64,000 nucleotides of DNA from Thermasporomyces composti (GTDB lineage: Bacteria; Actinomycetota; Actinomycetes; Propionibacteriales; Actinopolymorphaceae), in assembly GCF_003386795.1 (NCBI RefSeq), contig NZ_QTUC01000001.1:558001-622000 (forward strand), read 5' to 3'. The position numbers and the translations under genes are program-made. Position 1 is the first letter of the stretch. Each line of letters begins with the position of its first letter. The notes beneath the pieces were generated by a model that saw only the letters and a list, made by a program, of their open reading frames with translations, searched no databases and was not told the DNA's origin. Below are positions 1-64,000 of this stretch, one piece after another.

Positions 1-1434
1 CCGGGCGGTCGCCTTGCCCTCCGTCACCCGGAACGTCGCGTCGGGGGTCAGTCCGGGCCACGCGAGCACCACACCGGCCTGGTCGATCGCGGCCTGCGCC
101 GTCACCTCGACGCGGAGCTCGCCGTCCGACGAGCCGGGCAGCGTCGTCAACCGCACTCCCCTGCGGGCCCGCTCCCACGCGTTGAGCTGCTTGCTCGTCC
201 ACCACGGCATGCCACGGCGACGAGCCTCGGCCGCCACCTGGCGGCACGCCTCGGCGACGTACGGCTTGGTGGCCAGATGCGCGGAGTGGAACAGGAAGTG
301 CGCGACGCCGTGCACTTCGAGCACGCCGTCCAAGATCACGTCGCGGATCGACTCGTGGCTCGCCCAGGCGAGGTCCTGGGTGTGCAGGGGAAGCTCCAGC
401 ACATCGATTCGCCGGTTGCGCTCGGCCGGGCCGGCCATGGGGAACCACAGGTGGCACGAGCCGAAGGGGAAACCGACATTGCCCTGCTTGCTCGGACCGC
501 GGGACTGGTCGATCCGAATGCCGACGCGCTCACACCACAGGAAGAACTCGTCCCAGCCTTCCCACCTGGTGTAGTGGTTCTTGTTGGAGACGATCTCCTC
601 CACGCCGGTGAGGGCTTGCACCCAGGCGTACTGGGCCCGCAGCTGCGGCCATCCCCACGAGGCGATATCGGCATCGCCCATCGCGTTGTAGTGGAGAGCC
701 TGCTCGTGTCCTCGAGCCGCGATCTCGGCCACCACCTCGGGCCGGTAGCCGCCGGGGTAGCAGTGGCACCAGGTGACCTTGACGCCAGCCTCGTCGAAGA
801 CGCGCAGCCCCGCCTCGGCGTGCTCGGAGACATTGCCGTCGGAGTCGTGGGACATGTGGGCGACGGCGGGAACACCGGCCGGCCAGTAGTGCAGCCACGG
901 CAGGGCCAGGCCCGCCGTGGCCGCGGCGTCGAACACCGCCGTCAAGAACTCCAGGCGCAGCAGGTCCGCCGTAGGCCGGTGGAAGATCGGCGCCGCCGCT
1001 CGCGGCGGGTACACGTGGGGGAAGACTCCCTCGACCCGCACCTGGCCCGGCGGCAGCGCCCGCTCGTCGTACGAGAGCGCCAGACCGTCGTCGCACTTGA
1101 GGATGCCGTCGTCGACGGGGCACGAGCCATCCGGCGCGGGCGGTCCGTCCTGCTCGACCGGGTGGCCCTGCTGGATCGTCACGATCCGCTCCCACACGTC
1201 CGCGGGGAACGTGGTCTCGCCGGCCCGAGAAAGCACACGACCCTCACGCGGGAACACCGCCAGGACGTTGCCCTCCGCGAGCCGTGCGCGGACGTCGTCT
1301 CGCTCGACGACCTCGTACGGCAGCCGCACGTGGTCGAGGACCTCCGTGCAGTACAGCCACCAGGCGTTCTCGCCCTTGTCGTGGCGAGCCGCCGCCTCGG
1401 CCTCGTCGAGCACGACGACGATCGATGAACTCAC
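1..1434 (-). CDS. NodB-like polysaccharide deacetylase family protein (3' end outside window)
   Basis: The first 478 codons are open with no stop before the window edge, so the protein is partial. Around residues 190-240 it shows a NodB-like pattern: HMSHDSDGN, then a helix with EAGVKVTWC (compare the family's 'gvkaTfF'), then GHEQALHYNAMGD. This suggests a metal-dependent carbohydrate deacetylase fold, but family and substrate are inferred. No signal peptide is visible, so it is probably cytoplasmic. The start is GTG at 1434, because AAGGAGGAG lies just upstream. The GTG overlaps the stop of the preceding ATPase gene as GTGA, which indicates translational coupling. As the last visible gene of the ABC-transporter operon it probably acts on the imported compound. 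Confidence 0.72.
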   Translation of the reverse strand, partial: MSSSIVVVLDEAEAAARHDKGENAWWLYCTEVLDHVRLPYEVVERDDVRARLAEGNVLAVFPREGRVLSRAGETTFPADVWERIVTIQQGHPVEQDGPPAPDGSCPVDDGILKCDDGLALSYDERALPPGQVRVEGVFPHVYPPRAAAPIFHRPTADLLRLEFLTAVFDAAATAGLALPWLHYWPAGVPAVAHMSHDSDGNVSEHAEAGLRVFDEAGVKVTWCHCYPGGYRPEVVAEIAARGHEQALHYNAMGDADIASWGWPQLRAQYAWVQALTGVEEIVSNKNHYTRWEGWDEFFLWCERVGIRIDQSRGPSKQGNVGFPFGSCHLWFPMAGPAERNRRIDVLELPLHTQDLAWASHESIRDVILDGVLEVHGVAHFLFHSAHLATKPYVAEACRQVAAEARRRGMPWWTSKQLNAWERARRGVRLTTLPGSSDGELRVEVTAQAAIDQAGVVLAWPGLTPDATFRVTEGKATAR

Positions 1435-2288
1435 CGTGCCTCCTCCTTGGGACGTTCGGGGGTGCTGACGCCGGTGCCGCCTCGTTTACCCGTGACCGCT
1501 GAGCCGTTCCTCGCGCCACGCACCGGCAGCACCGCGGCCAGCAACGTGCGTGTGTAGGGGTCCTGGGGCTGGCTGAACAGCTGCTCGGTCGGCGCGAGCT
1601 CGACGAGTCGGCCGCGGTTCATGACCGCCACCCGGTCGGCCAGGCGTTCCACGACGGCGAGGTTGTGCGAGATGAACAGGCAGGTGAGCCCGAGCTCGTC
1701 GCGCAAGTCCAACAGCAGCTTGAGGATCTGCGCCTGGATGGAGACGTCGAGCGCGGACGTCGGCTCGTCGCACACCAACAGGTCCGGGCTCAGCGCGAGC
1801 GCGCGGGCGATCGCGATCCGCTGCTGTTGGCCGCCCGAGAACTGCCGCGGGTACAGGTCGGCGAACCGCGGGTTGACGCCGACCAGCTCGAGCAGCCTCA
1901 GCGCCTCGGCTCGTCGCGACTCCTTGTCGCCGATCTTGTGCAGGCGCAGCGGCTCGGCGACGTTGGCCGCGGCGGTGTAGTGAGGCAGCAGCGAGCCGTA
2001 CGGGTTCTGGAAGACCATCTGCATGCGGCGCCGAATCGCCCGCAGCTCCTTCGCCGAGCAGGTCGCGAGGTCGCGGCCGTTGAACAGAACCCGACCCGAC
2101 GTCGGCTGGATCAGGCCCATGAGCAGCCGAGCCATCGTCGACTTCCCGCTCCCGCTCTCGCCGACGAGGCCGAGGGTCTCGCCCCGACGCACCTCGAGCG
2201 ACACGTCCTCCACCGCCGGGACGTCACCGGCTCGACTGGAGAAGATCTTGGTCACGTTCTCGGCGCGCACGAGCACCTCGTCGGCCAT
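1431..2288 (-). CDS. Oligopeptide-type ABC transporter ATP-binding protein (OppF/DppF-like)
   Basis: A cytoplasmic ATPase subunit of 285 residues. Visible are Walker A GESGSGKST (43-51), the ABC signature FSGGQQQR (150-157) and Walker B with LVCDEPTSALD (171-181). It pairs with the OppD-like subunit encoded just upstream to energise uptake through the two permeases. ATG at 2288 is chosen over the longer 2312 start because it overlaps the upstream stop by one base (TGATG), as elsewhere in this operon. In actinobacteria this transporter class often carries oligosaccharides or sugar derivatives rather than peptides, and the neighbouring enzymes favour a carbohydrate-type substrate here (inference). 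Confidence 0.93.
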   Translation of the reverse strand: MADEVLVRAENVTKIFSSRAGDVPAVEDVSLEVRRGETLGLVGESGSGKSTMARLLMGLIQPTSGRVLFNGRDLATCSAKELRAIRRRMQMVFQNPYGSLLPHYTAAANVAEPLRLHKIGDKESRRAEALRLLELVGVNPRFADLYPRQFSGGQQQRIAIARALALSPDLLVCDEPTSALDVSIQAQILKLLLDLRDELGLTCLFISHNLAVVERLADRVAVMNRGRLVELAPTEQLFSQPQDPYTRTLLAAVLPVRGARNGSAVTGKRGGTGVSTPERPKEEAR

Positions 2289-3304
2289 CAGCGCTCCCTC
2301 ACCTTCCAGCACGCCACCTGGCGCCCCTCACCGATCGGCAGCAGCTCCTGGGGCGACAGGCACGCCGGACGCTCGGCCATCGAACACCGGGGGTGGAAGG
2401 GGCAGCCCTCGGGTAGTCGGGCCAGGTCCGGTGGGCTGCCCGGGATCGGAGTGAGTGGCCGGTTCCGGTCTCCCAGCTCCACCGAGGAGTCCAGGAGGCC
2501 GACGGAGTAGGGATGACGCGGATCGTCAAGCAGGTCCTGCGTTGGTGCCCGCTCGACGACCCGGCCGGCGTACATGACCACGATGTCGTCGCAGAAGTAC
2601 CGCGCGACGCCGAGGTCGTGGGTGATGAGGATGATGCCGGTGCCGCGCTCCTTGACCTTGACCAGCAGGTCGAGGATCTGCCGCTGCACCGTCACGTCCA
2701 CCGCCGTGGTGGGCTCGTCGGCGATGAGCAGCGCCGGCTCGGTCAACATCGCCATGGCGATCATCGCGCGCTGGCGCATTCCACCCGACAGCTGGAACGG
2801 GTAGGTTCGAATCCGCCGTTCCGGCTCGGGGATCCCCACGTCGGCGAGAGCGCGGATCGCCCGCTCGCGTGCCTCCGCTCGGCCGCACACCCCGTGCCAG
2901 ACCAGGTGCTCGGTCAACTGGCGTTCGAGCGTGAGCGTCGGATTCATCGCCTCCATGGCGTTCTGGAACACCATGGCGATCTCTCGACCCCGCACCCGAC
3001 GCATCTCCCGCTCGCTCAGCGCGAGCAGGTCCCGACCACGGAAGTACGCCTCTCCACCGACGATCCGCGCCGACCGCGGCAGCAGCCGCAGGAGGCTCCG
3101 AACGGTGACGGTCTTGCCGCTGCCGCTCTCCCCCACGATCGCCAGTGCGCGCCCGGGCGCGAGGTCGAAGCTCACGCCCTCGACCGCGGGCAGCGTCTCG
3201 CGGCCTCGGACGAAGTGGGTCCGCAGACCGCGCAGCGACAGCAACGGCTCGCTGTCACCGGCCTTCCCGCCCACGTTGGTGGGCGCACTCGTCGGCGCGG
3301 TCAT
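2288..3304 (-). CDS. Oligopeptide-type ABC transporter ATP-binding protein (OppD/DppD-like)
   Basis: 338 residues. Walker A GESGSGKT is at 58-65, signature LSGGMRQR at 172-179, and Walker B plus D-loop ADEPTTAVD at 195-203. The C-terminus has the oligopeptide-transporter extension, with CPFHPRC near residue 305 and a later Cys, as in Fe-S or disulfide-bearing OppD/DppD proteins. The ATG overlaps the stop of the upstream permease gene by four bases (ATGA), and its own stop overlaps the OppF-like start by one. It forms the ATPase heterodimer with the product of 1431-2288. Confidence 0.93.
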   Translation of the reverse strand: MTAPTSAPTNVGGKAGDSEPLLSLRGLRTHFVRGRETLPAVEGVSFDLAPGRALAIVGESGSGKTVTVRSLLRLLPRSARIVGGEAYFRGRDLLALSEREMRRVRGREIAMVFQNAMEAMNPTLTLERQLTEHLVWHGVCGRAEARERAIRALADVGIPEPERRIRTYPFQLSGGMRQRAMIAMAMLTEPALLIADEPTTAVDVTVQRQILDLLVKVKERGTGIILITHDLGVARYFCDDIVVMYAGRVVERAPTQDLLDDPRHPYSVGLLDSSVELGDRNRPLTPIPGSPPDLARLPEGCPFHPRCSMAERPACLSPQELLPIGEGRQVACWKVRER

Positions 3305-4242
3305 CGCTGCTCACCACTCGGGTCGAAGGCGTCACGCAAGCCGTCACCCACCCAGGTGAACGCCAGCAGCGTGAGCGCGAAGAGCAGGGCAGGGAACACC
3401 ATCATGTGTGGCGCCGCCAGCAGATAGCGCATGCCGTCAGTGATCATGGCTCCCCAGGAAGGAATCGGCTGCACGCCCAGGCCCAGGAGGGCCAGGCCGG
3501 CCTCGGCCGCGATCGCGGCCGGGATCCCGAAGCTCGTCGTGACGAGGATCGGTCCGATCGCGTTGGGCAGGATGTACCGGACCGCGATCGTCGTGCCTCG
3601 AGCGCCCATCGCCCGTGCCGCCTCGACGTACTCGCGCTGTTTGAGCGTGAGGACCTGCGCGCGCACGAGCCGGGCCTGGGTGACCCACGACGCGATCCCG
3701 ATGGCAAGGATCAGCGAGAACAGGCCGCGGCCGAGCACGGTGACGAGCACCACCGCGAAGAGGTAGCTGGGGAACGCGTACATCACGTCCGTGAAGCCCA
3801 TCAGGACTTGCTCGACCCGCCCGCCGCGGTAACCAGCCACCAGGCCGACGACCAGGGCGAGGACGAGAGCGGTCAGCTCGGCGCCGAAGGCCACGGTGAG
3901 CGCTGTCCGCAGACCGTAGAGCAGCCGGCTCGCGATGTCGCGACCCAGCAGGTCGGTCCCGAGCAGGTGGCCTTCGGTGCCGATGGGCGCCAGCCGGGCG
4001 TTGTAGTCGGTCTCGCTGTAGTGGTACGGCGCGATCAACGGCGCGAACACCGCGACCACCACGAGCAGGCCGGCGAAGATCAGGCTGGCGAACGCGAGCC
4101 GGTTCGCCCGGAACCGGTCCCAGGCCCGAGCCCACTGTCCACGCGGGCGCGGCAGCTCTGGCTGACCCGCCTGGTCGGGCTCGGCTAGAGCACCTGTGTC
4201 GACTCCTGCTGCGAGGCTCTCCGAGGTCGCCGTTGTCCCCAC
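3301..4242 (-). CDS. Oligopeptide-type ABC transporter permease (OppC/DppC-like)
   Basis: 313 residues. A soluble N-terminal stretch of about 45 residues leads into a first membrane segment (50-70), a periplasmic loop containing GHLLGTDLLGRD, and the BPD_transp_1 permease core. The EAA-type coupling motif EYVEAARAMGARGTTIAVRY lies at 204-223. The GTG start at 4242 has GAAGGGG directly upstream, and the gene overlaps the end of the OppB-like gene by 58 bases. An internal start would shorten the overlap, but none has a better ribosome-binding site. It forms the pore with the OppB-like subunit. Confidence 0.92.
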   Translation of the reverse strand: MGTTATSESLAAGVDTGALAEPDQAGQPELPRPRGQWARAWDRFRANRLAFASLIFAGLLVVVAVFAPLIAPYHYSETDYNARLAPIGTEGHLLGTDLLGRDIASRLLYGLRTALTVAFGAELTALVLALVVGLVAGYRGGRVEQVLMGFTDVMYAFPSYLFAVVLVTVLGRGLFSLILAIGIASWVTQARLVRAQVLTLKQREYVEAARAMGARGTTIAVRYILPNAIGPILVTTSFGIPAAIAAEAGLALLGLGVQPIPSWGAMITDGMRYLLAAPHMMVFPALLFALTLLAFTWVGDGLRDAFDPSGEQR

Positions 4243-5204
4243 CCCCCTTCGGCGCGGATGCGTGGATCGAGGACGCCGTAGATGAGATCCACGACGAGGT
4301 TCGTGACCATGAGGATCACCGCGAAGAACAGGGTGCTCCCCATCAGCAGCGGCATGTCCCGACTGGCCGCGGCGGTGGCGAAGTACAAGCCGAGGCCGGG
4401 GATGCGGAACAGCGCCTCGATGAACACCGTGCCCGTCATCAGGCTCGCCAGCAGGGGCCCCACGACGGTCACCAGCGGAATGAGCGAGTTGCGCAGGGCG
4501 TGGCGGACGATGACGGTGCGCCGTGGGCCGCCCTTGGCCAGGGCAGCCGTGACGTACTCCTCACGCAGCGTCTCCAGCATGCTGGAGCGCACGTACCGCG
4601 CCAGCACCGCCGCCGGTCCGATGGCCAGCGCGAGGACGGGCATGATGAGGTTCCGCGGCCCCTCCCACCCGCTCGAGGGCAGTACGTGCAGGGTGGCGGT
4701 GAAGAGGAGGACGAGGAACGCGGCGCTGAGGAAGCCCGGGAGCGCGTGGCCGAGCGTCACGAGGAACATCGCCACGTGGTCGGCGGCGGAGTTCTGCCGC
4801 AACGCCGCGTACACGCCCACCGGGAGCGCGATCAGCAAGGCCAGGGCCACCGACAGGATGGCCAGCGTCGCGGAGATCGGGAACGCTTTGGCGATGATCT
4901 CCTGGATCTCCAGGTGGGGGTACTTGTAGGACGGACCGAAGTCCCAGGTCAGCGCCCCCTTCATGAAGATGAGGTACTGCTTCCACGGCGGGATGTCGGC
5001 GCCGTAGCGGGACTCGAACGCCGCCATGACGTCCTCGGTCCCAGCCGAGCCGATCGTGGTGGCTCCGCTGCTGATGCGCTGCAAGTCGGCGAAGTTGCCG
5101 GGGGCCAGCTGCAGCAGGGTGAAGGTGATGATGGAGACCGCGATGAGCGAGACCACCAACCGCAACACCCGCCGGGCCAGGTAGCCGGCGAAGCCCCCGA
5201 GCAT
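4185..5204 (-). CDS. Oligopeptide-type ABC transporter permease (OppB/DppB-like)
   Basis: 339 residues with six predicted membrane spans. The N-terminus, YLARRVLRLVVSLIAVSIIT, is typical of the family's first segment and LQLAPG follows. The EAA motif is EYVTAALAKGGPRRTVIVRH. The ending YGVLDPRIR matches the family's usual C-terminus; about 17 extra residues follow and overlap the next gene. ATG 5204 is chosen because it begins exactly at the conserved N-terminus; the longer open frame upstream (to 5354) is low-complexity Arg/Ser and lies in the preceding oxidoreductase gene. It is the fourth-last visible gene before the edge-truncated deacetylase. Confidence 0.93.
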   Translation of the reverse strand: MLGGFAGYLARRVLRLVVSLIAVSIITFTLLQLAPGNFADLQRISSGATTIGSAGTEDVMAAFESRYGADIPPWKQYLIFMKGALTWDFGPSYKYPHLEIQEIIAKAFPISATLAILSVALALLIALPVGVYAALRQNSAADHVAMFLVTLGHALPGFLSAAFLVLLFTATLHVLPSSGWEGPRNLIMPVLALAIGPAAVLARYVRSSMLETLREEYVTAALAKGGPRRTVIVRHALRNSLIPLVTVVGPLLASLMTGTVFIEALFRIPGLGLYFATAAASRDMPLLMGSTLFFAVILMVTNLVVDLIYGVLDPRIRAEGGWGQRRPRRASQQESTQVL

Positions 5205-5205
5205 C

Positions 5206-6096
5206 TCAGGCTCCGTCGAGGACGCTGGCGACCGTGACCCGGGCGCCGCCGCGCTCAGCCGAGAGCACGCCGGCCCGCAGCACCGCGAGGAGCTCGAGCG
5301 TCTCCTGCGGCTCGATCGGGGGCTTCCCGGTGCGCGCCATCGCGACCGCGGCACGCATCTGGGCGCCGTAGAACCCGTTGGAGTCGCTGATCTGCACCGC
5401 GTGCAGGCCGTTGGCGCCGTAGGCGGTGAGGTGGAAGCAGTACGCCGCGTCCCGCAGCGTCTGCACCACCGCGGTCGGCCCGTCCGCGTACGACAGGATC
5501 GCGACGTCCCGGTCCGGCCAGGTCAAGCGCTGCACCCACTCCACCCCCGGTCCGACCAGGGCGTACAGCTGCTCGACCGCGTGGACGCCGTAGTAGTACC
5601 ACTCACCCGGACCGACGCTGACCACGGACGACAGCGCGCCGAGGTCACGGAACCGCTGCCGCTCCGCCTCCAGCTCCACCGCGAAGCGCAACGCCGAGGA
5701 GCTGGTCACGGGCGTGCCCTTCTCCTCGGCGAGCTTGAACAGCGAGACCGCCTCCTGGAGGTCGACCGCCATCGGCTTGTCGACGAACGTCGGCACACCG
5801 GCGGCGACGAACGGCCGAGCCAGCGGCACGTGGTTCGCGCCACCGCCGGTGTCGTCGACGACGAGGACCAGATCCGTCTGGTCGATCAGGTCGGTCGGCT
5901 CATTCACCACCTGCGGGATGTCGTAGGTACTCGCCAGGGTCTCGGCGTCGGGCTGGTCGGGACGCAGCTCGCCACCCCACACCCACGTGATGCGCGCCCC
6001 GTCGGCGACGTCACGCTCGTTCAGCAACCGTGCGTAGGCGCTCGCGTGCGAGGTGTTGACTCCGACCAGCCCTACCCGAAGTTGGCCTGCGCTCAT
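5206..6096 (-). CDS. Gfo/Idh/MocA-family NAD(P)-dependent oxidoreductase
   Basis: 296 residues. The N-terminal Rossmann fold starts RVGLVGVNTSHASAY, and the family's EKP motif appears as VDKPMAV, whose Lys is the usual active-site residue. These enzymes oxidise or reduce sugar or cyclitol hydroxyls. The glycine loop is atypical (GVNTSH rather than GxGxxG), so cofactor preference is uncertain. ATG 6096 is preferred over 6111 because GGAGAGGAC precedes it at good spacing. The gene lies 34 bases downstream of the binding-protein gene and one base upstream of the permease genes, so it belongs to the transporter operon and probably modifies the imported sugar. Confidence 0.85.
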   Translation of the reverse strand: MSAGQLRVGLVGVNTSHASAYARLLNERDVADGARITWVWGGELRPDQPDAETLASTYDIPQVVNEPTDLIDQTDLVLVVDDTGGGANHVPLARPFVAAGVPTFVDKPMAVDLQEAVSLFKLAEEKGTPVTSSSALRFAVELEAERQRFRDLGALSSVVSVGPGEWYYYGVHAVEQLYALVGPGVEWVQRLTWPDRDVAILSYADGPTAVVQTLRDAAYCFHLTAYGANGLHAVQISDSNGFYGAQMRAAVAMARTGKPPIEPQETLELLAVLRAGVLSAERGGARVTVASVLDGA

Positions 6097-6130
6097 GCGT
6101 GTCCTCTCCATCCCACGTGCAGGTTCGATG

Positions 6131-7957
6131 TCACGCCTCGCCCTCGATGCTGATGCCCTTGAAGTAGAAGAACTCCGGGGCAGCGCGGAGGTTGAGCCCC
6201 TTCACCGTCGGGCGCACGGCGAACATCGCGTCACCCCACAACAGTGGCACGAAGAGGGCCTGTTCGTCGCGCAGCTTGGCGGCCTCGATGAACAGCTCCG
6301 TCTGGCGCTGCTCGTCCCGCTCCGCCGAGGCCTGCTCGACGAGCTCCGCGAGCCGTTTGGATTCGGGGCTGGCGTGCTGCTCCAGGATGGCGTCGAGCTG
6401 CCGGGTCTTCTCGGCGGGCTCGAGCTTGGTGTCCTGCTCGATCTGCTGGTACCGCGCCCAGACGTCGGCAGGCAGGCTGAGCTTCTGCACGTCCTTCGGC
6501 GACCACAGGACACCCACCATGACCGGCCAGGTGTGCAGGCCGGCGAAGGTGCCGTAGTAGAAGCCGATGTAGTCGCCCTTCTGCACCTGCCAGCGCCGTT
6601 CGACGTAGACACCGGCCTCGACGACGTCGAGGCTGGCCTGGATGCCGAGGTTCTTCTTCCAGGCGTCGACGACACCCTCGATGACCGGCGACTGGGTGCC
6701 CGCGAGGATGCGGACCGGCGGAAGGCCCTTGCCGTCGGGGTAGCCGGCTTCGGCCAGCAGGCGTTTCGCCTCGTCGATGTCCTCGCGGATCGTGAGCTGC
6801 TGCGCGTCCCAGCCCTTCACGTCGTCGACGACGAGCGACACGCCCGGTCGCAGGCCGGGGCCGATCTTGGCCAGGGTTTCCCGACCGATCGCCAACGACA
6901 GCGCGCGACGCACCCGGACGTCGTCGAGGGCGGGGTTCTCGCTGCGCAGCTTCGCCAGGTAGTGGATCGAGTACGTCGGGATCGAGCGGACGTGCTTGGA
7001 CAGCTCCGGGTCCTTCATAAAGCGGAGCGCGTCGGCGTCCGCCAGGCTGATGACGTCGACCTCGCCGTTCTCGTAGGGGACCGTCGCCGTGCCGGTCGCC
7101 ACCGACTCCTGCAGGTCGATCTCGATCCGGTCGAGGTGGACCGCCTCCTTGTCCCAGTAGTGCTCGTTGGGGACCAGCACGATCGAGGAGTTCTGCGTCC
7201 AGCTCTCCACCTTGAAGGGGCCGTTGGACACGAACTTGTCGGGGTTCTGCCAGTCCTTCGGGTTGGCTTCCACGGTGTCCATGTGCAACGGCAGCATGGA
7301 CGGGTGGGTGAGGCCGAACAGGAAGCCGGGGTTGGGATTCTCGAGGGTGAAGACCAGCTCGTAGTCGCCCGTGGCCTTGACGCCGACCTGCGACCAGTCG
7401 GTGAGCGTCCCGGCCAGGAACTCCTCAGCGCCCTTGATGCCGGTCGCCGCCTGGTAGGAGTTGGCGCCCAGCGTGGTGCCGCCGGCGGACGCCTGGCTCG
7501 GCGTGAACAACCGCTTCAGCGTGCGTTCGAAGTCCGAGGCGACGACCGGGTCACCGTTGGACCACTTGGCGTTCTGCCGCAGCTTGAACGTGTAGGTGAG
7601 GCCGTCGTCGGAGACGGTCCAGCTCTCCGCCACGGCGGGGATGACCTCACTGCCGTCCGGGCTCTGCTGGACGAGGCCCTCGAGGATGCCTCGCAGGGCC
7701 AGCCACATGCCGTTGGTGATGACCTGAGGGTCGAGGACCGGGAAGTTCGGGAAGCCCAACCGGAGGACCTGGGCGGGCTTGCCGTCTCCGCCCCCACCAC
7801 CGCCACCCGACGGTTCGGTGCCGCTGTTCTCGAACAAGCTGCAGCTCGTCAGTGCCCCAGTGCTGGCGAACAGGGCCAGCAGACTCGTGCCCCGCAGGAG
7901 CTCCCGTCGGGTCGTGCCCTTGGTCACGATGACGCGGGAGAGGATTCGCTCGCTCAT
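6131..7957 (-). CDS. ABC transporter substrate-binding lipoprotein (SBP family 5), Tat-type signal
   Basis: 608 residues. The N-terminus has a twin-arginine motif (TTRRELLRG, near residue 15), a hydrophobic stretch, and the lipobox ALTSC. It is therefore probably Tat-exported and lipid-anchored outside the membrane. A Gly-rich linker leads into a full family-5 binding protein, with VAESWTVSDDGLTYTFKLR and [17 protein letters not shown] recognisable. It captures the substrate for the permeases downstream. ATG 7957 is used: the frame is open to 8155, but that extension covers the promoter region and encodes Arg/Pro-rich shadow sequence. It is the first gene of the leftward operon. Confidence 0.92.
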   Translation of the reverse strand: MSERILSRVIVTKGTTRRELLRGTSLLALFASTGALTSCSLFENSGTEPSGGGGGGGDGKPAQVLRLGFPNFPVLDPQVITNGMWLALRGILEGLVQQSPDGSEVIPAVAESWTVSDDGLTYTFKLRQNAKWSNGDPVVASDFERTLKRLFTPSQASAGGTTLGANSYQAATGIKGAEEFLAGTLTDWSQVGVKATGDYELVFTLENPNPGFLFGLTHPSMLPLHMDTVEANPKDWQNPDKFVSNGPFKVESWTQNSSIVLVPNEHYWDKEAVHLDRIEIDLQESVATGTATVPYENGEVDVISLADADALRFMKDPELSKHVRSIPTYSIHYLAKLRSENPALDDVRVRRALSLAIGRETLAKIGPGLRPGVSLVVDDVKGWDAQQLTIREDIDEAKRLLAEAGYPDGKGLPPVRILAGTQSPVIEGVVDAWKKNLGIQASLDVVEAGVYVERRWQVQKGDYIGFYYGTFAGLHTWPVMVGVLWSPKDVQKLSLPADVWARYQQIEQDTKLEPAEKTRQLDAILEQHASPESKRLAELVEQASAERDEQRQTELFIEAAKLRDEQALFVPLLWGDAMFAVRPTVKGLNLRAAPEFFYFKGISIEGEA

Positions 7958-7988
7958 AGGTACCGCCACTCGATCGTGGGCCGGTGAA

Positions 7989-8006
7989 TTTCGGTCCCGA
8001 CCGTAG
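7989..8006. promoter_or_regulatory. Operator candidate A (palindrome on the -10 of the ABC operon)
   Basis: TTTCGGTCCCGACCGTAG contains the perfect inverted repeat CGGTC-CC-GACCG. It matches site B (8159-8176) at 14 of 18 positions. Its position over the -10 box implies repression. The likely ligand is the regulator at 10359-11618 (inference). Confidence 0.6.
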
Positions 8007-8029
8007 GACCCGCCTCCTTCGCCTGTCAA
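8000..8029 (-). promoter_or_regulatory. Promoter of the leftward ABC-transporter operon
   Basis: Read leftward, a perfect TTGACA (8029-8024) is followed after 18 bases by TACGGT (8005-8000). This is a strong -35/-10 pair by actinobacterial standards. The -10 lies inside the palindrome at 7989-8006, so a protein bound there would block RNA polymerase. The binding-protein start codon is about 40 bases downstream. Confidence 0.7.
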
Positions 8030-8032
8030 TGG

Positions 8033-8064
8033 GGAGACACACCGTTTACCGTTCGGTGTCCTCC
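8033..8064. promoter_or_regulatory. Inverted repeat between the two divergent promoters
   Basis: Arms ACACCG (8039-8044) and CGGTGT (8054-8059) are exact. They extend outward to GGAG (8033-8036) and CTCC (8061-8064) with a small bulge; the loop is nine bases. It sits just upstream of the -35 of the leftward promoter and about 70 bases upstream of the -35 of the rightward one. It could bind a second regulator (an activator site would fit) or form an RNA hairpin; the sequence alone does not decide. Confidence 0.35.
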
Positions 8065-8135
8065 GCCTTACAGGACCGACGCCGTCCGCTCGAGGACGCG
8101 GACTGGACGACCCGTCCGGCGCGACAGGACCCGCG

Positions 8136-8165
8136 TTGACGTCTGATGTCGGCACAGATTACGGT
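8136..8165 (+). promoter_or_regulatory. Promoter of the rightward epimerase/aldolase operon
   Basis: TTGACG (8136-8141), an 18-base spacer and TACGGT (8160-8165). It mirrors the promoter at 8029-8000: same spacer length, same -10, and the same palindrome on the -10. The leader to the chosen start at 8251 would be about 80 bases. Confidence 0.65.
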
Positions 8166-8176
8166 CTCGACCGTTA
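8159..8176. promoter_or_regulatory. Operator candidate B (palindrome on the -10 of the rightward operon)
   Basis: TTACGGTCTCGACCGTTA holds the perfect inverted repeat ACGGTC-TC-GACCGT. It overlaps the -10 box TACGGT. It is the best-formed of the three related sites (7989-8006, 8159-8176, 11628-11645). Confidence 0.62.
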
Positions 8177-8250
8177 GTCCTTTTCTCGCTTTTTCGTTGC
8201 TGTCATGATCGAGCCGGCTACGAGCCGTGCCCGCTCTGGAGGGGGACAGG

Positions 8251-9273
8251 GTGTTCGAGTCCGAAGAGGACCTAGAACGACGACTGGCGACGCCGTCACC
8301 CGGCCTCGTCGCCGACCTCGCACACATCGACGGTGACCTGGTGGTGCTCGGCGCCGGGGGCAAGATGGGGCCCAGTCTGTGTCACCTCGCCCGCCGTGGT
8401 CTCGACGCGGCCGGACGCTCCGACGTTCGGGTCTTCGCCGTGTCCCGGTGGAGCGACCACGAGGTCGAGGAACGACTGCGTCAACGCGGCGTCGAGACCG
8501 TGCGGTTCGACCTGTCACCCGACGCGGACCTGAGCGCACTCCCCGACGCCGGCAACGTCGTCTACATGGTGGGCGCCAAGTTCGGCACCGCCGACCGCCC
8601 GGCCACCACCTGGGCGGTCAACACGTTCCTCGCCGCGGCGGTGGCGCGCCGCTACGCCGACGCGCGCATCGCGGCGTTCTCCACCGGCAACGTCTACCCA
8701 CTAGTGCCGGTGACCTCGGGCGGATGCACCGAGGACGACCCACCCGACCCGATCGGCGAGTACGCGATGTCATGCCTCGGACGCGAGCGGGCCTTCGAGC
8801 ACGCCAGCCTGGAACGAGGCACTCGCGTCACCCTGCTGCGGCTCAACTACGCCGTCGAGATGCGGTACGGCGTCCTCGCCGACATCGCCAGCACCGTGCT
8901 CGCCGGTGAACCTCTCGACATCACCACCGGACACGTCAACGTCGTGTGGCAGGGGTACGCCAACGAGGTAGCCCTGCGCTCCCTCCTCCACGCCTCGAGC
9001 CCGGCGCTGACCCTCAACGTCACCGGACCGGAGACCTTGTCGGTCCGTCGCCTGGCCGAGCGTTTCGGCAAGCTCCTGGACGTCACGCCGTCGTTCGTCG
9101 GCGAGGAAGCGCCGACCGCCCTGTTGTCCGACGCCAGCCGCTGCCACGCGTTGTTCGGGTACCCCGAGCTGTCGGTCGGCGCTCTCGTCGAGGCGCAGGC
9201 CGACTGGCTGCGGCGCGGCATGGTCCTGTGGAGCAAGCCGACGAAGTTCCAGAGACGGGACGGGCGGTTCTGA
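8251..9273 (+). CDS. NAD-dependent epimerase/dehydratase-like protein
   Basis: 340 residues from GTG 8251, chosen because GGAGGGGG lies at normal distance upstream; a GTG at 8227 in the same frame has no such site. The Rossmann dinucleotide motif is DLVVLGAGGKMGPSL near residue 30. A typical short-chain sugar-nucleotide enzyme would show YxxSK; here the region STGNVYP...EYAMSCLGRERA has Cys where the catalytic Lys is expected. The usual Tyr-Lys chemistry may therefore be altered or lost. The stop overlaps the next start (TGATG), so it is coupled to the aldolase-like gene and probably acts on the same sugar-derived substrate. Confidence 0.85.
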   Translation: MFESEEDLERRLATPSPGLVADLAHIDGDLVVLGAGGKMGPSLCHLARRGLDAAGRSDVRVFAVSRWSDHEVEERLRQRGVETVRFDLSPDADLSALPDAGNVVYMVGAKFGTADRPATTWAVNTFLAAAVARRYADARIAAFSTGNVYPLVPVTSGGCTEDDPPDPIGEYAMSCLGRERAFEHASLERGTRVTLLRLNYAVEMRYGVLADIASTVLAGEPLDITTGHVNVVWQGYANEVALRSLLHASSPALTLNVTGPETLSVRRLAERFGKLLDVTPSFVGEEAPTALLSDASRCHALFGYPELSVGALVEAQADWLRRGMVLWSKPTKFQRRDGRF

Positions 9274-10331
9274 TGGCGCCGACACTTCCTCCCGACGTCG
9301 CTCGACTGCTCGCGGAAGGCTGCGTCATCCCAGCCCACCCGCTCGCCTTGAACGAGCGGCGGCAGCTCGACGAACGCCGCCAGCGCGCGCTCACCCGCTA
9401 CTACATCGCCGCCGGCGCGGGTGGCGTCGCGGTCGGCGTGCACACCACGCAGTTCGCGATCCGGTCCGCGGGCCTGTTCGAGCCCGTCCTCGAGCTCGCC
9501 CGGGAGACCATCGATCAAGAGGTGGGCGACCGGCCGTTCCTCCGGATCGCGGGAGCCATCGGTGACGTCCGCCAAGCGGTCCGGGAGGCCGAGATCGCCG
9601 CTGAGCTCGGCTACCACGCCGTCCTGCTCGGGCCCACCACCTCCGCCGTGGACGAGCAGGAGCTGCTGCTGCGGGCGAAGGCGGTCGGCGAGGTGCTGCC
9701 CGTCATGGGCTTCTACCTCCAGGAGGCGGTCGGCGGCCGCTACCTCTCCCGGAACTTCTGGCGGGCGCTCGCCGACCTCCCGTGCGTCGTGGCCGCCAAA
9801 ATCGCGCCCTTCGACCGCTACCGCACGCTCGAGGCCGTGCAGGGCATCGCCGAGGCCGATCGTGGCGACGAGGTCGCGCTCTACACCGGGAACGACGACA
9901 CGATCATCACCGACCTGCTCACCCCGGTGATGGTCGACGTCGGCGGCGGCCGAGTGGTCCGACGCCGCATCGTGGGCGGGCTGTTGGGCCAGTGGGCGGT
10001 GTGGACTCGGCAGGCGGTCCGCCTGCTCGAACGCGCACGCCGCGCCTGGGCCGGGGACGACGCGGAGCTTCGCGCGCTGTTGGAGCTCAGCCCGTCGCTC
10101 ACCGCCGCGAACGCGGCCGTCTTCGACGCGGCCAACAACTTCGCCGGCTGTATCGCGGGGGTCCACGAAGTGCTCCGACGTCAAGGGCTCCTCGCCGGCA
10201 CCTGGTGCCTGGACCCCCACGAGACGCTCTCGCCCGGGCAGGCCGAGGAGATCGCCCGCGTCTGCGCGGCCTACCCCGAGCTCACCGACGACGACTTCGT
10301 CGCGGAGCACCGAGACGAGTGGTTGCGCTGA
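9273..10331 (+). CDS. DapA-superfamily (dihydrodipicolinate synthase/N-acetylneuraminate lyase-like) aldolase
   Basis: 352 residues. The (beta/alpha)8 aldolase family is indicated by AGAGGVAVGVHTTQ in the position of the pyruvate-binding loop, LLGPTTS, GFYLQEAVGG with the usual Tyr, and AAKIAPFDRYRT, whose Lys (about 176) is the expected Schiff-base residue. It is about 50 residues longer than typical DapA, mainly at the C-terminus. True lysine-pathway DapA is encoded at 17798-18715, so this copy is more likely a catabolic 2-keto-sugar-acid or hydroxy-keto-acid aldolase or dehydratase. ATG 9273 overlaps the epimerase stop by one base. Confidence 0.82.
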   Translation: MAPTLPPDVARLLAEGCVIPAHPLALNERRQLDERRQRALTRYYIAAGAGGVAVGVHTTQFAIRSAGLFEPVLELARETIDQEVGDRPFLRIAGAIGDVRQAVREAEIAAELGYHAVLLGPTTSAVDEQELLLRAKAVGEVLPVMGFYLQEAVGGRYLSRNFWRALADLPCVVAAKIAPFDRYRTLEAVQGIAEADRGDEVALYTGNDDTIITDLLTPVMVDVGGGRVVRRRIVGGLLGQWAVWTRQAVRLLERARRAWAGDDAELRALLELSPSLTAANAAVFDAANNFAGCIAGVHEVLRRQGLLAGTWCLDPHETLSPGQAEEIARVCAAYPELTDDDFVAEHRDEWLR

Positions 10332-10358
10332 CCGGCGATCGAGGGCGGGCAGCCGCGG

Positions 10359-11618
10359 TCACACGTCAACCCGGTAGATGACGGGCGGTCGGCCCATCTG
10401 ACCCTCGCTGAGGGTGCCGACCGCCACCGCGGCGCCGGCGCGCTCGAGACGCTTGAGCAGCCGGCGGGCGCTGCGCTCCTGGATCCCGAACGCCTGGGCC
10501 AGCTCGGCCGCGGTGACCAGGCGGTTCTCCCTTCCCTCGAGGAACTGCCGAAGCGACTGCAGGGTCGCTCGACTCATGCCGAGCCGCTGCGCGAGCCGCC
10601 CCAGGTCCGTGGGCACGGCACCCTGGACCGCGCCCTTGGTCAAGACGATGTCGGAGTCGTGCGGCCCGCCGAGGACCGCCGCGACGTCGCCTTGGGCCCG
10701 GGCACGGGTCAGCGCCCGCGACGCGTGCGCGGCCGCCTCGCCGGCCGACCGGCCGATGCCGAGACCGATCCGGACGACCTTGTGCCGCTTGGCGATCGGC
10801 TCCAGGAACGGCGCGCCCTGGAAGTCAGCCGTCACCCGCTCGAGCGGGCCACGCGTGGTCACGAGCAGGTAGCGCTGCTCATCGAGCTGGACGACCGTGC
10901 CGCCGAGCTGGCCGAGGTCGCGTTGCAGCAGCGGGTCGGCGCGCTCCAGCTCGACGAAGCCCAGCGCGACCTGGGCATCGGAATGGTGACGGTTGCGGGT
11001 CCGCAGCGCCAGGGCGTCGATGGCGTTGCGGATGTCCCGCGGTGACGGCGCCAGCCGGACCACCGGCATCTCCTTGCGGAGCACGTCGTAGGCCGACCGC
11101 AGGCAGGTGATCGCCACCGTCGTGTCGTACTTGGCTCGGGCCTCGCAGTGGAACGCCACGACGTCCCGTGACCGCACCGGCAGGTCGTAGACCATCGTCA
11201 CGGCCGTGTCGGGCGGGAGACCCGCCTCGGACAACGTCTCCGACACCTCGGCGGGGTCGAGGGTGTCGATGCTGATCCGACTCAGGTCCCGACCACTTCT
11301 GGACAGTCGGAACAAGGCGGCCAGCAGCGTGAGGCCGCTGTAGGAGACGTGCTCCGCGGGCAGCGTCACCGCCTTGGCCGCGACCGCGATCGCGTGCGGC
11401 ACGACGCCCGTGAAGAGCCAGGCGTCCACCTCGTCCGCGTGCTTCTCGAGCAACCGGACCGTCTCCTGCTCCTGCCGGTACGGCAGCCGTCGCGCACGCA
11501 AGGCAGGCGTTCGGTCGACGGCGTTGGCGACCCGGGGCACGAGGTCGGCCGGGCCCACCACGCCGAAGGTCAGTACCCGATCAGGCCGGTTCGTCGCCCG
11601 CCGCTGACGTCCGTCCAT
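10359..11618 (-). CDS. Putative transcriptional regulator with C-terminal winged helix
   Basis: 419 residues with no clear family name. The last 75 residues form a winged helix-turn-helix: LVTAAELAQAFGIQERSARR followed by LLKRLERAG and a wing. The middle (about 265-325) resembles a degenerate GGDEF-like fold (KVVRIGLGIGRSAGEAA), as in some ABC-locus regulators of actinobacteria. The N-terminal third looks like a ligand-binding domain (LTFGVVGPADLVPRV). The start is ATG 11618, six bases after a TAACGT -10-like box, so the mRNA may be leaderless. Palindrome C lies at this promoter. It is the only DNA-binding protein in the locus and the best candidate ligand for the three palindromes. Confidence 0.7.
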   Translation of the reverse strand: MDGRQRRATNRPDRVLTFGVVGPADLVPRVANAVDRTPALRARRLPYRQEQETVRLLEKHADEVDAWLFTGVVPHAIAVAAKAVTLPAEHVSYSGLTLLAALFRLSRSGRDLSRISIDTLDPAEVSETLSEAGLPPDTAVTMVYDLPVRSRDVVAFHCEARAKYDTTVAITCLRSAYDVLRKEMPVVRLAPSPRDIRNAIDALALRTRNRHHSDAQVALGFVELERADPLLQRDLGQLGGTVVQLDEQRYLLVTTRGPLERVTADFQGAPFLEPIAKRHKVVRIGLGIGRSAGEAAAHASRALTRARAQGDVAAVLGGPHDSDIVLTKGAVQGAVPTDLGRLAQRLGMSRATLQSLRQFLEGRENRLVTAAELAQAFGIQERSARRLLKRLERAGAAVAVGTLSEGQMGRPPVIYRVDV

Positions 11619-11627
11619 GCCTGTACG

Positions 11628-11645
11628 TTACGGCCTCGGCCGGAA
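11628..11645. promoter_or_regulatory. Operator candidate C between the regulator and the second aldolase gene
   Basis: TTACGGCCTCGGCCGGAA matches site B at 14 of 18 positions and keeps the core CGG-Y-C-Y-CG-R-CCG. It lies 10 bases before the regulator start and partly over that gene's -10-like TAACGT. It is also 49 bases before the divergent gene at 11694. This suggests autoregulation. Confidence 0.5.
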
Positions 11646-11693
11646 ACATTCGCCTCACCCACGCGCGCCGCGGATGGGGCACACTCATGGGTC

Positions 11694-12686
11694 ATGACGA
11701 GCAACGGGACCGGCCCCCGCAGGCCGGCTGCCGTGGCGCGGGTTCGTGACCTGCTCCGCGGCCGGGTCGTCGCCGCCACCCTCACACCCTTCCACGCCGA
11801 CGGCCGGATCGCCCGGGAGGCGGTCGCCGGCTACGCGGCGGCGTTGCGCCGCGGCGGCGCTGGCGCCCTGGCTGTCGGAGCCCACACCGGCCGAGGCGGC
11901 CGTCTCCAACCGGACGACCTCGCCGTGCTGGTGAGCGAGTACGCCGACGCCTCCGGGCTGCCCATCATCGCGGGGCTCGCCCTCGCCCCCGAGCGGCCGG
12001 TCGAGGACGCGATCCGGTTGGGTCTGCGGCTGCGGGCCGCGGGCGCCGCCGCGCTCCTGGTCTGTCCCGTCTCCGGCGCCTCGCCAGCGGACATCGTCCG
12101 TCTGCACGAGCGGCTGGGCGAGGAGACCGAACTCCCGCTCATGGCGTTCGTCCTCTACGAGCGGGCGAGTGGCTGCCAGTACGCCGAGGAGACGGTCGCC
12201 GAGCTTCTCACGCTCCCGTGGGTCTGCGGCGTCAAGCTCGCCTTGCTCGACAACGCGGTGGCCTGCCAGGACATTCTGGCCACCGCCCGGGCGGTTGACC
12301 CCGACGCCCTCGTCATGACCGGTGAGGACCGCATGTATGGGCCGTCGCTCATGTGGGGCGCCGACACCGCTCTCCTCGGGATCGCGTCCGCCCTCCCCGA
12401 ATGGTCGGTCGCGGTGCTGGACGCCTGGACGCGAGGCGACCACGCGTCGTTCGTCGCCGCCTCGACCCGACTCGACGCCCTCGGTCGACTGACGTTCCGC
12501 GAGCCGATGGAAGGCTACGTGCAACGCATGGCGTGGATCGCGGCGTGGCAGGGGATCTTGCCGTCCGAGGTCGCGGTCGACCCGTTCGGCCCTCCGTTGC
12601 CGGCAGGCGAGCGCGAGCGGCTGCTCTCCGCGGTCCGGGCGCTTGCCGACACACCAGACGCACGACTATGCCAGTCCCGCCTCTAA
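11694..12686 (+). CDS. DapA-superfamily aldolase, second copy in the locus
   Basis: 330 residues. Family features are VAATLTPFHADGRI at the N-terminus, AVGAHTGRGG in the pyruvate-loop position, FVLYERASG with the conserved Tyr, and CGVKLALLDN, where Lys 181 is the expected Schiff-base residue. It is only distantly similar to the copy at 9273-10331. ATG 11694 is the first plausible start after the regulator's divergent promoter. Together with the epimerase-like and Gfo/Idh-like enzymes it suggests a branch that cleaves a keto sugar acid; the exact substrate cannot be read from sequence. Confidence 0.82.
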   Translation: MTSNGTGPRRPAAVARVRDLLRGRVVAATLTPFHADGRIAREAVAGYAAALRRGGAGALAVGAHTGRGGRLQPDDLAVLVSEYADASGLPIIAGLALAPERPVEDAIRLGLRLRAAGAAALLVCPVSGASPADIVRLHERLGEETELPLMAFVLYERASGCQYAEETVAELLTLPWVCGVKLALLDNAVACQDILATARAVDPDALVMTGEDRMYGPSLMWGADTALLGIASALPEWSVAVLDAWTRGDHASFVAASTRLDALGRLTFREPMEGYVQRMAWIAAWQGILPSEVAVDPFGPPLPAGERERLLSAVRALADTPDARLCQSRL

Positions 12687-12711
12687 GGTGCCCGTCCTGG
12701 TCGCCCACACC

Positions 12712-12730
12712 CGCGGCGATGTCCGCCGCG
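12712..12730. terminator. Hairpin between convergent genes
   Basis: CGCGGCG (12712-12718), loop ATGTC, CGCCGCG (12724-12730): a perfect seven-pair stem between the stops at 12686 and 12753. It could end transcription from both sides. There is no U-run. Confidence 0.4.
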
Positions 12731-12752
12731 ACATGGGCTCATCCTTGGGCGG

Positions 12753-13622
12753 TCAGGATTCGCGTACCCACGTGGTGAGGGTGAACCTCACCAACGCGTG
12801 GTGGTCATCGTCGAAGGTGATCCTCGTGATCGTCGCCTTCGCCACCCGACCCTGTGGTGTCACGGCACACAACGAGGCGCCCACCTCGAAACCGGCTACC
12901 TCTGGGTCAGCCCTCTCATCGATGCGCAGCGCGCCTCCGATGGAGGCCCCTGACGCCGCCGCGGCGCACCGCTCCGGCGTGACCTGAGCCCCGGCTTCGG
13001 TTTTGCTCAACAGTCCGACCTTGGCGCCCGCGGCCACGCTCAAGGTCGCGTCCCACCCACAGGCCGTGTAGTACATGTCGATGGCGTCGCGCTCGTCGGC
13101 GGACAGGTCATCCTGGTCGTCGTCGGGCACCAGGCGGGTGATGGGCGGTCCATTTCCAGAGGGGTCGCCATCGAAATCGACGGCGATGGAGTCCCCGCAT
13201 CCAGTCCCTGGGCTATAGATGGCCAGTGGCACGTTCTCGTGCTCCACGCGGTAGACCGTCGATGCGGGTCCGGGCTCCTCGGTGGGAGGTGTGCTGGGTC
13301 CTGGTGTCACGATGGGCTCCGCCGACCTCGAGGGCGAAGATGACGGTGTCGTTGTAGGCGAACGACTCTCCTCGCTTGGTGCCCGCGTGCCCTCGGACAC
13401 CTGAGTCGTGGTCTCACTCTCGCCTCGTCGTGATTCGGGTGCACTGTCGAACCACAGCTGCGCGAGCAAGACGCATACGGACACGACCGAGGACAACGAC
13501 GCGATCGCAGCCACCCACTCCGTAGTGGGGTGCCGGTTACGCCGTGCCCACCACCACGCCCCGCCACACGCAGCCAGGGCGACGAGGAGGCCCACCAGGA
13601 CCGCGAGACGTCCGCCGCTCAT
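12753..13622 (-). CDS. Membrane-anchored protein of unknown function, tandem paralogue 1 (intact)
   Basis: 289 residues from ATG 13622 (MSGGRL). Two hydrophobic segments (about 5-24 and 37-57) are followed by a Ser/Thr/Pro-rich linker of about 70 residues and a C-terminal globular domain, probably extracytoplasmic. The domain shares long blocks with the neighbour at 13752: PLAIYSPGTGCG, VDFDGDPSGNGPPITR, EAGAQVTPERCAAAASGASI and AGFEVGASLC..TPQGRVAKATIT. Cysteines recur at matching places. No enzyme motif is recognised. A TACGAT box eight bases before the ATG, conserved in the next two copies, suggests a leaderless transcript. Confidence 0.75.
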   Translation of the reverse strand: MSGGRLAVLVGLLVALAACGGAWWWARRNRHPTTEWVAAIASLSSVVSVCVLLAQLWFDSAPESRRGESETTTQVSEGTRAPSEESRSPTTTPSSSPSRSAEPIVTPGPSTPPTEEPGPASTVYRVEHENVPLAIYSPGTGCGDSIAVDFDGDPSGNGPPITRLVPDDDQDDLSADERDAIDMYYTACGWDATLSVAAGAKVGLLSKTEAGAQVTPERCAAAASGASIGGALRIDERADPEVAGFEVGASLCAVTPQGRVAKATITRITFDDDHHALVRFTLTTWVRES

Positions 13623-13751
13623 GATCACGGATCGTAACAGGATGTGATCACGGCGCGTAGGTGCACGAGCATCATGAGCCTTCAGGCGCCAGATGTCACC
13701 ACGCCCACAAGAGTGCCCGTCACCACGTTTAGCGACTTCGGCGAGGAAAGG

Positions 13752-14588
13752 TTAGGAGGAGGCGCGGACCCATGTGGTGAGGGTGAACTCGACAGCTGGG
13801 AACCCGCTCTCGTAGCTGATGTGCGTGATCGTCGCCTTCGCCACGCGGCCCTGTGGTGTCCGAGCGCATAGCGAAGCACCTACCTCGAAGCCAGCGTCGC
13901 GCGCGTCAGCGCTGTTGTCGATGCGAAGCTCGCCTCCGATGGAGGCGCCCGACGCCGCCGCGGCGCACTGCTCCGCGGTGACCTCCTCTGCGGCCTCACC
14001 CTTGCGCAACAACCCGACCGAGGAGCCCGGCGACACGCTCAAGACCGCGGTCACGCAGGTCTCGTAGTACATGTCGATGGCTTCGCGCTCGCTGCTCGTC
14101 AACGCGTCCCAGTCGACTACCCGTCGCGTGATCGGCGGACCGTCCCCGAACGGATCACCGTCGAAGTCGACAACCGTGTAGGCACTCTCACACGTGCCCG
14201 GGGAACGGATGGCCAGCGGCACATCCTTGTGCTCAAGCCGGTAGGTCGGCGTCGAGCGGACTTCCGAGGGCAACGACGCCGACGGCGCAGGCGTCGTGAT
14301 GGGCTCCGCCGTCGTGGTCGGCGACGTCCTCTTCTCATCCGGTGCTCGGGACCTGCTCTCCGCTGTCTGACTCGTGGCGGGGTCGTCGCTTGGTCGTGGC
14401 TCCGGGCCCTCCTCGAACCACAACTGCGCGATCACGACACCCACGGACACCACCGAAGCGAGTCCGGTGAGCGTAGCCAACCATTCCGTCTGGGAGTCCT
14501 CGTTGTGTTTCGCCCACCACCGCGCCACGACACAGGCGACCAGAGAAATAACGAAAGCCACCAACAGCACGAGGCGTCCGCCGCTCAT
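13752..14588 (-). CDS. Membrane-anchored protein of unknown function, tandem paralogue 2 (intact)
   Basis: 278 residues from ATG 14588 (MSGGRLVLLVAF), chosen by alignment with paralogue 1 rather than the in-frame ATG at 14618. The layout is the same: two membrane segments, a linker (TSPTTTAEPITTPAPSAS), then the conserved domain with PLAIRSPGTC, VDFDGDPFGDGPPITR, SEREAIDMYYETC and AGFEVGASLCARTPQGRVAK. Identity to paralogue 1 is high in the C-terminal domain and low in the linker, as expected after duplication. The -10-like TACGAT is eight bases upstream. A binding or sensing role at the cell surface is possible, but nothing in the sequence proves it. Confidence 0.75.
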   Translation of the reverse strand: MSGGRLVLLVAFVISLVACVVARWWAKHNEDSQTEWLATLTGLASVVSVGVVIAQLWFEEGPEPRPSDDPATSQTAESRSRAPDEKRTSPTTTAEPITTPAPSASLPSEVRSTPTYRLEHKDVPLAIRSPGTCESAYTVVDFDGDPFGDGPPITRRVVDWDALTSSEREAIDMYYETCVTAVLSVSPGSSVGLLRKGEAAEEVTAEQCAAAASGASIGGELRIDNSADARDAGFEVGASLCARTPQGRVAKATITHISYESGFPAVEFTLTTWVRASS

Positions 14589-14726
14589 GACCAGCGGATC
14601 GTAGCAAAAGATGATCATGGAGCGCCGGAGGGTGACCGTGGTGTTCCTAGGCTCGATGACGTCGATTCACGACGTCATCGAGGTCGCGTCCGATCGAGCC
14701 ACGTCGGGCACGTCACGAGGCGCGGA

Positions 14727-15543
14727 TCAGGTAGTGAGGTCGAACTCTACGAGCGCGTTCCCGAGATTGTCGTAGGTGATGTTGGTGATAGTCGCCTTCG
14801 CTACCCGACCTTCCGGGGTTACGGCGCACAGGGACGCGCCGACCTCGAAGCCAGCCCTTCTGCGTGAGCGCCCTTATTGATGTGCAGCTCGCCCCCGATG
14901 GAGGCGGCCGACGCCGCGGCAGCGCACTGCTCCGGCGTGACCTCCGCTCCGTCCTCGGTCTTGCGCACCAGGCCGACCGAGGCACCCGGCCTGACGCTGA
15001 GAGTCGCGTAGATGCCACAGGTCTCGTAGTACATGTCGATGGCTTCGCGCTCACTGGGCGACAGGTCGCTCATGTCGGCGACGCGTTGAGTGATCGGCGT
15101 TCCATTCATAAACGGGTCGCCGTCGAAATCCACCGCGAGGTGGTCACATCCGCCCGGAGGACGGATAGCCAATGGCACGTCTTTGTGCTCCAAACGAAAA
15201 TCGGATGACGAAAGCTCGGGCTCTGCTGCTGGGGATGTGGTGGGTTCTGCTGTAGTGGCAAGCTCTACTGACGCGCTGGGCGAGGACGCCGGTGTCGTAG
15301 TAGGCGACGGACTTTTTTTCATCTGCCGCCCGGGATCGAGACCCCATGCGAGTCGTGACGTGCTCATCTGATGGCGTTCCTCGTTCCTCACGTACAGCTT
15401 CACCGATAGCGAGGAATAGGCTCGCAATCGCAGTGAAGGTGGTCACTCCGAACACCCACGCGGCTTTCGTCTTCTCACTGTGGCGCGCCACAAGGACGCC
15501 AATAACGAAGACTACAACTGCGATACCAGGAACGCCCACTCAT
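14727..15543 (-). pseudogene. Tandem paralogue 3, disrupted by frameshifts
   Basis: The family sequence is present but split over three frames. An ATG at 15543 in the conserved context (TACGATTCGCGATC before ATG) is out of frame with the membrane segment, which instead reads from a GTG at 15539 (GVPGIAVVVFVIGVLVA). A run of seven A's at about 15316 then shifts the frame between RAADEKK and SPSPTTTP. A third shift near 14862 separates GELHINKGAHAE from the conserved ending GASLCAVTPEGRVAKATIT. The ending stops at LTT, where the intact copies read LTTWVRA, so a fourth lesion is likely. Sequencing error at the A-run alone cannot explain all of these. Confidence 0.7.
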
Positions 15544-15648
15544 GATCGCGAATCGTAGCAGAACGCGATCATGGTGCGTCGAAAATGAAACTATGCTTCG
15601 AGGTGCCGAAGAAGCCCGCCCGCACACGCGTTCGGGCACTTCAGGACT

Positions 15649-15971
15649 GGGTGGCCTCTGTCGTTGTGACGGGCTCCGCTGGCCTGGTGAGCGGAGGCTT
15701 CGGCGTCCTCACGGGTGGAAGACCTCCCTCGTCTGGCGCTCGGAATTGGCCACCTGACGCTTGGGTTGTGGTACCGCATCGCGGGACCCTGGCGGTTCGT
15801 CAAAGAATGGCTGCACGTGACAGCCGGACGCGACCGTGAAGAACGCCGCCAGGATCCCGGCCCCCATGCCAGGAGTTCCTTCCCACCGCGGCGAGCCCGA
15901 TATCACAGCCCGAGGGAGGCGAGCGCGGTGGCTACGAGACTCACCAAGACCGCAAGACGTCCGCCGCTCAC
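15649..15971 (-). pseudogene. Tandem paralogue 4, N-terminal remnant
   Basis: From GTG 15971 the reading is SGGRLAVLVSLVATALASLG, nearly the N-terminus of paralogue 1, and then a stop. Further on, about 15650-15720 in another frame, RPAEPVTTTEATQS resembles the Thr/Pro linker of the family and is followed by a stop. The C-terminal domain is absent. The upstream block (ATCATCTTTGTTGCGGTCC) still resembles the promoters of copies 1-3 but has lost the TACGAT box. It is the most decayed member. Confidence 0.5.
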
Positions 15972-16109
15972 GGTCGGCGGACCGCAACAAAGATGATCAC
16001 GGGTTGGCGGCTCGTGGCTTCGTGTCGCCCGCGAGGTTGAGACCCGGCCGACAGGCCTGCCACCACGACCAGAGTCGCCGCGCCGGACGCCGGTCAGGTC
16101 TCGACGGCC
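15972..16109. other. Intergenic, no gene seen
   Basis: This stretch lies upstream of remnant 4 and downstream of the rnj stop. Apart from the remnant's promoter-like block nothing is recognised. Confidence 0.4.
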
Positions 16110-17801
16110 TCAGATCTCCACGACGACCGGGATGATCATGGGGCGCCGGCGGTAGGAGTCGCTGACCCACTTCCCGACCGTCCGGCGGATCAGCTGCTGG
16201 AGCTGGTAGGTGTCGTCGATCCCGTCCCGACCAGCGCGGTCCAACGCCTCCTGGATGAGTGGGCGGACGGGGTCGAAGACCGAGTCGTCCTCGGCGAAGC
16301 CACGCGCCTTGATCTCCGGTCCGCCGGTGACCTTCCCGGTGACCGAGTCGACGACGACGATGACCGAGATGAAGCCCTCCTCGCCGAGGATGCGGCGATC
16401 CTTGAGCGAGCTCTCGGTGATGTCGCCAACCGTCGAGCCGTCCACGAAGACGTACCCGCAGTCGACCTTGCCGGCGATGCGCGCCACACCGTCGACGAGG
16501 TCCACGACCACGCCGTCCTCGGCCAGCACGATCCGCTCGCGCGGCACGCCGGTGGCCGCCGCGAGATCGGCGTTGGCCCGCATGTGCCGGATCTCGCCGT
16601 GGACGGGCAGGACGTTGCGAGGCTTGACGATGTTGTAGGCGTACAGCAGCTCGCCCGCCGACGCGTGGCCGGAGACGTGGACGAGCGCGTTGCCCTTGTG
16701 GATGACGTTCGCGCCCCAGCGGGTCAGGCCGTTGATCACCCGGAAGACGGCGTTCTCGTTGCCCGGGATGAGCGAGGACGCCAGCACCACCGTGTCGCCA
16801 GGCTCGACCCGGATCTGTGGGTGGTCGCGTCCGGCGATCCGGGACAGCGCCGACAGCGGCTCACCCTGCGAGCCGGTGGAGATCAGCACGATCTCGTGGG
16901 GCTCGTAGTTGTCGAGCTCCTTGACGTCGACGACCAGACCCGGCGGCACGCGCAGGAAGCCGAGCTCCGTGGCCACGGACATGTTGCGCACCATGGAGCG
17001 GCCGACGTACGCGACCTTGCGCCCGTGCTTGGCCGCGGCGTCCAGCACCTGCTGGACCCGGTGGACGTGGGACGCGAAGCAGGCGACGATGATGCGGCGC
17101 TCAGCGCGCGTGAAGATCCCGTCGATGACCGGCGTGATGTCGCGCTCGGACGTGGTGAAGCCCGGCATCTCCGCGTTCGTCGAGTCGACGAGGAAGAGGT
17201 CCACGCCCTCCTCCCCCAGCCGGGCGAACGCGCGCAGGTCGGTCAGCCGGCCGTCCAGCGGCAGCTGGTCCATCTTGAAGTCGCCGGTGTGGAGGACCAG
17301 ACCAGCGGCCGTGCGGATGGCCACCGCCAGGGCGTCGGGGATCGAGTGGTTGACCGCGACGAACTCGAGGTCGAACGGTCCGAACGCCACCCGCTGGCGA
17401 TCCCGCACGACGTGCCGTGGGACGTCGTGCAGCCGATGCTCCCGGAGCTTGGCGTCGACCAGGGCGAGGGTGAGCTGCGAGCCGACCAGAGGGATGTCGG
17501 GCCGCTCCCGGAGCAGGTAGGGGACGGCGCCGATGTGGTCCTCGTGACCGTGGGTGAGGACGAGCGCCTCCACGTCGTCGAGCCGGTCCCGGATCGGCTC
17601 GAAGTCGGGCAGGATCAGGTCCACGCCCGGGTGGTGGTCCTCAGGGAAGAGCACACCGCAGTCCACGATGAGCAGTCGGCCCTCGTGCTCGAAGACGGTC
17701 ATGTTCCGACCGATCTCTCCGAGGCCACCCAGCGGGATGACGCGGAGCGCCCCGGGCGCGAGAGGCGGTGGTGGGCCGAGCTCGGGATGCGGATGACTCA
17801 T
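16110..17801 (-). CDS. rnj: Ribonuclease J
   Basis: 563 residues. A metallo-beta-lactamase/beta-CASP exo- and endoribonuclease of RNA processing and decay. The metal motif HGHEDHIG is at 84-91; further motifs are LHTGDFKMD, FLVDSTNAEMPG, the beta-CASP motif region IVACFASHVHRVQQVLDAA and VHVSGHAS. The C-terminal domain follows. The start is ATG 17801, overlapping the dapA stop by four bases (ATGA); the longer open frame runs inside dapA. The dapA-rnj pair is a conserved actinobacterial arrangement, so the two are co-transcribed. Confidence 0.95.
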   Translation of the reverse strand: MSHPHPELGPPPPLAPGALRVIPLGGLGEIGRNMTVFEHEGRLLIVDCGVLFPEDHHPGVDLILPDFEPIRDRLDDVEALVLTHGHEDHIGAVPYLLRERPDIPLVGSQLTLALVDAKLREHRLHDVPRHVVRDRQRVAFGPFDLEFVAVNHSIPDALAVAIRTAAGLVLHTGDFKMDQLPLDGRLTDLRAFARLGEEGVDLFLVDSTNAEMPGFTTSERDITPVIDGIFTRAERRIIVACFASHVHRVQQVLDAAAKHGRKVAYVGRSMVRNMSVATELGFLRVPPGLVVDVKELDNYEPHEIVLISTGSQGEPLSALSRIAGRDHPQIRVEPGDTVVLASSLIPGNENAVFRVINGLTRWGANVIHKGNALVHVSGHASAGELLYAYNIVKPRNVLPVHGEIRHMRANADLAAATGVPRERIVLAEDGVVVDLVDGVARIAGKVDCGYVFVDGSTVGDITESSLKDRRILGEEGFISVIVVVDSVTGKVTGGPEIKARGFAEDDSVFDPVRPLIQEALDRAGRDGIDDTYQLQQLIRRTVGKWVSDSYRRRPMIIPVVVEI

Positions 17802-18715
17802 GAGATGAGGCCAACCTCCTGCAGGTCCTTCCTGAGCTGACGCACCTGCTCCTCCGTCGCGGGAACGAGCGGTGGACGTACCGCGCGCGTCGGCAGCACC
17901 CCAAGCAGCTCGAGCGCCGCCTTCGCCATGATCGCACCCTGCGTCCTCGTCATGATGGCCTGGTAGGCGGGGATCAGCTTGCGCTCGATCGCGCGAGCGG
18001 TCGGCAGATCCCCCTTGTCCACCGCGTCGATCATCGCCGCGTACTCCCGCGCCGCGACGTGTCCGACCACGCTCACGATGCCGACGGCGCCCACCGCGAG
18101 CAGCGCGAGGTTCCACTCGTCCGCCCCGCTGTAGTACGCCAGATCGGTGCGCACGAGCACCTCCGTGGCGGCCGCGATGTCGTTCTTGGCGTCCTTGACC
18201 GCGACGATCCGCTCGTGCTCGGCGAGCCGGATCAGTGTCTCGGTCGCGATGGGAACGCCGGTACGCCCCGGGATGTCGTAGAGCATGATCGGCACGCCCA
18301 CGGCGTCGGCGACCGCCCGGAAGTGGGCGAGGAGCCCGGCTTGGGGTGGCTTGTTGTAGTACGGCGTCACCACGAGCAGGCCGTGCGCGCCGGCCTTCTC
18401 CGCCTGGCGCGACAGCTCGATGGCGTGCCGGGTGTCGTTGGTCCCCGTGCCGGCGAGCACGGTCGCCCGGTCGCCGACGGCCTCGAGGACCGCGCGGAGG
18501 AGCTTCTCCTTCTCCGCGTCGCTCGTCGTGGGCGACTCGCCGGTCGTCCCACTCACCACGAGGCCGTCGCAGCCGGCGTCGACGAGGTAGGTGGCGAGCC
18601 GCTGCGCCGCGGCCAGATCAAGGTCACCAGCCGGAGTGAACGGCGTGACCATCGCGACCACGTTGCGCCCGAACGGCGCTGACGTACCGCTGACCGAGGT
18701 TGAGCTGGAGGCCAT
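17798..18715 (-). CDS. dapA: 4-hydroxy-tetrahydrodipicolinate synthase
   Basis: 305 residues. It condenses pyruvate with aspartate semialdehyde in lysine/diaminopimelate synthesis. Motifs are GTTGE (56-60), TPYYNKP (117-123), LYDIPGRTG with Tyr 146, and AVKDAKND with Schiff-base Lys 174. This is the housekeeping copy: it fits the family length and is linked to rnj, unlike the divergent family members at 9273 and 11694. A TAGCGT -10-like box lies eight bases before the ATG, suggesting a leaderless transcript. Confidence 0.95.
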   Translation of the reverse strand: MASSSTSVSGTSAPFGRNVVAMVTPFTPAGDLDLAAAQRLATYLVDAGCDGLVVSGTTGESPTTSDAEKEKLLRAVLEAVGDRATVLAGTGTNDTRHAIELSRQAEKAGAHGLLVVTPYYNKPPQAGLLAHFRAVADAVGVPIMLYDIPGRTGVPIATETLIRLAEHERIVAVKDAKNDIAAATEVLVRTDLAYYSGADEWNLALLAVGAVGIVSVVGHVAAREYAAMIDAVDKGDLPTARAIERKLIPAYQAIMTRTQGAIMAKAALELLGVLPTRAVRPPLVPATEEQVRQLRKDLQEVGLIS

Positions 18716-18723
18716 GACATCTC

Positions 18724-18729
18724 ACGCTA
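18724..18729 (-). promoter_or_regulatory. -10 box for dapA-rnj
   Basis: Leftward TAGCGT (TANNNT type), eight bases before the dapA ATG. No good -35 is seen. The spacing predicts transcription starting at or next to the start codon. Confidence 0.4.
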
Positions 18730-18886
18730 CCGTTCCGGGCGGCTCCGAACACGGCGGCCGGGCAAGCCGAGACGTGCCATTCGGGCCAGGGCGGAATCGG
18801 CCGAAAGGTTGTCAGCGAAGCGACCGGTGGACCGCAGATTCATCGCTCTGAGCGACGCCCGCGAGTGCTCGCCCAGGTCGAGCGTG

Positions 18887-18915
18887 TCGCCACGACCGCG
18901 GCACGCGAGTAGGAT
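18887..18915 (+). promoter_or_regulatory. Promoter of the thrS-paralogue leader
   Basis: TCGCCA (18887-18892), a 17-base spacer, TAGGAT (18910-18915). The -10 is good and the -35 matches four of six bases. Transcription would begin within a base or two of the leader-peptide ATG at 18923. Confidence 0.5.
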
Positions 18916-18922
18916 CCCGCCC

Positions 18923-19018
18923 ATGGCATCCGCGCGTGCCCGACTCGGCGCTCAGCCGGGTCTCGCCGTCACGACGACGCCGCACGCCGCTTCCGGCGGT
19001 GCGGCGGCTGTCACGTGA
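18923..19018 (+). CDS. Thr-rich leader peptide of a threonine attenuator
   Basis: A 31-residue open frame, MASARARLGAQPGLAVTTTP then HAASGGAAAVT, ending at TGA 19016-19018. Three consecutive Thr codons (ACG, 18971-18979) and a final Thr codon lie just before a chain of strong hairpins and upstream of a threonyl-tRNA synthetase gene. This matches the logic of leader-peptide attenuation: a ribosome stalled on Thr codons would cover the first hairpin (18980-19004) and change downstream folding. The promoter spacing suggests a leaderless transcript. The peptide itself probably has no other function. Confidence 0.6.
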   Translation: MASARARLGAQPGLAVTTTPHAASGGAAAVT

Positions 19019-19080
19019 CCACGTTCTGACGGCCGCGCGGACGGCCCCGGGAGCGATCCCGGGGCCGCTGGGGTCGCTCC
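18980..19080 (+). promoter_or_regulatory. Mutually exclusive hairpins of the thrS-paralogue attenuator
   Basis: Hairpin 1: CCGCAC (18980-18985) with GTGCGG (18999-19004), plus an inner GCCG/CGGC pair. Hairpin 2: GGCCG (19031-19035) with CGGCC (19042-19046). Hairpin 3, terminator-like: GGCCCCGGGA (19043-19052), loop GCGA, TCCCGGGGCC (19057-19066), a perfect ten-pair stem. Hairpin 4: GGAGCGA (19050-19056) with TCGCTCC (19074-19080). Hairpin 3 shares bases with both 2 and 4, so they cannot coexist. There is no U-run after hairpin 3, so termination could be factor-assisted, or the control could be at translation. Confidence 0.55.
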
Positions 19081-19114
19081 TGCTCGACAGAACCCGACGA
19101 CGAAGGAGCACCCC

Positions 19115-20548
19115 ATGAGTCTTCGATCCCCGTCCCCCGCGGTCGGCGACCTCACCCGTCTCGGTCGCCGACAGTCGTCCGGTCGCCCGTCCGACCAGCG
19201 GTCACCCGATCATCGGCGGCTCGGTCGAGAGCTCGGGATCTTCACCGGAGACGAGCTGATCGGCGCGGGTTTTCCGCTCTGGCTGCCGGACGGCGCCACC
19301 GTCATCGCCGAGCTCGAGCGGTTCGTCATCGAGCTCGAGCGGCGATCCGGGTACCGCCACGTCCGGACCCCACCGGTGGGGCGGCGGGAGCTGTACGAGC
19401 GATCGGGCCACTGGGCCCACTTCGCGGCCGACATGTTCCCTCCGATCCCCGTCGGCGGCGGTCGTGGGCTGAGTCCAGGAAGCGGCGCGGACGACAGGAC
19501 CGGGGAGAACGACCGTGGCGCCGGCGACGACACCTCACTGTCAGGGAAGGATCACGGGCGCGACGGAGCCCGGGAGGATCTGGTCCTGCGGCCCGTGCTC
19601 TGCCCGCACCACGCCCTCGTCTACCGATCTCGCCTGCGCAGCCACCGCGACCTGCCGCTCCGCGTGGGCGAGTGCGGCCAGATGTTCCGCATGGAGCGCT
19701 CCGGGGTGGTCACCGGGCTCAGCCGGGTCCGTTGCATCAACCTCAACGACGGGCACATCTTCTGCGCGCCGGAGCAGGCGGTCGACGAGGTGGCGCGGGT
19801 CCTCGCCCTGATCGACGAGGCGTACGACGTCCTCGGGATCGAGGCCGCGTATCTGCGGCTGTCGCTGCGCGGCCCGGACGAGGATGGGATGTCCTTCGCC
19901 CCTGGGGACGCCATGTGGCAGGCGGCGGAGGGGATCCTGCGGCAGACCCTGGACCGGCATGGTCTCCCCTTCCAGGAGGCACCCGGCGAGGCGGCCTTCT
20001 ACGGGCCCAAGATCGACGTCCAGGTGTACGACGTCCAGGGGCGGGAGTTCACCCTGTCCACCGTCCAGGTCGACCTGTACCAGCCGCAGCGGTTCGAGCT
20101 CGAGTTCGTCGCGCCGGACGGCAGCCGGAGCCGGCCGGTCATGGTGCACCGCAGCGTGCTGGCGTCCATGGAGCGCATGGTGGCGTTCCTGCTGGAGCGC
20201 TACGCCGGCGCGCTCCCGCCGTGGTTGGCTCCGCTCCAGGTGCTCGTGCTGCCCGTCAGCGCGGACGAGCTCGAGTGGGCGTGCGCGGTGGCGCGGATGG
20301 CGGAGGCCGCCGGCCTCCGCGTCGACGTCGACGACCGGGAGGAGAGCCTGGCCGCCCGCATCCGGGACGCGCACGTGGCGAAGGTGCCGTACGTCGCGGT
20401 CGTGGGTCCGACCGAGGTGGCGTCCGGCGCGGTCGCTCCCCGCCTCCGCGGTGGCCGGAACGCGGGCGTCCTCCCCGCCGACCGCTTCGTCGCCGCCGTC
20501 CGCGCGGTCGTGGCCACCCGCCGTTCCGACGTCACCCTCGACGTGTGA
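19115..20548 (+). CDS. Short threonyl-tRNA synthetase paralogue lacking TGS and editing domains
   Basis: 477 residues, against about 640-690 for standard ThrRS. The class II core and the C-terminal anticodon-binding domain (LQVLVLPVSADELEWACAVA to the end) are present; the N-terminal TGS and editing domains are missing. Zinc ligands are kept: Cys 163 (VLCPHH), His 214 (NDGHIFC) and His 345 (VMVHRSVL). Motif 2 Arg 192 (MFRMERSG) is also kept. The usual FTQDDAH is INLNDGH, so Gln is replaced by Leu. A Gly/Asp-rich insertion (111-153) precedes the first zinc ligand. CGAAGGAG precedes ATG 19115. It may be a starvation-induced or inhibitor-resistant ThrRS; a full-length thrS must exist elsewhere (inference). 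Confidence 0.85.
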   Translation: MSLRSPSPAVGDLTRLGRRQSSGRPSDQRSPDHRRLGRELGIFTGDELIGAGFPLWLPDGATVIAELERFVIELERRSGYRHVRTPPVGRRELYERSGHWAHFAADMFPPIPVGGGRGLSPGSGADDRTGENDRGAGDDTSLSGKDHGRDGAREDLVLRPVLCPHHALVYRSRLRSHRDLPLRVGECGQMFRMERSGVVTGLSRVRCINLNDGHIFCAPEQAVDEVARVLALIDEAYDVLGIEAAYLRLSLRGPDEDGMSFAPGDAMWQAAEGILRQTLDRHGLPFQEAPGEAAFYGPKIDVQVYDVQGREFTLSTVQVDLYQPQRFELEFVAPDGSRSRPVMVHRSVLASMERMVAFLLERYAGALPPWLAPLQVLVLPVSADELEWACAVARMAEAAGLRVDVDDREESLAARIRDAHVAKVPYVAVVGPTEVASGAVAPRLRGGRNAGVLPADRFVAAVRAVVATRRSDVTLDV

Positions 20549-20549
20549 C

Positions 20550-20584
20550 CTCCGGCCTCGGCGGCGCGTCACCCGTCGCCGGAG
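20550..20584. terminator. Hairpin between convergent genes
   Basis: CTCCGGC (20550-20556) and GCCGGAG (20578-20584) are perfect complements with a 21-base loop that can pair further (GGCG/CGCC). It lies in the 39-base gap between the two stops. No U-run is seen. Confidence 0.4.
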
Positions 20585-20587
20585 TGA

Positions 20588-21394
20588 TCAGGGTGCGACA
20601 CGACCGTTGCGCTCGAAGGCCGCGTGGGTGAGTGGCATCAGCCGCGCCCACGCGGCCTCCATCTTCTCGGCCACCATCTCGATCTCGCGCTGCGGGTACG
20701 ACGGGAACCGTGCATCGTCCCGGCGCGTGCGCAGCGACAGGATGTTCATCAGCGAGCGAGCGTTGACCGTCACGTACGCCGACGAGTAGATGGTGAGCGG
20801 CAGCACGATGCGCGCCACCTCGCGCGCGATCCCGGCGTCGAGCATGCGGCGGTAGGCGGCGTACGCCTCCGTGCACAACCGCCGGGTCTCCTCTTCGACC
20901 AGCTTGTGCTGGTCCGGCGTGCCGTCCACGAACTGGTACTTGCCGGGCTTGCCCTCCTGGACCAGCTTCCGGTCACGGCCGGGGACGTAGAAGACGGGTC
21001 GAAGCTCGCGGTAACGTCCGGACTCCTCGTTGTAGGAGGCGATCCGGTGGCGCATGAGCTCACGGAAGACGAAGATCGGCGCCTGCACGTAGAAGGTCAT
21101 CGAGTTGTGCTCGAAGGGTGACCCGTGCCGGTCGCGCATGAGGAAGTTGATCAGGCCCTTCGACCGCTCTGGATCGGCGTCGACGTCTTCGAGGGACTGC
21201 TCGCCTTTGGTCGAGACGCGCGCCGCGAACAGCACGTCGGCGTCCCGCGCCGAGGCGCGGACGAGCTCGACCGTCACGTCGCTGCGGAACTCGACCTGGG
21301 GCTCGTCGCTGCCCTGGCCACCGCCGGCCTGGCGACCTGCGAGGTCCCCATCATTGGTCGCCGAACCAGACGCAGGTGCCCTCTCCTCACCCAT
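20588..21394 (-). CDS. thyX: Flavin-dependent thymidylate synthase ThyX
   Basis: 268 residues. It makes dTMP from dUMP using FAD, NADPH and methylenetetrahydrofolate. The ThyX signature RHRIASYNEESGRY is at 115-128; STKGEQS near 61 and SLMNILSLRTRRDDA are further family regions. The first 35 residues are a Gly/Asp/Gln-rich extension not seen in most ThyX, but AGAAGGGTG before ATG 21394 supports this start. The gene stands alone, convergent with the thrS paralogue. It supplies dTMP without producing dihydrofolate. Confidence 0.95.
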   Translation of the reverse strand: MGEERAPASGSATNDGDLAGRQAGGGQGSDEPQVEFRSDVTVELVRASARDADVLFAARVSTKGEQSLEDVDADPERSKGLINFLMRDRHGSPFEHNSMTFYVQAPIFVFRELMRHRIASYNEESGRYRELRPVFYVPGRDRKLVQEGKPGKYQFVDGTPDQHKLVEEETRRLCTEAYAAYRRMLDAGIAREVARIVLPLTIYSSAYVTVNARSLMNILSLRTRRDDARFPSYPQREIEMVAEKMEAAWARLMPLTHAAFERNGRVAP

Positions 21395-21725
21395 CTGTCA
21401 CCCTTCTCGTCGCGTACGCGCTCGTGCTGTCGAGGGCCAGCCGACGGACGGTCGTCGACCCCGCCTCTCGCGCCAGCCTAGACCCGAGGTCGGACAGCCT
21501 TTCCGACGACGCCGGCGCCGGGATGGGAGGTGATCCGGGCCGCCAGCGGACGGCCGCGGGCTGGCCACGGTCCGCATCCGGACGCCCACCGTCCGATCCG
21601 CCCGGTCGGCGATGGTCGCCTCCTATCCTGAGCGACCCAAGGTCGGCCTCGTGAGGGACGGCTCGCCAAGGGGCCCGTCTCGTGAGGCCCTGCGCCGTGG
21701 GACGCGACTCGACGAGGAGGTCGGC
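21395..21725. other. Divergent intergenic region, thyX / mutarotase-like gene
   Basis: No gene is seen. A TATCCT -10-like box (21624-21629) lies on the + strand, inside an inverted repeat GGTCGC (21614-21619) / GCGACC (21632-21637). This could be an operator for the rightward gene. No clear -35 was found for either side. Confidence 0.3.
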
Positions 21726-22724
21726 ATGACCGTGCGCCGCGACGTCGTCGTTCACCGGGGCTGGGAGGTCGTCCGCCTGTGCACGCCCGACCTCTCTGTC
21801 GACGTCGTGCCCGGCAAGGGCGGTGACATCACCTCGGTCCGGTGGCGACCCGACGACGTGGAGCTGATGTGGCAATCGCCGTGGGGCCTGCGGCACCGGG
21901 GCGCGCCGTTCATCCCGGGTGACAGCGAGGCCACCCTCATGGACTGGTACCCAGGCGGATGGCAGACGGTCTTCCCCAACGCCGGTCCCGCCGTCGAGGA
22001 GCACGGCGTCACGTGGGGCATGCACGGCGAGGCGTGGCTCGCGCCGTACGACTGGGAGCCCACGGCCGACGACGAGGTGCTCTTGCGTACCCGGCTTGTG
22101 CGCAGCCCGTTCGAGATCGAACGCCGGATCCGGGTGCGAGACGCCGCCCTCACGGTCACCGAGACCGTCCGCAACGTCGGTGGGACGCCGGTCGAGGTGG
22201 CCTGGGGACACCACATCGCCTTCGGTCAGCCCTTCCTCGATGGCGACTGCCGCCTCGAGGTGCCGACGCCGAACCCACCGACGTTCGTCGTGGACGACGA
22301 ACGGGACCGTCCGGCGTCGGATCTGCCGCCGGGAGCCACGTTCCCGTGGCCGAAGGCTCGGGACCGCTCCGGCGTGGACGTCGACCTTCGGGTGGTGCCG
22401 GGTCCGGACCGGCCAGTCGACCGACTGGGCTACCTGGTCGGCCTCACCGCAGGTCGGGTGGAGCTCACCAACCAGCGTCGCCGGCTCCGGGCTCGGCTCG
22501 ACTGGGACGTCACGGTGATGCCGTACACCTGGCTGTGGTACGAGATGCACGCCACGGAGACCTTCCCGTGGTACCGGGCGGTGTACGTGCTCGGGATCGA
22601 GCCGCACTCCAGCTACCCCGGTCAGGGCTTGCACGCGATCCGCGAGAAGACCGGGACGCAGCTGCGGTTCGAGCCAGGCGAGGAGCGAACCGCGACGACC
22701 ACGCTGACGGTCACCCGGGTCTGA
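21726..22724 (+). CDS. Galactose-mutarotase-like protein (DUF4432-type)
   Basis: 332 residues. The beta-sandwich aldose 1-epimerase fold is suggested by VDVVPGKGGDITSVRW at the start, MHGEAWLAPY, TVTETVRNVGGTPVEVAWGH and a late IEPHSSYPGQG block. These proteins bind or epimerise sugars, commonly in carbohydrate gene clusters. No signal peptide is present, so it is cytoplasmic. ATG 21726 is preceded by GAGGAGGT; the frame is open to 21612 but without such a site. The secreted carbohydrate-active-looking protein follows 279 bases downstream in the same direction. Confidence 0.8.
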   Translation: MTVRRDVVVHRGWEVVRLCTPDLSVDVVPGKGGDITSVRWRPDDVELMWQSPWGLRHRGAPFIPGDSEATLMDWYPGGWQTVFPNAGPAVEEHGVTWGMHGEAWLAPYDWEPTADDEVLLRTRLVRSPFEIERRIRVRDAALTVTETVRNVGGTPVEVAWGHHIAFGQPFLDGDCRLEVPTPNPPTFVVDDERDRPASDLPPGATFPWPKARDRSGVDVDLRVVPGPDRPVDRLGYLVGLTAGRVELTNQRRRLRARLDWDVTVMPYTWLWYEMHATETFPWYRAVYVLGIEPHSSYPGQGLHAIREKTGTQLRFEPGEERTATTTLTVTRV

Positions 22725-22866
22725 CCGCGGGCCGAACGCCCTCGCCGAAGGCTCACTCGTCACCAGACGTCCGTCACACGAGGCTGCGTGCGCGCGACCT
22801 GATGACCTGACAAACGGTGCCTCCAGACCGGTCCAGGACATCCGTGATCATCGTCGGCGAATAAGT

Positions 22867-22883
22867 CCTACAACTCCAGTAGG
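22867..22883. promoter_or_regulatory. Palindrome CCTAC-N7-GTAGG upstream of the secreted protein
   Basis: CCTAC (22867-22871) and GTAGG (22879-22883), with the + strand -10-like TAGGGT (22880-22885) overlapping the right arm. It lies about 120 bases before the start at 23004. BlaI/MecI-type repressors bind CTAC...GTAG palindromes, but no such gene is in the window. Confidence 0.3.
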
Positions 22884-23003
22884 GTGCGCCCAGCGACGGG
22901 CAGGCCGTCCACGCCGTCCCCGCCACCGCCGGCTCGAGACCGGCCTGGTGGGAGTGGACGGACGGGAGCCCGTCGGTCACGTCTGCGCGGAAGGGGCGTC
23001 GAG

Positions 23004-26000
23004 GTGGTACGTCGGCTGCGAGCGCTGTGGATGGCCATTCTCCTCGGGCTGGTTGTCGTCGTCTCTCCACCACCGGTGGCGGCGTCCTCCGACCTCCCGC
23101 CGGGCTCGGAGGACGACCTGGCCCGCCTCTACTACCGCCTGCTGCTGGAGAACACCCGCTTCCAGGAGAGCACCTGGAACGAGGACGAAGGCTCGTACGG
23201 CGTCGAGAACTGGGACGTCGTCGGCACCCTGGGCAACGCCGTCCTGCTCAAGTTCGGCACCTACGACGAGACGATCGCCGGGGTCGACAAGGAGACCTTG
23301 CGCGACCACACCGTCCGCAGCATCGCCAAGGCCGTCGCCAGGAACCGCTTCGTGGATCCGGAGCAGGGCACGTGGGGAGCGCGCGTCTACTGGGACGCCA
23401 CGATGGAGGCCTACCTCGCGGATGCCGCGCACCTGATGTGGGACGAGCTCGACGCGACGACGCGGGAGAACGTCCTGACGATGATCCGTGGCGAGGCCAC
23501 CTACCTCGCCGACGTCGGCGCCGACCCCACCGACCCCAGTCGCGAGGGCGGCACCACCAACGGGCTCGCCGGTGGCTACCTGCGCGACACCAAGATGGAG
23601 GAGATGGGCGCCCGCACGATGATGCTGTCGGCGGCCGACGCCTATCTCCCCGGTGATCCGGACGCGCCCAGGTGGCGAGAGTGGCTGGATCGCTGGACGC
23701 TCAACATGGCCGGCCTGCCGGTCGCGGACCAGGTGAACCCCACGCCGATCTCCGGCACGCCGGTCTCGGAGTGGAACACTGCGCACAACATCTTCGACAC
23801 CTACACGTCGGAGAACCACGACACGTGGAACGGGATGTACCAGCAGTCGGCGAGCGCCTATCCCGGCCGCAACATCCCTCGTTACCTGCTCACGGGGCGT
23901 CCGATCCCGCCCAGTCAGCTCACTCCCCCGAACAACGACGAGCTCACCGACGTGCTGAACCGCCTCGGCACCCGCGCGGGCGTGCCCGTCGAGCACATGA
24001 TCGCCGACCGTCAGCACCTCTACGGCCGCAGCCTGCTGCCCCTCACCTACCGGGCGACGGTGACCGGTGACCGCATGGCCGCGCGAGCGGAGCGGATGCT
24101 GGCCGAGCACTTGGTCCCCTACGTGGCCGCACCACCCGTCGGGCGCCTGGTCAAGTTCGGGCAAGGCACTCAGTACGAGACGGAGGCGCGGGCGGAGCTC
24201 GCCTACGCCTACCTGTTGCATTACTGGCGGCACCGGCTGGCCGGTGACGTGCGGCCGGTGAGCGAGCGCGAGTACTTCCGGTTGGCGTCGGGGGTCAGCG
24301 ACTTCGGCGAGGTGCCGGGACACGTCGCCCACCAGACCGAGCATGCCCTGGCGATCCCGGTGAGCAAGCCCGGCTACGCCAAGTTCGTCTACCTTCCCAA
24401 CCACGACGACTGGTTCGTCAACCCGGCGAGCAAGTCACCGTCGTTCCTCCCCTCGGTGGCCACGCCGGACTCGTTCACCGTGCGGACCTACACCAAGACC
24501 CGCGACGGTGTGGACGCGACCGCAAGCGTGGTGCGCCGAGGGACGTCGTACGCGGGCTTCACCACGCTCCCGGACGGCTCGGTCGTCTACGCCACCACGG
24601 GCACGGGTGAGGACGAGGGCTACCTCCGGCTCTTCAACCTCTCCATCCCCGGCATCCCGGGACTCGACGGCGACCGGACGTTCACGACGGCGTCGGGCCA
24701 GGTCACGTTGCCGCGCGACGACCTCGGCAACGGCGGCACACAGACGCTGACGTTCCCCGCCACGACGGTGCGCCACCTGCGGATGGTGGGCGTGCAAGCC
24801 CAGTCGCAGTGGGGCTACTCGATGTACGAGTTCGAGGCGTACGGGCCGGACAGCGATGTCAACCTCGCCTTGGCGAAGCCGGCCACAGCGTCGTCGTTCT
24901 ACGGAGAGGCCAGCACGCCGGACAAGGCGGTGGACGGCGACCCCACCACCCGGTGGGCCAACTCAGCGGACGAGCGGCCGACGATGCGGGCCTGGTGGGC
25001 GGTCGACCTGGGCGCCGAGGTCGAGGTCGCCCGGGTCCGGATCCGCTGGCAAGAGGACGCCTGGCCACTCAACTACCGCATCGAAGGCTCGGTCGACGGC
25101 GAGACCTGGACCACGCTCGCGACCGTTCCCCGCTGGACCACGCTCGACGGCGACTGGCTCAACGTGGACGGCCGCGCCGGCTTCGTGATCAAGGGATCGA
25201 CGAATCCGATCGGTGTGGCCCCTGAGGCCGTTGCGCTCTCGCACGGGCCGGCTGCGGGGGCGGCCGGCATGGTGGTGCGTGGCTACCCCGCGCAAACGCC
25301 GGACGAGACGGCGAGGCTCGCCCGGCAGCCACAACCGTCTGGCGGGCCGAGCACACTGCGGGCGGCTCTCAACGGCGAGTACCTCTCGCTGTTCAACCTC
25401 TCCGACGACCCAATCGACAAGGCTGCCTTGACAGTGCCGCAGGAGGGTGCCACGCGGACGCTCTACCGGGGCGTCCAACGCCTCACGCCCGACGGTCTCA
25501 CGTACACCGTCTCGCTCCCCGCCGCCTCCGCGGCCGTCGAGCCGCCCCGCTTCACACTGACCAGCTCCCGGCGAGTGTCCGGCCTCACGGTGGAGGTCGC
25601 CGACTCGCACACCGTGGTGATCCACCACGAGGGGAGCGAGCGGGCCGTGGTGCGGCTCACCTCGCTCGCCACGGGCGAGCGTCGGACCGTCAGCGTCGCG
25701 CCAGGCGAGGTCACCACGGTCGGGTTCGCCAAGGGTGTGCGCACGCCCACCACCGACCTGGCACGCGGCCGGCTCACCTACCCCGGCTCACCGCTGCCAG
25801 CGGGGATGACGGACCCAGACCTGGCCGTCGACGGTGACCCCGACACGGCGTGGCGCCCGGGCGGACCTGACCGATCGCTCGTGGTCAACCTGGCCGGACG
25901 ACACCGCGTGCGAGCGGTCACGCCCGTGTGGACCTCCGGCTCCGTGCCGCCCTACACCGTGGAGACGTCCGTCGACGGGGTGACCTGGCAAGGCTGGACG

Positions 26001-26093
26001 CCAGGTGCAGAGGCTCACTACCTCGCGATCCGGGTGCCTTCCTGGCGGCCGAGCCACGCCAGCCTCGCCGAACTCCGAGTGACGGGTGAGTGA
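23004..26093 (+). CDS. Large secreted protein with two F5/8 type C (discoidin-like) domains
   Basis: 1029 residues from GTG 23004, chosen because AAGGGG precedes it and a Sec signal peptide follows at once (RRLRALWMAILLGLVVVVS, cut probably after PVAAS). Residues about 35-440 are helix-rich, with ENWDVVGTLGNAVLL, TEWNTAHN-like SEWNTAHNIFDTYTSENHDT and NGMYQQSASAYPG; this resembles an alpha/alpha-toroid carbohydrate-active domain, but no catalytic family is certain. Discoidin-like modules lie at about 618-710 (NLALAKPATASSFYGE, DGDPTTRWAN) and 917-1029 (LAVDGDPDTAWRPGG). It probably binds and acts on an extracellular polysaccharide. Confidence 0.75.
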   Translation: MVRRLRALWMAILLGLVVVVSPPPVAASSDLPPGSEDDLARLYYRLLLENTRFQESTWNEDEGSYGVENWDVVGTLGNAVLLKFGTYDETIAGVDKETLRDHTVRSIAKAVARNRFVDPEQGTWGARVYWDATMEAYLADAAHLMWDELDATTRENVLTMIRGEATYLADVGADPTDPSREGGTTNGLAGGYLRDTKMEEMGARTMMLSAADAYLPGDPDAPRWREWLDRWTLNMAGLPVADQVNPTPISGTPVSEWNTAHNIFDTYTSENHDTWNGMYQQSASAYPGRNIPRYLLTGRPIPPSQLTPPNNDELTDVLNRLGTRAGVPVEHMIADRQHLYGRSLLPLTYRATVTGDRMAARAERMLAEHLVPYVAAPPVGRLVKFGQGTQYETEARAELAYAYLLHYWRHRLAGDVRPVSEREYFRLASGVSDFGEVPGHVAHQTEHALAIPVSKPGYAKFVYLPNHDDWFVNPASKSPSFLPSVATPDSFTVRTYTKTRDGVDATASVVRRGTSYAGFTTLPDGSVVYATTGTGEDEGYLRLFNLSIPGIPGLDGDRTFTTASGQVTLPRDDLGNGGTQTLTFPATTVRHLRMVGVQAQSQWGYSMYEFEAYGPDSDVNLALAKPATASSFYGEASTPDKAVDGDPTTRWANSADERPTMRAWWAVDLGAEVEVARVRIRWQEDAWPLNYRIEGSVDGETWTTLATVPRWTTLDGDWLNVDGRAGFVIKGSTNPIGVAPEAVALSHGPAAGAAGMVVRGYPAQTPDETARLARQPQPSGGPSTLRAALNGEYLSLFNLSDDPIDKAALTVPQEGATRTLYRGVQRLTPDGLTYTVSLPAASAAVEPPRFTLTSSRRVSGLTVEVADSHTVVIHHEGSERAVVRLTSLATGERRTVSVAPGEVTTVGFAKGVRTPTTDLARGRLTYPGSPLPAGMTDPDLAVDGDPDTAWRPGGPDRSLVVNLAGRHRVRAVTPVWTSGSVPPYTVETSVDGVTWQGWTPGAEAHYLAIRVPSWRPSHASLAELRVTGE

Positions 26094-26312
26094 CCTCCAG
26101 CGCGAGCCACGCCCGGGGCTGGGGCTGAGCCAGGCCTCGAGCGAGCACCAGTCACGTCTCCGCAGCACGAGGCCCCGCGATCCCACGTGGGCCCTCCGTG
26201 TCGGACCCGGCGCTGCCCCCACGCCGGGCACCGCACGCTGGGCACCCTGCGCTGGGCGTGTCCTGGAGCTGGCATGCTGACCACGACGGTGGCTTCCGTC
26301 GACAGCGCAACC

Positions 26313-26318
26313 TACTAT
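26313..26318 (+). promoter_or_regulatory. -10 box of the CGNR regulator gene
   Basis: TACTAT, a near-perfect -10, inside CCTAC-tatcg-GTAG (26311-26324). The start codon at 26357 would be about 30 bases from the transcript start. The flanking half-sites resemble those at 22867-22883. Confidence 0.4.
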
Positions 26319-26356
26319 CGGTAGACGGTGGTGTCGGCGTAGAGGTGAGCGGGTTC

Positions 26357-26977
26357 ATGACAGCCGGGATCGCGGACACGGCACAAGCGAGACAATCGGA
26401 CGTCTGCACACTGCTCTGCGCGTTCGCCAACACATTCGACGTCGAGGATGGGTCGGACGCACTAGCAGACCCGGCGGGGCTCACCGCATGGCTGAGCACG
26501 TACGGCCTCCTCGACCAGCCAGCGACGGCCGGCCCCGCCGACGTCCAGCTCGCGCGCCGCCTGCGCGACGGGGTCCGGCAGGCGATGGCCCAGCACCACG
26601 ATGGCGACGTCGAGACCGCGATCCCCGATCTCGACGAGGCGGCCCGCGCGCTTCCCCTCAGGACGACCTTCGACGGCACGCGACCCCGCCTCGTTCCAAG
26701 CATCACGGGCGTCCGGGCAGGACTAGCCCGAGTCCTCGTCGCCATCATCGAGGCCCAGACCGCCGGCGCATGGATTCGGCTCAAGCTGTGCGGCGCCGAC
26801 GACTGCGCATGGGCGTACTACGACACGTCCAAGAACCGCTCTCGGCTCTGGTGCTCCATGGAGGTCTGCGGCAACCGCCAGAAGACCCGCGCCTACCGGG
26901 CGCGGCGACGGGCGAGCCAGCGGAACTCCGACGGGCAGCCGGCTGCCGATGGCGAAGCTGCGAGGATGGGGCGATGA
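26357..26977 (+). CDS. CGNR zinc-finger (ABATE-type) probable transcriptional regulator
   Basis: 206 residues. The N-terminal part (LLCAFANTFDVEDGSDALAD, RLRDGVRQAM) fits the ABATE stress-response domain. The C-terminus has the CGNR zinc finger: LCGADDCAWAYYDTSKNRSR, then WCSMEVCGNRQKTRAYRARR, with four Cys spaced to bind zinc. ATG 26357 was chosen as it follows AGAGGTG and the TACTAT promoter; a GTG at 26345 is possible. The stop overlaps the next start (ATGA), so it is co-translated with the acetyltransferase gene. Confidence 0.85.
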   Translation: MTAGIADTAQARQSDVCTLLCAFANTFDVEDGSDALADPAGLTAWLSTYGLLDQPATAGPADVQLARRLRDGVRQAMAQHHDGDVETAIPDLDEAARALPLRTTFDGTRPRLVPSITGVRAGLARVLVAIIEAQTAGAWIRLKLCGADDCAWAYYDTSKNRSRLWCSMEVCGNRQKTRAYRARRRASQRNSDGQPAADGEAARMGR

Positions 26978-27567
26978 GCAAACAGACGGCCGACGTCCGC
27001 GTGCGTGTCGCGTGGCCGGCCGACACACCCGCCGTCGCACGGGTCCAAGTTCGCGCGTGGCGCCAGGTCTATGCCTCGGTCCTGCCTCGCGAGGTGCTGG
27101 ACGCCCTGGACGAGGAGGCGATCGCGCAGCAGTGGCGGCTCTCCCTGCTCCGGCCGCCCGACGCCCGCCACCGGCTGCTCGTGGCCTTCGAGGGCGACCA
27201 GCTCGTCGGCTACGCGGCCACCGGCCCGGCCGACGATCCCGACGCCGACCCGATCGCCGACGGCGCGATCAACGCTCTCCACGTCGATCCGGACTACACC
27301 GGTCGCGGGCACGGCTCCCGACTGTTGCAGGCCTGCGCGGACACCCTCGTGGCCGATGGGTTCCGCCGTGCCGTGACGTGGCTGGTGAGCACGGACGACG
27401 TCCTGCGGCGGTTCCTCAGCGAGGCCGGCTGGGCGCCCGACGGCGCGTTCCGGGAGCTGGACCTCTACGGCGATGGGGCGGTTCGGGTCAAGCAGGTCCG
27501 TCTGCACTGCGCGCTGCCCGAGCCGGATCCCGAAGGCGACCCCCAGGGCGACACCACCGACTCGTAA
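26974..27567 (+). CDS. GNAT-family N-acetyltransferase
   Basis: 197 residues. The acetyl-CoA binding loop is INALHVDPDYTGRGHGSRLL (motif V-x-P-x-x-x-GxGxGxxLL), followed by the fold's usual WLVSTDDVLRRFLSEAGW. The substrate is unknown. ATG 26974 overlaps the CGNR gene stop by four bases; the two form one transcription unit, so the enzyme may be controlled by the upstream regulator or by the stress it senses (inference). Confidence 0.87.
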   Translation: MSKQTADVRVRVAWPADTPAVARVQVRAWRQVYASVLPREVLDALDEEAIAQQWRLSLLRPPDARHRLLVAFEGDQLVGYAATGPADDPDADPIADGAINALHVDPDYTGRGHGSRLLQACADTLVADGFRRAVTWLVSTDDVLRRFLSEAGWAPDGAFRELDLYGDGAVRVKQVRLHCALPEPDPEGDPQGDTTDS

Positions 27568-27597
27568 TTGTCGGTGTCGTCCGTCAGAATGCCCCGC

Positions 27598-28311
27598 ATG
27601 ACCGACCTCGACACCCAGACCGTGCCCACCGACGCCCGACGAGCCGTCATCCGTGACGCGGCCGCCATCGGCGTCGCCACCGGTGCGTACGGCGTCTCCT
27701 ACGGCGCGATCGGCATAGCCGCCGGGCTGTCGGTGGCGCAGACCTGCGCGCTGTCGCTGCTGGCCTTCACCGGTGCCTCCCAGTTCGCCTTCGTCGGCGT
27801 GGTCGGGGGCGGCGGCGCCCTGGTCTCCGCCGTCGCCACCGCGCTCCTGCTCGGCACGCGCAACGCCTTCTACGGCCTGCGCCTGACCAGCCTGCTCGAT
27901 CCGCGCGGGCTCCGCCGGCTCCTCACGGCGCACGTGGTGATCGACGAGACCACCGCGATGGCCGTGGGCCGTCGCACACCCGAGCTCGCCCGTCTGGGCT
28001 TCTGGGCGACCGCGATCATCCTGTTCTCGCTGTGGAACCTTGGAACCCTCATCGGCGCGCTCGCTGGAAGCGCGCTCGGCGACCCCCGCGTGTACGGCTT
28101 CGACGCCGCCGCACCAGCCGCCTTCCTCGCACTCCTGCGTCCGCAGCTGGCTAGTCGGCGTGCGGGGGCCGTCGCGATCGCGGCCGCGCTCATCGCCATC
28201 GCTCTCGTGCCGCTCGTTCCGGTCGGCGTCCCTGTCCTGCTCGCCGGCGCCGCCGCCGTCGTCGCGGGGCTGTGGCGGGCGACCAACGCCACGGTGGAGG
28301 AGAACCGATGA
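27598..28311 (+). CDS. azlC: AzlC-family branched-chain amino acid exporter, large subunit
   Basis: 237 residues, a polytopic membrane protein. Family sequence is GAYGVSYGAIGIAAGLS, ASQFAFVGVVGGGGA and LGTRNAFYGLRL. AzlC works with the small AzlD subunit encoded next, exporting branched-chain amino acids or analogues. ATG 27598 is used; an in-frame ATG at 27589 is nearly as likely, and no ribosome-binding site distinguishes them. The stop overlaps the azlD start by four bases. Confidence 0.88.
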   Translation: MTDLDTQTVPTDARRAVIRDAAAIGVATGAYGVSYGAIGIAAGLSVAQTCALSLLAFTGASQFAFVGVVGGGGALVSAVATALLLGTRNAFYGLRLTSLLDPRGLRRLLTAHVVIDETTAMAVGRRTPELARLGFWATAIILFSLWNLGTLIGALAGSALGDPRVYGFDAAAPAAFLALLRPQLASRRAGAVAIAAALIAIALVPLVPVGVPVLLAGAAAVVAGLWRATNATVEENR

Positions 28312-28613
28312 CGCTGTGGACCGCCGTCCTCCTGGCCGCCGCCGGGTGCTACCTGCTCAAGCTCGCTGGGCTGTCCGTGCCACAGCAAGTCCTGGAGCGG
28401 CCCGCGGTGCGGCGAACCGCCGCCTTGCTGCCGGTGGCGCTGCTGGCCGCTCTCGTGGTCGTCCAGACCTTCAGCAGCGGGCAGCGGCTGGTCCTCGACG
28501 CTCGCGCGGTGGGACTCGGTGTTGCGCTGGCGGCGGTGCTGCTCCGCGCGCCCTTCATCGTCGTCGTTGCGGCAGCCACGGTCGCGACCGCGCTCACCCG
28601 ACTGATCCTGTGA
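28308..28613 (+). CDS. azlD: AzlD-family branched-chain amino acid exporter, small subunit
   Basis: 101 residues with four hydrophobic stretches. The AzlD pattern is LLKLAGLSVP, then a cluster of small hydrophobic helices ending LRAPFIVVVAAATVATALTR. It starts at ATG 28308 inside the azlC stop (ATGA) with GGAGGAGAA upstream. It is the expected partner of AzlC. Confidence 0.88.
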   Translation: MTLWTAVLLAAAGCYLLKLAGLSVPQQVLERPAVRRTAALLPVALLAALVVVQTFSSGQRLVLDARAVGLGVALAAVLLRAPFIVVVAAATVATALTRLIL

Positions 28614-28776
28614 GAGCGCTCGTCTCTCCACCGTCGACTCGACGACCTCGACCAGCGCGGAGAGCTCGGCCAAGGTCGGACGGCTGTCTCAGCGCCTGAG
28701 ACCCTCCACGCCGTCCGCCAGCACACCTCCCATGCGCGGCCTAGCGTCGAAGCAGAGGTCGAGAAGGGGAGGCGCC

Positions 28777-29679
28777 ATGGCCGCGTACCGCATCCTCACC
28801 GACGAGCAAGCCGAGCACTTCCTCCAGCGGGGCTACGTCGTCATCCGAGAGTGCTTCAGCCGAGAAGCGGCGGCTGAGTTCACCGACTCGGTCTGGACTC
28901 GCCTGGGATACGACCCCCACGACCCGTCCACCTGGGCCGAGCCGTCGGTGCACATGCCCACCCACCGGACCGTCGAGGTCAAGGACTTCGCACCCAAGGT
29001 CTGGGCGGCGGTGTGCGACCTGCTCGGTGGCGAGGACCGCATCGCCCAGCCATACCTGTGGGGTGACGGCTTCATCGTCAACCTGTTCGAAGGCGCCGAC
29101 CGCCCCTGGCAGCCGCCGTCACCGGAAGCCCGTGGCTGGCACAAGGACGGCGACTTCTTCCGCCACTTCCTCGACTCCCCCGAGCAAGGTCTGCTCACTC
29201 TCGTGCTCTGGTCCGACGTCCGCCCGCGAGGCGGCGCGACCTTCATCGCGGCGGACTCGGTCGGACCCGTCGCTCGCTACCTCGCCGAGCGGCCGGGCGG
29301 CGTCCGGCCCGACGAGTTCGACATCCCCGCGCTCATCGCCCAGTGCTCCGACTTCGTCGAGGCGACCGGTCGGGTGGGTGACGTCTACCTCCTCCACCCG
29401 TTCGTCCTGCACGCCAAGGCGCAGAACCTGCTGCGGCTGCCGCGGCTCATCACCAACCCGCCGGTCCACCTCGCCGAGCCGATGCGCTTCGACCGCGACC
29501 CCGACGAGCTGTCGCTCGTGGAGCGGGCGGTGCTGCGTGGCCTGGGCGTGGACAGCTACACCTTCACACCCACCGCCCCACGGGAGCGGATCACTCCTGA
29601 ACGGGTCCGGCGGCAGGAGCGGATGTTGGCCGAGGAGCGACGCCGGCTCGCCGCCGGCCTCGGCGACGCGGCCCGGTGA
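28777..29679 (+). CDS. Phytanoyl-CoA dioxygenase (PhyH) family Fe(II)/2-oxoglutarate oxygenase
   Basis: 300 residues. The iron facial triad appears as HKDGD (His 121, Asp 123) and LLHPFVLHA (His near 207), with an Arg/Leu-rich stretch after it. Family members hydroxylate small organic molecules. The substrate is not evident. ATG 28777 follows GAAGGGGAGG at good distance. The gene is alone, convergent with dapB. Confidence 0.87.
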   Translation: MAAYRILTDEQAEHFLQRGYVVIRECFSREAAAEFTDSVWTRLGYDPHDPSTWAEPSVHMPTHRTVEVKDFAPKVWAAVCDLLGGEDRIAQPYLWGDGFIVNLFEGADRPWQPPSPEARGWHKDGDFFRHFLDSPEQGLLTLVLWSDVRPRGGATFIAADSVGPVARYLAERPGGVRPDEFDIPALIAQCSDFVEATGRVGDVYLLHPFVLHAKAQNLLRLPRLITNPPVHLAEPMRFDRDPDELSLVERAVLRGLGVDSYTFTPTAPRERITPERVRRQERMLAEERRRLAAGLGDAAR

Positions 29680-29741
29680 CGACGTGCCTCGGTGACGGAG
29701 CCGACGACGTGCCGCGGCCGGGGCCTCGCTGTCGAGAACCC

Positions 29742-30518
<777 letters not shown>

Positions 30519-31868
30519 TCAGCGCACAGCCGACGCGAACCGCTCCGGGTCGTCGAACGGTCCGACCACCGCCAGCGACGGGGTCGCGGTGAGCAGCTCT
30601 CGCGCGACCGCGCGGACATCGTCCAGGGTCACCGCGTCGATCCGGCGCAGGATCTCGTCGACGCTCAACAGCTCACCGTAGACGAGTTCGGCCTTGGCCA
30701 GGCGCGACATGCGAGAGCCGGTGTCCTCCAACCCCAGCACCAGCGAGCCGCGCATCTGACCTTTCCCTCGCGCGAGCTCCTCCTCGGTGATGCCGTGCTC
30801 GGCGACCTTGGCCAACTCCTCCCGGCACAGCTTGAGCACCTCGTCGGCCTTGCTCGGCAGGCAGCCGGCGTAGACGCCGAACATGCCGGCGTCCGCGTAG
30901 TGGGAGACGAAGGAATAGACCGAGTACGCCAGGCCCCGCTTCTCGCGAATCTCCTGGAACAGCCGGCTCGACATGCCGCCGCCGAGCGCGGCGTTGAGCA
31001 CGCCCAGCACGAACCGCCGTTCGTCCGTGCGAATCAACCCGGGGACACCGAGCACGAGGTTCACCTGCTCGGTCGACCGGGAGACCAGACCCACCTCGCC
31101 ATGCCGTACGGACGGCCCCGCGCCACCGACGCGTGGCGGCGCCGGGGAGGCCTCGCCGTCCAGCGAAGCGCCGAACGCCTCGCGGACCAGCCGAACCACT
31201 TTCCGGTGGTCGACGTTGCCAGCCGCGGACACCACCGTGACCGGAGGTCGGTACCGGCGCCGGTAGTACGTGACCACCTGGCGGCGCGTGAGCGCCTGAA
31301 TGGACTCCACCGTGCCGAGAATCGGCCGGCCCAGGGGCGAGTCACCCCACAGCTGCCGCGCGAAGACGTCGTGCACGGCATCGGACGGGTCGTCCTCGTG
31401 CATGGCGATCTCCTCGAGGATGACGCCCCGCTCGCTCTCCACGTCCGCGGAGGCGAGGACGGAGGAGGTCACCATGTCGCAGACGACGTCCACGGCCAAG
31501 GGGAGGTCCGTGTCGAGCACCCTGGCGTAGTAGCAGGTGTACTCCTTGGTGGTGAAGGCGTTCATCTCGCCGCCCACCGCGTCGATCGCCGAGGAGATCT
31601 CCAGGGCGTCGCGCCGCTTGGTGCCCTTGAACAGCAGGTGCTCCAGGTAGTGGCTGGCGCCTGCGAGCGAAGGTGTCTCGTCCCGCGACCCCACGCCCAC
31701 CCAGACACCGAAGGTCACCGAGCGCACCTGCGGCATCGCCTCGGTGACGACACGGAGTCCACCCGGCAAGACCGTCCGGCGGACGATGCCGCCGTCCTCC
31801 TCCGTGAGCAGGGTCCTGGTCGTGCCGGGTGGTTGACTCGTGCGAAGCCGAAGGGAACGCGGGCTCAC
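30519..31868 (-). CDS. M16-family zinc peptidase
   Basis: 449 residues. Inverted zinc motif HYLEH (HxxEH, 73-77) with a downstream Glu in [12 protein letters not shown]. This is the processing-peptidase-like subfamily found next to pnp in many actinobacteria. It has no signal peptide and is probably cytoplasmic. GTG 31868 overlaps the pnp stop by four bases (GTGA), so it is coupled to pnp. Confidence 0.93.
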
Positions 31869-34072
31869 TTCTTGCGGGGCTTGTTGGAATCGTCGAGGAC
31901 GGGCACGAGGGACAGCTTGCCACGTTCGTCGATCTCGCCGATCTCCACCTGCAGCTTGTCACCAACCTTGAGGACGTCCTCGACGTTCTCGACCCGCTTA
32001 CCACCCGACAGCGCGCGCAACTTGGAGATGTGCAGCAGCCCGTCCCGGCCCGGCACCAAGGAGATGAACGCGCCGAAGTTCGTGGTCTTGACCACCGTGC
32101 CGAGGTAGCGTTCGCCGACCTCCGGCATCGCCGGGGTCGCGATGCCCGCGATCATGGCGCGCGCCGCCTCCACCGACTCGCCGTCGACAGCGCCGATGAA
32201 GATCGTGCCGTCGTCCTCGATGGTGATCTCGGCACCGGTGTCGTCCTGGATCTGGTTGATGACCTTGCCCTTCGGCCCGATCACCTCGCCGATCTTGTCC
32301 ACCGGGATCTTCATCGTGAGGATGCGCGGCGCGTACGGCGACATCTCCGCCGGCGCGGAGATCGCCTTCTCCATCACGCCGAGGATCGTCAGCCGAGCGT
32401 CCCGCGCCTGCCGCAGCGCCGACGCCAGCACCGACGCCGGGATGCCGTCGAGCTTGGTGTCCAGCTGCAGCGCCGTGATGAAGTCCCGAGTGCCGGCGAC
32501 CTTGAAGTCCATGTCGCCGAACGCGTCCTCAGCACCGAGGATGTCGGTCAGCGTGACGTACCTGGTCTCGCCGTCGACCTCGTCGCTGATGAGCCCCATC
32601 GCGATACCGGCAACTGGCGCCTTCAGCGGTACCCCAGCGCTGAGCAGGGACAGTGTCGAGGCGCAAACCGAACCCATCGAGGTCGAGCCGTTGGAGCCGA
32701 TCGCCTCCGAAACCTGGCGGATGGCGTACGGGAACTCCTCACGGGACGGGAGGACGGGCACCAGCGCCCGCTCGGCGAGCGCGCCGTGACCGATCTCGCG
32801 CCGCTTCGGTGAGCCGACGCGTCCGACCTCACCGGTCGAGTACGGCGGCATGTTGTAGTTGTGCATGTAGCGCTTGGTGGTGTCCTCGGCCAAGGTCAGG
32901 CCGATGCGACGCTCCATCGACAGCATGTTGAGCGTCGTGACACCGAGGATCTGGGTCTCACCGCGCTCGAACAGCGCCGAGCCGTGGACCCGGGGCACCA
33001 CATTGACCTCCGCCGCCAGCGGACGGATGTCGGTCGGGCCACGACCGTCGATGCGGACGCCTTCCCGCAGCACCCGGTCGCGGACCAGCTTCTTGGTCAG
33101 CGCACGCAGCGCCGCAGCGATCTCCTTCTCGCGGCCCTCGAAGTCGGCGCCGAGACGCTCCAGGGCCAGCGCCTTGACCTCGTCGAGGCGGTCCTCCCGC
33201 TCGGCCTTCTTCGAGATCGTCAGCGCCTCAGCGAGCTCGGACTGCACCGCCTGAGACACCGCCTCGTAGACGTCGTCCTCGTAGTCGTTGAAGAGCGGGA
33301 ACTCCGCGACCGGCTTGGCGGCCTTCTCGGCGAGCTTGGCCTGGGTCTGGCACATGACGCGGATCGGCGCCTTCGCGGCCTCCAGGCCCTCGGCCACGAC
33401 CTCCTCAGTCGGCGCTTGACGGCCGGACTGGACGAGGTTCCAGGTCGCCTCGGTGGACTCCGCCTCGACCATCATGATCGCGACGTCGCCGTCCTCGAGC
33501 AGCCGCCCGGCCACCACCATGTCGAACACGGCGTTCTCGAGCTCACTGCGCCGCGGGAACGCCACCCACTCGTTGTCGATCAAGGCCACCCGGACCGCGC
33601 CGACCGGGCCGGAGAACGGGAGGCCGGCGAGCTGGGTGGAGGCTGACGCGGCGTTGATCGCGAGGACGTCGTAGATGGCGTCCGGGTGCAGCGCCAGCAC
33701 CGTGACGATGATCTGCACCTCGTTGCGCAGACCCTTGACGAACGACGGCCGCAGCGGCCGGTCGATCAGTCGGCAGGTCAAGATCGCGTCCTCGCTGGGC
33801 CGGCCCTCGCGACGGAACACCGAGCCGGGGATCTTGCCGGCCGCGTAGCTGCGCTCCTCGACGTCGACCGTCAGCGGGAAGAAGTCGAACTGATCTCTGG
33901 GCTGCTTGCTCGCCGACGTCGCCGACAAGACCATCGTCTCGTCGTCGAGGTAGGCGACGGCCGAGCCTGCCGCCTGCTGGGCGAGCCGCCCGGTCTCGAA
34001 ACGAATCTTGCGAGGGCCGAAGCGGCCGTTGTCGATGACCGCCTCGACGCTGTGAATACCGGGACCCTCCAC
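31865..34072 (-). CDS. pnp: Polynucleotide phosphorylase
   Basis: 735 residues. A phosphorolytic 3'-5' exoribonuclease and guanosine-phosphate-linked RNA turnover enzyme. Two RNase PH domains ([20 protein letters not shown] in the first, [20 protein letters not shown] in the second), the KH domain ([16 protein letters not shown]) and the S1 domain ([20 protein letters not shown]) are all recognisable, with the usual length. GTG 34072 is preceded by AGGAGGG. It lies downstream of rpsO with a stable hairpin between them. Confidence 0.96.
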
Positions 34073-34242
34073 TGGGCGCCCTCCTCATGGTCGGGGAGCG
34101 TCGGCGAACCCAGGGTAGGAAGCGAAGCCGGTCTTCGATCGAGGCGCTCGGGACGCAGCCGTCAGCGGACAGCCCGAGGGCCACTACCGAGGACCGGCGA
34201 GCTCTCTGCCAGTGGTCGCCGACCGCTCCTGCTGTTGTGTGA

Positions 34243-34271
34243 CCGGGAGCGGGACGAAGCACCGCTCCCGG
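34243..34271 (-). terminator. rpsO-pnp intergenic hairpin
   Basis: CCGGGAGCGG (34243-34252) and CCGCTCCCGG (34262-34271), perfect over ten pairs with a nine-base loop. In enteric bacteria the rpsO-pnp gap holds a terminator and the RNase III site used for pnp autocontrol. A similar dual role is possible here but is inference. Confidence 0.55.
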
Positions 34272-34284
34272 GATATGTCGACCG

Positions 34285-34554
34285 CTACCGCCGCAGACCA
34301 AGCCGCTCGATGAGCGACCGGTAGCGCTCGATGTCCTTCTTTGCCAGGTAGTTAAGCAGCCGGCGCCGCTGCCCCACGAGAAGGAGCAGCCCGCGGCGGC
34401 TGTGGTGGTCGTGCTTGTGCACCTTGAGGTGCTCGGTCAGGTGGTTGATCCGATGCGTCAGCAGCGCGACCTGAACCTCGGGCGAGCCTGTGTCGCCCTC
34501 TTTGGTCGCGAACTCTTCAATGATCCGCTTCTTCGTGGCGGTGTCGAGCGACAC
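34285..34554 (-). CDS. rpsO: 30S ribosomal protein S15
   Basis: 89 residues from GTG 34554, exactly the family length. Start [20 protein letters not shown] and the 16S-binding region [20 protein letters not shown] are typical. GGGAGGGAG precedes the GTG; the longer ATG starts at 34569 and 34611 would add residues foreign to S15. It binds the central domain of 16S rRNA. Confidence 0.96.
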
Positions 34555-34622
34555 GACGCTCCCTCCCATAGGTCCGTTGCGCGGCGCACCAGGGCACGTC
34601 CACCTGGGCACTCTCTGTCCGC

Positions 34623-34648
34623 GGCCGGTTCACGGCCCAGTCAGGTTA
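34623..34648 (-). promoter_or_regulatory. Possible rpsO promoter element and leader hairpin
   Basis: Leftward TAACCT (34648-34643) is a -10-like box, and GGCCG-gttca-CGGCC (34623-34637) forms a small hairpin in the resulting leader. S15 often autoregulates through its leader, but the elements here are too short to claim that. The rest of 34555-34810 holds nothing recognised. Confidence 0.25.
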
Positions 34649-34810
34649 TCAGCAGCCCCGCTCCCCGTCCGACTGGTGGTGGGATGACACCCGCTGAACG
34701 GCGCCCAAAGGGGCAGATAGCGGTCCGGTCGCTCTCCTGGAGCAGGCGCTCTCGAACCGGGCCGAGTGGGGCGCCGGTGGACGCCAGATCGGTTCGGCTC
34801 CGGGGGTTGT

Positions 34811-35785
34811 TCAGGGGCGGGGCACGTCGAGGATCTGCCGGATCCGCTCGACGTCCTCTCCCATCTGCGCGACCAGCGCCTCCACGGAGTCGAAGCGCTG
34901 CTGCCCACGAACCCGCTCGACGAAGCTCACCACAACCCGGACGCCGTACAGCTCGAGGTCGTCGCGGTCGAGGACGTACGCCTCGACCCGGCGGGGCTCG
35001 TGCCCGAACTGGGGGTTGGTGCCCACCGAGATGGCCGCGGGCAGCGGCGTGCCGGCCTTCGTGCCGTCGTCCACTCGGCGAAGCCACCCGGCGTAGACGC
35101 CGTCGGCCGGGAGTGCCATACCGGGCGAGGGGGGCACGTTCGCGGTGGGATAGCCCAGCTCACGACCGCGATGAGCACCTTCGACCACGGTGCCCTCGAC
35201 CTCGAACAGACGGCCGAGCAGCTCGTTCGCGCCGGCGACATCGCCCTCCTCCAGCCGCTGACGCACGACCGTGGACGACACCGCCTCCGCCTGCGCGGGC
35301 CGATCGAGCTCGGCGTCAACCCGTCGGCTCAGTCCCTCGACGGTGAAGCCGAACCGTTCGCCCAGTCGGCGCAGCAAGGCGACATCGCCCTTCGCCTTGT
35401 GACCGAACCGGAAGTCCTCGCCCACAACGACGGCCACCGGCCGCAGCGTGTCGGTGAGTTCCCGCACGAACTCCTCAGCCGGCTGCTGGGAGCGCTCCTT
35501 GTCGAACGGGATCACCAGGGCGGCGTCGACACCGAGGGCCTCGAAGAGCTCCAGGCGCCGGTCCACCGTGGCCAGGAGTGGCGGTACGGCGTCGGGTCGG
35601 ACCACCGCGGTGGGATGTGGGTCGAACGTGACCACCACCGCCTTGGCACCGTGAGCCCGCGCCTGCTCGACGGTACGCCCGATGACCCGCTGGTGGCCTC
35701 GGTGCACTCCATCGAAGACGCCGATGGTGACGGCTGTCGGCCCCAGGTCGGAGGGCACCTCGGTCACATCGTCCCAGCGTCGCAT
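34811..35785 (-). CDS. ribF: Bifunctional riboflavin kinase/FAD synthetase
   Basis: 324 residues. The FAD synthetase domain has VTIGVFDGVHRGHQ and VVVTFDPHP; VGEDFRFGHKAKGD follows, then the riboflavin kinase domain with RGRELGYPTANVPP and DGVYAGWL. It makes FMN and FAD. ATG 35785 is chosen with GGAG upstream; TTG 35788 is adjacent. It sits between truB and rpsO as usual. Confidence 0.95.
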   Translation of the reverse strand: MRRWDDVTEVPSDLGPTAVTIGVFDGVHRGHQRVIGRTVEQARAHGAKAVVVTFDPHPTAVVRPDAVPPLLATVDRRLELFEALGVDAALVIPFDKERSQQPAEEFVRELTDTLRPVAVVVGEDFRFGHKAKGDVALLRRLGERFGFTVEGLSRRVDAELDRPAQAEAVSSTVVRQRLEEGDVAGANELLGRLFEVEGTVVEGAHRGRELGYPTANVPPSPGMALPADGVYAGWLRRVDDGTKAGTPLPAAISVGTNPQFGHEPRRVEAYVLDRDDLELYGVRVVVSFVERVRGQQRFDSVEALVAQMGEDVERIRQILDVPRP

Positions 35786-35917
35786 CAATCACGTCTCCGT
35801 CATGTCGTCCACCCACCGCCGGGTGGTCCGGTTCAGCCTGTCCAGGGTGCCAGACGGCCGGCAGCGACAGTGGTCGGTCCGGCCCACGCCGCGTGTCGTT
35901 CCTCGCCGCCCACCCGC

Positions 35918-36790
35918 TCAACCCGCGAACACGGCGACAGGCCGCGCGCCCTGCTCGGTGTCCTCGTACAAGGCCAGGAACCGGCCGTCCGGCCCGAACA
36001 TCGCCACCCGACCCGCGCCGAGGCGCACATGGGGCAGTCGCTGTCCGAACCCCACCAGTCGGGCAGTCTCCGCGTCCAGGTCGTAGCGGGGGAACGTCTC
36101 GGCGGCAACCTCGGCGATCGGCTGGACCTGGAAGTCCTCCTCCAGCTCCGCCAAGGGCCGAGCTCGGTCGAGCCCATACCGGCCGACCCTGGTCCGGCGC
36201 AGAGCGCGCAGGTGGCCACCGACGCCGAGCTTGGCTCCCAGGTCACGAGCCAGAGCCCGGATGTACGTGCCGCTCGAGCAGTCCACGACCACGTCCAGGT
36301 CCACCTCGTCGCCCAAGCGGCGGATCTCTCGAACATCGAACCGACTGACCACGACGCGCCGGGGTGGCAGCTCGACCCGCTGGCCCGCTCGGACCTTGCG
36401 GTAGGCACGCTCGCCGCCGACCTTGACCGCCGACACCGCTGACGGCACCTGGAGGATCTCGCCGGTCAGCTCCGCGACGCCGGCATGGATCTGCTCGGTC
36501 GTGACGTGCCCGGCCGGTGTCCTCGACACCACCTCCCCCTCGGCGTCGTCGGTCTGGGTCGCGACGCCGAGTCGGATGGTGGCCTCGTAGGACTTGTCCT
36601 CCAGCGCGAGGTGTCCAAGCAGCCGCGTGGCGCGCTCAACGCCGAGCACCAGCACCCCGGTCGCCATGGGGTCGAGCGTGCCGGCGTGTCCGACGCGACG
36701 TGTCCTGGCCAGCCGCCGAACCCGGCTCACCACGTCGTGGGAGGTCATCCCGGCTGGCTTGTCGACTATGACGATCCCGTCGACCGCCAC
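35918..36790 (-). CDS. truB: tRNA pseudouridine(55) synthase
   Basis: 290 residues. It makes pseudouridine in the tRNA T-loop. GIVIVDKPAGMTSHDVV is the N-terminal signature, HAGTLDPMATGVL carries catalytic Asp 40, and a C-terminal PUA-like domain is present. GTG 36790 is preferred since AAGGAG lies nine bases upstream; GTG 36796 in frame is too close to that site, and the open frame to 36856 is not conserved. Confidence 0.95.
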   Translation of the reverse strand: MAVDGIVIVDKPAGMTSHDVVSRVRRLARTRRVGHAGTLDPMATGVLVLGVERATRLLGHLALEDKSYEATIRLGVATQTDDAEGEVVSRTPAGHVTTEQIHAGVAELTGEILQVPSAVSAVKVGGERAYRKVRAGQRVELPPRRVVVSRFDVREIRRLGDEVDLDVVVDCSSGTYIRALARDLGAKLGVGGHLRALRRTRVGRYGLDRARPLAELEEDFQVQPIAEVAAETFPRYDLDAETARLVGFGQRLPHVRLGAGRVAMFGPDGRFLALYEDTEQGARPVAVFAG

Positions 36791-36894
36791 ACTCACACAC
36801 TCCTTGTCTTGAGGATCGCCCGATCTTCGGACCGCTCCGGTGAACGGCCGGCTCACCGAAGGACACGCCGGCGTCGGCCGTGTCCCTCGACGTC

Positions 36895-37332
36895 TTACTC
36901 CGCCTCAGAGTCATCCTCCGACGGGGTCCGATAAGGATCGGGGTCACCGGCGTACTGGGCGTTGGCCGCCCGCCGGGCCACCTCCGCGTCGGACTCCCGT
37001 GCCCGGCGCAAGAGATCCTCGATGTGCGCGGCGTTCTCCGGTACGGCGTCAGGCACGAACCGAAGGCTGGGCGTGTGCCGGAGCCCGAGCTGGCGGCCCA
37101 CCTCGGACCGGATCATGCCCGTGGCGCTGGCCAGGGCCGCCGCCGTGCCCGCTCGGTCCTGGTCACCGCCGAACACCGTATAGAAGACCGTCGCGTCGCG
37201 CAGGTCCCCGGTGAGGCGGACGTCCGTCACGGTCACGAAGCCGAGTCTGGGGTCCTTGACCCTCCGCTCGAGCATTCCCGCGACGATGACACGGATCCGG
37301 TCGGCCAGCTGGTTCACCCGCGCTTGGTTCAT
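36895..37332 (-). CDS. rbfA: 30S ribosome-binding factor A
   Basis: 145 residues. A KH-fold maturation factor of the small subunit: VNQLADRIRVIVAGMLERRV, DPRLGFVTVTDVRLTGDLRD and the block LRHTPSLRFVPD are typical. The C-terminus has an acidic tail. ATG 37332 has AAGGAGAGG at about eight bases; ATG 37338 in frame is too near to it. Confidence 0.95.
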   Translation of the reverse strand: MNQARVNQLADRIRVIVAGMLERRVKDPRLGFVTVTDVRLTGDLRDATVFYTVFGGDQDRAGTAAALASATGMIRSEVGRQLGLRHTPSLRFVPDAVPENAAHIEDLLRRARESDAEVARRAANAQYAGDPDPYRTPSEDDSEAE

Positions 37333-37428
37333 CGCCATCCTCTCCTTGGCCTTCTCAGCGACGGATCCTGTCGTCCTTTGTCCGGGGTCGTGGACGTGCT
37401 CAGCTTCCCGCCAGCGACCGGTTGACGC

Positions 37429-37722
37429 CTAGTCGTCGGCGGAGAAGAGCTGCCTGCGTACGTCCAGGATCTCAATCTCCGGTCTGCTCGCCAGCAGGCG
37501 CTCCACGGCGTCGAGAACATCTCGGCACTGGCGCGCTTCCCCGCTGACCACCGCGACCCCGATCTCGGCGCGACGGTAGAGGTCGTGATAGCCGGTCTCG
37601 GCGACCGAGACACTGAACCGACGTTGGATCTCGGCCACGATCGGACGGATCGTGGAGCGCTTCTCCTTCAGGGACCGAACCGCCCCGAGGCGCACATCGG
37701 CGCACAACGTTCCCGTGAACAC
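37429..37722 (-). CDS. DUF503 family protein (YlxP-like)
   Basis: 97 residues. The family starts FTGTLCADVRLGAVRSLKEK and continues RSTIRPIVAEIQRRFSVSVAE. It is a small conserved protein between infB and rbfA in many Gram-positive bacteria; its role, perhaps in ribosome assembly, is not settled. GTG 37722 with GGAG upstream is chosen; the open frame to 37851 is not conserved. Confidence 0.9.
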   Translation of the reverse strand: MFTGTLCADVRLGAVRSLKEKRSTIRPIVAEIQRRFSVSVAETGYHDLYRRAEIGVAVVSGEARQCRDVLDAVERLLASRPEIEILDVRRQLFSADD

Positions 37723-37863
37723 CTTGACTCCGACACGCCCTCGCGCGTCGACCCAGTGACGCCTGGCCAGGACCGGGTCCGGCAGCACCGGCCGGGCGCC
37801 ACTGACCCCGCCGGCGGGCCGGTGGCTGGTCACTGTCGAGCGACCAGCCACCGGCCACCTCGG

Positions 37864-40788
37864 TCAGTCGCGGGGCTTCTCTCGCATCTCGAACGTCTCG
37901 ACGACGTCGCCGATCTTGATGTCGTTGAAGTTCTGCAGGGTCAGACCGCACTCGAAGCCCTCACGGACTTCAGTGGCGTCGTCCTTGAACCGCCGCAGCG
38001 AGGCGATCTCGGTGTTGTCCGCCACGACGGCGCCGTCGCGGAGCAAGCGAGCCTTGGCGTTGCGTCGGATGACCCCGCTCGTGACGAGGCAACCGGCGAT
38101 CGTGCCGAAGCGGCTGGACCGGAAGATCTCCCGGACCTCGGCGGTGCCGAGCTGGACCTCCTCGTACTCGGGCTTGAGCAGGCCCTTGAGGGCGGCCTCG
38201 ACCTCCTCGATCGCCTGGTAGATGACCGAGTAGTAGCGGATCTCCACGCCCTCTTGCTCGGCGAGCCGCTCGACCGACCGGCTCTGCGCCCGGACGTTGA
38301 ACCCGATGATGATCGCGTTGTCGATGCTCGCCAGGTTGACGTCGTTCTCGGTGACGGCGCCGACGCCGCGGTGCAAGATCCGCAGGTCGACCTCCTCGCC
38401 GACATCGATCTTGCTGAGCGCGTCCTCGAGAGCCTCGACCGAACCCGACACATCGCCCTTGATGATGAGGTTGAGCGCCTGGCGCTCGGTGAGCAGCTCG
38501 GTGAGGTTCTCGAGGCTGACCCGCGGCGACCGCTTCGCGAACGACGCGTTGCGCTCGCGCGCCTCCCGCTTCTCCGCGATCTGACGCGCCACGCGGTCGT
38601 CGGGGACGACCAGGAAGTTGTCGCCAGCACGGGGCACCGACGACAGACCCAGGACGAGCACCGGCCGAGACGGCAACGCCTTGTCGACCTGCTGGCCGTG
38701 CTCGTCGAGCATCGCCCGGACGCGCCCGTACGCGGGACCGACCACGATCGAGTCGCCGACCTTCAACGTGCCTCGCTGCACCAGCACCGTGGCGACCGGG
38801 CCACGCCCCTTGTCCAGGTGGGCCTCGACGGTGACACCTTGGGCGGCCTGGTTGGGGTTCGCCCTGAGGTCGAGCGTCGCGTCGGCGGTCAGCACGATCG
38901 CCTCGAGCAGGTCGTCGAGGTTGAGTCGTGCCTTCGCCGAGATGTCGACGAACATCGTGTCACCGCCGTACTCCTCCGGCACCAGGCCGTACTCGGTGAG
39001 CTGGCCCCGCACCTTGGCCGGATCGGCGTCGGGCAGGTCGATCTTGTTCACCGCGACGACGATCGGCACACCGGCGGCCTTGGCGTGGTTGAGCGCCTCG
39101 ATGGTCTGCGGCATCACACCGTCGTCAGCGGCCACCACCAGCACCGCGATGTCGGTCAGCTGGGCACCACGCGCACGCATGGCGGTGAACGCCTCGTGAC
39201 CCGGGGTGTCGATGAAGGTGATCTTGCGTTCCTCTCCATCGACCTCGGTCGACACCTGGTAAGCGCCGATGTGCTGGGTGATGCCACCGGCCTCCCGGGC
39301 CGCGACGTTCTCGCCGCGGATCGCGTCGAGGAGCTTGGTCTTTCCGTGGTCGACGTGACCCATCACCGAGACCACCGGCGGACGAGGCTGCAAATCCTCC
39401 TCGTCACCCTCGTCCTCGCCGAACTCGATGGAGAACGACTCGAGCAGCTCGCGGTCCTCGTCCTCCGGCGAGACGATCTCGACGTCGTAGTCGAGCTCGG
39501 CGCCGAGCAGCTGCAGGGTCTCGTCGCTCACGGACTGGGTCGCGGTCACCATCTCGCCGAGGTGGAACATCACCTGGACGAGCGCCGCCGGGTCAGCGCC
39601 GATCTTCTCGGCGAAGTCGGTGAGGCTGGCACCGCGAGGTAGACGCACCTTCTGACCGCCGCCGCGCGGAACCCGCACGCCGCCGATCGTCGGCGCCTGC
39701 ATGTTGTCGAACTCTTGCCGCTTCTGCCGCTTGGACTTACGGCCACGTCGCGTCGGTCCGCCCGGGCGTCCGAAAGCACCCGCGGCACCGCCACGGCCGC
39801 GTCCGCCGCCGCGGCCACCGAAGCCTCCACGCGGCGGAGCACCAGCCGGTGCACCGCCACCAGGACGCCCACCGCCACCGAGACGGCCGATCCCGCCACC
39901 AGCGCGGCCGGGCGTGCCCGTGCGACCGCTCGGAGCACCTGCGCGGCTCCCGGCTCCACCGGTGCGAGCGCTCGGTCCACCGGAGCGGCCACCAGGTCCA
40001 CCCCGACCGGCGGGCACGCCACGACTCATCGGCCTCGGCGGCATCATCGCCGGGTTCGGGCGTGGGCCACCAGGCCGGTCGTCGGCGCGTGGCGGCATCA
40101 TCGCTGGGCTCGGCCGAGGGATGCCCGTGCGGTCCTCACGACGGGCAGCGGGCTCTTGACGCTCAGTCCGTGGACCACGCATGCCAGTCGTCGACGTGAA
40201 CGGGTTGTTTCCAGGACGAGGCCCAGCCCCCGGACGTGGCGCGGCGGGCTTAGGCCGCGGCTGCTCGCCGGCGCGGACCGCAGGGCCGCCCGGCGTTGGT
40301 CCTGGCGGACCAGGCCGCGGCGGGGTCGGGACCGGCCGAGGTGTCGGCGCCTGGCCAGCACCCGCGTCGGTACCGGGTGCGGCCGGACGCGGCCGTTCCG
40401 CCGCCTGCTCGTCGGTGGGCTGTGGGGACGGTGTGCCGACCTTCGCCGCCGGGGACTCGGCGGGAGGAACGACTGGGGAGGTCGGACGAGACGGTGCCGG
40501 CTTGCCTCCGTCCGTGGGAGCCGGCGCGGCCTTCTCGGCCGCTGGCGCTTCCGCGCGAGCCTGCGTCGGGGCGGCGTCGGTAGCCGACGCGGTGTCGGCC
40601 TTGCCGTCACCCTTGCCGCTCGCGGCTGCCTCGGCAGCGAAAGCCTCCTTGAGCTTGCGAACGACAGGCGCCTCGACGGTCGAGGACGCCGACCGGACGA
40701 ATTCGCCCAGCTCCTGGAGCTTGGCCATGACGGCCTTGCTCTCGATGCCGAACTCCTTCGCGAGTTCGTAGACCCGGACCTTTGCCAC
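37864..40788 (-). CDS. infB: Translation initiation factor IF-2
   Basis: 974 residues. The N-terminal domain starts [21 protein letters not shown] long Pro/Ala then Gly/Arg-rich stretch (about 55-365) is unusually rich in GGRGG/PGG repeats and ends in the basic [18 protein letters not shown]. The GTPase domain carries G1 [10 protein letters not shown] (near 473), G3 DTPGHEAF and G4 VNKIDLPD, followed by the beta-barrel and C-terminal fMet-tRNA-binding domains. GTG 40788 has AAAGGAG upstream. Confidence 0.96.
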
Positions 40789-40802
40789 TGCTCTCCTTTG
40801 CC

Positions 40803-40829
40803 GGCCCGGGCCCCTCGCGGGTCCAGGCC
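40803..40829 (-). other. Imperfect GC hairpin before infB
   Basis: Outer GGCC/GGCC and inner CCC/GGG pairs bracket a short loop, about 15 bases upstream of the infB ribosome-binding site. It may be a weak terminator after ylxR or an RNA-processing site. Confidence 0.25.
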
Positions 40830-40872
40830 GCTAGTTCCTGCGCGTGCTCATCGCTCGGTTCTCATCGAGTGG

Positions 40873-41298
40873 TCATGAGCCGCTCGACCCACTTTCTTGC
40901 TCGGGCGTCACCCGTCGCCGGGTGTCGCCTTCGTCAGGTGACGCGTTGGGTACCAACGCTGGCCTGTCGGGCTGGCGGGTGGTTGTCGCTCCCTGCCCCT
41001 CGACGTCTCGTGCCGCGATGTAGCGGCGGAGCACCTCCAGATCGACCGGCCCTTCCGCGCGGAGCGCCCGGGGAAAGGCCCGTCGCCGTTCGGCCAGTCC
41101 GAAGCATTCTCGTGTGGGGTGCACGTGCGCCCCGCGCCCCGGTGCGCGACCGGAGGCGTCAGGGAGCACCCAGGCCGCGTCGCCGTCGCGCACGAGAACG
41201 ACTCGGAGCAGTTCGGACTTGTCCGTACGATGCCGACACCCAACACACATCCGCACCGTGCGCGGACGTGTGTTCGGCTCCTGACCCGTACGACCCAC
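40873..41298 (-). CDS. ylxR: DUF448/YlxR family RNA-binding protein
   Basis: 141 residues. The motif RTVRMCVGCRHR and the later GRGAHVHPTRECFGLAERRR are typical of YlxR, a small basic protein encoded between nusA and infB that influences RNase P activity and transcription in other Gram-positives. The last 40 residues are a low-complexity extension. The start is GTG 41298; no strong ribosome-binding site is present. Confidence 0.88.
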   Translation of the reverse strand: MGRTGQEPNTRPRTVRMCVGCRHRTDKSELLRVVLVRDGDAAWVLPDASGRAPGRGAHVHPTRECFGLAERRRAFPRALRAEGPVDLEVLRRYIAARDVEGQGATTTRQPDRPALVPNASPDEGDTRRRVTPEQESGSSGS

Positions 41299-41628
41299 CT
41301 CGGGAGAGTGTACCCAGACCGCCGGAGTCAGCCGGTGGTGGATCTCCGCCGGGGCCGGGCCGCCGGGGCACAGGAGGGCGTTTCGCTACGGAACCCGCCG
41401 GAAGAAACACCACGTCGACCTGGTTGATTCCCGCTCCGCTCGGCTGGCGTGGCCCAATGCGGTCAGTCGTGCCCGACCACGGTCATGACGACGGTCCACT
41501 CGGGCGCCGGAGCGAGGGCGGTCCGGGAGCACGAGCCGCTCAGCGGGCCCGAGACAGCCGCACCACGTCGGCGAGCGAGCGCAGCCACGGACGAGCTGAC
41601 AAACCGCGGACGGGACGGGCTGACGGGC
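41299..41628. other. Intergenic between nusA and ylxR, no gene seen
   Basis: 330 bases, longer than usual for this operon. No promoter-quality pair, repeat or open frame with coding character was recognised. Confidence 0.35.
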
Positions 41629-42636
41629 CTACGTGGTCGGCTGCTGATCGGTGGTGTGTCCGGCGACGGCCGGTTCGGTGTCAGGCCGAATGTCGATGCG
41701 CCAGCCGGTGAGGCGAGCCGCCAGCCGGGCGTTCTGTCCCTCACGCCCAATGGCCAACGACAGCTGGTAGTCGGGGACGATCACCCGAGCAGACTTCGAC
41801 GCCGGGTCGACGATGTGCACCTGGCTCACGCGTGCCGGCGACAGCGCGTGCTTGATGTACTCGGCCGGATCCGCCGACCAGTCCACGATGTCGATCTTCT
41901 CGCCGTTCAGCTCGCTCATGACGTTGCGGACCCGAGCGCCGAGCGGTCCGATGCACGCACCCTTGGCGTTGACCGCCGGATTGTGGGACCGCACCGCCAC
42001 CTTCGTCCGGTGACCCGCCTCGCGCGCGATCCCGGCGATCTCCACGACCCCGTCGGTGATCTCAGGGACCTCGAGAGCGAAGAGCTTCTTCACCAGGTTG
42101 GGGTGCGTACGGGAAAGGGTGATCTGCGGGCCGCGGAAGCCCTTGCGGACGGCGACCACGTAGCACTTGAGCCGGGTGCCGTGGGTGTACCGCTCGCCTG
42201 GCACCTGCTCCTGTGGCGGCAGGACACCCTCGACCTTGCCGAGATCGACCAGGACGACCCGGGGGTCCTTCCCTTGCTGGATCACCCCGGAGACGATGTC
42301 GCCCTCCTTGCCGGCGAACTCGCCGAACATCTGGTCGTCCTCGGCGTCACGAAGGCGTTGCAGGATGACCTGCTTCGCTGTCGTCGCCGCGATGCGGCCG
42401 AATCCGGACGGCGTGTCGTCCCACTCGCGAACCGCGCCGGTCTCCTCGTCCACCTCCTGGGCCCAGACGGTGACGTGGCCGGTACGTCGGTCAAGCTCGA
42501 CGCGCGCCCGCGGCTGCGCGCCCTCGGTGCGCTGGTAGGCGATCAAGAGCGCCTGCTCGATCGCCTCCGCCACGGCCTCGAGCGGGATCTCCTTCTCCCG
42601 CTCGAGCGCACGCAGGACGGCCATGTCGATGTCCAT
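41629..42636 (-). CDS. nusA: Transcription termination/antitermination protein NusA
   Basis: 335 residues. The N-terminal polymerase-binding domain ([20 protein letters not shown]), S1 ([20 protein letters not shown]), KH1 and KH2 ([40 protein letters not shown]) are all present. It lacks the acidic C-terminal repeats of enteric NusA, as is normal for actinobacteria. ATG 42636 overlaps the rimP stop (TGATG). Confidence 0.96.
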
Positions 42637-43148
42637 CAGCGGTCACCCTCCTCTGCCTCCGGCAGGTCGGATGGCTCCTCCGGGCCCGGCTCGGTGAACT
42701 CGACCTGGACCTTGGCCTTCGCCACCGTCTCGTACGGCACGCGGTGGCGGCGGCCGCTGACATCCAGCTCGGCGGCCTCCTCGTCGGCATCCGCGATGCG
42801 ACCGACCAGCTGACTGCCGTCGTTGTGCACGACCTTGACGAGCCGACCGATGTTGCGCCGCCAGTGCCGGGGCATCGTCAACGGCCGATCGACCCCACGG
42901 GAGCTCACCTCGAGGGTGTAGGACCGTGCCCCCATGACGTCGCTGGAGTCCAGGACCTCGGCGACCCTGTTGGAGGCATCGGTGAGCTTGTCCAGCGTGA
43001 CACCACCGTCAGCGTCGACGACCACGCGCAGCAAGGTGCGGCGTCCGGCGGGGATGAGCTCCACGGCCTCGACGTCCAGCCCTTCGTCGGCGAGGACGGG
43101 CGTGAGGAGGTGCGCCACCCGCTCACGGGTCGCCGAGCCGCTCGCCAT
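42636..43148 (-). CDS. rimP: Ribosome maturation factor RimP
   Basis: 170 residues. Conserved [40 protein letters not shown] and the C-terminal SH3-like part are present. It aids 30S assembly. ATG 43148 has AGAGAGGAGGG upstream; the open frame to 43265 is untypical. First gene of the long leftward rimP-nusA-infB operon. Confidence 0.95.
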
Positions 43149-43284
43149 GGTGCCCTCCTCTCTCCAGTTGTCCGCGGGCTTCCGACTGGGTGTTCCGTCG
43201 ATCGTGTTTCCCCGGATCGTGGTCGCCTGATCGTCGACTGACCGTGGGCGCGCGCCGTCAACCACGTCTTTGTCCGGCCAGGTC

Positions 43285-43314
43285 AGCGTACCTGCCAGGA
43301 GAAAAGCCGATCAA
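43285..43314 (-). promoter_or_regulatory. Promoter of the rimP-nusA-infB operon
   Basis: Leftward TTGATC (43314-43309), an 18-base spacer, TACGCT (43290-43285). This gives a leader of about 130 bases before rimP. Confidence 0.5.
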
Positions 43315-43454
43315 ACCGCGCGCGGTCGGGACCAGGCCACGAAGCCGCAGGTGACGCACCATCGGTCACGGGGTGTGACGCAGGTCGAGTGCGACCATCG
43401 CCGACCCGCACCGATTTCGAGCCATTCTCGATGATTGGGACTTCTTGTGTGCTG

Positions 43455-43494
43455 TCGGACGAGAAGGGCTTGTCGGATGAGCTCGTCGGATGAG
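43455..43494. repeat. Three short direct repeats TCGGAYGAG
   Basis: Copies at 43455-43463, 43473-43481 and 43486-43494; the first and third extend to TCGGAYGAGAAGG. They lie in the divergent gap between rimP and the ferritin-like genes (43149-43546), which otherwise holds only the promoter elements. Possibly a binding site; possibly chance. Confidence 0.3.
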
Positions 43495-43533
43495 AAGGTC
43501 GTCGTCTCCGCCAAGAGGGACGACCGCTTTCGG

Positions 43534-43539
43534 TAACGT
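43534..43539 (+). promoter_or_regulatory. -10 box of the ferritin-like gene pair
   Basis: TAACGT, seven bases before the GTG at 43547. This predicts a leaderless transcript. The -35 is not recognisable. Confidence 0.4.
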
Positions 43540-43546
43540 CCCATTC

Positions 43547-44155
43547 GTGACCGTCCCGCCCACCGAGCGAACCTCGCACGACCCGAGGGGTGGACACCCA
43601 CCGACCCGCCGCCGCGTCCTTCGGGTCGGCATGACCGTGCTCGGACTCTCCGGACTGGCTGGACCGGGGTTGGCCGGCTGCACCACCTCCTCGCCGGATG
43701 CCACGCCGGCCACGAAGCGACCCGCGGCGCCGGTGACCACTCCTCCGCCACCACCTCCGGACCCGGATCTGCCGGTCCTGTCCGCCGCCGTCGAGAGCGA
43801 GCGCCATCTCCTCTCGCTCTACACGGCAGCGTTGGAGCGTCTGCCCGATCTGCGCGACGACCTCGAGGAGTTCGTGCGACGCCACGAGGAGCACCTCGCC
43901 GCGCTCACCGCGCTGGTCGGTCCCGAGGTGGACGCGACCGCCGCGGGGCTCGCGACGACCGCACCCAGCACCACACCCCCCTCACGCTCCGAGACGCTCG
44001 CCGCGCTTGTGGCCGCGGAGAAGGCAGCGGTCACGGATCGGGACAAGGACCTGCGGGCGGTTCAAGGAGCCGATCACGCCCGGCTGCTGGCTGTCATCGG
44101 CGCCTGTGAGGCGACGCACGTGGTAGCACTCGACGAGCTGGTGGAGAAGCTGTGA
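43547..44155 (+). CDS. Ferritin-like-domain lipoprotein with Tat-type signal
   Basis: 202 residues. TRRRVLRVGMTVLGLSGLAG with lipobox LAGC gives a Tat-type lipoprotein signal. A Thr/Pro linker follows and then a helical bundle with ESERHLLSLYTAAL, RRHEEHLAAL and GACEATHVVALDEL, carrying Glu and His in ferritin-like positions. GTG 43547 is favoured by the -10 box seven bases before it. The next gene encodes a second ferritin-like protein; the pair beside rimP is conserved in actinobacteria. A role in metal or redox handling outside the membrane is inferred. Confidence 0.8.
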   Translation: MTVPPTERTSHDPRGGHPPTRRRVLRVGMTVLGLSGLAGPGLAGCTTSSPDATPATKRPAAPVTTPPPPPPDPDLPVLSAAVESERHLLSLYTAALERLPDLRDDLEEFVRRHEEHLAALTALVGPEVDATAAGLATTAPSTTPPSRSETLAALVAAEKAAVTDRDKDLRAVQGADHARLLAVIGACEATHVVALDELVEKL

Positions 44156-44634
44156 GCCCTCGACCGAACACCCACAGCGAGATCGAGACGCTCCAGGCGG
44201 CTCTCGCCGGCGTCCACGCGGCGTTGTGGGGATACGGCGTTCTGGGACCTCGGCTGTCGGGCGAGGAGGAGGAGCGTGGCCGCCGCGCCTACGTCCGCTA
44301 CCGCGAACTGCGTGACCACCTCGTGGCCTTGCTCAGCGAGCGGTCGGTCGAACCCGTCGCGGCAGCCGCCGGCTACACCCTCCCCTTCCCCGTCAGCGAC
44401 GCCGCCTCGGCCCGACGGCTCGCAGCTCACCTCGAGGCCGGCTGTGCAGGGGTCTTCGCCGACCTGGTGGCGGGAGCGACGAGCGCCAAGCTCCGCGGCT
44501 TCGCGGCGAGCACCCTCCGCGAGTGCGCGTTGCGCCACCTCGCCTGGGGAGGCGCGCTCTCCGCGTTCCCCGGCCTGCCGCGGCCACCGGCCAGGACGGC
44601 GACCACGCCAACCCCCGACGCGCCGGCCCGCTGA
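44152..44634 (+). CDS. DUF4439 ferritin-like protein
   Basis: 160 residues. SEIETLQAALAGVHAALWGY and the long helices with YRELRDHLVALL and LRECALRHLAWGG fit the DUF4439 four-helix domain. No signal peptide. GTG 44152 overlaps the lipoprotein stop (GTGA), so the two are co-translated. Confidence 0.85.
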   Translation: MSPRPNTHSEIETLQAALAGVHAALWGYGVLGPRLSGEEEERGRRAYVRYRELRDHLVALLSERSVEPVAAAAGYTLPFPVSDAASARRLAAHLEAGCAGVFADLVAGATSAKLRGFAASTLRECALRHLAWGGALSAFPGLPRPPARTATTPTPDAPAR

Positions 44635-44695
44635 GGAAGGCCGCCTGGCCGCCTCGTGCGCTGACCGCTGGCGCCGGGCTCACCACCTGGGGTCG

Positions 44696-46660
44696 TCAGG
44701 ACAGCCGCCCGCCGCGCAGATGCTGACGTACGAGTGCGTAGAAGGTGTGCGCGTCGACGATCTCCACCGCCGCTTCCGGCGCCTGCGCGTGGAGCCTCTC
44801 CACGACCTCGCGATGCCAGCTCGGCGACTGCAGGATGGTCCGGACGCTGTGGAACGTCGGGGTCGACGGGGGCCCGCCGAGGTCGCCGCCCAGCGCCGCC
44901 GCCAAGGCGTCCGCCGCCGTGGCGGGATCGGCACGGGGCAGGTCAGGCCCCATGCGCACGTACGGCGTGTCACCCACCAGGCCGAGCGGCTCGACCTTCT
45001 GCGCGGCGAACCCGTCGGGAGAGAAATCGGAGTAGGCCCGGAGCGTCGCCGCGTCCATCGCCGGCGCGAACCCGTCGATGATGAAGCCGGTGACGGTGAG
45101 GTCCCACCGCTCGTAGTGCCGCCGGCAGTGGTCGCGCCAGACCTCGACCCCCGACGGGAGGCCGGAGAACTCGCGGGGCTCCTGGAGCATGCCGGGGTTG
45201 ACGTAGCCGGCACCGCTGTCACCGGCCACGAACGTGTCCTGGGAGCTGGCGGTACGCCGAACCAGGTCCAGCGCCACCGGCATGCGCGCCGCCAGGTTCG
45301 GGTTGAACGCCCAGTTGAGCGGCACGCTGCCGCGCGCGGGGTCGTCCCACATGTACGGCAGCACCTGGTACAGCCAGGCCGCCGAGTCATAGTCACCGAC
45401 GTAGAACATGACGTAGCGGCGCGGCGCGACCGTGTCGTCCTCGGTCACGAACCCGCGCGCCCGAAGGTCGGCCAGGCTCGGGCGTGGACCTTGCGGATAG
45501 CGCGGACGCAACGGCGCGTGGGCGAACACCGAGGCGTTGGCCATCGCGTCGAGGTGCTCCGCGTCGGCGTCCAGGTAGGCGTTGTACGCCGACGCCAGCT
45601 GCACGAAGCGCCACTCGGTCGGGACCGGGTCGTGGTGACCGCCCCCCGACCCGAAGGTCGTGTACTTGTACGCCCAGGGGACGAAGCCGTGCACGGGCGC
45701 CAGCCCGCCGCGGGTGCGCTGGTAGGCCACCCGAAGGATCTCCTGCAACGTGCGCTGGTCCGTTCCCAGCGGCTGGTCGGGGTCGTCGACCGGCGTCTCA
45801 TCGTCCCAGGGCAGCAGGTCGAAGAAGAACCCACGTCTGGCCACCAGGTAGTCGTGGTTGGTCAGCAAGCACTGCGGCAGCTTGCCCTGCGGACCGCGCA
45901 GCCAGAACGAGTCCAGGTAGTAGCCGAACTCCGGTGCGCACCGACCGGTGCGGAGGAACCGCTCCACCGCCCAGATGTAGGCGTCGCACTTGGCGCTCCC
46001 GGTGGATTCGCGTCGAGTGCCCGGAATCCTCCCCCGCCCGGTGAACAACGATCGGCCGTCCTCGCGGACGAGCCGTACCACCGGAGGTAGGCGCAGCGGA
46101 CCGGCGACGCCGATGAAGCTCCGGTACAGCGACCCTGGGGTCGGGTCGTAGCGCACGGCCACCAGGTCCATGGCACCGGCGACCGTGGAGGCGACATTGG
46201 AGGTCGCTGGAACGGCCGGGTCCCACACCACGGCGCCGCGCAGCAGCGGACGGAACACCGAGACGAGCTCGTCGAGCGAGCTCAGCACGCGTACCGGCCG
46301 ATCGGCGAGGAAGCCACCGGACTCGAGGGTGCGCGACAGCCAGTAGTCGTCGATGTCGATCGTGCCGAGCTCGTTGTGGGTGACGAAGTGCACGTGGAGT
46401 CGAGGCAAGTCGCGGTTGACGATGCCCTGGAGTGTCGCGACGAAGTGCAGCTCGTCGTAGGCACGGGCAGCCTGCGCCGGATCGTCCAGGTCCAGCTGGT
46501 ACAGGTGCGCAAGGTCGTACAGCCACAAGGGCTCCGTGACCGTCGCCGCTGAGGCCGCCTCCGGCGCGAGAGTGCCCATTCCGACCCCTACCCCAGCCAG
46601 CCCGCCGAGGAAGCCACGCCGGCCGATGCGTCGCGCAGGTCGTTCCCCCGAGAGTGTCAT
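44696..46660 (-). CDS. Tat-exported GxGYxYP-family putative glycoside hydrolase
   Basis: 654 residues. The twin-arginine signal RRIGRRGFLGGLAGVGVGMG and cleavage near ASA predict export. The N-terminal half has AYDELHFVATLQGIVNRDLP, typical of the GxGYxYP N-terminal domain. The namesake motif appears as GDSGAGYVNP near residue 480, with Asn where Tyr/Tyr-Pro is usual. Members are suspected glycoside hydrolases and occur in polysaccharide-use loci; no catalytic residue can be assigned here. GGGGGAGGAACCC precedes the ATG. It stands alone, divergent from the gamma-glutamyltransferase-like gene. Confidence 0.82.
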   Translation of the reverse strand: MTLSGERPARRIGRRGFLGGLAGVGVGMGTLAPEAASAATVTEPLWLYDLAHLYQLDLDDPAQAARAYDELHFVATLQGIVNRDLPRLHVHFVTHNELGTIDIDDYWLSRTLESGGFLADRPVRVLSSLDELVSVFRPLLRGAVVWDPAVPATSNVASTVAGAMDLVAVRYDPTPGSLYRSFIGVAGPLRLPPVVRLVREDGRSLFTGRGRIPGTRRESTGSAKCDAYIWAVERFLRTGRCAPEFGYYLDSFWLRGPQGKLPQCLLTNHDYLVARRGFFFDLLPWDDETPVDDPDQPLGTDQRTLQEILRVAYQRTRGGLAPVHGFVPWAYKYTTFGSGGGHHDPVPTEWRFVQLASAYNAYLDADAEHLDAMANASVFAHAPLRPRYPQGPRPSLADLRARGFVTEDDTVAPRRYVMFYVGDYDSAAWLYQVLPYMWDDPARGSVPLNWAFNPNLAARMPVALDLVRRTASSQDTFVAGDSGAGYVNPGMLQEPREFSGLPSGVEVWRDHCRRHYERWDLTVTGFIIDGFAPAMDAATLRAYSDFSPDGFAAQKVEPLGLVGDTPYVRMGPDLPRADPATAADALAAALGGDLGGPPSTPTFHSVRTILQSPSWHREVVERLHAQAPEAAVEIVDAHTFYALVRQHLRGGRLS

Positions 46661-46687
46661 GGGTTCCTCCCCCGAACGGACGCCGCC

Positions 46688-46723
46688 ACATGGCTGTCAC
46701 GTCGTCGTGACGTTCTGCCATGT
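46688..46723. promoter_or_regulatory. Large inverted repeat at the GxGYxYP gene promoter
   Basis: Outer arms ACATGGC (46688-46694) and GCCATGT (46717-46723) and inner arms GTCACG (46696-46701) and CGTGAC (46706-46711) are both exact. It starts 28 bases before the ATG. A possible leftward promoter, TTGTCC with TGACAT 17 bases on, places the -10 at its edge, so it could be an operator. Confidence 0.45.
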
Positions 46724-47121
46724 CAGCGTGGCGCGGAGCGCCGGACAACTCCGGCGGCCGCTTCCGGTTGGCCGGATCACGCCACACGTGCACAGGTGCC
46801 CTCGACTGTGTCAGCGTGCCGCTGGCCTTTCTCGCAGGCTACGTGCGCGGTCCGTGATCGGGACAGTGAGCTCGGTGACGCCCCCACAACGGACGTTCGG
46901 CCCCTCCCTCGATGGGCCCACACTGGTCGGGAGCGAGGACACTGGACGGCGGCGGCCCGGCGCAGGCCACCTCGTCGTGGACCATGGGGACGCCCGCCGG
47001 GAGCGGCCAGATCGTTGGGAGCGGCCAGGTTGTTGGGAGGAGATGGCGCTAGGCACCAGACTCTGGGGAAGCCGACACCCGCTCCCACCGACAGGGACCT
47101 ACGACGGCACGAGGACGGCAC
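46724..47121. other. Divergent intergenic region before the GGT-like gene
   Basis: No gene is supported. It contains the tandem repeat at 46999-47034 (listed separately). A rightward promoter could not be fixed; GAGGACGG lies before the ATG at 47122. Confidence 0.35.
46999..47034. repeat. 18-bp tandem repeat, two copies
   Basis: GGGAGCGGCCAGATCGTT (46999-47016) and GGGAGCGGCCAGGTTGTT (47017-47034), 16 of 18 identical, about 90 bases upstream of the GGT-like gene. Confidence 0.55.
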
Positions 47122-48909
47122 ATGACGTTCACGACCCGACCTACCCTCCGCGGCACGTTCGGCATGGTGGCCTCGACGCACTGGCTCGCCTCCCAGGCGG
47201 CGATGGGCGTTCTCGAGCGGGGCGGGAACGCCTTCGACGCCGCCTGCTGCGCGGGATTCGTGCTGCACGTCGTCGAACCTCACCTCAACGGACCCGGCGG
47301 GGAGGTGCCCGCCATCGTCGCGACCGCTGACGACCACATCCCCAAGGTCTTGTGCGGGCAGGGTCCGGCTCCGGCGGGCGCGACGATCGCGCACTATCGC
47401 GACCTCGGCCTCGATCTGATCCCCGGCTCAGGTCCCCTCGCGGCCACCATTCCGGGCGCGGTCGACGCCTGGCTGCTCCTCCTTCGCGACCACGGCACGT
47501 GGCGCTTGCGTGACGTCCTGGCACCGGCGATTGACTACGCCCGCAACGGGCATCCGCTCGTCCCCGGCGCGGTGGAGACGATTCGCACGGTCGAGCGCCT
47601 CTTCGCCGAGCACTGGCCGACCTCCGCGGCCCTCTGGCTGCCGGACGGCGCACCGCCGAAGCCACACGCCCGGTTCGCCAACCCCACCTATGCCGACACC
47701 CTGGAGCGCCTGGTCAAGGAAGGCGAAGCGGCGGGACCGAGCCGAGAGGCGCAGATCGAGGGCGCCCGTCGAGCGTGGCGGGAAGGCTTCGTCGCCGAGG
47801 CCATCGACGCCTTCTCGCGCAAGGCGTTCCGCGACTCCAGCGGCCGCGACCACAGCGGCCTGGTGACCGCGCACGACATGGCGTCCTGGTCGGCGAGCTG
47901 GGAGCTCGCGACCACCCTGGAATGGCGCGGGCTCACGGTGGCCAAGACGGGACCCTGGGGCCAGGGGCCGGTGCTGCTCCAGGCGTTGGCGATCCTCGAC
48001 GCGCTCGGGGAGCCCGGCGACCTGAACCTGCGTACCGAGCGCGGGATCCACTTCGTCGTCGAGGTGATCAAGCTCGCGATGGCGGACCGCGAGGCCTGGT
48101 ACGGGGACGTCCTGGACTCGGCTCTGCCTACGCTGCTGTCGAAGGAGTACGCCGCTGAGCGGGCCAAGCTCGTCGGCGCCCTCGCGTCGGGCGAGCTGCG
48201 CCCCGGCGCACCGGACGGCCGGGCGCCACGGCTCCCCGAGCTGTACGCGGGACGGCGCCTGCTCAGTGCCGACCTCGCGGGTACCACGGGCGAGCCCACC
48301 GTCTCGGTGAACGGACGGACGCGTGGCGACACGTGTCACGTCTCAGTCGTGGACCGGTGGGGCAACATGATCGCGGCGACGCCGAGCGGCGGCTGGCTGC
48401 AGAGCTCACCAACGATTCCCGAGCTCGGCTTCTGCTTGGGGAGCCGAGCGCAGATGTTCTGGCTCGAGGAAGGGCTGCCCTCGTCGCTGGCCCCGGGACG
48501 ACGGCCGCGGACCACCTTGTCTCCGACGCTGGTGCTGCGGGACGGCCGCCCGATCCTCGCCTGCGGCTCACCCGGTGGCGACCAGCAGGACCAGTGGCAG
48601 CTGCTCTTCCTGCTCCGGCACTTCGTCGAGGGCATGTCCTTGCAGGAGGCGATCGACGCCCCGGCCTTCCACACCAGCAGCTTTCCTGGCTCGTTCTACC
48701 CGCGCACGATGCAGCCGCGGAGCCTGATCGTGGAGGATCGTCTCGGCGACTCCTTGATCGGCGCGCTCGAACGCCGCGGCCACGTCATCACTCGCTCCGG
48801 TCCGTGGAGCCTGGGTCGGCTCTGCGCGGTGGCGCGGGATCCCGACACCGGGGTGCTGTCCGCCGCGGCGAACCCGCGCGGCATGCAGAACTACGCCGTC
48901 GGGAGGTGA
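47122..48909 (+). CDS. Gamma-glutamyltransferase-family protein
   Basis: 595 residues. The N-terminal part has GVLERGGNAFDAACCAGFVL and the oxyanion-like HLNGPGGEVPA. The self-processing nucleophile should be Thr 404 in RGDTCHVSVVDRWGNM, and SPTLVLRDGRPILACGSPGG is the C-terminal family block. GGT cleaves gamma-glutamyl bonds of glutathione and similar compounds. The nucleophile context (DTCH rather than TTH) marks a divergent subgroup, and no signal peptide is seen, so the substrate is uncertain. Mycothiol-using actinobacteria often carry such enzymes. A 5-oxoprolinase is encoded 3 kb downstream. Confidence 0.85.
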   Translation: MTFTTRPTLRGTFGMVASTHWLASQAAMGVLERGGNAFDAACCAGFVLHVVEPHLNGPGGEVPAIVATADDHIPKVLCGQGPAPAGATIAHYRDLGLDLIPGSGPLAATIPGAVDAWLLLLRDHGTWRLRDVLAPAIDYARNGHPLVPGAVETIRTVERLFAEHWPTSAALWLPDGAPPKPHARFANPTYADTLERLVKEGEAAGPSREAQIEGARRAWREGFVAEAIDAFSRKAFRDSSGRDHSGLVTAHDMASWSASWELATTLEWRGLTVAKTGPWGQGPVLLQALAILDALGEPGDLNLRTERGIHFVVEVIKLAMADREAWYGDVLDSALPTLLSKEYAAERAKLVGALASGELRPGAPDGRAPRLPELYAGRRLLSADLAGTTGEPTVSVNGRTRGDTCHVSVVDRWGNMIAATPSGGWLQSSPTIPELGFCLGSRAQMFWLEEGLPSSLAPGRRPRTTLSPTLVLRDGRPILACGSPGGDQQDQWQLLFLLRHFVEGMSLQEAIDAPAFHTSSFPGSFYPRTMQPRSLIVEDRLGDSLIGALERRGHVITRSGPWSLGRLCAVARDPDTGVLSAAANPRGMQNYAVGR

Positions 48910-49060
48910 CGGCTCCCTCCACACGTGTCCGCCTGGTCTTGACAGAGCCCAGGTCGGTCAGGACGATGCACTGGCCTCGCCCCTGGGACCCGGGAGCGAG
49001 CGTCGAGTCAGGCTGCCCGACTGGCCTGCCCGGTGAGCGCGACGAACAGATGGAGGCGTG

Positions 49061-50029
49061 ATGCTGCACATCACGAACGGCGACGTGGCCGCCGACCGCC
49101 TCCGCGAGGCCGGTGTCGAGGAGCCGATCCTCCCGTGGCGCGACGTCCTGCACGACGGTCCGGTCCCGGCCGGCCTCAGCGACACCGAGCTCGCCCAGGT
49201 GCGAGCCGCCTTCCTCGCTCGGCAAGGTTCCGTTGACGACGAGCAAGCGATCCTGCGCGATCTCCAGGTCCGAGACGACACACTCCGGCGACTCGCGGGC
49301 GAGCCCATCCTCTTGTGGTTCGAGGCGGACCTGTACGACCAACTGCAGATTCTGCAGGTCCTCGACCGTCTTCGGCGCCTGGACGTCGACCCGTCGACGG
49401 TCACCCTCGTCTGTGTCGGCGAACACCCGGGCCTGACCCGGTTCCTGGGACTCGGCCAGCTCGAGCCACGCGCCCTCCTCAGCCTTCGGGAGCAGGCGAG
49501 GCCACTGACGCCCGATGCCTTCGACGCCGCCGAAGCCGGCTGGGCGGCGTTCACCGCACCCGAGCCACGGGACCTGGCGGCCATGGCACGCGGCACCTCG
49601 GCGTCCCTGCCTTACCTGGGAGAGGCGTTCGGACGGCTGATGCGGGAGTACCCAGGCGTCTCCGACGGTCTGTCCCTCACCCAGCGAAGGATCCTGGCCG
49701 CCGTGGAGGCCGGCGCCGGGACGATGGGCGAGGTCTTCCGCTGGGTCGGGGAGCAGGAACGCCGGCCGTATCTCGGCGACCGGTCGTGCTTCGCCGTCAT
49801 GACGGAGCTGGCGACCTGCCCGGAGCCACTCCTCACGCTCGGAGACGACGACACCGAGGAGGCTCGCGCCGTCCAGCTCACCCCCGCCGGCCGCGACGTG
49901 CTCGACGGTCGACGTGACCACCTAGCACTCAACGGCGTGAACCGCTGGATCGGCGGTGTCCACCTCACCGATCCGGAGACAGCCTGGCGCTACGACGAGC
50001 GGCGGGAGACGCTCACGCCACCACGCTGA
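49061..50029 (+). CDS. DUF1835-family protein
   Basis: 322 residues. MLHITNGDVAADRLREAGVE and LPWRDVLHDGPVP are the DUF1835 signature, and WRYDERRETL ends it as in relatives. GGAGG lies just before ATG 49061; a GTG at 49058 is adjacent in frame. Function is unknown; no enzyme motif is recognised. It lies between the GGT-like gene and convergent proS. Confidence 0.8.
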   Translation: MLHITNGDVAADRLREAGVEEPILPWRDVLHDGPVPAGLSDTELAQVRAAFLARQGSVDDEQAILRDLQVRDDTLRRLAGEPILLWFEADLYDQLQILQVLDRLRRLDVDPSTVTLVCVGEHPGLTRFLGLGQLEPRALLSLREQARPLTPDAFDAAEAGWAAFTAPEPRDLAAMARGTSASLPYLGEAFGRLMREYPGVSDGLSLTQRRILAAVEAGAGTMGEVFRWVGEQERRPYLGDRSCFAVMTELATCPEPLLTLGDDDTEEARAVQLTPAGRDVLDGRRDHLALNGVNRWIGGVHLTDPETAWRYDERRETLTPPR

Positions 50030-50124
50030 GCACGGCGCCGCGCCAACCACGCCACGGGTCGAGGCATGGCGGTCGACGGCTCGGACGACCGGCGCTAGGG
50101 AACGGAGCCACGCCCCGACCGGAG

Positions 50125-51897
50125 CTACGACTCGGCGCAGACCTCGACGAGGTGGTCGGCGACCTTGTCGATCGGCAGGTCAATGCGCTCGCTGGTGCGG
50201 CGGTCCTTGACCTCGATCTTGCCGTCGACGATACGGCGGCCGCAGACGACGATCGTCGGGACACCGATCAGGTCCGCGTCGTTGAACTTCTCGCCAGGGC
50301 TCGCGCTACGACGGTCGTCGAGCAGGACGCGGATGCCGCGCGCGTCGAGGTCGGCCGCCAGCCGCTCAGCCACCTCGAACGGCTCGTCGGTCTTCCCGGT
50401 CGCCACGATGTGCACGTCCGCGGGGCTGACGGCACGAGGCCAGATGAGGCCCTTCTCGTCGTGGTTCTTCTCCGCGATCGCGGCCACCAGGCGGCTGACC
50501 CCGATGCCGTAGGAGCCCATCGTGACGGTGACCTGCTTGCCGTTCTCGTCGAGCACCTTCAAGTCCAGGGCTTCGGCGTACTTGCGCCCCAGCGCGAAGA
50601 TGTGCCCAATCTCCACACCACGCGCCATCGTCAGCGACCCGCCGCACCGAGGGCACGGGTCGCTCTCGCGGACCTCGGCGGCCAGGATCGTGCCGTCAGG
50701 CTCGAAGTCACGCCCAGCCACCAGATCGATGACGTGCCGGTCCGGCTGGTTGGCGCCAGTCACCCAACGGGTGCCGGTGCCGACCCGGGGATCGACCAGG
50801 TAGCGAATCCCGGCGGGCTTGTTCGCGCCCAGCACCTCCGGACCGATGTAGCCACGCACCAGCTCGGGGTGGGCGGCGAAGTCCTCGTCCGTCGCCGGCT
50901 CGAGCGTCGACGGGTAGAGCTGCGCGGCCAGCCGCTTCTCGTCGACCTCGCGGTCACCGGGGACGCCGATCGCCAGCAGCTCCGACCCACCGCCGGGATG
51001 GGAGACCTTGACGATGACGTTCTTCAGCGTGTCGGAGGCCTGCCAGGGACGATCGTCGCGGCGCAGCTTCTCGTCAGCGTTGAGCAGCGCGACGAGCGAC
51101 TCGATGGTCGGGGTGTCGGGCGTGTCCACGACCCGAGGAGCCGGCACGTTGTCGTACGGCTGAGGCTCGGCCGGCGGCACCTCGACCGCCTCGGTGTTGC
51201 TGGCGTAGTCACACGAGGTGCACTTGACGTAGGTGTCCTCGCCCACGTCGCACGGCGTCAGGAACTCCTCGCTCAGCGAGCCACCCATCGCTCCCGACAT
51301 CGCCTTGACGATGACGTAGTCCAGACCGAGCCGCTGGAACGTCTTCTCGTACGCCTCACGGTGCTTGGCGTAGGAGCGGGCCAAGCCCTCGTCGTCGATG
51401 TCGAAGGAGTAGGAGTCCTTCATCGAGAACTCCCGGCCGCGGAGGAGACCCGCCCTGGGCCGCGGCTCGTCGCGGAACTTCCACTGGATCTGGTAGATCG
51501 ACAGCGGCAGGTCGCGGTAGGAGGAGACGAGATCCTTCACCATCAAGGTGAACATCTCCTCGTGCGTGGGCCCGAGCAGCATGTCCTGGCCTCGACGGTC
51601 CTTCAGCTTGAAGAGGTCGTCGCCGTACTCCGTCCAGCGGCCGGAGCGCTCGTAAGGCTCGCGCGGCAGGAGAGCGGGCAGGTGGATCTCCTGGAAGCCG
51701 GCGGCGTCCATCTCCTCGCGGATGATGCGCTCGACGTTGAGGTGGGTCTGCCACCCCAGCGGCAGCCACGCGTAGATGCCCGGGGCGACACGCCGGATGT
51801 ATCCGGCACGCACCAGCAGCCGGTGGCTCGGGACCTCGGCGTCCGCGGGATCCTCGCGCAGCGTTCGCAGGAACAGCGTCGACATCCGCAGGATCAC
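50125..51897 (-). CDS. proS: Prolyl-tRNA synthetase (bacterial type)
   Basis: 590 residues. The class II motifs [32 protein letters not shown] and [19 protein letters not shown] are clear. The editing insertion lies between them (about 225-400), and the anticodon-binding domain is [20 protein letters not shown] onward. GTG 51897 is preceded by GAGGAGAAGC. It is in conserved synteny with ispG-rseP-dxr, from which it is separated by the oxoprolinase gene. Confidence 0.95.
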
Positions 51898-52033
51898 GAT
51901 GCTTCTCCTCAACGGGCGCAGGGGCGACGCGGTGCCGCCCGGGATTGTCGCCGAGAATACCCACCCACTCCTCGCCGCACGTAGCTGGTTTCGCCCGGCG
52001 CGTCGGGGTCAGGAGATCGCCCGCCCCGCGCCC

Positions 52034-52084
52034 TCCCACTCTCAGATCGGTCCCACTCTCAGATCGGTCCCACTCTCAGATCGG
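52034..52084. repeat. Perfect 17-bp tandem repeat, three copies
   Basis: TCCCACTCTCAGATCGG at 52034-52050, 52051-52067 and 52068-52084, with no mismatch. It lies in the 274-base gap (51898-52171) upstream of proS and after the oxoprolinase stop. No other element is recognised in that gap. Confidence 0.75.
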
Positions 52085-52171
52085 TGTCGACTGGCGAAGC
52101 CGTCCGTGATCACGGACGCTCGTCGGGCCGGCCGAACCGATCCCGGATCCGCGAGACGACGTCTCCAGCCC

Positions 52172-55783
<3,612 letters not shown>

Positions 55784-55845
55784 GTCAGGCCCCCTTCCGT
55801 TCCTCGCCGCGACGCCGACGCGGAGCGGCACGGGCGGATGCCGGG

Positions 55846-56691
55846 CTAGAACAGCACGGTCATGAAGGTCGCCGTCTGCGTGAAGCCCACGCGAGCATAG
55901 GCGCGGCGAGCCGGAATATTGAAGTCGTTGACGTACAGGGAGGCTACGGGCGCCACCTCGCGCAGGCCGGCGGAGACCACCGCCGCGACGCAGGGAGCCG
56001 CCAGCCCCTCGCCACGGCGGTCGGGCCGAACCCAGACTCCCTGGACCTGGAACGCTCGGGGCGTCGCTATCCCGATCTCGGCCTTGGCGACCACCTCGCC
56101 GTTCTCGAACCGCGCGAAGGCGTACCCGCGCCGGATGAGGTCGGCGACCCGGGCCCGGTAGTAGCTGCCGCCGTCGCGTTCCTCCGGCGAGACCCCCAGC
56201 TCCTCGGTGAAGAACGCCACGCTGGCCTCGTAGAGCGCGTCCAGCTCGTCCATCCTGACCCGCCGCACGCGCGGATCCGGCGCGATCTTCGGTTGGGAGC
56301 GCATGGTCAGGAACGGCTGGACGGCTCGGACCCCGCGCGCGCGTCCCCACACCGGCTCCAGGACCTGCCAGATGGTGGCGACCGCGTCTCGGGGGCCCCA
56401 CACCGAGGAGCAGGTGCGGCCGTGCTGCAGCGCCCGCTCGGCGAAGGCGAGCGCCGCCGCGCGGGTGGCGCCCACGGGGACGAGGTTGGCGCCGGCATAG
56501 CACAGGGAGACCAGCTCGCCCCGTTCCTCGTAGCCCCACAGCTGGGCGCCCATTCGGCGCGGGTCGAAGCCGGCGGCCCGGACGCGAGCGTCGACGAAGG
56601 CGTTGACGGCCGGGTCGGCGTCCAGGATCCGTCGGATCGCGGTCAGATCACTTCCCCGAAGGAGCCGGACCTGATCGGTGGTCTGGAGCAT
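55846..56691 (-). CDS. GNAT-family acetyltransferase (ispG-linked type)
   Basis: 281 residues. The N-terminal half has [20 protein letters not shown]; the C-terminal GNAT core has [20 protein letters not shown] and [20 protein letters not shown], the acetyl-CoA loop and final strand. This two-part type lies beside ispG in many actinobacteria; its substrate is not known. It starts at ATG 56691. Confidence 0.85.
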
Positions 56692-56727
56692 CCCGCCTCC
56701 TCAGGGTGGGTCGGCGCGGCGTTCCGC

Positions 56728-57885
56728 CTAGCGCACCTCAACCGTCGGCGATCCTGACGGTATACCCGATGCCTTCATTTCGTGAGCAAGGCGTCGCGCT
56801 TCGTCGATCAACGTCGGGACGATCTCGCTCTCCGGGACGGTCCGGACGACCTCGCCCTTGATGAAGATCTGCCCCTTGCCGTTCCCCGACGCGACACCGA
56901 GGTCGGCCTCCCGGGCCTCCCCGGGGCCATTGACCACACAGCCCATGACGGCGACCCGGAGCGGCACGTCCATGCCCTCCAGGCCAGCCGTCACCTCGTC
57001 GGCGAGCTTGAAGACGTCAACCTGCGCCCGACCGCACGACGGGCAGGAGACGATCTCGAGCTTCCGGGGCCGAAGGTTGAGCGACTCCAAGATCTTGACG
57101 CCGACCTTGACCTCCTCCACCGGAGGGGCGGACAGCGAGACCCTGATCGTGTCGCCGATGCCCTTCGACAGGAGAGCCCCGAACGCCACGGCCGACTTGA
57201 TCGTGCCCTGGAAAGCCGGACCTGCCTCGGTGACGCCGAGGTGGAGCGGGTAGTCGCACCGTTCGGCGAGCATCTCGTAGGCGCGGACCATCACCACGGG
57301 GTCGTGGTGCTTGACCGAGATCTTGAAGTCGCGGAACCCGTGCTCCTCGAACAGGCTCGCCTCCCACAGGGCGGACTCCACCAGAGCCTCCGCGGTGGGC
57401 TTGCCGTACTTGCGAAGCAGCCGCGGGTCGAGCGACCCGGCGTTGACGCCGATCCGGATCGACACGCCGGCCTCGGAGGCGGCGCGGGCGATCTCGGCCA
57501 CCTTGTCGTCGAACTTCTTGATGTTGCCCGGGTTGACCCGCACGCCCGCGCAGCCGGCGTCGATGGCGGCGAAGACGTACTTCGGCTGGAAGTGGATGTC
57601 GGCGATCACCGGGATCGGCGACTTCTTGGCGATCGCCGGCAACGCCTCGGCGTCGTCCTGGCTCGGCACCGCCACGCGCACGATGTCGCAGCCGGCGGCG
57701 GTGAGCTCGGCGATCTGCTGGAGGGTCGCGTTGACGTCGGTGGTGGGCGTGGTCGTCATGGACTGCACCGAGATGGGCGCGTCCCCACCGACCAGGACCT
57801 TCCCCACCCGGATCTGCCGCGTCTTGCGGCGCGGGGCGAGCGTGGGCGGCGGCGCGGAGGGCAGTCCGAGATCGACGCGTGTCAC
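56728..57885 (-). CDS. ispG: 4-hydroxy-3-methylbut-2-enyl-diphosphate synthase
   Basis: 385 residues. An iron-sulfur enzyme of the non-mevalonate (MEP) pathway. The TIM-barrel part has [20 protein letters not shown] and RVNPGNIKK; the Fe-S Cys are in SCPSCGRAQ (near 281 and 284) and [11 protein letters not shown] (near 316). GTG 57885 has AAGGA upstream; the open frame to 57927 is not conserved. It follows rseP and dxr, so two MEP-pathway genes are together. Confidence 0.95.
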
Positions 57886-58023
57886 CTTGTGTCCTTCACG
57901 TCCAGAGCCTTCGTCAGGTCGAACCAACCCGTCGACCGGATCGGTCGACCGTCAGTGTCCCATCCTGCCCCCAATCGAGCCGGTCAGGCGCACCCGGTTC
58001 AGTTACCCGCCGGCTCGTCACCG

Positions 58024-59301
58024 TCACAGTCGCACGGGGTTCACGATGTCGGCGTAGATCAACAACACGCCCATGACCACGATCACGCTGGCGACCGCGT
58101 AGGCCAACGGCAGGGCTCGGGCCACGTCCACGTAGCCTGGGTCGGGCCTGCGCAGCAGCCGCGCGATCCATCGGCGGAGAGCCTCCCACAGCGCCCCCGC
58201 GATGTGCCCGCCGTCCAGGGGCAGCAGCGGGATGAAGTTGAACAGCGCGACGAAGAGGTTGAGCGCCGCCAGCCACTGGACGAAGCTCGCGACCCGGCTC
58301 GACACGGGCGCCTCGAGGGTGGCGATCTGACCGGCCACCCGGCTGGCGCCGATGATGCTCATGGGGCTGTCCTGCGCGCGCTCCCCGCCGAACGCGGCTT
58401 CGACGACACCGACCATCCGCTCGGGGACGTGGACCAGGGCGTGCGCGGTCGCCGCGGTGAGCCGGCCCATCTCGCCGACGACGGCGGGCAGGTCCTTGCG
58501 CTCGTGGACGATTCGAGGGCTGATGCCGAGGAACCCCACCGTCTCGGTCTTGGACATGTTGGTGGGTTTGGGACGTTCCGCGGCGATGAGGGTCGGCCGG
58601 AGGGTCAGGCGTCGCCCGTCGCGCTCGACGACGACCGTGGCCGGTCCGGCGCCGGCCTGGCGGATCAGCTCCGAGAGCTGCTCCCAGGAGGTGACGGGCG
58701 AGCCGTTGAACGCGACGATCGTGTCACCGGGACGAATGCCCGCCTGCTTGGCCGGCGCCACCGGGTCATCGGGCCGGCAGGTGCGCTGCTCGGTCGCCGG
58801 GATGACGCAGTCCGGCACCTGCGCGACGATCGGCTTGGGCTCGTTGACGCCGAAGCCCATGAAGACGATGGAGAACAAGATCACGGCCAGCAGGACGTTC
58901 ATCAGCGGGCCGCCGACCATGATGATGAGCTTCTGCCACCACTTCTTGCGGTAGAAGAGGCGGTGCTCCTCACCTGGCCGGACCTCCTCAGCGGCAACGG
59001 CGCGTGCCTCCTCGATCAGCGTCTGGAACGGACCGGTGCTCGACCGCCGCAAGCGCCCGTCCTTCGCCGGTGGGAACATGCCGATCATGCGGACGTAGCC
59101 GCCCAGCGGGATGGCCTTGACCCCGTACTCCGTCTCGCCTCGTCGACGCGACCACAGCGTCGGACCGAAGCCGACCATGTACTGGGTGACCCGGACGTCG
59201 AAGAGCTTGGCCGGGACCATGTGCCCGACCTCGTGCAGGGCTATGGAGGCGAGGACGCCGACGAAGAAGACGACCGCACCGAAGATCGCGATCAGGTCCA
59301 T
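58024..59301 (-). CDS. rseP: M50 site-2 metalloprotease RseP-like
   Basis: 425 residues. An intramembrane protease: zinc motif HEVGH (23-27), GFGPTLWSRRRGETEYGVKA and a PDZ domain (about 185-255) with IRPGDTIVAFNGSPVTSWEQ. NFIPLLPLDGGHIAG near 370 contains the third metal ligand. It cleaves anti-sigma factors or similar membrane proteins. The start overlaps the dxr stop by one base. Confidence 0.95.
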   Translation of the reverse strand: MDLIAIFGAVVFFVGVLASIALHEVGHMVPAKLFDVRVTQYMVGFGPTLWSRRRGETEYGVKAIPLGGYVRMIGMFPPAKDGRLRRSSTGPFQTLIEEARAVAAEEVRPGEEHRLFYRKKWWQKLIIMVGGPLMNVLLAVILFSIVFMGFGVNEPKPIVAQVPDCVIPATEQRTCRPDDPVAPAKQAGIRPGDTIVAFNGSPVTSWEQLSELIRQAGAGPATVVVERDGRRLTLRPTLIAAERPKPTNMSKTETVGFLGISPRIVHERKDLPAVVGEMGRLTAATAHALVHVPERMVGVVEAAFGGERAQDSPMSIIGASRVAGQIATLEAPVSSRVASFVQWLAALNLFVALFNFIPLLPLDGGHIAGALWEALRRWIARLLRRPDPGYVDVARALPLAYAVASVIVVMGVLLIYADIVNPVRL

Positions 59302-60536
59302 CAGGAGCGGCCCTCCCCGTCCGTCACGGCCACGTCAGCAGCCCCCATGATCTCTCTCGCGCGGGTGCGTGCCCACGTCTCCGCCTCCACCACGTCGGCG
59401 AGGGTCAGCGGATCCGATGGGTCAGGCGTCGACTGCTGAGCGTACTCCTCGAGAACCTGAGCGATCGTGTCGACGATGCCCAGGAACGGCAGCTGACGGT
59501 CGATGAACGCGGCGACGCACTCCTCGTTGGCCGCGTTGTAGACGGCGGGTGCGAGACCGCCCCGCCGGCCTGCTTCCCGAGCGAGCTGGACGGCCGGGAA
59601 GGCCTCGTCGTCGAGCGGCTCGAAGTGCCAGGCGGCCGGCCGTGACCAGTCACACGCGGGCGCGGCGTCGGGGATCCGGTCCGGCCACCCGAGTGCGAGG
59701 GCGATCGGCAGGCGCATGTCCGGCGGGCTGGCCTGGACCAGCGTCGAGCCGTCACAGAACTCCACCATCGAGTGCACGATCGACTGCGGGTGGACCACGA
59801 CGTCGATCCGGTCGTAGCCGATGTCGAACAGCTCGTGCGCCTCGATGACCTCCAGACCCTTGTTGACCAGGGTCGCGGAGTTGATCGTGATGACCGGGCC
59901 CATGGACCAGGTGGGGTGGGCCAGCGCCTCCTCCGGCGTGACGTCCGCGAGCTCCTCCCGTCGGCGACCGCGGAACGGCCCACCGCTCGCCGTCAGGATG
60001 AGGCGACGGACCTCCGCTCGGCTGCCGCCCCGCAAGCACTGGGCCAAGGCGGTGTGCTCGGAGTCGACCGGCACGAGCTGGCCGGGCTTCGCCACCGCTC
60101 TCACCAGCGGACCGCCCGCGATGAGCGACTCCTTGTTGGCGAGCGCGACAGTACGGCCCGCCTCGAGCGCGGACAGGGTCGGGGCGAGTCCCACCGAGCC
60201 GGTCATGCCGTTGAGCACGACGTCGCACGGCCAGGCCGCGAGCTCGGCCGCCGCGTCCGGGCCGGCGAGGATCTTGGGAATCTTGAACTGCCCCTTGGCG
60301 TACCCCTGCCGCTGCGCCTCGGCGTAGAACGCCAGCTGCAGGTCCTGGACCACGCTCGCCTTGGCCACCGCCACGACGTCGACCCGCAGGTCGAGTGCCT
60401 GGCGGGCGAGCAGCTCCACCTGACCGCCACCCGCGCCGAGGCCGACCACCCGGAAGCGGTCGGGATTGCGTTGGATGACGTCGATGGCCTGGGTGCCGAT
60501 GGAGCCGGTGGAGCCGAGCAGGACGACCTCGCGCAT
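59301..60536 (-). CDS. dxr: 1-deoxy-D-xylulose-5-phosphate reductoisomerase
   Basis: 411 residues. The NADPH loop is [39 protein letters not shown] and [10 protein letters not shown] are conserved substrate and metal residues. ATG 60536 is used; a GTG at 60542 is in frame. It makes methylerythritol phosphate in the MEP pathway that IspG continues. Confidence 0.95.
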
Positions 60537-60738
60537 GAGCACCAGTCTCCCCCACCCGGGGGACCTGGGTCGCTCGCCGGGCCGCCACACGCGGTCGGCC
60601 GGACGATTCAGGCCCGCCGACGGCGCAGGACGGTCGGGATGTTCCGGCGAAACCTCTCCGGAGACTCTGACGGGTACGGAATGGGGCGAACGCCGCCGCG
60701 GTTACCGGTGGGCGGACAGTCCTTGGGAGGAGAGCTTC

Positions 60739-61647
60739 ATGGCAGTCGACACGAGGGCCACCCGGCAGCGCCTGGGCCGGGTCGGTGTCTGGCTCGGGGC
60801 GCTGAGCGGCGTCTCGACGGCGAAGGCGCGGGAGGCGGCGACCGAGATCGAGAGCCTCGGCTACGGCTCGTTGTGGATCGCCGACTCACCGGTCAGCAAG
60901 GAGCCGTTCGTGCACGCCTCCCTGCTGCTCGCGGCGACCCGGAACCTGATCGTCGGCACCGGCATCGCCAACGTGTGGGGTCGGGACGCCGCGGCGACGA
61001 ACGCCGCCGCGCTCACCCTCGGTGAGGCGTTCCCTGGTCGGTTCGTGCTGGGTCTCGGAGTGAGTCACCTGCCGTCCGTCGAGCTGCGTGGGCACCGCTA
61101 CGAACGCCCACTCGCCAAGATGCGGTCGTACCTCGACGAGCTCGCCCGCGCGACCTACCAGGCGTACACGTCCGACGAGCCGGTGCCGACCGTTCTCGCC
61201 GCACTCCGGCCGAAGATGCTCGAGCTCGCCCGCGACCGTGCCGACGGCGCCCACCCGTACTTCGTGCCTCCCGCGCACACGGCGCGCGCTCGGGAGATCC
61301 TGGGCTCCGGGCCGCTGCTACTCCCCGAGCAGGCGGTGGTGCTGGAGACCGACCCGACGAAGGCACGCGAGGTCGCCCGGGCCCACACCCACCGGTACCT
61401 GCAGCTGCCCAACTACCTCAACAACCTGCGCACGCTGGGATTCGGCGAGGACGACCTCCGCGACGGCGGGAGCGACCGGCTCGTCGACGCCATCGTGGCG
61501 TGGGGTGACGTCGAGCAGGTTCAGGCGCGGGTGAAGGAGCACCTCGACGCCGGCGCGGACGCCGTGCTCATCCAGCCGCTGCCCGCCGCGGGTGGGCTCG
61601 GGCTCCCCGAGCTCCGCACCCTCGCGCCCGCGCTCCTCAACCAGTGA
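60739..61647 (+). CDS. LLM-class (luciferase-like) F420-dependent oxidoreductase
   Basis: 302 residues. The TIM-barrel family is shown by AREAATEIESLGYGSLWIAD, VGTGIANVWGRDA and FVLGLGVSH. F420 dependence is inferred from the subfamily. ATG 60739 follows TGGGAGGAGAG. The substrate is unknown. It is divergent from dxr and convergent with folD. Confidence 0.88.
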   Translation: MAVDTRATRQRLGRVGVWLGALSGVSTAKAREAATEIESLGYGSLWIADSPVSKEPFVHASLLLAATRNLIVGTGIANVWGRDAAATNAAALTLGEAFPGRFVLGLGVSHLPSVELRGHRYERPLAKMRSYLDELARATYQAYTSDEPVPTVLAALRPKMLELARDRADGAHPYFVPPAHTARAREILGSGPLLLPEQAVVLETDPTKAREVARAHTHRYLQLPNYLNNLRTLGFGEDDLRDGGSDRLVDAIVAWGDVEQVQARVKEHLDAGADAVLIQPLPAAGGLGLPELRTLAPALLNQ

Positions 61648-61681
61648 CCGATCCTCGAGGGGGCCGAGCGGCGGACCTCGG

Positions 61682-62539
61682 TCAGGCGACCGCCGCCTCG
61701 GCCGCCTCCACGACGTTCGTGAGCAGCATCGCCCGCGTCATCGGACCCACGCCGCCCGGCATCGGCGCCAGCCAGCCGGCGACCTCGCGGACATCGGGGT
61801 GGACGTCGCCCACGAGGCCGTCGTCGGTGCGGGTGATCCCTACGTCGAGCACCGCCGCGCCCGGCCGGACCATATCCGGAGTGACGAGGTGCGGCACACC
61901 GGCCGCGGCCACGACGATGTCCGCCCGACGCACGTGGGCGGCGAGGTCCTTGGTGCCGGTGTGGCACAACGTGACCGTGGCGTTCTCCGACCGACGGGAC
62001 AGCAGCAGGCCGAGCGGCCGACCGACGGTGATGCCGCGGCCGATCACGCACACCTCCGCGCCGGCGATCGGAACGTCGTACCGGCGGAGCAGCTCGACGA
62101 TCCCGCGCGGCGTGCACGGCAGCGGGGCGGGATGACCGTGGACGAGCCAGCCCAGGTTGACCGGGTGCAGGCCGTCGGCGTCCTTGCGCGGGTCGATCCG
62201 GGCCAGGACGCGGTCGGCGTCCAGGTGCGGAGGCAAGGGCAGCTGGACGATGTAGCCCGTGCAAGCCGGGTCGTCGTTGAGCCGGTCGACCGCCGCCTCC
62301 ACGTCCTCCTGGGTCGCGGTCGCGGGTAGGTCGACGCGGATGCTCTCGATCCCAACCTTCGCGCAGTCGCGGTGCTTGCCGCGGACGTAGGCCTGGCTGC
62401 CCGGGTCGTCGCCCACCAGGATGGTGCCGAGGCCCGGCGTGACGCCCCGGGCGCGGAGGGCCTTCACCCGCTCGGCGAGATCCGCCCGGATCTCCGCCGC
62501 GGTCGCCTTGCCGTCCAGGATCCGCGCGGTGTCGGTCAC
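61682..62539 (-). CDS. folD: Methylenetetrahydrofolate dehydrogenase/methenyl-THF cyclohydrolase
   Basis: 285 residues. [20 protein letters not shown] carries the catalytic Lys; [31 protein letters not shown] and [14 protein letters not shown] are all family motifs. GTG 62539 overlaps the purU stop by four bases (GTGA), so folD follows purU in one operon. It interconverts methylene-, methenyl- and formyl-THF. Confidence 0.95.
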
Positions 62540-63444
62540 CGGAAGACCACCGTCCTTGTCCCGTTGAGGATGACGCGATGTTCGAGGTGCCAGGTGACCG
62601 CCCGGGCGAGCGCGAGACACTCGAGGTCACGTCCGACGGCCGCGAGCTTGGCGGGCGTCAACGAGTGGTCGACGCGGGCGACCTCCTGCTCGATGATAGG
62701 CCCCTCATCGAGCTCCTCCGTCACGTAGTGGGCGGTGGCACCGATGAGCTTGACGCCGCGCTCGTAGGCCTGGTGGTACGGACGCGCGCCAGCGAAGCTG
62801 GGCAGGAACGAGTGGTGGATGTTGATCGCCCGGCCGACCAGCTTCTCGCACATCTCCTTCGACAGCACCTGCATGTAGCGGGCGAGGACCACGAGGTCGA
62901 CCTGGTACTCCTCGACGATCCTGAGGATCTTCTCCTCCTGCTCCCGCTTGGTCTCCGGGGTGACCGGGAAGTGGTAGAAGGGCAACCCGACCGACTCCAC
63001 CATGGGCCCCGCGTTGGGGTGGTTGGAGACGACCGCCACGATGTCGCCTGGGATCGCGCCCACCCGGCAGCGGTACAGCAGGTCGTTCAGGCAGTGGTCC
63101 TGCTTGGAGACCAGCACCAGGATCCGCTGGCGGACGGCGAGGTCGTGCAGCTGCCACTCCATGCCCCAGGCCGCACCCACGGGCGCGAACTCCGCCTGAA
63201 GCCGTTCCAGGGTGACCTCACGGCCGGCCTGCACGTGGACCCGCATGAAGAAGCGCCCGTTGATCGGGTCGCTGAACTGCTGGCTGTCGACGATGTTGCA
63301 ACCTCGCTCGGCGAGGAAGCCCGACACCGCGTGGACGATGCCGAGCCGGTCCATGCAGGACAGGGTGAGGACGTACTCCTGGCCCGAGCTGGAAGCGCGC
63401 GCGCCGGAGCCGCCCGTGGTGGAGTCACTCACCTGGGTGCTCAT
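62536..63444 (-). CDS. purU: Formyltetrahydrofolate deformylase
   Basis: 302 residues. An ACT domain (about 22-95, [20 protein letters not shown]) is joined to the formyltransferase-fold domain with [36 protein letters not shown] and its catalytic Asn/His/Asp. It releases formate from formyl-THF to balance one-carbon pools; folD is next. It starts at ATG 63444. Confidence 0.94.
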
Positions 63445-63714
63445 GGTCCGTTCCTCGTCGTTTCGTCGAGCCTCGTCGGGCGGGCAGGCGGGTCGCTTCG
63501 GGGCACCGCGAGCGTCCCGGCCCTCTCCAGTACCCGTTCCATCGTCGACGGGGGCGTGCTCAGCCGCTGGCCATTGTCTCGATCGGGGCGAGGCGCCCGG
63601 CGCACGCCCCCTCGCCGGCCGCGGCCGGGCATGCGACCGCGATGCCCGACCCGTCCGCTACGCCCGGCTCGCCCGGTGGGCCGACCCGCGGAGACCCCCA
63701 CCATCGCCACGGGG

Positions 63715-63720
63715 CATGAT
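63715..63720 (+). promoter_or_regulatory. -10-like box of the DUF6328 gene
   Basis: CATGAT lies six bases before the ATG at 63727, compatible with a leaderless transcript. No -35 is clear. The rest of the divergent gap (63445-63714) holds nothing recognised. Confidence 0.3.
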
Positions 63721-63726
63721 GCAGGG

Positions 63727-64000
63727 ATGGCGAGGAGTCACGAGCGCGCGGTCATGGAGGCCCGGCGCGAGACCCCGTTCCAACGCGCGGACCGCAACTT
63801 CCAGGAACTGCTGGCCGAGCTGCGTGTGCTGCAGACGGTCGTCCAGATCCTCTTCGGCTTCATGCTGATCCTCGCGATCCAGCCGAGGTTCGCCGCCGCC
63901 TCGGGCTTCACTCACGTGACGTACCTGATCGCCCTCGTGCTGTGTTGTACGGCGACCGCACTGCTGATGGCGCCGGTGGCCTACCACCGCACGCTCTTCG
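63727..64000 (+). CDS. DUF6328 family membrane protein (3' end outside window)
   Basis: 91 residues are visible before the window ends. MARSHERAVMEARRETPFQR, then FQELLAELRVLQTVVQILFG and a hydrophobic helix, and a second one (YLIALVLCCTATALLMAP), match the DUF6328 start. An integral membrane protein of unknown role. The ATG follows a CATGAT box closely. Confidence 0.7.
   Translation, partial: MARSHERAVMEARRETPFQRADRNFQELLAELRVLQTVVQILFGFMLILAIQPRFAAASGFTHVTYLIALVLCCTATALLMAPVAYHRTLF

Follow-up and report, generated by a model that had tools for sequence, protein, structure and literature searches.

Our analysis has identified a regulatory element in front of a second, short threonyl-tRNA synthetase (ThrRS) gene of Thermasporomyces composti. 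Judged from its sequence, this element is very probably an attenuator of the ribosome-mediated (leader-peptide) type, by which the auxiliary ThrRS is controlled in response to charged tRNA-Thr. It is located in a stretch of 64,000 nucleotides, here called the window (positions 558,001 to 622,000 of contig NZ_QTUC01000001.1). The element combines a short reading frame containing three consecutive threonine codons, a promoter-like box at the distance expected for a leaderless transcript, and a series of alternative helices that extend to the ribosome-binding site (SD) of the synthetase gene (Table 1).

Table 1. Features of the leader region and the downstream gene (positions in the window).
Feature	Position	Strand	Sequence	Remarks
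-10-like box	18910..18915	+	TAGGAT	7 nt 5' of the leader ATG; predicts a leaderless transcript
Leader reading frame	18923..19018	+	MASARARLGAQPGLAVTTTPHAASGGAAAVT	31 codons and TGA; contains Thr-Thr-Thr-Pro
Putative regulatory codons	18971..18979	+	ACG-ACG-ACG	
Helix 1:2	18980..19004	+	CCGCACGCCG-CUUC-CGGCGGUGCGG	From the fold; directly 3' of the Thr codons
Region 2, putative antiterminator 5' strand	18989..18996	+	GCUUCCGG	Pairs 8/8 with 19047-19054
Helix 3:4, terminator-like hairpin	19043..19066	+	GGCCCCGGGA-GCGA-UCCCGGGGCC	10 pairs; without U-tract
Region 3	19047..19054	+	CCGGGAGC	Common to 2:3, 3:4 and X:X'
X, SD mimic	19049..19056	+	GGGAGCGA	Loop and upper part of the 5' arm of helix 3:4
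X', complement of X and of SD	19074..19081	+	UCGCUCCU	Just 5' of the SD
SD-sequestering hairpin	19070..19114	+	GGGGU-C-GCUCCU : AGGAGC-ACCCC	From the window fold; 11-pair helix
Short second ThrRS gene	19115..20548	+		Catalytic and anticodon-binding domains; TIGR00418, domain content

The gene product matches TIGR00418 with 422.6 bits (cut-off 383.65) and consists of a class II core plus an anticodon-binding domain, without a TGS or editing domain. Since the genome has a full-length ThrRS gene at another locus, the gene at 19115-20548 is indeed the second threonyl-tRNA synthetase that the first-pass annotation, made from the letters of the DNA, had placed downstream of the leader. The full-length gene has no Thr-rich leader in the 400 nt upstream of its open frame. 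In an alignment, the three zinc-ligand positions of the short ThrRS appear to be kept. Residues of about 112-152 (window 19448-19570) form an insertion of some 40 residues in the catalytic domain that is rich in Gly and Asp, is mostly missing in the relatives, and splits the HMM match in two. When genome contigs were scanned with the single protein, the matches were archaeal relatives only.

By analogy with other systems (see below), the short ThrRS is likely a spare enzyme that is induced by stress or by an inhibitor. The more specific idea of a borrelidin-resistant second ThrRS was dropped. At the position aligned with L489 of the E. coli ThrRS, a residue of the borrelidin site, 83 of the 88 short enzymes (the genes of loci L001, L005-L030 and L071-L142) have Gln, and 13 of 16 full-length enzymes had Leu at first count. 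Gln was then found at this position in several further full-length ThrRS and is thus not diagnostic, so that the L489-aligned residue gives no support for inhibitor resistance of the short enzyme.

The leader of 31 codons with ACG-ACG-ACG and the strong hairpin right after the Thr codons had both been claimed from the sequence, and both were recovered. In the genes of the window, ACG and ACC account for 41% and 51% of the Thr codons, respectively. The genome contains 43 copies of the 12-mer ACGACGACGCCG; its evidential weight therefore lies in its conservation rather than in its mere presence. This frequency, together with the ease with which GC-rich DNA folds, would speak for a chance Thr-rich reading frame followed by ordinary GC-rich hairpins; yet the element is conserved in several families and also reaches other classes, and with the covariation and the promoter geometry (see below) this leaves the chance explanation a practically negligible likelihood. 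The fold of the 195-nt leader has an energy of -120.2 kcal/mol as compared to -93.6 +- 4.4 kcal/mol for dinucleotide shuffles (z -6.1; 0/200). Helices 1:2, 2:3 and 3:4 are mutually exclusive, with region 3 taking part in both 2:3 and 3:4. The terminator-like stem of ten pairs had been proposed to overlap two alternative stems, and it does overlap with both region 2:region 3 and X:X'; its likeness to a terminator is incomplete, since no U-run follows the hairpin and a terminator scan found none. The partner of the SD in the window fold is GCUCCU (19076-19081) rather than the ACG codons. A candidate pairing between CGUCGU 3' of the hairpin and the ACG codons was rejected, since it is not kept across lineages.

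Orthologues were collected by a protein search of the relatives and then of the class, and short ThrRS were found in several families. The upstream DNA was examined for all intact loci, which gave 86 distinct leaders and two more from a further family that the first motif had missed. A short reading frame with Thr-Thr-Thr precedes the gene in each of these 86 + 2 cases. Loci L071-L097 are a biased sample because they were found by the DNA pattern of the leader; however, L001, L005-L025, L027-L030, L098-L113 and L115-L142 were found by the protein alone and show the same Thr-Thr-Thr leader. The three Thr positions are ACG in 85, 84 and 86 of the 86 leaders, and CCG follows in 85. This near-fixation of ACG suggests that a particular tRNA-Thr is sensed. 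Moreover, TANNNT is present 6-7 nt 5' of the in-frame leader start in 86/86 leaders, and at this spacing to the two other frames, which served as control, in 0 and 4. Conservation of the Thr codons and stems in orthologous leaders was the test that the first-pass annotation had set for itself, and the outcome is positive: Thr-Thr-Thr is found at every intact locus, and compensatory changes are seen in the stems.

Three side observations were made at these loci. First, the short ThrRS gene of one relative (G180:C442:18105-19031) contains two in-frame stop codons, due to either pseudogene formation or a sequencing error, and has an intact leader. Second, in most families (L006-L030, L071-L142) the leader start AGCGCGC (Met-Gln/Lys-Arg-Ala) is complementary to the leader end GCGCGCU (Ala-Arg-stop), and the conserved MQRA...VPAR peptide ends may thus reflect an RNA helix; this complementarity was not seen in the leader of the window. 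Third, a near-threshold match to the TPP riboswitch (50 bits, gathering threshold 54.3) is located close to the ThrRS gene of L106 (1257-1380, minus strand).

Outside the start codon, the open frame and the three Thr codons, the leader peptide varies, and this bears on the idea that the RNA is the binding site of ThrRS itself or of another protein, with the leader reading frame being incidental. Such autoregulation has a precedent, as the E. coli ThrRS represses its own thrS mRNA, and the element is highly conserved as RNA. Nevertheless, we consider a protein-binding site very unlikely: every leader retains a start codon in leaderless position, an uninterrupted frame and the three Thr codons even though the peptide varies, no Rfam family matches the element, and the short ThrRS lacks the N-terminal domains that the E. 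coli enzyme uses to bind its operator.

A T-box, or another tRNA-binding or small-molecule riboswitch, is even less probable. In Bacillus, ThrRS genes are regulated by T-boxes, and the T-box of actinobacterial ileS targets the SD (PMC1262725); however, the conserved unpaired nucleotides of the element are the Thr codons, and neither the window nor seven orthologous loci gave a T-box match, even in a permissive E-value search. The statement of the first-pass annotation that no T-box is visible thus holds at the sensitivity of Rfam for these sequences. The same window contains an Actino-pnp RNA (RF01688, 60.9 bits; 34127-34198, minus strand), directly upstream of a minus-strand reading frame of 735 amino acids (31865-34072) that presumably encodes polynucleotide phosphorylase. 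A covariance model of the element itself gave one strong match per carrier genome (E about 1e-6 or better), located upstream of the short ThrRS gene, and weaker matches that look like chance. The model also detected L155 and L162 outside its source class, and in both a TTTP leader precedes ThrRS.

Two lines of evidence support the helices. First, in an alignment of 42 diverse leaders, helix 1:2, helix 3:4 and the SD sequestor together have 80.8% of cells paired as compared to at most 55.5% when slid, and 18 pairs with two-sided change as compared to 11.6 after shuffling. In these leaders the main sequestor helix has two-sided change at 9 of 10 pairs, and helix 3:4 is kept with two-sided changes. 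Helix 1:2 has equivalents in other lineages (GCCGG:CCGGC, GUCGC:GCGAC, CCGCC:GGCGG). For X:X', 84.6% of the cells are paired, with 22 two-sided cells versus 8.9 after shuffling. Second, in a permutation across loci that is independent of the 42-leader alignment, native X:X' pairings scored z -12.1 for all 86 leaders and -9.0 for the 30 leaders with different X, with 0/5000 permutations as good; since kinship of the loci inflates such scores, reversed-sequence controls were included, and these gave z -2.6 and -1.6. The corresponding values for X':SD are z -7.1 and -5.5 (0/5000), with controls at -1.65 and -0.1. How the three segments change together is illustrated by GGAGCGA / UCGCUCC / AGGAGC in the window and GCAAGUG / CACUUGC / GCAAGG in L136. 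The pairings between X, X' and the SD are thus strongly supported.

For helix 2:3, covariation showed no excess over shuffles; this helix is nearly invariant in most families, and permutation and shuffle counts are therefore uninformative for it. When lineages are compared, however, both strands of the helix differ: the window has GCUUCCGG:CCGGGAGC, L011 has ACUUCCGG:CCGGGAGU and L162 has GAUCCGG:CCGGGUC, and CGUCCCGG:CCGGGGCG is found elsewhere. Among seven hand-picked lineage types, the native 2:3 pair is the best in its row or at most 0.1 kcal/mol off the best. In folding with penalties, 3:4 beats 2:3, and 2:3 beats X:X': when 3:4 was penalised, 2:3 formed in 85 of 86 predictions and occupied much of X, and when both were penalised, X:X' formed in 61 of 86.

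At which step does the element act? The hairpin 3:4 of the window has no U-tract, and at least four consecutive T at the hairpin are present in 8 of 86 leaders, which makes intrinsic termination doubtful; control may therefore lie partly or wholly at translation initiation. Probably, translation start is a second target of the switch, or replaces termination as its target, by way of the sequestered SD. In the strict form of this idea, translation initiation would be the only target: 3:4 would hold X without terminating, and the leader ribosome would set X' to X or to the SD. The X/X'/SD covariation, our strongest signal, fits well with this possibility, as does the missing U-tract of the window and the thrL-thrS region of Streptomyces lividans, for which the authors describe one hairpin without a U-rich stretch and call termination unclear (PMC8079986). 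Still, we consider it rather unlikely that termination plays no part: T is twice as frequent at the foot of the hairpin as in the remaining spacer (0.28 versus 0.14), and good U-runs are found in some lineages (L011, L019, L024). Moreover, the folding calculations gave a constant SD accessibility: constrained folding with 2:3 or 3:4 enforced made no difference, and the mean over the 86 leaders was unchanged between the penalised states. Tentatively, we propose a two-level attenuator as a possible solution, in which one stall in the leader would control both transcription and translation: since X copies the SD sequence, the choice between terminator and antiterminator would be passed to X', which blocks or spares the SD.

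An attenuator of this kind would work as follows. The transcript would begin at the start codon of the leader itself. If Thr-tRNA is sufficient, the ribosome would reach the stop codon and cover region 2, so that region 3 pairs with region 4 in the hairpin, X' pairs with the SD, and expression is low. If Thr-tRNA is short, we infer that the ribosome stalls on the ACG codons and covers region 1, leaving region 2 free; as deduced from the sequences, region 2 starts 17-18 nt beyond the first Thr codon (18 nt in the window), which would fit a stalled ribosome of the usual footprint that covers only region 1. The free region 2 would pair with region 3, the hairpin would be blocked, and transcription would go on. 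Finally, in the hairpin-free state X would capture X' and the SD would be freed. That X:X' has this freeing effect on the SD is our guess, and the sign of the effect of this relay on the SD is thus put forward as a hypothesis.

The element has a precedent. RNA-seq of S. lividans TK24 has shown a leaderless thrL, MKRVRPFLETTPGFVPAR, in front of thrS, which was reported briefly (PMC8079986, Table 4). This very peptide, with the same hairpin, is also encoded in front of the short ThrRS of L185 and L186, two genomes of one genus that is probably Streptomyces, and we conclude that thrL-thrS and the element of the window are homologous. Both have a leaderless Thr leader before ThrRS, and the TTPxxVPAR end of thrL is common with other leaders; in contrast, thrL has two Thr codons rather than three, and the paper gives no alternative helices, SD sequestor or relatives (PMC8079986). 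The breadth across actinobacteria, the near-fixed ACG codons, the universal leaderless start and the X/X'/SD relay are new. Thus, what was a single line in a table for one Streptomyces strain can now be described as a widely conserved regulatory element whose architecture is defined, and the relay makes it possible to test whether one stall controls two steps.

The first-pass annotation had regarded leader-peptide attenuation of synthetase genes as rare in actinobacteria. It is not that rare: a 2005 survey predicted trpS and leuS attenuators and reported none for threonine (PMC1262725), and attenuated alaS, thrS, trpS and leuS have been reported in S. lividans (PMC8079986). A precedent counts against the attenuator reading of the thrS leader: the ilvB and leuA leaders of actinobacteria look like attenuators, yet their codon mutants do not behave as in classical attenuation (PMC1262725). 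Like the element of the window, the LEU element of leuA (PMC1262725) combines a leader peptide with alternative or pseudoknot-like helices extending to the SD; there it is the Leu codons that pair with the SD, whereas here it is the separate segment X'. The ThrRS T2 of Anabaena, although Zur-controlled, zinc-responsive and free of an attenuator, is likewise a second, editing-poor ThrRS that is induced under stress (PMC4787780). As the spare enzyme studied here has no editing domain, its induction could raise Ser-for-Thr errors, which would be measurable.

In Bacillus subtilis, T-boxes reportedly control both ThrRS genes, thrS and thrZ (Putzer, 1992). There as well, a spare ThrRS is expressed when Thr-tRNA is short; unlike the attenuator proposed here, the T-box senses uncharged tRNA directly and needs no leader peptide. 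Our results support a general pattern in which actinobacteria hold spare synthetases in reserve, silenced by leader-peptide attenuators until either the main enzyme or its amino acid fails. The closest experimental parallel is the auxiliary, indolmycin-resistant TrpRS of Streptomyces coelicolor, whose gene is said to be under ribosome-mediated transcriptional attenuation (Vecchione and Sello, 2010). Compared by the title of that study only, the two systems differ in the amino acid, tryptophan there and threonine here, and in the antibiotic resistance shown for TrpRS, but they have the same regulatory logic: a second synthetase controlled by leader-peptide attenuation.
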